DNA of 35,189 nt from an uncultured Clostridia bacterium (GTDB taxonomy: Bacteria; Bacillota; Clostridia; Christensenellales; Borkfalkiaceae): assembly GCA_944343275.1 (NCBI GenBank), contig CALVMH010000017.1, positions 1 to 35,189 on the forward strand. The letters are read 5' to 3'. Below, in pieces: positions 1 through 35,189 of this stretch. The notes below the pieces were generated by a model. That model did not search any database, was not told the origin of the DNA, and saw only the letters and a list, made by a program, of their open reading frames with translations. The position numbers and the translations under genes were made by a program. The number at the start of each line of letters is the position of its first letter. Positions within the stretch are counted from its first letter, which is position 1.

Positions 1-31
1 CTGTTCCCTCCTCCCCGGTTCCGGGATCCCG

Positions 32-475
32 TTACCCCCCCCCGTGCTCCGTCAGACGGAAGCGGAAGGCGCGGCGCGCCCGTTCGCATACGGCACGGCA
101 GAACGCCTCGGCGGCTTCGTCCGAATGGACGGCGAAATCATAGACGAACGTCTGCCTGCCGCCGTCCGCAAACTGCGTTCCGAGCGCGACGCAAAACGCG
201 GGCACGGGCAGCTGCACGGGATAGCGCCTGCGCGCGAGCACGCGTTCCACCTTGCGCTCGAAGGCGCGCGCGGCGCGCCCGTCGAACGCAGCCGAGACAA
301 AGCGCGGCATCCCGTCGCGCGGGAGCGCTGCGGGGATGGTCATACGCACATCTGCGCACAGATAGTATGCGGCAACGCTGTCCGCAAGGCGGCAGATACG
401 ATGATACAGATGGCGGAACTGCCGGCAAAACCGCTCGTCCGCCGCCCTTGTTCCCATGGGCAGGCACACCTGCAC
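32..475 (-). CDS. hypothetical protein, 147 aa
   Basis: I do not recognise the family. The start is a GTG at 475, preceded by a GGAGGA ribosome binding site about eight bases upstream, and a good promoter lies at 523-551, so the gene is probably real. The protein is rich in Arg and Ala with scattered Cys. It has no signal peptide or membrane segment, so it is probably cytosolic. It ends in TAA at 32-34. It is divergent from ilvB, with about 257 bp between the two start codons. The overlapping frames on both strands have no comparable start signals. No function is proposed. Confidence 0.65.
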   Translation of the reverse strand: MQVCLPMGTRAADERFCRQFRHLYHRICRLADSVAAYYLCADVRMTIPAALPRDGMPRFVSAAFDGRAARAFERKVERVLARRRYPVQLPVPAFCVALGTQFADGGRQTFVYDFAVHSDEAAEAFCRAVCERARRAFRFRLTEHGGG

Positions 476-522
476 GGTCCATTCCTCCGTTGCGCCGCCG
501 TGCGGCGCGGGATCGTACTGTT

Positions 523-551
523 ATTATATGCGAGAACGGACAAAATGTAAA
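523..551 (-). promoter_or_regulatory. sigma-70 type promoter for the 147-aa gene
   Basis: On the minus strand a -35 box TTTACA (546-551) is separated by 17 bases from a -10 box TATAAT (523-528). Transcription would start near 516, giving a 5' leader of about 40 bases before the GTG at 475. Confidence 0.65.
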
Positions 552-574
552 GGAAAAACGCTGCCGCCGCATTC

Positions 575-640
575 ATGTATATATCCGATAATTATCATGT
601 ATTTCATGAATATATGCATAAATTATCCGAAAACCTGCGG
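575..640. promoter_or_regulatory. AT-rich stretch with small inverted repeats upstream of the ilv promoter
   Basis: This AT-rich island in a GC-rich region contains a perfect 10-bp palindrome, GATAATTATC (587-596), and an inverted repeat TCATG-5-CATGA (595-609). It lies 20-80 bp upstream of the ilvB -35 box, where an activator or repressor could bind. A regulatory role is inferred from position and symmetry only. Confidence 0.3.
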
Positions 641-657
641 GAAGTGCTTCTACCCGC

Positions 658-686
658 TTGACAAAATACGCACGATCCAATATAAT
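658..686 (+). promoter_or_regulatory. consensus sigma-70 promoter of the ilvBND operon
   Basis: The -35 box is TTGACA (658-663), the spacer is exactly 17 bases and the -10 box is TATAAT (681-686), a full match to consensus. Transcription should begin near 693, leaving about 40 bases before ilvB. That leader is too short for a T-box or a peptide attenuator, so control should act at initiation. Confidence 0.9.
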
Positions 687-732
687 GGTAAACAATATCC
701 TTTTTGAAATCTTTTTGCAAGGAGGTCGCTTT

Positions 733-2394
733 ATGAAACTGATGGGAGCGGAAATTCTCGTCGAATGCCTCAAAGAGCAGGGTGTTTCCACCGTGTTCGG
801 GTATCCCGGCGGAACGGTCCTCGACATCTATGACGCGCTCTACCGCGACGGAACGATCGAGCACGTCATCACATCGCACGAGCAGGGTGCGGCGCACGCC
901 GCCGACGGCTGGGCGCGCGTCACGGGGAAGACGGGCGTCGTCATTGCGACGAGCGGTCCCGGCGCGACCAACCTTGTCACGGGCATTGCCACCGCATACA
1001 TGGACTCCGTTCCCGTCGTCGCCATCACGGGGAACGTGGGGCTTTCCATGCTGGGAAGGGATTCCTTCCAGGAGATCGACATCTTCGGGATCACCCTGCC
1101 CATCACCAAACACAACTATATCGTCAAGGACGTCAAAGAGCTTGCGAGCGTCGTGCGCGAAGCGTTCCTCCTCGCCAATTCGGGGAGGAAGGGTCCTGTC
1201 CTCATCGACATTTTGAAGAACGTGCAGAGCGACAAGGCGGATTATCTCCCGCAAAAGCCCGTCGTGCCCCGCGCGAAGGCGGTCCCCGCGCAGGCGCTGG
1301 AAGCCGCCGCCGAAGCGATCGGCAAGGCGGAGCGCCCCCTTGTGATGGTGGGCGGCGGCGCCATTGCGGCGGAGGCATCCCGCGAAGTGCGCGCCCTTGC
1401 GGAGCGCCTGGACGCACCCGTCGCCTCCACGCTCATGGGGCTGGGCGCCTTCCCCGCTTCCCATCCGCTCTTTATGGGCATGATGGGCATGCACGGAACG
1501 GCGTCTGCCGCCAAATTGTGCCTTGAAAGCGACTGCATCATCGCCGTCGGGACGCGCTTTTCCGACCGCGTCGCCCTCAACCGCGACAAGTTCGCCACGG
1601 GCAAGACGGTCGTGCAGATCGATATCGACAATGCGGAACTCAACAAAAACGTCTCCGTCACCCATCCCGTGCTCGGCGACGTGAAAGAGGCGCTTGTCAC
1701 CCTCGTCCCCATGCTCGCACCCGTCAAAGACCGCGCCTTTGCACAACGCGCCAAGACGCTGAAAGCCGAGGAACTCGCCGCCCGCAAAGCGCCCGAACTC
1801 GGACATGCCGTGCTCATAGAGGCTGCAAAGCTCGCGCCGAAGGACGCCATCGTCGTGACCGACGTCGGGCAGCATCAGATGTGGACGGCGCAGTACTACC
1901 CCATCGAAAAGCCCCGCACGTTCTGTTCGAGCGGCGGGCTGGGAACGATGGGTTACGGGCTGGGCGCCGCCATCGGCGCGGCGAAGGCGACGGGCAAGCA
2001 CGTCATTCTGGTGACGGGCGACGGCTGTTTCAACATGAACCTCAACGAGCTTTCCACCGCCGTCACGCAGGAGCTGCCCATCACCATCCTGCTCATGAAC
2101 AACCATGCGCTCGGCATGGTGCGGCAGTGGCAGAAGCTGTTCTACGGACGCCGCTTCTCGCAGACGGATGTGAAGAAAAAGACGGACTATGTGAAATTTG
2201 CCGAGAGCTTCGGCGCGAAGGGGCTGCGCATCTGCAAGCAAGCGGACATCGCAGGCGTGTTGAAGGAGGCGTTTGCAACGCCTTCCCCCGTCGTTGTGGA
2301 CTGCATGATCGGCAACGACGAAAACGTGCTGCCCATGATCAAGCCGGGGCAGACGTATGACACCATCATGACGGAATGGGAGGACAAAGCATGA
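733..2394 (+). CDS. ilvB: acetolactate synthase, large catalytic subunit
   Basis: This enzyme condenses two pyruvates to 2-acetolactate, or pyruvate and 2-oxobutyrate to 2-aceto-2-hydroxybutyrate. It is the first common step of valine, leucine and isoleucine synthesis and is cytosolic. The 553-residue protein has the three-domain thiamine diphosphate fold. The catalytic Glu is E50 in SHEQG, a GDG...NN cofactor motif lies in the C-terminal third (GDGCFNMN), and TSGPGATN is near residue 75. The ATG at 733 is chosen because AAGGAGGT lies at 719-726. An upstream in-frame start at 658 would put the promoter inside the gene. The stop overlaps the ilvN start (ATGA), so the two subunits are translationally coupled. 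Confidence 0.97.
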
Positions 2395-2906
2395 ACCGCT
2401 ATACGATCAGCGCGCTCGTCTCCAACAAGTCGGGCGTTTTGACCCGCGTTGCCGCGCTCTTTGCGCGGCGGGGATACAACATCGAATCGCTCTCCGTCTG
2501 CAAGACGGAAAACGACGAGCTCTCCCGCATGACCATCGTCCTGAACGGCGATGAATACATTCTGGGACAGATGATGAAGCAGATGGACAAACTCATCGAC
2601 GTAAAGAAGATCAAGCGCGTCGAAGAGGACGCCGTCAGCCGCGAGCTGCTGCTCATCAAGATCAGAACGGATGCTTCCACCCGTTCGCAGGTGTTGGAGA
2701 TCTGTCAGATCTTCCGCGCCAAGGTGGTGGACGTTTCCCCCGATGCGACCATTCTGGAGCTCACGGGAAAGCCCATGAAGCTGGACGGCTTTGTGACCAT
2801 GCTCATGCCCTACGGCGTGATGGAGCTCGCGCGCACGGGCGTGACGAGCATCGCCCGCGGCAAGACCACCATCAAGGACGAGACCGATTACAAGGAGAAA
2901 ATCTGA
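2391..2906 (+). CDS. ilvN: acetolactate synthase, small regulatory subunit
   Basis: The 171-residue regulatory subunit binds IlvB, raises its activity and usually confers valine feedback inhibition. The N-terminal ACT domain is clear ([21 protein letters not shown], with GYNIESL following, about residues 4-75). The C-terminal ALS_ss_C domain follows (ELLLIKI ... ILELTG ... GVMELARTG). The start is ATG at 2391, overlapping the ilvB stop by four bases, with GGAGGA at 2379-2384 inside the end of ilvB. An in-frame ATG at 2376 lies before this ribosome binding site and is unlikely. The length is normal for the long type of IlvN. Confidence 0.95.
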
Positions 2907-2939
2907 CGCGCCCGCACTGCGGACGAAAACGAGGTCATC

Positions 2940-4607
2940 ATGAACAACACTTTCACGAACGGAACCAACATGGCGTCGCAGCGCTCCCTTCTGCGCGCGC
3001 TCGGCTGGTCGGATTCCGAAATGAAAAAACCCATCGTAGGCGTCATCTGCGCGCAGAGCGACATCATCCCCGGTCACATGCACCTTTCGGAGATCGCGCG
3101 CGCCGTCTCGGACGGCGTGCTGGCGGCGGGCGGCAAGCCCGTCATCGTGCCCTGCATCGGCGTATGCGACGGCATTGCGATGGGACACAAAGGCATGCGC
3201 TATTCCCTGCCCTCCCGCGAGGTCATCGCAGACAGCTGCGAAATTTTGGCAAACGCGCACGCCTTCGATGCGCTCGTATTCGTCGGAAACTGCGATAAGA
3301 TCATCCCCGGCATGCTGATGGGCGCGGTGCGCGTGAACGTTCCCGCCCTGTTCTGTTCGGGCGGTCCCATGCTGGCGGGACACAAGGACGGCAAAAAGCT
3401 CTCCCTCTCCTCCATGTTCGAGGCGGTGGGCGCGTACACGTCCGGCAAGATCGGCGAGGAGGAACTTGGCCGCTTTGAATGCGCGGCATGCCCTTCGTGC
3501 GGGTCGTGCTCCGGCATGTTCACCGCCAATTCCATGAACTGCCTTTTGGAAGCGCTGGGCATGGCGCTCCCCGGAAACGGCACCATCCCCGCCGTACACT
3601 CCGCCCGCCTCATTCTGGCAAAGAAGTCGGGCGAAGCGGTGATGAAGCTGCTGGAAAACGATCTCCGCCCGCGCGACATCCTCACCCCGACCGCCATCAA
3701 GAACGCGGAACGTGTGGACATGGCGATCGGCGCCTCTTCCAACTCCGTGCTGCACCTTCTGGCGCTCGCAAGCGAGCTGGGCTTGTCCAAGGAGCAGCTC
3801 TCCATCGACACGATGAACGAGATCAGCATGACAACGCCCAACCTGTGCCGCCTCGCGCCCGCGGGCGAGCACTACATTGAGGAACTCAACGACGTGGGCG
3901 GCATCTCCGCCGTCATCCGCCGCCTCATCGATGCGCATCTCTTCGACGGCTCCGCGCAAACGGCGGCGGGCTGCACGCAGGACGAACTCACCAAGGGCGC
4001 ACGCGTCACGGACGATACCATCATCCGCCCCGTGGACGCTCCCTATTCCCCCTACGGCGGGCTTGCTATTTTGAAGGGCAACCTTGCGAAGGAGGGCGCC
4101 GTGGTGAAAAAGAGCGCCGTCGACCCCAAGATGTACCGCCATTCGGGTCCCGCGCGCGTGTTCGATTCGGAAGAAGCGGCGATGCAGGCGATCTCCTCCA
4201 ACAAAATCACGGCGGGCGATGTGGTCGTCATCCGCTATGAAGGACCCAAGGGCGGACCCGGCATGCGCGAGATGCTCTCCCCCACCTCCTCCATCGTGGG
4301 CGCGGGGCTGGGCGACACCGTGGCGCTCATCACGGACGGCAGGTTCTCCGGCGCAACGCGCGGCGCAGCCATCGGGCACGTCTGTCCCGAAGCGGCGGCG
4401 GGCGGCGTCATCGGCATCGTCAAAGAGGGCGACATCATCGACATCGACATCGAGAAGGGAACCATCGACCTGCGCGTCCCCCAAAAGGAGATCGACGCGC
4501 GCCTCGCTGCGTTCAAACCCCTGGAAAAGCCCGTGGAGGGCTACCTGAAACGCTACCGCGCATTGGTCACTTCCGCCTCGGACGGCGCCGTATTCAAAAA
4601 ATTCTGA
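2940..4607 (+). CDS. ilvD: dihydroxy-acid dehydratase
   Basis: IlvD dehydrates 2,3-dihydroxy-isovalerate and 2,3-dihydroxy-3-methylvalerate to the 2-oxo acids in branched-chain amino acid synthesis. The 555-residue protein shows [10 protein letters not shown] with cluster ligand C118 and [17 protein letters not shown] with C190. The N-terminal motif reads IIPGHMHL, not TPCNxHL. It therefore resembles the E. coli/Bacillus type, thought to carry an oxygen-labile [4Fe-4S] cluster, and lacks the third Cys of [2Fe-2S] enzymes. GAGGT lies just before ATG 2940. It is the last gene of the operon, 33 bp after ilvN and followed at once by a terminator. The preceding enzyme, IlvC, is not in the window. 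Confidence 0.96.
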
Positions 4608-4610
4608 CGT

Positions 4611-4645
4611 AAAAGCGCCGCGGCACATGCCGCGGCGCTTTTTTT
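4611..4645 (+). terminator. intrinsic terminator of ilvBND
   Basis: A perfect 13-bp GC-rich stem (4613-4625 with 4628-4640) starts six bases after the ilvD stop and runs into a T tract ending at 4645. The run of A on the left side would let it also stop transcripts from the other strand. Confidence 0.93.
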
Positions 4646-4798
4646 GCAACCAAAACCCGCGGATCGTCCGCGGCTTCCAGTGAGGCTTTGCCGATGAGCA
4701 GAATTGAATCGGGAGCGCGGAGGTGCGTAAATAGGAGGGCTTCCCCTTGGGGGCGCCGAAGGCGGTGATGCGGGGGAAGGAAAAGAAACAAGTACGGA
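4646..4798. repeat. structured intergenic element between ilvD and rpoC
   Basis: No gene is seen here. The stretch holds a 7-bp hairpin, CCGCGGA-TCG-TCCGCGG (4657-4673). It also holds a nested structure at 4740-4779, in which CTTCCCC pairs with GGGGAAG around an inner CGCC-GAA-GGCG. The second part resembles the short palindromic intergenic repeats that are abundant in gut Clostridia genomes. That resemblance is from memory, and copy number cannot be seen in this window. Confidence 0.35.
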
Positions 4799-4834
4799 AC
4801 ACGGGCGACGCACCGAAGGGTGCGTCGCCCGTGT
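4799..4834 (-). terminator. long hairpin after rpoC, probable rpoBC terminator
   Basis: A perfect 16-bp stem (4799-4814 with 4819-4834) with a 4-base loop lies 19 bp beyond the rpoC stop. There is no clean T run, but the minus-strand sequence after the stem is pyrimidine-rich. It separates the convergent ilv and rpo operons and may act in both directions. Confidence 0.7.
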
Positions 4835-4852
4835 TTGTTCTGTGTTCCGTTG

Positions 4853-9061
<4,209 letters not shown>

Positions 9062-9072
9062 AAATTCCTCCC

Positions 9073-13182
<4,110 letters not shown>

Positions 13183-13229
13183 CTCGGCAATCTACTCCTT
13201 TTTTTCGTGTTATTTCTTACGATCTACCG

Positions 13230-13257
13230 AGTATATCTTTTCATCGATAAAAATCGA
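13230..13257 (-). promoter_or_regulatory. possible rpoBC promoter
   Basis: On the minus strand a -10 box TATACT (13230-13235) lies about 48 bp before the rpoB start. No good -35 box stands 16-18 bases upstream of it. Instead there is a short inverted repeat, TCGAT-4-ATCGA (13244-13257), where a regulator could bind. This is the best candidate in the gap, but it is weak. Confidence 0.35.
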
Positions 13258-13285
13258 AATTTCCCGTAAAATGCCCGCTCCCCTC

Positions 13286-13314
13286 TTTACAACCGCGCCT
13301 GTTTGCGGTATAAT
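13286..13314 (+). promoter_or_regulatory. promoter of rqcP-ispDF
   Basis: A -35 box TTTACA (13286-13291) is followed by a 17-base spacer and a perfect -10 box TATAAT (13309-13314). It points away from rpoB. The distance to the rqcP start is about 165 bp. The long leader contains a 9-bp stem, AAAATGCGG (13335-13343) with CCGCATTTT (13371-13379), and no open frame with a clear start signal. Confidence 0.75.
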
Positions 13315-13479
13315 ATTATAGAAAGGCTGCGCGGAAAATGCGGCTGGAAATTGTGCGAAAAGGCGCAAAACCGCATTTTATGCATAATGATACAGTATGT
13401 TATTATAGCCTGCGCGCGAAAAGATGTCAAACGCTTTTGGCAGGAAAATTTTATTTTTTCGGGAATTCGGGCAAAAAAG

Positions 13480-13722
13480 ATGAGGATCGACAAATTCTTA
13501 AAGGTATCGCGCATCTTAAAGCGCCGCACCGTGGCGCAGGAAGCGGCGGCTGCGGGCAAGATTTTTTTGAACGGGCGGGAAGCAAAACCCGCTTCCCGCG
13601 TGAAGGCGGGCGACGTGGTGGAGCTCGCCTTCTCTTCGGGCGTGCTCCGCTTCCGCATCCTGGACGTGAAAGAGACGGTGAAAAAAGAGGACGCGGCATC
13701 CCTTTACGAGGTGCTGCCGTGA
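13480..13722 (+). CDS. rqcP: S4-domain RNA-binding protein RqcP (YabO family)
   Basis: RqcP/YabO binds stalled 50S-peptidyl-tRNA complexes and works with RqcH to add C-terminal alanine tails in ribosome quality control. The 80-residue protein begins MRIDKFLKVSRILKRRT and contains an S4 RNA-binding domain (GKIFLNGREAKPASRVKAGDVVEL). It ends in the family motif KEDAASLYEVL. An in-frame upstream start at 13303 would add an unrelated N-terminus and lies inside the promoter, so ATG 13480 is preferred although no clear ribosome binding site precedes it. In Bacillus the neighbours are yabN and yabP; here the next gene is ispDF, whose start overlaps this stop (GTGA). Confidence 0.9.
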   Translation: MRIDKFLKVSRILKRRTVAQEAAAAGKIFLNGREAKPASRVKAGDVVELAFSSGVLRFRILDVKETVKKEDAASLYEVLP

Positions 13723-14825
13723 TCGCCGCCGTTCTGTGCGCCGCGGGCAAGGGCACGCGCGCGGGATTCGGCGGGAACAAGGTGCTCGCCCTCTACAACG
13801 GGTTGCCCGTTCTTTGTTACAGCCTGTCGGTATTCAGCCCGCTCGCGGACGAGGTGCTCGTCGCCTGCGCCCCCGAAGACGAGGAGCGCATCGCGCAGCT
13901 GCTCATCCCCTTCCCGAACGCCCGCACCGTCCCCGGCGGCGCCACGCGCGGCGAAAGCGTCCGCAATGCTCTGTACGAAACAAAGGCGGACATGGTGCTG
14001 GTGCATGACGCGGCGCGTCCCTTCGTCACGCCCGAAACGGTGCGCGCGTGCATCGCCTGCCTGATGCGCTACGGCAGCGCCGTGTGCTCCCTTCCCCTCT
14101 CCGATACGGTGGCGCACACGCTGGACGGGAACATTCTCGACGTTCCCCCGCGCGAACGGTACTGCACCGTGCAGACGCCGCAGGGCTTTTTGCGGGACAA
14201 GCTGCTGCACGCCTACGAGCGTGCGCGCGAAGAGGGCCGCACGTTCACGGACGAGAGCGGCGTCTATGCCGCCTACTGCGAGCCGCCCCGCCTGTTCACG
14301 GGAGAGCGGCAGAACAAAAAACTCACCTATCCCGAAGACTTTACCCCCGCCGAGCGCGTGGGATTCGGCACGGACACCCACGCCTTCTGCGAAGGCGATC
14401 ATATCGTTCTGTGCGGGAAAAAGATCCCCTGCGCCCGCGGGCTCCGGGCGCATTCGGACGGCGACGCCGCCGTGCACGCGCTGATGGACGCGATGCTGTC
14501 CGCCGCGGGGCTGCGCGACATCGGGCACTATTTCCCCGACACCGACGCGCGCTTTGCGGGCGCCGACAGCATGCGGCTCCTGCAAGAGACCGTTGCCATG
14601 ATCCAAGAACAGGGGCTGTACGTCGGGAACGCGACCGTCTCCATCGTGGCGGAACGTCCCCGTCTTGCGCCCTACATCGAGGAGATGCGTCAAAACCTTG
14701 CCGACTGCCTGCACATCCCCGCGCAGTGCGTCGGCGTTGCCGCAGGCACCAACGAGGGGCTCGGCTACGTCGGCGAAGGCAAGGGGATCACCTGCTTTGC
14801 GACCGTCTTGCTGAAAAAAGCATGA
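13719..14825 (+). CDS. ispDF: bifunctional IspD/IspF isoprenoid enzyme
   Basis: This 368-residue protein fuses two non-consecutive steps of the MEP pathway. The IspD part (about 1-210) forms CDP-methylerythritol and shows AAGKGTRAGFGGNKVL, PGGATRGESV and VHDAARPFV. The IspF part (about 212-368) forms the cyclodiphosphate and shows GFGTDTHAF with the Asp and His zinc ligands, AHSDGDAAVHALMDA, and GTNEGLGYVGEGKGI near the end. The GTG start at 13719 overlaps the rqcP stop, and GAGGTG precedes it. The last 17 codons lie inside the first copy of a 194-bp tandem repeat. Fusions of this kind are well known in Proteobacteria. Confidence 0.94.
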   Translation: MIAAVLCAAGKGTRAGFGGNKVLALYNGLPVLCYSLSVFSPLADEVLVACAPEDEERIAQLLIPFPNARTVPGGATRGESVRNALYETKADMVLVHDAARPFVTPETVRACIACLMRYGSAVCSLPLSDTVAHTLDGNILDVPPRERYCTVQTPQGFLRDKLLHAYERAREEGRTFTDESGVYAAYCEPPRLFTGERQNKKLTYPEDFTPAERVGFGTDTHAFCEGDHIVLCGKKIPCARGLRAHSDGDAAVHALMDAMLSAAGLRDIGHYFPDTDARFAGADSMRLLQETVAMIQEQGLYVGNATVSIVAERPRLAPYIEEMRQNLADCLHIPAQCVGVAAGTNEGLGYVGEGKGITCFATVLLKKA

Positions 14826-15232
14826 TCCCCTTTGCCGAGCCGACGTATTGACAGGGCTCCCGTCTCGTTTTCCATAAGAAAACGAGACGGGAAGAGGAGG
14901 CGCAAGCCAAGCAACCCGTGCCGCAAGACTTGCTGCGGCACGTCGGGCGAGCTTTGCGCCGACGAGGCGAAGGCAAAGGGATCACCTGCTTTGCGACCGT
15001 CTTGCTGAAAAAAACATGATCCCCTTTGCCGAGCCGACGTATTGACAGGGCTCCCGTCTCGTTTTCCATAAGAAAACGAGACGGGAAGAGGAGGCGCAAG
15101 CCAAGCAACCCGTGCCGCAAGACTTGCTGCGGCACGTCGGGCGAGCTTTGCGCCGACGAGGCGAAGGCAAGGGGATCACCTGCTTTGCGACCGTCTTGCT
15201 GAAAAAAGCATGATCCCCTTTGCCGAGCCGAC
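14772..15232. repeat. 194-bp tandem repeat, 2.4 copies, containing the 3' end of ispDF
   Basis: Copy 1 is 14772-14965, copy 2 is 14966-15159 and the partial copy 3 is 15160-15232. Copies 1 and 2 differ at only two positions, both G to A in copy 2. Copy 3 equals copy 1 over its 73 bases. Each copy starts with the last codons of ispDF and its stop. Full copies then carry a 13-bp hairpin (14859-14871 with 14879-14891, and 194 bp later), a stem around GTGCCGCA/TGCGGCAC, and a third weaker stem. Small open frames across the repeat on both strands are products of the repetition and are not called as genes. Confidence 0.95.
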
Positions 15233-15353
15233 ATTCCGAGTGCAGCGGCGCAAGTTGTCGTTTTTCAATCGACATTTTAAGTGCAGCGGCGCAAGCTGTC
15301 GCTTTCAAACCGTCATTCCGAGCGCAGCGGCGCAAGCCGCGGAGCGTGAGAAC
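15231..15353. repeat. 41-bp tandem repeat, three copies, of a dispersed intergenic element
   Basis: Three units with exact 41-bp spacing start at 15231, 15272 and 15313. The shared core is GTGCAGCGGCGCAAG or close to it. The third unit is the most complete and forms GCGGC-GCAA-GCCGC, a hairpin with a GNRA loop. The same element recurs in the opposite orientation at 27150-27223. Together with the 194-bp repeat it fills the 609 bp between ispDF and radA, where no gene is seen. Confidence 0.8.
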
Positions 15354-15434
15354 CCCATCGGGGACAAAACGCTCCCCGCGTTATATTGTCCGCGGTCAGG
15401 CTGCCCCGAAAAATTCAACCGTCAAGGAAGTTCT

Positions 15435-16793
15435 ATGCCCAAAGCAACCACACAATTTGTATGCGCGGAATGCGGATACGCTTCCCCCAAGTGGCTGGGA
15501 AAGTGCCCCGCCTGCGGAAAATTCAACACGCTTGCCGAAGAACCCATCGCGCCCGCCGCACCCGCCAAAAAACAGGGCATGCGCACGGGAACGCGCGCCC
15601 TTCCCCTCTCGCAGGTGCAGTTCGAACGCTATGAACGCATCTCCTCCGGCATTCCGGAGCTGGACGTCGTGCTGGGCGGCGGCATCGTGCGCGGCGCGCT
15701 CATCCTTGTGGGCGGCGACCCCGGCGTGGGAAAATCCACCCTGCTGACGCAGGTCGCGGCAAATCTTGCAAAAGAGCACAAAGTGCTCTATCTCTCCGCC
15801 GAAGAGAGCTGTTCACAGGTAAAACTGCGCTGTGAACGGCTGCACATCGACGTTCCCTCCCTCATGCTGCTCAACGAGACCAACCTCGAAAATGCCGAGG
15901 AAGCCATCCTCGATGCGGAATACGTCATTGTGGACTCCGTTCAAGCGATCTACACGGACAGCCTCACTTCGGCGGCGGGCAGCGTGGGACAGGTGCGCGA
16001 ATGCGCCGCAAGGCTCATGCGCATCGCAAAATCGCGCGGCATCACCTTCTTCATCGTGGGGCATGTGACCAAGGAGGGCACGCTGGCGGGACCCAAAGTC
16101 CTCGAACACATCATGGACGCCGTCTTGTACTTTGAAGGCGAACGCACAGAGAACTTCAAAATTCTGCGCGCCGTCAAGAACAGGTTCGGTTCCGTGCAGG
16201 AAGTGGGCGTGTTCGAAATGACGGGGGAGGGCATCTTCGGGCTGACGGACTACGCCTCCTTGTTCCTTTCGGACAGCCGCGGCGAGGCGGCAGGCGCCGC
16301 CGTCACGCCGAGCGAGACGGGCAACCGCTGCATGATGGTGGAAGTGCAGACGCTCATGTGCAAGACGGCTTACGGCTTGCCGCGCCGCATGTCGCTGGGC
16401 ATCGACTTCAACCGCCTTGTGGTGCTCATCGCCGTCCTTGAAAAACGGTGCGGGCTGCCCCTCGGCACGCAGGACATCTATCTCAACGCGATGGGCGGCA
16501 TCCGCCTGACGGAGCCGAGCGCCGACCTTGCCGTGTGCGCCGCCCTTGCGAGCGCGGAAAAGATGACTCCCGTGGACAAATACACGGCAGTGTTCGGCGA
16601 AGTGGGCTTGACGGGCGAAGTGCGCGCCGTGAACTTTGCGGATAAGCGCGTGAACGAATGCCTGAAAATGGGCTTCAAGCGCGTCATCCTGCCCGAAAAG
16701 AACATGAAGGCATGCGAAAAATTCAAAGATCGGCTGGAGCTCGTGCCCGTGCGGTATGTCTCGCAGATGATCAAGGCGCTCTTCCACGGCTGA
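15435..16793 (+). CDS. radA: DNA repair protein RadA/Sms
   Basis: RadA is a RecA-like hexameric helicase that drives branch migration in recombination and helps DNA repair. The 452-residue protein starts with a zinc finger (C10, C13, C24, C27). The ATPase core has Walker A GDPGVGKST near residue 97 and the RadA-specific KNRFG motif. The C-terminal third is a Lon-protease-like domain without protease function. The start is ATG 15435 with AAGGAAG before it. A longer in-frame reading from 15210 would run through repeat sequence and is rejected. No confident promoter is visible upstream. A hairpin follows the stop directly. Confidence 0.96.
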   Translation: MPKATTQFVCAECGYASPKWLGKCPACGKFNTLAEEPIAPAAPAKKQGMRTGTRALPLSQVQFERYERISSGIPELDVVLGGGIVRGALILVGGDPGVGKSTLLTQVAANLAKEHKVLYLSAEESCSQVKLRCERLHIDVPSLMLLNETNLENAEEAILDAEYVIVDSVQAIYTDSLTSAAGSVGQVRECAARLMRIAKSRGITFFIVGHVTKEGTLAGPKVLEHIMDAVLYFEGERTENFKILRAVKNRFGSVQEVGVFEMTGEGIFGLTDYASLFLSDSRGEAAGAAVTPSETGNRCMMVEVQTLMCKTAYGLPRRMSLGIDFNRLVVLIAVLEKRCGLPLGTQDIYLNAMGGIRLTEPSADLAVCAALASAEKMTPVDKYTAVFGEVGLTGEVRAVNFADKRVNECLKMGFKRVILPEKNMKACEKFKDRLELVPVRYVSQMIKALFHG

Positions 16794-16797
16794 CACG

Positions 16798-16828
16798 CAA
16801 ACGGCATCCCGCCACGGGATGCCGTTTG
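16798..16828 (+). terminator. hairpin terminator after radA
   Basis: A perfect 14-bp stem (16798-16811 with 16815-16828) with a 3-base loop begins four bases after the radA stop. The T run after it is weak, so termination may be partial or Rho-assisted. Confidence 0.7.
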
Positions 16829-16861
16829 AACTTCTGTAAAAAATGCCGCCTAAGGCATGAA

Positions 16862-16891
16862 ACGCGCGCCGCCTGACAGGACGGCGCGCGT
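16862..16891 (-). terminator. hairpin after the CoA-disulfide reductase gene
   Basis: A 10-bp GC-rich stem (16862-16871 with 16882-16891) lies four bases past the stop of the minus-strand gene ending at 16896. It has no clear T run on that strand. Confidence 0.5.
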
Positions 16892-16895
16892 GCGT

Positions 16896-18584
16896 TTATT
16901 CCCGATCCATTCCGCACGGATGCGTCCCGCGCGCGGGCGGCGTGCCGTTTTTCACCGCGGCATAATAGCGATACCCGCCCGTGAAGTTATAGCAGTCCGC
17001 CCCGTTCTGCGCAAGAATGCGGCAGGCAAGATAGCTCCGCAATCCGCTCTGACACATCACATACACGGCTTTTCCGCGCGGCACCTCACCGAGCCGCCCG
17101 CGCAGGTCGTCCACGGGCATGTTGACAAACCCCGGCGCATGACCGCGCGCATACTCCGCAGGCGTGCGCACGTCGAGCAGTGTGACGCTCCCGTCCCGCG
17201 GCAGCGCCTCCTCCTCGGCATAGCCGAACTGCTTCACCTTGCCCGTGACGACGTTCTCCGCCATGAAACCCGCCATGTTGACAGGATCCTTTGCCGAAGA
17301 ATAGGGCGGCGCATAGGCGAGGTCCAGCTCTTTGAGCTGGACGGCAGTCATGCCTGCGCGCATGGCAGTGGCAAGAACGTCGATGCGCTTGTCCGTCCCC
17401 TCGCCACCGACGATCTGCGCGCCCAGAAGGCGGCAGGTCGTTTTTTCAAAGAGCACCTTCATCGTCATGATCTGCGCGCCCGGATAGTACGTCGCATGGC
17501 TTGCGGGGGAGAGGATGACCTTGTCGTACTCCAACCCCGCGGCGCGCGCGGCGCGTTCGTTGATGCCCGTCGCCGCAGCGGTCAGCGAGAACACGCGCAG
17601 GACCATGGTCCCCTGTGCGCCGGAATAGACGCTGTCCGCCCCGCAGATGTTGTCCGCGGCGATGCGCCCCTGCTTGTTTGCGGGACCCGCAAGGGAAACG
17701 AGCGCCCTTTCGTCCGTGACGAACTGCCGCACTTCGACGGCGTCCCCCACCGCATAGATATCGGGGTCGGATGTGCGCATGTGTTCATCCACGGCAATGC
17801 TGCCTTTGACGCCGAGCGCTAGCCCCGCGTCCTTGGCGAGCCGCGTGTCGGGCGTGACGCCCGCGGCGACGACGAGCAGATCCGCCGCATATTCCCCCCT
17901 GTCCGTGCGGACGGTGAGCGTTTTCCCCGCTTCGACGGCGGTGCAGCTCTCCGAAAGGCGCAGATCGACGCCCTGCCGCACGAGTTCCGCATGCAGAAAG
18001 GCAGCCATGTCCGCGTCCAGCGGGGGCATGACCTGCGCTTCCAGCTGGATCAGCGTGACGTGCACGCCGCGGCGGACCAGGTTTTCCGCCGTCTCCAACC
18101 CGATGAATCCGCCGCCCACGACGACGGCGCGCCGCGGGGCAGCCGCTTTGAGAAAGGCGTGGATGGCGAGGGTGTCCTCCACCGTCCGCAGCGTGAACAC
18201 GCGCGCGTCCGCAGTGCGCATGGCGGGCGGAACGACAGCCGTTGCACCCGGAGAGAGCAGCAGTTTGTCATACGGCTCCGAATACGTCGTGCCCTTTTCG
18301 AGATCGCGGACGGTGACGCACTTGTGCGCCCTGTCGATGGCAACCGCCTCATGACAAACGCGTGCATCCACGCGGTAACGGCGGAAGAAGGAAGCGGGCG
18401 TCTGTAAGGTGAGCGCGTCCTCTCCGACGATCTCCCCGCCCACAAAATAGGGCAGCCCGCAGTTGGCGTAAGAAATGTATCCGCTGCGTTCGAGCATGAC
18501 GATGTGCGCCGTTTCGTCGAGGCGGCGGATGCGCGCCGCAGCCGTGGCGCCGCCCGCGACGCCGCCGATGATGACAACTTTCAT
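16896..18584 (-). CDS. CoA-disulfide reductase with C-terminal rhodanese domain
   Basis: This FAD- and NAD(P)H-dependent enzyme of the CoADR/Npsr family probably reduces CoA disulfide, CoA persulfide or polysulfide. The 562 residues comprise an FAD-binding start (VVIIGGVAGGATAAARIRRL), the single redox Cys C42 in SYANCGLPY, an NAD-binding segment (AVVVGGGFIGLETAENL), a dimerisation domain, and from about 465 a rhodanese domain with LLDVRTPAEYARGH and active-site loop CQSGLRS (C511). It matches the CoADR-Rhd architecture described in Bacillus anthracis and Shewanella. The start has GGAGGA nearby. It lies 43 bp downstream of an ArsR-type regulator, so it is likely switched on by reactive sulfur species or thiol stress. 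The substrate is inferred. Confidence 0.9.
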   Translation of the reverse strand: MKVVIIGGVAGGATAAARIRRLDETAHIVMLERSGYISYANCGLPYFVGGEIVGEDALTLQTPASFFRRYRVDARVCHEAVAIDRAHKCVTVRDLEKGTTYSEPYDKLLLSPGATAVVPPAMRTADARVFTLRTVEDTLAIHAFLKAAAPRRAVVVGGGFIGLETAENLVRRGVHVTLIQLEAQVMPPLDADMAAFLHAELVRQGVDLRLSESCTAVEAGKTLTVRTDRGEYAADLLVVAAGVTPDTRLAKDAGLALGVKGSIAVDEHMRTSDPDIYAVGDAVEVRQFVTDERALVSLAGPANKQGRIAADNICGADSVYSGAQGTMVLRVFSLTAAATGINERAARAAGLEYDKVILSPASHATYYPGAQIMTMKVLFEKTTCRLLGAQIVGGEGTDKRIDVLATAMRAGMTAVQLKELDLAYAPPYSSAKDPVNMAGFMAENVVTGKVKQFGYAEEEALPRDGSVTLLDVRTPAEYARGHAPGFVNMPVDDLRGRLGEVPRGKAVYVMCQSGLRSYLACRILAQNGADCYNFTGGYRYYAAVKNGTPPARGTHPCGMDRE

Positions 18585-18627
18585 AAGAACTCCTCCGTTG
18601 ATCGCGTCCCTGCACGCGGAACGCCGT

Positions 18628-18912
18628 TCATTTTTTCAGAAACAGGGCAAGTTCGTCCGCCAGCGCCCGAACGGCAGGGCGGTTCAGGGAATAGATGAGC
18701 GTCTGTGCCCGCCGCTCGACGACGACAAGCCCGCTCTCTTTGAGAACGGACAGATGATGGGAGACGGTCGCCGCCGAACGGCAGAACTGATCGGCAAGTT
18801 CCCCCGCCGTATGCGGCCGAGACTGCAACAGCCGCAGGATCTCCCGCCGCGTTTCATCCGCCAGCGCCGTCCAGCCGTCCGGCGCGCGCTCTTTCCGTGT
18901 CTGCTCCCGCAT
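18628..18912 (-). CDS. ArsR-family transcriptional repressor
   Basis: This 94-residue winged-helix protein carries the ArsR fold: ALADETRREILRLL, then AGELADQFCRSAATVSHHLSVLKESGLV as the DNA-reading helices, then a wing. It probably represses its own operon, including the CoA-disulfide reductase, through the palindrome at 18919-18952. C44 is the only Cys, and the ELCVCD metal motif is missing. Arsenic sensing of the classical type is therefore unlikely, and the two-Cys persulfide switch of BigR/SqrR cannot form within one chain. A single-Cys sensor, or sensing between subunits, remains possible. The ribosome binding site AAGGAT lies inside the operator. Confidence 0.88.
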   Translation of the reverse strand: MREQTRKERAPDGWTALADETRREILRLLQSRPHTAGELADQFCRSAATVSHHLSVLKESGLVVVERRAQTLIYSLNRPAVRALADELALFLKK

Positions 18913-18918
18913 AAAAAA

Positions 18919-18952
18919 TATCCTTATTTAGAAATTCCTCTAAATAAGGATA
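18919..18952. promoter_or_regulatory. palindromic operator of the ArsR regulator
   Basis: A perfect inverted repeat has 14-bp arms (TATCCTTATTTAGA at 18919-18932 and its complement at 18939-18952) around a 6-bp centre. It covers the -10 box of the promoter and the ribosome binding site of the regulator gene. A bound dimer would block initiation. It is AT-rich, as is usual for ArsR sites. Confidence 0.88.
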
Positions 18953-18975
18953 CCACGTTCCGGGTACTTTGTCAA
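18947..18975 (-). promoter_or_regulatory. promoter of the ArsR/CoA-disulfide reductase operon
   Basis: The minus strand has a perfect -35 TTGACA (18970-18975), a 17-base spacer and a -10 TATCCT (18947-18952). The -10 box forms the outer end of the operator arm, so repression by occlusion is expected. Confidence 0.85.
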
Positions 18976-19005
18976 GCGTCCGTTTGCGGAAAACCCGACG
19001 GGCGC

Positions 19006-20274
19006 TCAGTCGTCGTCCTCGTCGTCCCCGCACTCCCCTTCGAGCGTCTCTTCATAGAGTTCTTCGACGGCTTCGAGAAATTCGTCGTACAATTCTTCGA
19101 AGATGTACGCATCGCCGCCGTGTTCCGTCTCCCGCCGCAGCTCTTCAAATTCTTCGAGCAGGTCCTCCGCCTCCTCGTCGCCGTCTTCAAAGAGGACGTC
19201 TTCGCCGAGATAGAGATATTTCTTGTTAAAGTCCGCTTTGGACATGCCCCCCGCCGAGACCGCCGACAAGTCCGCCTCATACGTTGCAAGCAGCGCGCGG
19301 ACGCGATCCGCAAATCCCTCCCGCAGGTGCGCCAGCTCCCGCTCGAGATAGTCCTCGAAATCCCCCATCGCCTGTTCGTCGTAGGCGGCAACGAGCGCAT
19401 CGAGGTCCGCCTGCGAAAGGCTCCCGACCGTATAGGCGCCGCCGAGCTCCTCTTGCAGCCGCGCCTTGACGCGCCGTTCCAGCTCCTCGGCGTCCGCGCC
19501 CGTGGCGTAAACTTCCACCCCCTGCGCCGTGATGAGATGCTTCTGCTCGGACAGGCGCGCAAAGCGCACGCCCGCCTCCTCGGGCGAAAGCCCCGTCAGG
19601 TCTTCGCCTGCGAGCAGAACGGCGGCGACCGCCCCGCTCTGCGCAGGCTGCGCCGCGTGCGCCTGCATCACGCGGTTGTACACGTCGGGCGCATGCTGCT
19701 CCGCCTCCCGCCGCAATTCACGTTCCAGCTCTCCGCGTTCCACTCTGCCACCTCCGCCCGTCCGCTCCTCGGACAGGGCTGCCTTCATCTTTGAAACGGC
19801 GCGCGAATAATGCCATGTGACCGTGGGAAGCGGCATGGAGAGCATGGCTGCGATCTCCCGCCGCTTGTACCCCTCCGTCGCCGCAAGCATGAGAACGGAA
19901 AACTCCTCCCGTTTCAAAATGCGCCGCGCAAGGTCGATGAGCAATCCGTATTCGTCCGCGCCGCAGGTGCCGAAGGGGAGCGGGTCTGCCCGTTCGTCCA
20001 CCGAAATTTCGCGCGAACGCCTGCGCCATACGTCGAGCGCCTCGTTCCTGGCGATGCGCGCGATCCATGCCGCGGCGTTCGTTCCCCGCCGATAGCGGGC
20101 GGCATTGCCGAGCACCTTTAAGTAGACCGTCTGCATGACGTCCTCGGCGAGCATGCGTTCGCGCACGACGGAGAGTGCGATATAATAAACGCTCTTGCGC
20201 GTTCGTTCATAAACTTCGCCGAAGGCTGTCTGATCTCCCGCTGCCAGCCTTGCCAGCGCTTCATCGAGCGTCAC
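19006..20274 (-). CDS. ECF-type sigma factor with long C-terminal extension
   Basis: Residues 1-170 are a sigma-70 family ECF factor. Region 2 is about 8-85 (DQTAFGEVYERTRKSVYYIA, AEDVMQTVYLKVL, WIARIARNEALDVWRR). Region 4 is about 112-168 (KREEFSVLML and a helix-turn-helix ending in TVTWHYSRAVSKMK). Residues 176-422 are extra. They begin with an ELERELRREAEQHAPDV-like segment, then GEDLTGLSPEEAGVRFARLS, then coiled, very acidic helices ending in DDEDDD. No membrane helix is present. This part loosely resembles pieces of anti-sigma (RsgI-like) proteins, which is inference. The GTG start at 20274 follows GGGAGGA. It has its own promoter and lies just downstream of a lipoprotein gene. Confidence 0.85.
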   Translation of the reverse strand: MTLDEALARLAAGDQTAFGEVYERTRKSVYYIALSVVRERMLAEDVMQTVYLKVLGNAARYRRGTNAAAWIARIARNEALDVWRRRSREISVDERADPLPFGTCGADEYGLLIDLARRILKREEFSVLMLAATEGYKRREIAAMLSMPLPTVTWHYSRAVSKMKAALSEERTGGGGRVERGELERELRREAEQHAPDVYNRVMQAHAAQPAQSGAVAAVLLAGEDLTGLSPEEAGVRFARLSEQKHLITAQGVEVYATGADAEELERRVKARLQEELGGAYTVGSLSQADLDALVAAYDEQAMGDFEDYLERELAHLREGFADRVRALLATYEADLSAVSAGGMSKADFNKKYLYLGEDVLFEDGDEEAEDLLEEFEELRRETEHGGDAYIFEELYDEFLEAVEELYEETLEGECGDDEDDD

Positions 20275-20303
20275 GGTAGTTCCTCCCGTCCGGATTCAGG
20301 ATG

Positions 20304-20332
20304 AGTATATCACGAAATTCCCCGCCCGTCAA
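20304..20332 (-). promoter_or_regulatory. promoter of the ECF sigma gene
   Basis: The minus strand has -35 TTGACG (20327-20332), a 17-base spacer and -10 TATACT (20304-20309). Transcription would start near 20297, about 23 bases before the GTG. The sigma gene can thus be expressed apart from the lipoprotein upstream, by the housekeeping polymerase. Confidence 0.8.
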
Positions 20333-20341
20333 GACCCTGCC

Positions 20342-20372
20342 GGATGCGCCGCGCCGACGGCGCGGCGCATCC
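20342..20372 (-). terminator. hairpin between the lipoprotein and sigma genes
   Basis: A perfect 14-bp stem (20342-20355 with 20359-20372) and a 3-base loop stand directly after the lipoprotein stop. There is no T run, so it may attenuate or stabilise the transcript and not fully end it. Confidence 0.6.
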
Positions 20373-20375
20373 CGC

Positions 20376-21419
20376 TCAATCGTCAGAATCGTCCGGATCC
20401 AGCCTGCTGCCGTCGGCAAAGGTGTAGCGGTATGTCCCGTCCTGCGCCTTGGTGACGACGAACCTGCCGCTGCCCTGCGGCGCACGGTACTTCACGCCGA
20501 TGGCAACGGCGCCGTCCGCACGCTCTGCGCGCTCCACTTCGAAGACCGTCTTTTCGCCGTCTTTCAGGATGGCAAGTTCATACTCCGTCTCCCGCGCGCC
20601 GTGTTCGCTCTCCTCCTCGAAGGAGACGCGCGTCTCCTCGGCGAGCCGTCCGCCGTCATAGACGCGGTAGACATATTCGCGCTCGCTCTCCCGTTCGCCC
20701 GCCTCCTGCTCGTTCTCCTCTTCGATGTCCATGCGGACATAGTTGCCGCGGTCGGCGGGATCGGACGCCATGATCCAAAGTTCCTCGCTCGTCTCCTCCT
20801 CGCCGTCCTCCCGCTCCGTCTCCGACATGCGGTAGCCCGACATCTCATACAGCGTGCCGTTCATTTCCAGAACGCCCGTCAGCGTATAGGCGACGCGCTG
20901 CTCGTACTCGCCCTCGTCCTGTTCTTCCTGCATGCCCGCTTCCGTTTCCGTATAATACATCGTATGCGAAAGCGCGCCGCCGAACGGGTCCTTCCCCGTG
21001 ACTGTGAGTTTGTACTTGAACGCATACGCGGGATCGGTGTTTTCCGTCACGTCCGCGCGGAACGCTCCTTCGTCGAGAAACCCTTCGAGCAGATCGAAAT
21101 ACTCGTTGAACGTGCGCACCTCGTCGCGCAGCTGCTCCGCCTCGGCGGGTTGCTGTGCCGTCTGCCCGTCCTCCGTCTGTTCCGTCCCCGCATCCCGATA
21201 GGACACGCCTGCCGCGAGAGAAGCGTTCGCCGCAAGCAGCCCCGCCGTCGTCACCGCGCCGAGCGCATAGGCGCTCTTTGCGCCCGCCTCCGCCTGCGTG
21301 CCCGCGCCGCCGCCAAAGCCGCCCCCCGTCAGGGATGCGCCGTCTTCGCCGCACCCCGCAAACGCAAAGAGAGCCGTGCCTGCCAATACTGCCGCCATCG
21401 CCGTCCATACTTTTTTCAT
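20376..21419 (-). CDS. predicted lipoprotein of unknown function
   Basis: The 347-residue protein has a lipoprotein signal: MKK, a hydrophobic stretch, then FAGC with the lipid-modified Cys at residue 23. A Gly/Ala-rich low-complexity segment follows to about residue 95. The rest is very rich in Glu and looks like beta strands (YVYRVYDGGRLAEETRVSF, GRFVVTKAQDGTYRYTFADG), without known catalytic motifs. It should sit on the outer face of the cytoplasmic membrane. AAGGAGGA precedes ATG 21419. It is 101 bp upstream of the extended sigma factor on the same strand, so a sensing or envelope-stress role is conceivable but unproven. No clear promoter is seen upstream. Confidence 0.8.
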   Translation of the reverse strand: MKKVWTAMAAVLAGTALFAFAGCGEDGASLTGGGFGGGAGTQAEAGAKSAYALGAVTTAGLLAANASLAAGVSYRDAGTEQTEDGQTAQQPAEAEQLRDEVRTFNEYFDLLEGFLDEGAFRADVTENTDPAYAFKYKLTVTGKDPFGGALSHTMYYTETEAGMQEEQDEGEYEQRVAYTLTGVLEMNGTLYEMSGYRMSETEREDGEEETSEELWIMASDPADRGNYVRMDIEEENEQEAGERESEREYVYRVYDGGRLAEETRVSFEEESEHGARETEYELAILKDGEKTVFEVERAERADGAVAIGVKYRAPQGSGRFVVTKAQDGTYRYTFADGSRLDPDDSDD

Positions 21420-21536
21420 ACTGCATTCCTCCTTGTTTCCGGCTGCCCCGACGGGCGCCTTTCACTCATACAACGCACAAACCGTCCCGTTTGTTGGAAA
21501 GATCGCAAAATTTCCGAAAAAAATTTTATGCAGCAA

Positions 21537-21560
21537 AAAAGCGCCCTGCGGGGCGCTTTT
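21537..21560 (-). terminator. intrinsic terminator of the LysR gene
   Basis: A 10-bp stem AAAAGCGCCC/GGGCGCTTTT with a 4-base loop lies 13 bp past the LysR stop and runs into T residues on the minus strand. Confidence 0.85.
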
Positions 21561-21572
21561 ATCTGTGCGCAT

Positions 21573-22394
21573 TCAGAGGCAGATGTCCTCATCCTCGGTG
21601 CGGCAGATACAATAACTCGGAATGTGCATGCGCTCGAAGTCGAGCGGCGCGATCTCGCTGAACAGTCCGCTCGCAAGTTCTTCGCGCACGATCCCGCGCG
21701 GCAGGAAGGCGTAGCCCAGCCCTGCGGCGAGAAACTCCTTGACCTTGTTGGAATTGTCCACCTCGAAGGGAAAGACGTGCCCCGCGGGAAAGAGCTCCCG
21801 CAGGTACGACCCGATCGCCTGCAAAGAAAAATTGCACATGGCGCAGGGAACGTCCTTCAACTGCTCCTGCCCGATCCCCTCCGGAAAGGCGTTCTTGTCC
21901 GAACGGGCGAGAAAGACGAGCTCGTCCTGAAAGAAGGGCTTGCAGACATACCCCGCGCGGCGCACGTCCTGATAGACGTAGACGACGTCCAAAAGCCCGT
22001 CCCAGAGCATTTCCAAAAGCCCCGCCGTGTGCCCGATGGTCACGCGGTACAGCCTGCCGCCCGCGATGCCCTCGAAGATGCGGGAGCGCAGCGCGCCCTC
22101 ATACACGGCGTTGGTCGCGCCGACGCGCACCTGCCGCTTGCCGCCCTTGACGGCGGAGATGCACGCCTCCTCCATTTCGACGATGCGGCGCGCATATTCA
22201 TGGAAGGTCTTGCCCTCCTCCGTGAGCGCCACGTTGCGCGTATCCCGCCGCAGCAGGCGCACGTCCGTTTCCCGTTCCAGCTCCGCGATGCGGTTGGTGA
22301 CGGTGGACTGCGCGATGAAGAGCTGTTCCGCAACGCGCGTGAAATTTTTCAGTTTGACGAGCAGCAAAAAGGTGCGAAGATTGTCCGTGTTCAC
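21573..22394 (-). CDS. LysR-family regulator, divergent from the leu operon
   Basis: This is a 273-residue LysR-type regulator. The N-terminal helix-turn-helix is typical (NLRTFLLLVKLKNFTRVAEQLFIAQSTVTNRIAELERE). The rest is the periplasmic-binding-protein-like effector domain from about residue 68. The start is taken as GTG 22394, because the LysR family normally begins a few residues before the LRTF motif. An upstream in-frame start at 22460 would place the promoter within the gene. It is divergent from leuC with overlapping promoters, so it most likely controls leuCDB and itself. The effector could be a leucine-pathway intermediate, by analogy with IlvY- and LeuO-type control. Confidence 0.88.
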   Translation of the reverse strand: MNTDNLRTFLLLVKLKNFTRVAEQLFIAQSTVTNRIAELERETDVRLLRRDTRNVALTEEGKTFHEYARRIVEMEEACISAVKGGKRQVRVGATNAVYEGALRSRIFEGIAGGRLYRVTIGHTAGLLEMLWDGLLDVVYVYQDVRRAGYVCKPFFQDELVFLARSDKNAFPEGIGQEQLKDVPCAMCNFSLQAIGSYLRELFPAGHVFPFEVDNSNKVKEFLAAGLGYAFLPRGIVREELASGLFSEIAPLDFERMHIPSYCICRTEDEDICL

Positions 22395-22442
22395 AATTCG
22401 AATTCCCGATAACTTTGATGTAATTATTCGTTTTTCAAATGA

Positions 22443-22472
22443 TTGACGGCAGTATACCATATATGCTATACT
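22443..22472 (+). promoter_or_regulatory. promoter of leuCDB
   Basis: The -35 box is TTGACG (22443-22448), the spacer 18 bases and the -10 box TATACT (22467-22472). It lies almost wholly within the LysR promoter on the other strand. A near-perfect 22-bp palindrome (22451-22472, one mismatched pair) covers the spacer and -10 box and is a likely regulator site. Confidence 0.8.
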
Positions 22473-22479
22473 TTGTCAA
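22451..22479 (-). promoter_or_regulatory. promoter of the LysR gene
   Basis: The minus strand has a perfect -35 TTGACA (22474-22479), a 17-base spacer and -10 TATACT (22451-22456). Each -10 box lies within the footprint of the opposing promoter, so polymerase could not occupy both promoters at once. Confidence 0.8.
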
Positions 22480-22519
22480 GCAATGCAGGCAACTATTTTA
22501 TCCTGTCAGAGACGGACCC

Positions 22520-22566
22520 GATCGAAATGACGTTCGTACCGTTCTCTTACAGCGATCGATGGGAGA
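22520..22566 (+). promoter_or_regulatory. possible leader hairpin over the leuC ribosome binding site
   Basis: In the roughly 95-base leuC leader, CCCGATCG (about 22518-22525) can pair with CGATCGATGGG (about 22553-22563). The second arm includes the start of GGGAG, the leuC ribosome binding site at 22561-22565. The pairing has a 2-base bulge and a long loop. Control of translation is possible but not shown. No T-box motif is present. Confidence 0.25.
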
Positions 22567-22573
22567 AAACATC

Positions 22574-23830
22574 ATGGGTATGACGATGACACAGAAGATC
22601 CTTGCGGCGCACGCGGGGCTGGACACCGTTACGGCGGGACAGCTCATCGAAGCGACGCTCGATCTCGCCCTCGCCAACGACATCACCGCCCCCGTCGCCA
22701 TCAAGGAGATGGAAAAGGCGGGCGGGCACGTTCTTTACAAAGACAAAGTGGCGCTGGTCATGGACCACTTCACGCCGAACAAGGACATCAAGGCGGCTTG
22801 CCAGGTGAAGTGCACGCGCGCCTTTGCGCTGCGCGAGGGCGTCGAACACTACTTCGACGTCGGGGAAATGGGGATCGAACACGCCCTCCTGCCCGAACAA
22901 GGGCTTGTCGGCGCGGGGGACTGCGTGATCGGCGCAGACAGCCACACCTGCACCTACGGGGCGCTGGGCGCCTTTTCGACGGGCGTCGGCTCCACCGACC
23001 TCGCCGCCGCCATGATGACGGGAAAAGCGTGGTTCAAAGTCCCCGCCGCGCTGCGCTTCGTGCTCCGCGGAAAGCTCCCGCCCTATGTGACGGGCAAAGA
23101 CCTCATCCTGCACATCATCGGCATGATCGGCGTGGACGGCGCCCTCTACAAGAGCATGGAATTTACGGGCGAGGGCGTTGCCGCCCTCTCGATGGACGAC
23201 CGCTTTACGGTGTGCAACATGGCGATCGAGGCGGGCGCCAAGAACGGCATCTTCCCCGTGGACGACGTGACGCGCGCCTATCTTGCAGGCAGGTTCCGCC
23301 GCCCCGTATGCGCGTTCGAAGCGGACGAGGACGCCGTCTATGAGGCGACGTATGAGATCGACCTGTCCGCACTGCTGCCGACGGTCGCCTTCCCCCATCT
23401 GCCCGAAAACACCAAGACGGCGTGGGACCCCGTTCCGATCGACCAGGCCGTCATCGGCTCCTGCACCAACGGGCGCATCTCGGATATGCGGCAGGCGGCG
23501 GAAGTCCTCAAAGGCCGCAAGGTCGCAAAGAACGTGCGCTGCATCGTCATCCCCGCCACGCAGGAAGTGTATTTGCAGGCGATGAAAGAGGGACTTTTGG
23601 AGATCTTCGTCAAGGCGGGCGCCGCCGTCTCCACGCCCACCTGCGGACCCTGCCTCGGCGGGCACATGGGCATCCTCGCCGACCATGAGCGCTGCGTCTC
23701 CACCACCAACCGCAACTTTGTGGGGCGCATGGGTCACACGACGAGTGAAATTTACCTCGCTTCCCCCTACACGGCGGCGGCGAGCGCCGTCCTCGGACGG
23801 CTGGCGACGGCGCAGGAGGTGCTGAAATGA
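22574..23830 (+). CDS. leuC: 3-isopropylmalate dehydratase, large subunit
   Basis: LeuC and LeuD together isomerise 2-isopropylmalate to 3-isopropylmalate in leucine synthesis. The 418-residue protein belongs to the shorter, archaeal/thermophile-like LeuC group. It shows [21 protein letters not shown] and the [4Fe-4S] ligands as one Cys in [11 protein letters not shown] and two in [12 protein letters not shown] 22574 is chosen because GGGAG ends eight bases before it; upstream frames would include the promoter. The stop overlaps the leuD start (ATGA). Homoaconitase-like specificity cannot be excluded from sequence, but leuD and leuB next door support leucine synthesis. Confidence 0.95.
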
Positions 23831-24321
23831 CCGTTCGCGGAAACGTACACAAATATGCCAGCAACGTCGATACCGACGTCATCATCCCCGCAAGGTACTT
23901 GAACACCGCCTCGGCGGAAGAACTTGCGGCACACTGCATGGAAGACATCGACGCGGACTTCGTCCGCAAGGTGAAAAAGGGCGACGTCATCGTGGCGGAG
24001 GACAACTTCGGCTGCGGCTCCTCGCGCGAACATGCCCCCATCGCCATCAAGGCGAGCGGCGTCTCGTTGGTCATCGCCAACACCTTCGCACGCATCTTCT
24101 ACCGCAACGCCATCAACATCGGGCTGCCCATTCTGGAATGCCCGGAGGCGGTCAAGGGCATCCGCGCGGGCGACGTCGTCAGCTGCGATCTCGCGGAGGG
24201 CGTCATCCGAAACGAAACGACGGGCAAGACGTTCCGGGCACAACCCTTCCCCCCGTTCATTCAAAAGATCATCGACGCGGGCGGGCTGCTCAACAGCCTC
24301 CGCCAAAAGGAGACGCGATGA
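23827..24321 (+). CDS. leuD: 3-isopropylmalate dehydratase, small subunit
   Basis: The 164-residue swivel-domain partner of LeuC closes the active site over the iron-sulfur cluster. It shows [26 protein letters not shown] and a conserved [18 protein letters not shown]. The length matches the short LeuD that pairs with this LeuC type. It overlaps leuC and leuB by four bases each (ATGA), so all three genes are translationally coupled. Confidence 0.96.
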
Positions 24322-25397
24322 ACAAGCATATCGCCGTTCTTGCGGGCGACGGCATCGGACCGGAGATCACCGAAGGCGCCGTGCTCGTCCTCAAAAAAGT
24401 CGCCGCGGCATTCGGGCACACATTTTCCTTTGAACCGCTGCTCATGGGCGGATGCGCCATCGACGCGTGCGGCGAGCCGCTGCCCGCACACACCGTGGAG
24501 CGCTGCCTCGCCTCCGACGCCGTTTTGCTGGGTGCGGTGGGCGGTCCCAAATGGGATACGCTGCCCGGCGACAGGCGCCCCGAAAAGGGACTTTTGGGCA
24601 TCCGCAAGGCAATGGGGCTGTATTCCAACATCCGCCCCGCAAGATTGTGGAAAGCGCTCGCAGATGCCTCCCCCTTAAAAAGCGCCCTCGTGGAAAACGG
24701 CGTGGAGATCATCGTCGTCCGCGAACTGACGGGCGGCATCTACTTCGGCAAGCGCGGCAGCTATTCCGACGAAACGATGGGCGAAACGGCATGGGACACC
24801 GAGCAGTACTCCGTCAGGGAGATCGAGCGCATCACGCGCATCGCCTGCGAACTTGCAAGAAAGCGTTCGGGGCGCGTCATCTCCGTCGACAAGGCGAACG
24901 TGCTGGAGACTTCCCGCCTGTGGCGCAGGACCGTTCATGCGTATGCCGAAGCGCACTTCCCCGACGTCACCGTCACCGATATGCTGGTGGACAACGCCGC
25001 CATGCAGATCGTCAAAAACCCCGCGCAGTTCGACGTGCTGCTGACGAGCAACATGTTCGGCGACATCCTCTCCGACGAAGCGGCGCAGGTGACGGGCTCC
25101 ATCGGCATGCTTGCCTCCTCCTCGCTGGGCGACACGACCTGCGGGCTGTATGAACCCATCCACGGTTCCGCACCCGACATCGCGGGGACGGACGCGGCAA
25201 ACCCCATCGCCACCATCCTTGCCGCCGCCATGATGCTGCGCGACTCCTTCGGCATGACCAAGGAATGCGCCGCCGTCGAACGCGCCGTGGAGGCGGTGCT
25301 CGCCGAGGGCTGGCGCACTGCGGACATCATGAGCGCGGGCATGAAACAAATCGGCTGCCGCGAGATGGCGCGCCGCATCGCGGAACACGTCTCATAG
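24318..25397 (+). CDS. leuB: 3-isopropylmalate dehydrogenase
   Basis: LeuB oxidises and decarboxylates 3-isopropylmalate to 2-oxoisocaproate with NAD. The 359-residue protein shows [11 protein letters not shown] at the N-terminus, a [18 protein letters not shown] substrate segment, [10 protein letters not shown], and the cofactor/metal region [27 protein letters not shown] 24318 overlaps the leuD stop, and AAGGAG lies at about 24307-24312. It ends the operon and is followed by a terminator. The first leucine enzyme, LeuA, is not in the window. Confidence 0.96.
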
Positions 25398-25429
25398 AAC
25401 CGACTGTTCTGCAAACAGACAAAATATCC

Positions 25430-25459
25430 ACGGGCGGGAAACATCTCCCGCCCGTTTTA
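25430..25459 (+). terminator. intrinsic terminator of leuCDB
   Basis: A perfect 10-bp stem (25430-25439 with 25446-25455) with a 6-base loop is followed by TTTTA. Its T tract directly abuts the -35 box of the next gene. Confidence 0.92.
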
Positions 25460-25488
25460 TTGACTTTCCGCGCGCCGTGCGGTATACT
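25460..25488 (+). promoter_or_regulatory. promoter of yggS placed directly before its start codon
   Basis: The -35 box TTGACT (25460-25465), a 17-base spacer and the -10 box TATACT (25483-25488) end nine bases before ATG 25498. The transcript would have a leader of at most about three bases and no ribosome binding site. Confidence 0.8.
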
Positions 25489-25497
25489 GTAAACGCT

Positions 25498-26166
25498 ATG
25501 AGCATTTCGGAAAACGTAAAACGGTATCTGGACAGGATCGCGGAAGGCAACTGCTTCGGCGAACCCGTCACCCTTGTGGCGGCGACCAAGACGCGCACGC
25601 CGCAGGAGATCAACGAGGCGATCGCGGCGGGCATCACCGACATCGGCGAAAACAAAGTGCAGGAATTCCGCGACAAATTCGACCTTGTAAGAGGCGGCAG
25701 GCGGCACTTCATCGGGCACTTGCAGACCAACAAAATAAAGTACCTCATCGGCAAGACCGACCTCATCCAATCGCTCGACAGGGAGGAACTTTTAACGGAA
25801 CTTGCCGCACGTTCGGTGCGCGCCGGCGTCACGACGGACGTGCTCATCGAAGTGAATATCGGCAGCGAGCTCTCCAAGAGCGGCTATCCCCTCCGGGAGG
25901 CGTTCGCCGCCTACGAACGCGCGCAGAGCACCGCGGGGCTTCGGGTGCGCGGCTTTATGGCGATGCTCCCCCTCTCCGAAGACGCCGCCCTTTTAGGCGG
26001 GCTTGCGGACGACATGCGCGCTCTGTTCGAACGCGCCGTGGCACAGGACGAAAATATCCGCTATCTGTCCATGGGCATGAGCGGCGATTGGGAGCTTTGC
26101 CTCGGACATGGTGCCAACATGATCCGTCTCGGCACCGCGCTGTTCGGTGAGCGGACGTATTCCTGA
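25498..26166 (+). CDS. yggS: YggS-family pyridoxal phosphate homeostasis protein
   Basis: YggS/YlmE proteins bind PLP and keep the vitamin B6 pool and linked amino acids in balance; no catalytic reaction is known. The 222-residue protein has the alanine-racemase-like barrel with PLP Lys K31 in VAATKTR. It also shows DIGENKVQEF, HFIGHLQTNKIKYLI, SLSR-like IQSLDREE, VLIEVNIGSELSKSGY and SMGMSGDWELCLGHGANMIRLGTALFG. It is usually next to sepF or proC, but here it stands alone behind the leu operon. The promoter position implies a leaderless message. An alternative start at 25477 overlaps the -10 box and is unlikely. Confidence 0.94.
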   Translation: MSISENVKRYLDRIAEGNCFGEPVTLVAATKTRTPQEINEAIAAGITDIGENKVQEFRDKFDLVRGGRRHFIGHLQTNKIKYLIGKTDLIQSLDREELLTELAARSVRAGVTTDVLIEVNIGSELSKSGYPLREAFAAYERAQSTAGLRVRGFMAMLPLSEDAALLGGLADDMRALFERAVAQDENIRYLSMGMSGDWELCLGHGANMIRLGTALFGERTYS

Positions 26167-26228
26167 CCTTGCCGCGCTCCGCAGCGGGGCGGCATATCCC
26201 GTAAAAAATCACACAACCTAAGAAAAAC

Positions 26229-27110
26229 ATGCCTTCCTCCATCACGCATGCGCTCATTGCCGAAGAAGCGGCAAAGCGCCTTCCCGAACAATTGCAGATC
26301 GTCCGCGCCGCGCCGGAAGCATACTTTCTGGGCGCGCAGGGACCGGACGTCTTTTTCTTTGCAAAAAGGGCGAACCGGGCGGAGGGAAACCTCGGAAAAT
26401 ACCTGCACCGCAACGCCGTCTACGACCTCTTTTCCGCCTTTGCGGACATCCTCAAAGAGGGCGCGGAAAAAAGCGGCGTGCTGCTTGCCTACTGCCTCGG
26501 ATACGTCACCCACTACTGCGCGGATGTCGCCTTTCACCCCTTTGTGTACCGCTATCTCGAACAGAACGCCCTCCACAAGCGCGAACATCAGCGCATGGAG
26601 AACGATTGGGACGTCTGGTTTGCGCGCAAGCTGCGGGGCACTGAGGCGGAACACTATCCCTTTCCCGACCTTTCCGCCATTGACGAGACCGCCCTGCTCG
26701 GACTGTGGCGGCAGGCGACGCTCCGCCTCGGCAGAACGCCCATGGACGCAAAGACGCTGCGCGGCGGTATCCGTAATTTTGCGCGCTATCTTGCGTTCTT
26801 CCACAAACAATGTTATGCCGCCAACAGGCATTGGACACGTTTCGACAAGCTGTTCCGCATCCACGTCCTGTCCTGCCTCTATCCCGCCGCCACACCCGAA
26901 CAGGACATTTTGTCGGGGGAAGCCTTTCTGCGGGCGGCGAATGCGGACAGTTCCCTCCCGCCCGTTCGCTCTGCGGACGATTTGTTTGAACGCGCCGTTT
27001 CGGAGAGCGCCTACAAGATGCTGCTCTTTGCCGATGCTTGCGGCGGCGGAACGCTCCCGCGCGAACAATTCGACCGCCACCTGCTGACGGGCAGCCATCT
27101 TCAGGAATGA
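26229..27110 (+). CDS. zinc-dependent phospholipase C family protein
   Basis: The 293-residue protein resembles the zinc-dependent phospholipase C/S1-P1 nuclease fold. It has ITHALIAEEA near the N-terminus, FLGAQGPDVFFF, and the metal-ligand stretch GYVTHYCADVAFHPF. It has no signal peptide, so it should be intracellular, unlike secreted clostridial phospholipases. Its substrate is unknown; related small proteins are common in Clostridia without assigned roles. No strong ribosome binding site precedes ATG 26229. The 62-bp gap from yggS holds no clear promoter, so the two may be co-transcribed. Confidence 0.8.
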   Translation: MPSSITHALIAEEAAKRLPEQLQIVRAAPEAYFLGAQGPDVFFFAKRANRAEGNLGKYLHRNAVYDLFSAFADILKEGAEKSGVLLAYCLGYVTHYCADVAFHPFVYRYLEQNALHKREHQRMENDWDVWFARKLRGTEAEHYPFPDLSAIDETALLGLWRQATLRLGRTPMDAKTLRGGIRNFARYLAFFHKQCYAANRHWTRFDKLFRIHVLSCLYPAATPEQDILSGEAFLRAANADSSLPPVRSADDLFERAVSESAYKMLLFADACGGGTLPREQFDRHLLTGSHLQE

Positions 27111-27144
27111 AAGACCACCGGCGATTGATATGCCGGTGGTCTTT
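27110..27144. terminator. bidirectional hairpin between the phospholipase-like gene and ftsY
   Basis: A 13-bp stem, AAAGACCACCGGC with its complement (27110-27122 and 27132-27144), has A and T ends that give a short T run on either strand. It starts within the TGA stop and separates convergent operons. Confidence 0.75.
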
Positions 27145-27149
27145 CCGAT

Positions 27150-27223
27150 TCCTTCGCCTGCGGCTTGTGCCGCTCCACTCAGAATGACATGGGGACGGCT
27201 TCCGCCGCCGCTCCCGAAATGAC
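27150..27223 (-). repeat. second copy of the dispersed intergenic repeat
   Basis: Read on the minus strand, this holds two units beginning GTCATT, at about 27223 and 27189. The second carries GAGCGGC-ACAA-GCCGC and closely matches the unit at 15313. Its location in an intergenic gap next to a terminator is typical of short palindromic repeats. There is no gene here. Confidence 0.7.
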
Positions 27224-27234
27224 GTTGGGAACCC

Positions 27235-28131
27235 TTATAGAAACCCCTCTACGAACTGTTCGGCGTCGAACAATTCCAGATCGTCCATCTTCTCTCCCAC
27301 GCCCGCAAAGACGACGGGGAGCCCGAGTTCCCCGCACAGCGAGAACACGAATCCCCCCTTTGCCGTGCCGTCCAGCTTGGTGAGGACGATGCCGTCGAGG
27401 TCCACTGCCTCGTTGAAGATGCGCGCCTGATTGACTGCGTTCTGCCCCGTCGTGGCGTCCAGAACGAGGAGTTTGAGGAACTGCGCCTCCCGCCATTCCC
27501 GCCCGACGACGCGGTCCATCTTCTGCAATTCCTTCATGAGATTTTCCTTGACGTGCAGGCGCCCCGCCGTGTCGATGAGCACGACGTCCGTCCCGCGCGC
27601 CTTGGCGGAGGAAACAGCGTCGAAGATGACGGCGGAGGGATCGCTCCCGTCCTCATGCTTGACGATGCGCACCTTTGCCCTGTTCGCCCAGACTTCGAGC
27701 TGGTCGATGGCGGCGGCGCGGAAGGTGTCCGCCGCGGCGATGGTCACGCTCCTGCCCTGCCGCACGAACCAATTGGCGACTTTGCCGATGGTGGTCGTCT
27801 TGCCGACGCCGTTGACCCCCACGAACATCAAAACGCACGGATAGGAGAGCGCGGGAACGGGCGCCTCGTTCAAGGTGTCCTCCAAAATATCTTTCAAAAG
27901 GTCTGTGACGAATTCCCTGTCACGGACCTTTTGCCCGATCGCCTCTTCGCGCACCTGTTCCACGACATCCTCGGCGGTGCGCACGGAGACGTCGGCGGAA
28001 ATGAGGATCTCCTCCAACTCGTCGTAGAACGCCTCGCCGATCTTGTCCTTCAAGAAGAGCTGACGCATTTTGAGAGCGACGCTGTCCTTGGTCTTTTTCA
28101 AAGCGTCTCTGATTTTTCCGAAAAGACCCAT
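27235..28131 (-). CDS. ftsY: signal recognition particle receptor FtsY
   Basis: FtsY is the membrane-associated GTPase that receives the signal recognition particle and hands nascent membrane proteins to the translocon. The 298-residue protein has an NG core almost without the acidic A domain: an N-domain helical bundle (1-95), Walker [11 protein letters not shown] (105-114), [15 protein letters not shown], and [13 protein letters not shown] 28131 is preferred because AGAGGT lies just upstream and [11 protein letters not shown] is a typical FtsY start; an upstream GTG at 28149 lacks such a site. It is the last gene of plsX-rnc-smc-ftsY. Confidence 0.95.
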
Positions 28132-28149
28132 AAATACCTCTAAATTCAC

Positions 28150-28235
28150 ACTTTTTCTTTCAAACTGATGAAAGAAAAAGTCGTGATTTCAAGAGACAAC
28201 CCATTGCACGTTGTCGTCCCTTTGGACGAGAAAAT
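28150..28235. other. structured spacer between smc and ftsY
   Basis: This gap within an operon holds a 12-bp stem, ACTTTTTCTTTC with its complement (28150-28161 and 28170-28181), and two smaller stems, GACAAC/GTTGTC and CGTCC/GGACG (about 28195-28230). The 12-bp stem has a T run but no GC-rich core. It may be an RNA processing site, RNase III being encoded just upstream, or a remnant of a repeat element. The role is unknown. Confidence 0.4.
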
Positions 28236-28247
28236 TCGTGAACCCTT

Positions 28248-31200
28248 TTACGCCATTACCGTATCTCCGCCCAGCCGTTCTTCGACCTCGGAGAGCTTGA
28301 CGGAGACGACCTTGGAGACGCCCTTCTCCTCCATCGTGACGCCGAAGAGGGTATCCGCCTGGTTCATCGTCGGTTTGCGGTGGGTGATGACGATGAACTG
28401 CGTCTCCTTGGAGAACTTTTTGAGGTACTTTGCAAAGCGGTCGACGTTCGCCTCGTCCAGCGCCGCCTCGATCTCGTCGAGGATACAAAAGGGCATGGGA
28501 CGGGACTTTAAGATGGCGAACAGGATGGCGATCGCCGTGAATGCGCGTTCGCCGCCCGAAAGCAGGGAGATTTTCGAGAGCTTCTTGCCGGGAGGCGAGA
28601 CGATGATCTCGATGCCCGCGTTCAGAGGATCGTCGCAGTCGGTATAGTCGAGCTGCATCTCCGCTTTGCCGCCGCCGAAGAGTTCGCGGAAAATGTGCGT
28701 GAAATTCTCGTTGATCTCGTTGAACCCGTCGTCGAACTTCTTCTGCATCTCCGCTTTGAGTTCGTCGAGCACGCCCGTCAGGTCGGCGATCCCCTTGTCG
28801 AGATCGTCCTTTTGCGTCTGCATCTCCGTGTAGCGGGCGAGCAGGTTGTCGTAATCCTCCTCGGCGTTCTGGTTGATGGCGCCGAGCGCGCCGATCTGCC
28901 GTTTGAGGCTGTTGATGCGCGTGGACGCCTGCGCGATGTCGAACGCCTCGTCCCGCAGCTCCTGCGCCGATTCATAGGTGAGACCATAGGCTTCGTCGAT
29001 GCGCTGCTTCATGTTTTCCAGCCCCGCTTCCGCCTTGGAAATTTCCAGCTCGCATTCGTGCTTGACTTCGGAGAGCGCCATCTGGCGGGTGAGCAGCCCG
29101 CGCTTTTCCTCGGCGAGTTTGTTCTGCTGCTCCGTGACGGCGCGCTTTTGCTGCTCGACGCCCGCAAGGCGTTCGCGCAGTTTTTTGACCGTCGCCTGTT
29201 CCTCATCCGTGAGGGAGACGCGCTCCTCATCCCGTTTGAGCTGCTCGATGAGCAGCTGCGTCTTGGAGATATTCCCGCGCGTTTCATCCACCTTTTTGAG
29301 CAGCGCCGCCTTCTCCTCGCGCAGGCGCTGCATCCCCGCCTCGTCCGCTTCGCGCGCGGAAGCAATGGAAGCCTCCTCCACGCGCAGGGCGTTGAGCTTG
29401 GACAGCACGCCGTCGCGCGTCTCTTTGAGCTTGTCCCCTTCCGCCTGACGCGCCGCGGACTCCGCCGCCGCCTCCGAACGCGCCTTGTTCAGAAGTTCCT
29501 CGTTCTCGGCAGTGGAAAGCACCTCGCTCTTCAGATCGTCCGCCGTGCGGTTGAGTTTTTCCAACAGGGAATCGTATTCCGCAATATCCTTTGCCGCGTC
29601 CGCAAGCAGCCCTTCGAGGGTGACGGCGCGCTGGGAGAGCGCGGCGAAAGACGCCGTCTCCTCCTGAACCTTTTTGCGGAATTCTTCATACGCCGCCTGC
29701 GCCGCTTGGAGTTCGTCCTCGCAGTCCGCAAGCGCCTTTTTGAGCTTTTCGAGGGTCGCCTTCTTGCGGGCGATGCCCTCCTCGCACTCCTTGATGTGCC
29801 GCTCGCCCGCAAGCAGGTTGCCGCTCTCCTTGCGGCGGGAGCCGCCCGTCATGGCGCCCGACGAGGCGATGGTGTCGCCGTCCAACGTGACGATCTTAAA
29901 GGCACGCGGGAATTTGCGCGCAATGCGCGTGGCGTTCCCGATGGTGTCGCAGATCAGCGTGTTGTCGAGGAGGTATCCGACGATATTGGAATACGCCGTG
30001 TCGTAATGAACGAGCTCGCCCGCAAGCCCCATGGCGCCCTCCTCCTGCAAGGCGGCGCGGATCTCGCGGCTGTTGCCGCGCGGACGCATGGCGTCCACGG
30101 GCAGGAAGGTGACGATGCCCCCTCCCGTGCGTTTCAGATATTCGATGAGCCAGCGCGCGTCCTCCTGCGTCGCCGTGACGAGGTTCTGCATCGCGCCGCC
30201 GATCGCCGTTTCGACGGCGACCTCATACTGCTTGTCCGTGCGCACGATGTCTGCGATCGCCCCGCGGATGCGTCTGCCGATCTCAGGGTCTTTCTGCGCC
30301 GTGAGCTGCAGACGGCGGACGGAATCGCGGTAACCGTCAAACCTGTTTTTGAGGTTGACGTACATTTCGAGGTTGTTGGTGAGGTTGAGGATGGACGTGT
30401 TGCAGTCCACCACGTCCTCGGACAGTTTCTGACGGGAACGCGCAAGTGCGGAGATCTCTTCCTGCAATGCCTGTTCCCTCTGCGGCTTTTCATCGAGAAA
30501 CTTTTCGCATGTCTGCCGTTCCCTGCCGCACTCCGCCATCTGGCGTTCGTATTCCGTCTTGCGGGCGGACGCCTTTTCACGCGCAGCCATGACCTCGCCG
30601 ATGCGTTCGCCGACGGCATCCCTGCGGGCGGAGAGACTGCCCGCGTTGGCGCGCACGTCCGCAAGCGATTCGATGGAGGAGAGCTCGCTGGCGCGCGTCT
30701 CGTCCGAAAGCTGCTCGAAGGCGGCGACCCGCGCCGAAAGCTCCGCAAGCTGCTTTTCGAGCGCCGCGCACTCCTTGCCGATGTGCCCCGAACGGGCGGC
30801 GCTCTCCTGCGCGCGCTTCTCCGCCGACTTGGTGAGCGCATCGATCTCCGCCGTGCGGCGCAGGGAATATTCCACGTCGTCGGACGCCGCGCGCAGTTGG
30901 CTCTGATAGGAACGGATGCGCTCCCCGAGCACCTTTGCCTCGCCCGTCTTGTGTTCCATGCCGACCTCGAAGAGGCGCAGCTTCTCGTTGAGGGACTTTA
31001 AGTCCTCGTCCGCTTTCAGGACGGCTTCGCGCGCGGACGTCTCCTCGGCGTCGAGCGACGTGAGCCGCTCCTCGACGGCGGTGAGCTGACGGGCAGCCTG
31101 CTCGATCTTCTCGCGCTGTTTCCCCGTTTCGAAGGCAAAATTATCATAGCGGACGAGATAGGCATTGACCTCTTCATACCGCAGCTGTTCGGAATAGGCG

Positions 31201-31847
31201 CGGTATTTTTTTGCCGTCTCCGCCTGTTTTTCGAGGGGGCGAAGCTGGTTCTCCGCCTCGTCCATGCGCTGGACGAACACGGTGAGATTGTCCTTGGCGT
31301 TTTCGAGCTTGCGCTCGATCTCCCCCTTCTGCGCCTTGAACTTCATGACGCCCGTCGCCTCTTCGAAGATGGCGCGCCGGTCCTCCGGCTTGGCGTTCAT
31401 GATCTGTTCCACCTTGCCCTGCCCGATGATGGAATACCCCTCCTTGCCGATGCCCACGCCGTGCAGCAGGGCGACGATGTCTTTGAGGCGGCAGGACTGC
31501 CCGTTGAGAAGATATTCGCTCTCGCCAGAACGGTACAGGCGGCGGGTCATGGCGACCTCGTCGTACTCGATGTCGAACATGCGGTTTGCATTGTCGAAGA
31601 CGAGCGTCACTTCGCAGAAGGAGAGCTGGCGGCGCGTCTGCGTGCCGCCGAAGATGACGTCCTGCATGGAGGACCCGCGCAGCGTCTTCGCCGACTGCTC
31701 GCCCAGCACCCAGCGGACGGCGTCCGCGACATTGCTCTTGCCGCAGCCGTTGGGTCCGACGATGCAGGTGACGCCGTCGTCGAATTTGATGGAGGTCTTG
31801 TCCGCGAAGGACTTAAAGCCCACAAGTTGTATCTCTTTGAAATTCAT
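28248..31847 (-). CDS. smc: chromosome partition protein Smc
   Basis: Smc is the ABC-type ATPase that, with ScpA and ScpB, organises and separates the chromosome. The 1199-residue protein has an N-terminal head (GFKSFADKTSI, Walker A GPNGCGKSN at 31-39), a long coiled coil, a hinge near 500-680 containing Gly-rich turns (SSGAMTGGSRR), a second coil, and the C-terminal head with LSGGERAFTAIAILFAI and Walker B FCILDEIEAALDEANV. ATG 31847 gives the family start MNFKEIQLVGFKSF and overlaps the rnc stop (ATGA). Longer in-frame readings lie within rnc. The scpAB genes are not in the window. Confidence 0.97.
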   Translation of the reverse strand: MNFKEIQLVGFKSFADKTSIKFDDGVTCIVGPNGCGKSNVADAVRWVLGEQSAKTLRGSSMQDVIFGGTQTRRQLSFCEVTLVFDNANRMFDIEYDEVAMTRRLYRSGESEYLLNGQSCRLKDIVALLHGVGIGKEGYSIIGQGKVEQIMNAKPEDRRAIFEEATGVMKFKAQKGEIERKLENAKDNLTVFVQRMDEAENQLRPLEKQAETAKKYRAYSEQLRYEEVNAYLVRYDNFAFETGKQREKIEQAARQLTAVEERLTSLDAEETSAREAVLKADEDLKSLNEKLRLFEVGMEHKTGEAKVLGERIRSYQSQLRAASDDVEYSLRRTAEIDALTKSAEKRAQESAARSGHIGKECAALEKQLAELSARVAAFEQLSDETRASELSSIESLADVRANAGSLSARRDAVGERIGEVMAAREKASARKTEYERQMAECGRERQTCEKFLDEKPQREQALQEEISALARSRQKLSEDVVDCNTSILNLTNNLEMYVNLKNRFDGYRDSVRRLQLTAQKDPEIGRRIRGAIADIVRTDKQYEVAVETAIGGAMQNLVTATQEDARWLIEYLKRTGGGIVTFLPVDAMRPRGNSREIRAALQEEGAMGLAGELVHYDTAYSNIVGYLLDNTLICDTIGNATRIARKFPRAFKIVTLDGDTIASSGAMTGGSRRKESGNLLAGERHIKECEEGIARKKATLEKLKKALADCEDELQAAQAAYEEFRKKVQEETASFAALSQRAVTLEGLLADAAKDIAEYDSLLEKLNRTADDLKSEVLSTAENEELLNKARSEAAAESAARQAEGDKLKETRDGVLSKLNALRVEEASIASAREADEAGMQRLREEKAALLKKVDETRGNISKTQLLIEQLKRDEERVSLTDEEQATVKKLRERLAGVEQQKRAVTEQQNKLAEEKRGLLTRQMALSEVKHECELEISKAEAGLENMKQRIDEAYGLTYESAQELRDEAFDIAQASTRINSLKRQIGALGAINQNAEEDYDNLLARYTEMQTQKDDLDKGIADLTGVLDELKAEMQKKFDDGFNEINENFTHIFRELFGGGKAEMQLDYTDCDDPLNAGIEIIVSPPGKKLSKISLLSGGERAFTAIAILFAILKSRPMPFCILDEIEAALDEANVDRFAKYLKKFSKETQFIVITHRKPTMNQADTLFGVTMEEKGVSKVVSVKLSEVEERLGGDTVMA

Positions 31848-32458
31848 TGCGTCAGTTTCCCGTAAAGTACTTTGGCTGCCGCCTGTTCCGCGGCGCGCTT
31901 GGTCGTTCCGCTGCCCTGCGCGCTCCCGCCGAGCGCACACACTTCGCACACGAACCCGCCCGCCGCCGCCCGCGTTTCATACACGGGCGTGGTGCGTGCG
32001 CGTTCCTGCACATATTCCTGCAAGAGCGATTTGTAGTTCTCCGGCTCCCGCTCCGCGAGCGTGCGGGAGAGGAACTCCGCCGCCGCCGCATAGCCGCCGT
32101 CCAGATAGATGGCGCCCACCGCCGCCTCAAAGAGGTTGGAGGCAGTCTTGCCGCGCAGCACGTCTTCCCCGCCGGCATATTGCAGGAAGGACAAAATCCC
32201 CAGACGGTGCGCCGCGTCCTCGAGCGCCGCGCGCGAGACATAGCGCTGCCTGCGTCGGGTGAGTTCTCCCTCGCGGGCGGAGGCGTCGGAAAGCACCTTC
32301 TCCGTCACATACAGTTCCAGCACCGCGTCGCCGAGAAATTCCAGCCGCTCGTTGTTCTCCTTCCCCGTAACGGAGGCGTGCGTGAAGCAGCGCTCCAACA
32401 GGGCAGCGTCACGGAAGCGATAGCCGAGCGCCCTCTCCGCTCCGGACAACTCAGGCAT
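31844..32458 (-). CDS. rnc: ribonuclease III, short form
   Basis: RNase III cuts double-stranded RNA in rRNA and mRNA maturation. The 204-residue protein has the nuclease domain with NERLEFLGDAVLEL (E40, D44) and a C-terminal dsRNA-binding domain from about 141 (NYKSLLQEYVQE ... TTKRAAEQAAAKVLY). At the second catalytic pair, usually LAD-x-FEA, the sequence is ASNLFEA: N108 replaces the conserved Asp, while E111 is kept. The loop before it is also shorter than usual. ATG 32458 overlaps the end of plsX by eight bases, with GAGGG upstream. A longer in-frame start at 32515 would lie deeper in plsX and is less likely. Confidence 0.92.
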   Translation of the reverse strand: MPELSGAERALGYRFRDAALLERCFTHASVTGKENNERLEFLGDAVLELYVTEKVLSDASAREGELTRRRQRYVSRAALEDAAHRLGILSFLQYAGGEDVLRGKTASNLFEAAVGAIYLDGGYAAAAEFLSRTLAEREPENYKSLLQEYVQERARTTPVYETRAAAGGFVCEVCALGGSAQGSGTTKRAAEQAAAKVLYGKLTQ

Positions 32459-33473
32459 CCGCGCCCTCTGCGGCGGGCGCGAGCATCTCTTCCAGCATGC
32501 CGACAAGTCCGCCACGGCAGGCGTCGAGCGCCTGATAGACGGCGGGCTTGATGCTCTTCGCCTTGGACGAACCGTGCGATTTGACGACCACCTTTTTCAG
32601 CCCCAAAAACACCGAACCGCCGAAGCGGGAATAATCGAGCGCGGTGGCAAGCCCCTGAACGGGCTTTCTGGCGAAGAGATAGGCGAGCTTTGTGCCGAGC
32701 GACGCCGTGAACTGCCGTTTGAGCATCTCGGCGACCGTCTTGCCGCAGCCCTCGATGGCCTTCAAAGCGATGTTCCCCGAAAAGCCGTCCGCCACGGCGA
32801 CGTCCACGTCGCCGTACATGATGTCCCGCCCCTCGATGTTGCCCACAAAGCAAATGCCGGGCGTGTTTTTCAGCAGCTGATGCGCCTCCTGATGCAGAGG
32901 ATCGCCCTTGTGCTCCTCGGTGCCGTTGGTGAGCAGCCCCACTTTGGGCTCCTTCACCCCGAACGCCGCCTTCGCATAGGCGGACGCCATCACGCCGAAC
33001 TGCGCAAGATAGGCGGGCTTGCACTCCGCATTGGCGCCGCAGTCGCATAAAAGCGTCTGCGTGCCGCGCACGTTGGGAATGCCGGGGCAGAGCGCGGGGC
33101 GCATGACCCCCTTGATGCGCCCGATGAACATGATGCCGCCCGTGAGCACCGCGCCCGTCGACCCCGCCGAGACAAACCCCGCGGCGTCGGCGTCGTTTTT
33201 CAGGATGTTGAGCCCAACGACAAGCGAACTGTCGCGCTTGGCGCGCACGGCTTGGGTGGGAACGTCGTCGTTGGTGATGACCTGCGTGCAGGGGACGATC
33301 TCCACGCGGGAAGCGTCGAAGGAGGATTTGTCGAGCTCGCGCCTGACGAGCGCCTCGTCCCCCGTAAGCACGATCTTGAACCCGCTCCTGTCCGCAAGCG
33401 CGTCCAGCGCGCCCCTGACGATCTCCGCGGGCGCGTTGTCGCCGCCCATCGCGTCTACGATGATTTTCAGCAT
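32451..33473 (-). CDS. plsX: phosphate acyltransferase PlsX
   Basis: PlsX converts acyl-ACP to acyl-phosphate, the donor for PlsY in phospholipid synthesis, at the inner face of the membrane. The 340-residue protein begins IIVDAMGGDNAP and shows GLNILKNDADAAGFVSAGSTGAVLTGG, then ALCPGIPNVRGTQTLLCDCGAN. ATG 33473 is preceded by GGGGAG nine bases upstream. The apparent 58-residue upstream extension would cover the promoter. In Bacillus fabD, fabG and acpP stand between plsX and rnc; here plsX touches rnc directly. A FapR gene is not seen. Confidence 0.96.
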   Translation of the reverse strand: MLKIIVDAMGGDNAPAEIVRGALDALADRSGFKIVLTGDEALVRRELDKSSFDASRVEIVPCTQVITNDDVPTQAVRAKRDSSLVVGLNILKNDADAAGFVSAGSTGAVLTGGIMFIGRIKGVMRPALCPGIPNVRGTQTLLCDCGANAECKPAYLAQFGVMASAYAKAAFGVKEPKVGLLTNGTEEHKGDPLHQEAHQLLKNTPGICFVGNIEGRDIMYGDVDVAVADGFSGNIALKAIEGCGKTVAEMLKRQFTASLGTKLAYLFARKPVQGLATALDYSRFGGSVFLGLKKVVVKSHGSSKAKSIKPAVYQALDACRGGLVGMLEEMLAPAAEGADA

Positions 33474-33512
33474 CTTTCCAATCTCCCCGGAAGATAGAAT
33501 ATTCCTCATATC

Positions 33513-33541
33513 ATTATAACAGATTCCCCCCGAAAAGACAA
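33513..33541 (-). promoter_or_regulatory. promoter of plsX-rnc-smc-ftsY
   Basis: The minus strand has -35 TTGTCT (33536-33541), a 17-base spacer and a perfect -10 TATAAT (33513-33518). A TG one base before it makes an extended -10. The 5' leader to plsX is about 33 bases. No FapR-type operator was recognised. Confidence 0.75.
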
Positions 33542-33615
33542 CCGTCTGCACGCCGTTTCCGCCATTTTCGTGGATTTTGAGCGGCGCAGCCGCCCTGCGC
33601 CGCCGTTTTGCCGCG

Positions 33616-33627
33616 GTTCCCGGGAAC
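33616..33627. promoter_or_regulatory. 12-bp perfect palindrome in the plsX/BspA gap
   Basis: GTTCCCGGGAAC is fully symmetric and lies about 75 bp upstream of the plsX -35 box. It could be a regulator site or chance. The rest of this gap (33542-33660) holds nothing recognised. Confidence 0.2.
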
Positions 33628-33659
33628 AGCCGCCCGCACGCAGCCATCGGGCATGAAGA

Positions 33660-33689
33660 GCGCCGCCGCGGAGAATTCCGCGGCGGCGC
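33660..33689 (-). terminator. hairpin after the BspA-type gene
   Basis: A perfect 13-bp GC-rich stem (33660-33672 with 33677-33689) with a 4-base loop lies 21 bp past the stop of the repeat protein. The T content after it is low. Confidence 0.7.
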
Positions 33690-33710
33690 ACTGTGTTTGT
33701 TCCGATATGT

Positions 33711-35189
33711 TTACCACTCCACGGGCGTCACACCGTCCGTGTCGTAGTGCCAATAGTTGCCTCCGTCTTGGGGCACATCTTCCGCGTCCGCAATGTAATA
33801 ATACCGCTTGGCGGAAGTGAGTTCGGAGTTGCCATAAGAATCGATCGAAATATTTGCCCAATCCTCTGCCGTGCCGGCGTAATACACTTTGCTTAAGCTG
33901 CTAAACACGAATGCAAGGCTCTCAATGCTCGTCACACTGTCGGGAATCGTCATGCTCGTCAGTCCGCTGCATCCACGGAACGCAGAATATCCGATGCTCG
34001 TTACGCTGTTTCCGATCGTCACGCTCGTCAGCCCGCTGCAACCATAGAACGCAGAATTTCCAATGCTCGTTACGCTGTTTGGAATAGTGACGCTCGTCAG
34101 CCCGCTGCAATTCTGGAACGCAGAACTTCCAATGCTCGTTACGCTGTCGGGTATGGTAATGCTCGTAAGGCTGGTGCAATAATAGAACGCCTCATATCCG
34201 ATGCTCGTCACGCTGTCGGGTATGGTAATGCTCGTAAGCCCGCACCACGCGAACGCAGAACGTCCGATGCTCGTCACGCCGTTTCCGATCGTCACGCTCG
34301 TAAGACTGCTGCATCCAGCGAACGCATCCTCGCCAATGCTCGTCACGCTGTCAGGAATCGTCACGCTCGTCAGCCCGCTGCATCCTTGGAACGCCCAATC
34401 ACCAATGCTCGTCACACCGTCGGGAATGACCAGGTCGGTAATCAGCTCGTCATTTAAATACAAGTTGTGCGCATAATATACCGGGTTAGCGTAGTTGCTA
34501 CCAAACTCGATCGCGCACCATGCCGCAAGATCGGTAATATGTACCTCTTTTAGCCCGCTGCAATTCCGGAACGCTTGACCACCGATGCTCGTCACACTGG
34601 CGGGAATCGTAATGCTCGTAAGACTACTGCAATTATAGAACGCAGAATCGGCAATGCCTGCCGTGTTGCTTCGAAGTGTTACAGCGGTTACCGAAGTATC
34701 GCAATCGACGACCCATTTATCGACATAACTTACGCTGTTTTCAATTTGAATTAAATTGTCGCATCCCCGGAACGCATCCTCACCAATGCTCGTCACACTG
34801 TCGGGAATGGTGATTTCCGTCAGCCCGCTGCAATCATAGAACGCATCCTCGCCAATGCTCGTCACACTGGCGGGAATGGTAATTTCCATCAGACCGCTGC
34901 ATCCGGAGAACGCCTCATACCCAATATCCGTCACGCTGTCGGGTATGGTAATGCTCGTAAGGCTGGTGCAATAATAGAACGCCTCATATCCGATGCTCGT
35001 GCCGCTTGTGAGAACGACCGTCTGCAAGTTCTCTTTCGGAATATCAGAAATTGCTATCGTCGGCATTGTCACGCTCGTAAGACTGCTGCAATCCTTGAAC
35101 GCCCAATAACCAATGCTCGTCACGCTGTCGGGAATCGTGATGCTCGTCAGCCTGCTGCAATCATCGAACGCAGAATTCCCAATGCTCGT
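33711..35189 (-). CDS. BspA-type leucine-rich repeat protein, N-terminus outside the window
   Basis: The frame is open to the right edge, so 492 C-terminal residues are visible and the start is missing. About sixteen units of roughly 23 residues follow the pattern LTSVTIPDSVTSIG-x2-AF-x2-CSG, typical of the BspA/LRR_5 family of surface or secreted adhesins from host-associated bacteria. The repeats are interrupted twice by less regular stretches (IPKENLQTVVLTSG; HITDLAAWCAIEFGSNY). The array ends in VYYAGTAEDWANI and a C-terminal segment with GNYWHY and TPVEW seen in many such proteins. No LPxTG or membrane anchor is present at the C-terminus. Function in adhesion is inferred from the family. 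Confidence 0.92.
   Translation of the reverse strand, partial: TSIGNSAFDDCSRLTSITIPDSVTSIGYWAFKDCSSLTSVTMPTIAISDIPKENLQTVVLTSGTSIGYEAFYYCTSLTSITIPDSVTDIGYEAFSGCSGLMEITIPASVTSIGEDAFYDCSGLTEITIPDSVTSIGEDAFRGCDNLIQIENSVSYVDKWVVDCDTSVTAVTLRSNTAGIADSAFYNCSSLTSITIPASVTSIGGQAFRNCSGLKEVHITDLAAWCAIEFGSNYANPVYYAHNLYLNDELITDLVIPDGVTSIGDWAFQGCSGLTSVTIPDSVTSIGEDAFAGCSSLTSVTIGNGVTSIGRSAFAWCGLTSITIPDSVTSIGYEAFYYCTSLTSITIPDSVTSIGSSAFQNCSGLTSVTIPNSVTSIGNSAFYGCSGLTSVTIGNSVTSIGYSAFRGCSGLTSMTIPDSVTSIESLAFVFSSLSKVYYAGTAEDWANISIDSYGNSELTSAKRYYYIADAEDVPQDGGNYWHYDTDGVTPVEW
34141..35000 (-). repeat. identical 68-bp segments within the BspA-type gene
   Basis: The 68 bases at 34141-34208 occur again without change at 34933-35000, 792 bp apart and in the same frame. 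Other repeat units in the gene differ at several positions, so this pair points to a recent duplication or gene conversion. Confidence 0.85.

Follow-up and report, generated by a model that had tools for sequence, protein, structure and literature searches.

The window, by which we mean the whole 35,189-nucleotide stretch of DNA analysed here, carries a gene (19006..20274, on the minus strand like all features described below) that we read as a conserved one-chain fusion of an ECF sigma factor with an RsgI-like anti-sigma factor. Under this reading, which we hold with a probability of roughly 0.8, the relatives of this gene code for membrane-bound proteins, the copy in the window has suffered an internal deletion that would leave it blind to outside signals, and a free form of the anti-sigma factor is probably made as well. 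The gene is a single 422-codon open reading frame with a GTG start at 20274 and a stop codon that ends at 19006. Its residues 1-168 (19771..20274) contain sigma regions 2 and 4 according to both Pfam and NCBIfam. Specifically, Sigma70_r2 matches residues 22-88 (7.4e-14), the sigma70-ECF model TIGR02937 scores 48.6 bits against a cut-off of 42.9, and Sigma70_r4_2 matches residues 120-163 (2.4e-05) with 24.3 bits, slightly below its cut-off of 25.7, a model that scores above cut-off in two fused relatives, L107 and L110. The presence of regions 2 and 4 and the absence of region 3 is the arrangement of an ECF sigma factor, in agreement with a sequence-only reading of this stretch that had placed a complete ECF sigma factor at the N-terminus. 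The sigma part stands N-terminal to an anti-sigma part on the same chain, the anti-sigma role being assigned by homology.

The identity of the C-terminal half came through its relatives only. A profile search of residues 176-422 against Pfam and NCBIfam, which had been proposed as the way to place this half, gave nothing above cut-off, the only hits being DUF2064 (E 0.17) and MacB (E 0.21). Pfam detects no RsgI_M (PF23750) in the window protein or elsewhere in its genome, and this model matched in two of 14 control genomes. The cytosolic RsgI_N domain likewise has no Pfam match in the window protein, L107 or L110, and in these same three proteins no known anti-sigma family of Pfam matches the cytosolic segment described below. 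However, the C-terminal half is not a chance reading frame, since it shares 58-68% identity with nine fused relatives over about 200 residues (the frame of one of them being broken) and 36-45% with those unfused relatives that give long matches. Alignment divides it into a conserved cytosolic anti-sigma segment at residues 178-205 (VERGELERELRREAEQHAPDVYNRVMQA; 19660..19743), a remnant of an RsgI-like extracytoplasmic domain at about residues 217-290 (19405..19626), which aligns with the RsgI_M match at residues 258-355 of L107, and acidic helices with a tail at about residues 291-422 (19009..19404). The two segments that had been said to recall RsgI-like proteins loosely indeed correspond by homology to stretches of an RsgI-like protein of the relatives, and the alignments support descent of the C-terminal half from an anti-sigma factor of RsgI-like type that was joined to its own sigma factor. 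By homology the cytosolic segment is the putative inhibitor of the sigma factor. An earlier idea, that the acidic end mimics DNA, is unlikely because in the aligned relatives this end lies beyond a membrane helix. Many of the anti-sigma factors of the fused loci L107-L123 and of numerous unfused loci among L013-L022 and L087-L099 carry a poly-aspartate tail at the outer end, which is short in the window copy.

The relatives were collected at several taxonomic depths. With the C-terminal half as query, 26 of 301 genomes of the family, including the genome of the window, have a match at E <= 0.001, and with the whole protein as query 66 of 103 genomes of the genus have a match at E <= 1e-10, many of these matches covering just the sigma part. 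Scanning the genome contigs yielded 25 loci, four of which are in records named Candidatus Gallimonas. Intact one-frame fusions of 495-558 codons occur in 15 of the 102 other genomes of the genus, where G160, with a fusion frame that is broken midway, is the sole broken case; one genome of a sister genus (G219) also has an intact fusion. We aligned 17 fused relatives with the window gene for a set of 18 genes, and counts of intact genes given here leave out the broken gene of G160 (L117), which makes 17 intact genes with the window and 16 without it. When L107 was used as query against 396 genomes of the order, 101 had a match, and among the matches listed, apart from the two pieces of the window, G111 was the only one in which a stop-free match spans both halves. 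Matches in more than ten genomes from other families (L136 and L143, for example) extend past the sigma part in frame with a single internal stop.

Among the intact fused relatives a membrane helix is universal (16 of 16), with a 19-residue Kyte-Doolittle mean of 2.62-3.32 as compared to a best value of 1.02 in the window protein. In the alignment each of them shows the cytosolic segment, then a basic stretch and then the helix, which in most relatives is followed by YISINPSVEF or a near variant of it. The motif INP[SA] is present in 15 of these 16 proteins, the exception being L121 of G210, an intact fusion with an insertion of about 27 residues at the place where the motif would be. Among 30 unfused anti-sigma factors I[ND]P is found in 24 and the INP motif is missing in six. 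RsgI_M matches both of the relatives that were searched out of the 16, with E-values of 2.4e-10 for L107 and 3.2e-10 for L110. When a profile of the outer domain made from 7 of the 16 relatives was compared with the PDB, the top match was the anti-sigma chain 8her_B (E 0.34), which starts at the proline of the INP motif; because the E-value is 0.34 and an unrelated enzyme comes next at 0.37, this match was used for register only. The same kind of search with the whole fusion gave a convincing PDB match for the sigma part only.

This layout suggests how the intact proteins may work. In the relatives the sigma factor would form the N-terminal, cytosolic end of a membrane protein, followed by a short cytosolic anti-sigma segment, one helix, an RsgI-like outer domain in which an Asn-Pro motif is the probable site of self-cleavage and, usually, a poly-aspartate tail. 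By analogy with RsgI and IutY, such proteins would be membrane receptors that free their sigma factor by stepwise cutting, in which an outside signal would separate the pieces of the self-cut domain, after which cleavage of the helix by a site-2 protease would set the sigma factor free. The genome of the window does code for a site-2 protease homologue, which says little because homologues are found in 14 of 14 control genomes.

The fused genes can be compared with unfused pairs in 30 loci of other species of the same genus (L013-L022 and L087-L106), where homologous sigma and anti-sigma factors are coded by separate genes in different frames in all 30 cases. The anti-sigma start, as chosen by script, overlaps the sigma stop codon by four bases in 22 of these 30 pairs, and GGAGG lies at most 16 bases before the chosen start in 18. 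Read in the sigma frame, several unfused junctions are GGA GGG AAG GCA TGA and the fused ones are GGA GGN NNN NNN NTG. From these reading frames we infer that two genes became one frame apparently through one base added between the Shine-Dalgarno sequence and the start codon of the anti-sigma gene. In a tree of the sigma part from 18 fused and 30 unfused genes, all fused genes fall on one side of a branch (100/99), and the window gene pairs with the intact L107 (97/92). A FastTree of the whole fused proteins places the window gene next to L116 rather than L107. Since L107 and L116 both have the helix, under either tree the deletion in the window copy is later than the fusion.

A second conserved element of these loci is an upstream gene, which in the window codes for an acidic lipoprotein of 347 amino acids (20376..21419) that has no Pfam or NCBIfam assignment. 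A homologue lies upstream on the same strand in all 18 fused loci, at a distance of 49-114 bases in 16 of them and of 326 and 704 bases in L117 and L120, respectively. In 27 of the 30 unfused loci, too, the fetched flank contains part of the lipoprotein gene, upstream and on the same strand. L104 has no lipoprotein homologue in the fetched stretch, and in L103 and L105 a domain homologous to the lipoprotein forms the outer part of the anti-sigma factor itself (2.5e-66 and 2.1e-67), which suggests that the lipoprotein and the anti-sigma factor work together. On the other side of the fusion gene, a downstream gene at about 18630-18912 on the same strand, which we take to be an ArsR-type regulator, belongs to a cluster of neighbours that is common to 13 of the 18 fused loci.

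The lipoprotein gene of the window is preceded by an ECF-type promoter, TCCAACA-16-CGTTG (21471..21498), and the fusion gene by a sigma-A-like promoter that we assigned by eye, TTGACG-17-TATACT (20304..20332). AAC and CGT cores are usual in ECF promoters. By eye, TCCAACA-16-CGTTR stands before the lipoprotein gene in 18 of 18 fused loci, a count that holds by construction because these loci served to derive the pattern; what is independent of them is how rare the pattern is. Specifically, the exact pattern occurs once in the genome of the window, at this very site, and its reversed control does not occur there. Genus-wide it is found in 40 of 103 genomes, with 47 sites against 11 for the control among the matches listed, and each of the 17 fused genomes in the genus has it at this locus. 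When one mismatch is allowed there are six sites in the genome of the window against seven for the control, so nothing beyond the exact site is informative, and there may be weaker targets. The single exact occurrence suggests a very small regulon, in which the sigma factor would most likely transcribe the upstream lipoprotein gene.

What sets the window copy apart is the absence of about 66 residues of L107, comprising the membrane helix and the INP segment, at a point between residues 216 and 217 (19626..19627). The sequence-only reading was correct that the remainder of the protein has no membrane helix, and aligned against the fused relatives the window protein also has no Asn-Pro motif. 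Because these residues are present in the relatives, the soluble character of the protein is derived, by what the alignment identifies as an in-frame internal deletion. Having lost the helix and the first part of the outer domain in frame, the window form can be neither anchored in the membrane nor cut by the stepwise route proposed for the relatives; it should be cytosolic and is most likely blind to outside signals, being either always held inactive or leaky. No second copy of the fusion gene was found in the genome of the window, a draft of 92 contigs.

Whether such a locus is dying is the alternative that survives best, and we judge its chances as somewhat short of even. It holds that the deletion killed signalling and that the frame persists as the event was recent, which overlaps with our preferred explanation in all but the word dead. 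In line with this alternative, the helix and the INP segment have both been lost, and the frame is broken in the corresponding region of a relative, that of G160. What speaks against a dead gene is that the frame, the invariant residues, the promoter and an internal start signal that is discussed below are all retained. Relative to residues that are invariant in the other intact fusions, the window gene has changed at 1 of 72 positions in the sigma part, at 0 of 6 in the cytosolic segment and at 2 of 55 in the C-terminal part, and in the same test the other fused genes have 0-5, 0-3 and 0-7 changes, respectively. A C-terminal part with no sign of decay fits either a recent deletion or a working protein. 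As to the G160 locus (L006, L041 and L117 being the same locus), its fusion is split into two frames at the membrane-helix region, the site that is also damaged in the window.

The internal start signal lies at the junction of the two halves. A Shine-Dalgarno-like GGAGG (19751..19755) stands seven bases ahead of an in-frame GTG at residue 178, from which a free anti-sigma remnant of 245 amino acids could be made as a second product (19006..19743). GGAGG is kept in 17 of the 18 fused genes, and all 17 intact genes, the window included, have GGAGG-7-NTG in frame (GTG in 14, ATG in two and TTG in one); the broken L117 has kept the internal GTG without the GGAGG. Codon usage at the junction is unusual as well. 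When third-base changes were counted on the tree for the 51 fully conserved fourfold columns of the 17 genes, the junction GGA codon alone had none and the other 50 had 1 to 9 changes each. GGA makes up 11.6% of 545 other glycine codons in the 18 fused genes. NTG is present in all 17 genes in five columns after the start, four of which are methionine columns (ATG in 17, 17, 16 and 17 genes), and among the five columns GTG predominates at the junction alone. The start column of the gene itself has GTG in ten genes, ATG in six and TTG in one, being NTG by construction as the start codons were picked by script. These junction counts are not independent of each other because the fused sequences are related, and as 9 of the 18 fused genes have further places with GGAGG before NTG, the motif alone is not rare and only its shared position is telling.

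Selection seems to keep the buried start signal, and with both start signals kept the gene probably makes a free anti-sigma factor in addition to the fusion, which renders doubtful the former statement that this switch has no separate anti-sigma protein. A different explanation, which we regard as unlikely though not negligible, is that the conserved GGAGG is a site of ribosome pausing or has merely persisted from the time when two genes met there. Shine-Dalgarno-like sequences can slow ribosomes, and in keeping with this explanation the additional GGAGG-NTG places just mentioned are common and the predicted opening of the mRNA at the internal start is not clearly raised, with a mean percentile of 0.65 for the 17 genes, 0.54 for the window and 0.05 for L107. 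However, a leftover would be expected to drift, yet the third base of GGA is unchanged in 17 of 17 genes where all other fourfold columns have changed at least once, and a pause would not need the NTG, yet the seven-base spacing to NTG is kept in every intact gene. Programmed frameshifting at the GGAGG was also considered and dropped, as a nearby stop in another frame that is seen by eye in the window is not at the same place in L108.

Our preferred reading of a membrane-bound family with one deleted member also bears on the initial proposal, that the protein is a self-restraining soluble switch in which, within the cytosol, the C-terminal half folds over its own sigma factor and releases it upon an internal signal. 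The part of this proposal that puts a sigma factor and its putative inhibitor on one chain is supported, with an origin from a fused RsgI-like anti-sigma factor. Solubility as the design of the system is not, given that the helix is present in 16 of 16 intact relatives, where the C-terminal half lies beyond it, and that only a single genome, of 92 contigs, has shown a form with no helix. The window copy itself is consistent with a soluble switch in that it has no helix, keeps the conserved anti-sigma segment with an undecayed C-terminal part and retains its likely target promoter, but overall we consider such a switch improbable. The same low probability is given to a fuller version, in which loss of the helix would have turned a transmembrane receptor into a cytosolic switch, with the gene making a self-restrained sigma factor plus a free inhibitor from the internal start. 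Least probable of all is an assembly error that conceals an intact gene, for even though the evidence comes from one copy in a single draft genome of 92 contigs, the gap is clean and in frame and short-read assemblers normally skip about 200 bases only when there is a long exact repeat.

Sigma/anti-sigma fusions with membrane helices have already been described, namely IutY, ECF48, ECF52 and ECF53 (excerpts of PMC8999054 and PMC5411451). IutY of Pseudomonas putida (ECF243) is a hybrid that is activated by stepwise proteolysis, and like the relatives of the window gene it has an ECF sigma factor and an anti-sigma factor on one chain with one membrane helix between them (excerpts of PMC5411451 and PMC8999054). 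It differs in that, according to these excerpts, it works with an outer-membrane siderophore receptor, whereas here there is an RsgI-like outer domain, a neighbouring lipoprotein gene and a conserved internal start signal, with a window copy that has no helix. ECF48, ECF52 (SCO4117) and ECF53 of Actinobacteria are likewise sigma factors that are extended at the C-terminus by an anti-sigma part with membrane helices, but the excerpts of PMC8999054 describe a zinc-finger anti-sigma domain, for which there is no Pfam match in the window protein, L107 or L110. RsgI of Clostridium thermocellum has an outer domain that cuts itself, and its RsgI_M-type domain past the membrane helix is also the likeness to our relatives, which have the INP motif at the corresponding place (excerpts of PMC12203970). 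In those excerpts, however, RsgI is a separate protein with SigI as its partner and an N-terminal SigI-binding domain, whereas here an ECF sigma factor is fused and RsgI_N has no match in the window protein, L107 or L110. Our search of the open-licence literature found no fusion of an ECF sigma factor with an RsgI-like domain, no conserved start inside such a fusion and no helix-less member.

These results indicate that a two-gene operon of sigma and anti-sigma factor can become a one-chain receptor, apparently by a change of one base. The conserved internal start makes it testable whether a tethered sigma factor still requires an extra inhibitor, and the single-site promoter together with the conserved lipoprotein gene provides a ready reporter. 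Finally, the window copy is a natural deletion that raises the question of what purpose the membrane anchor serves.
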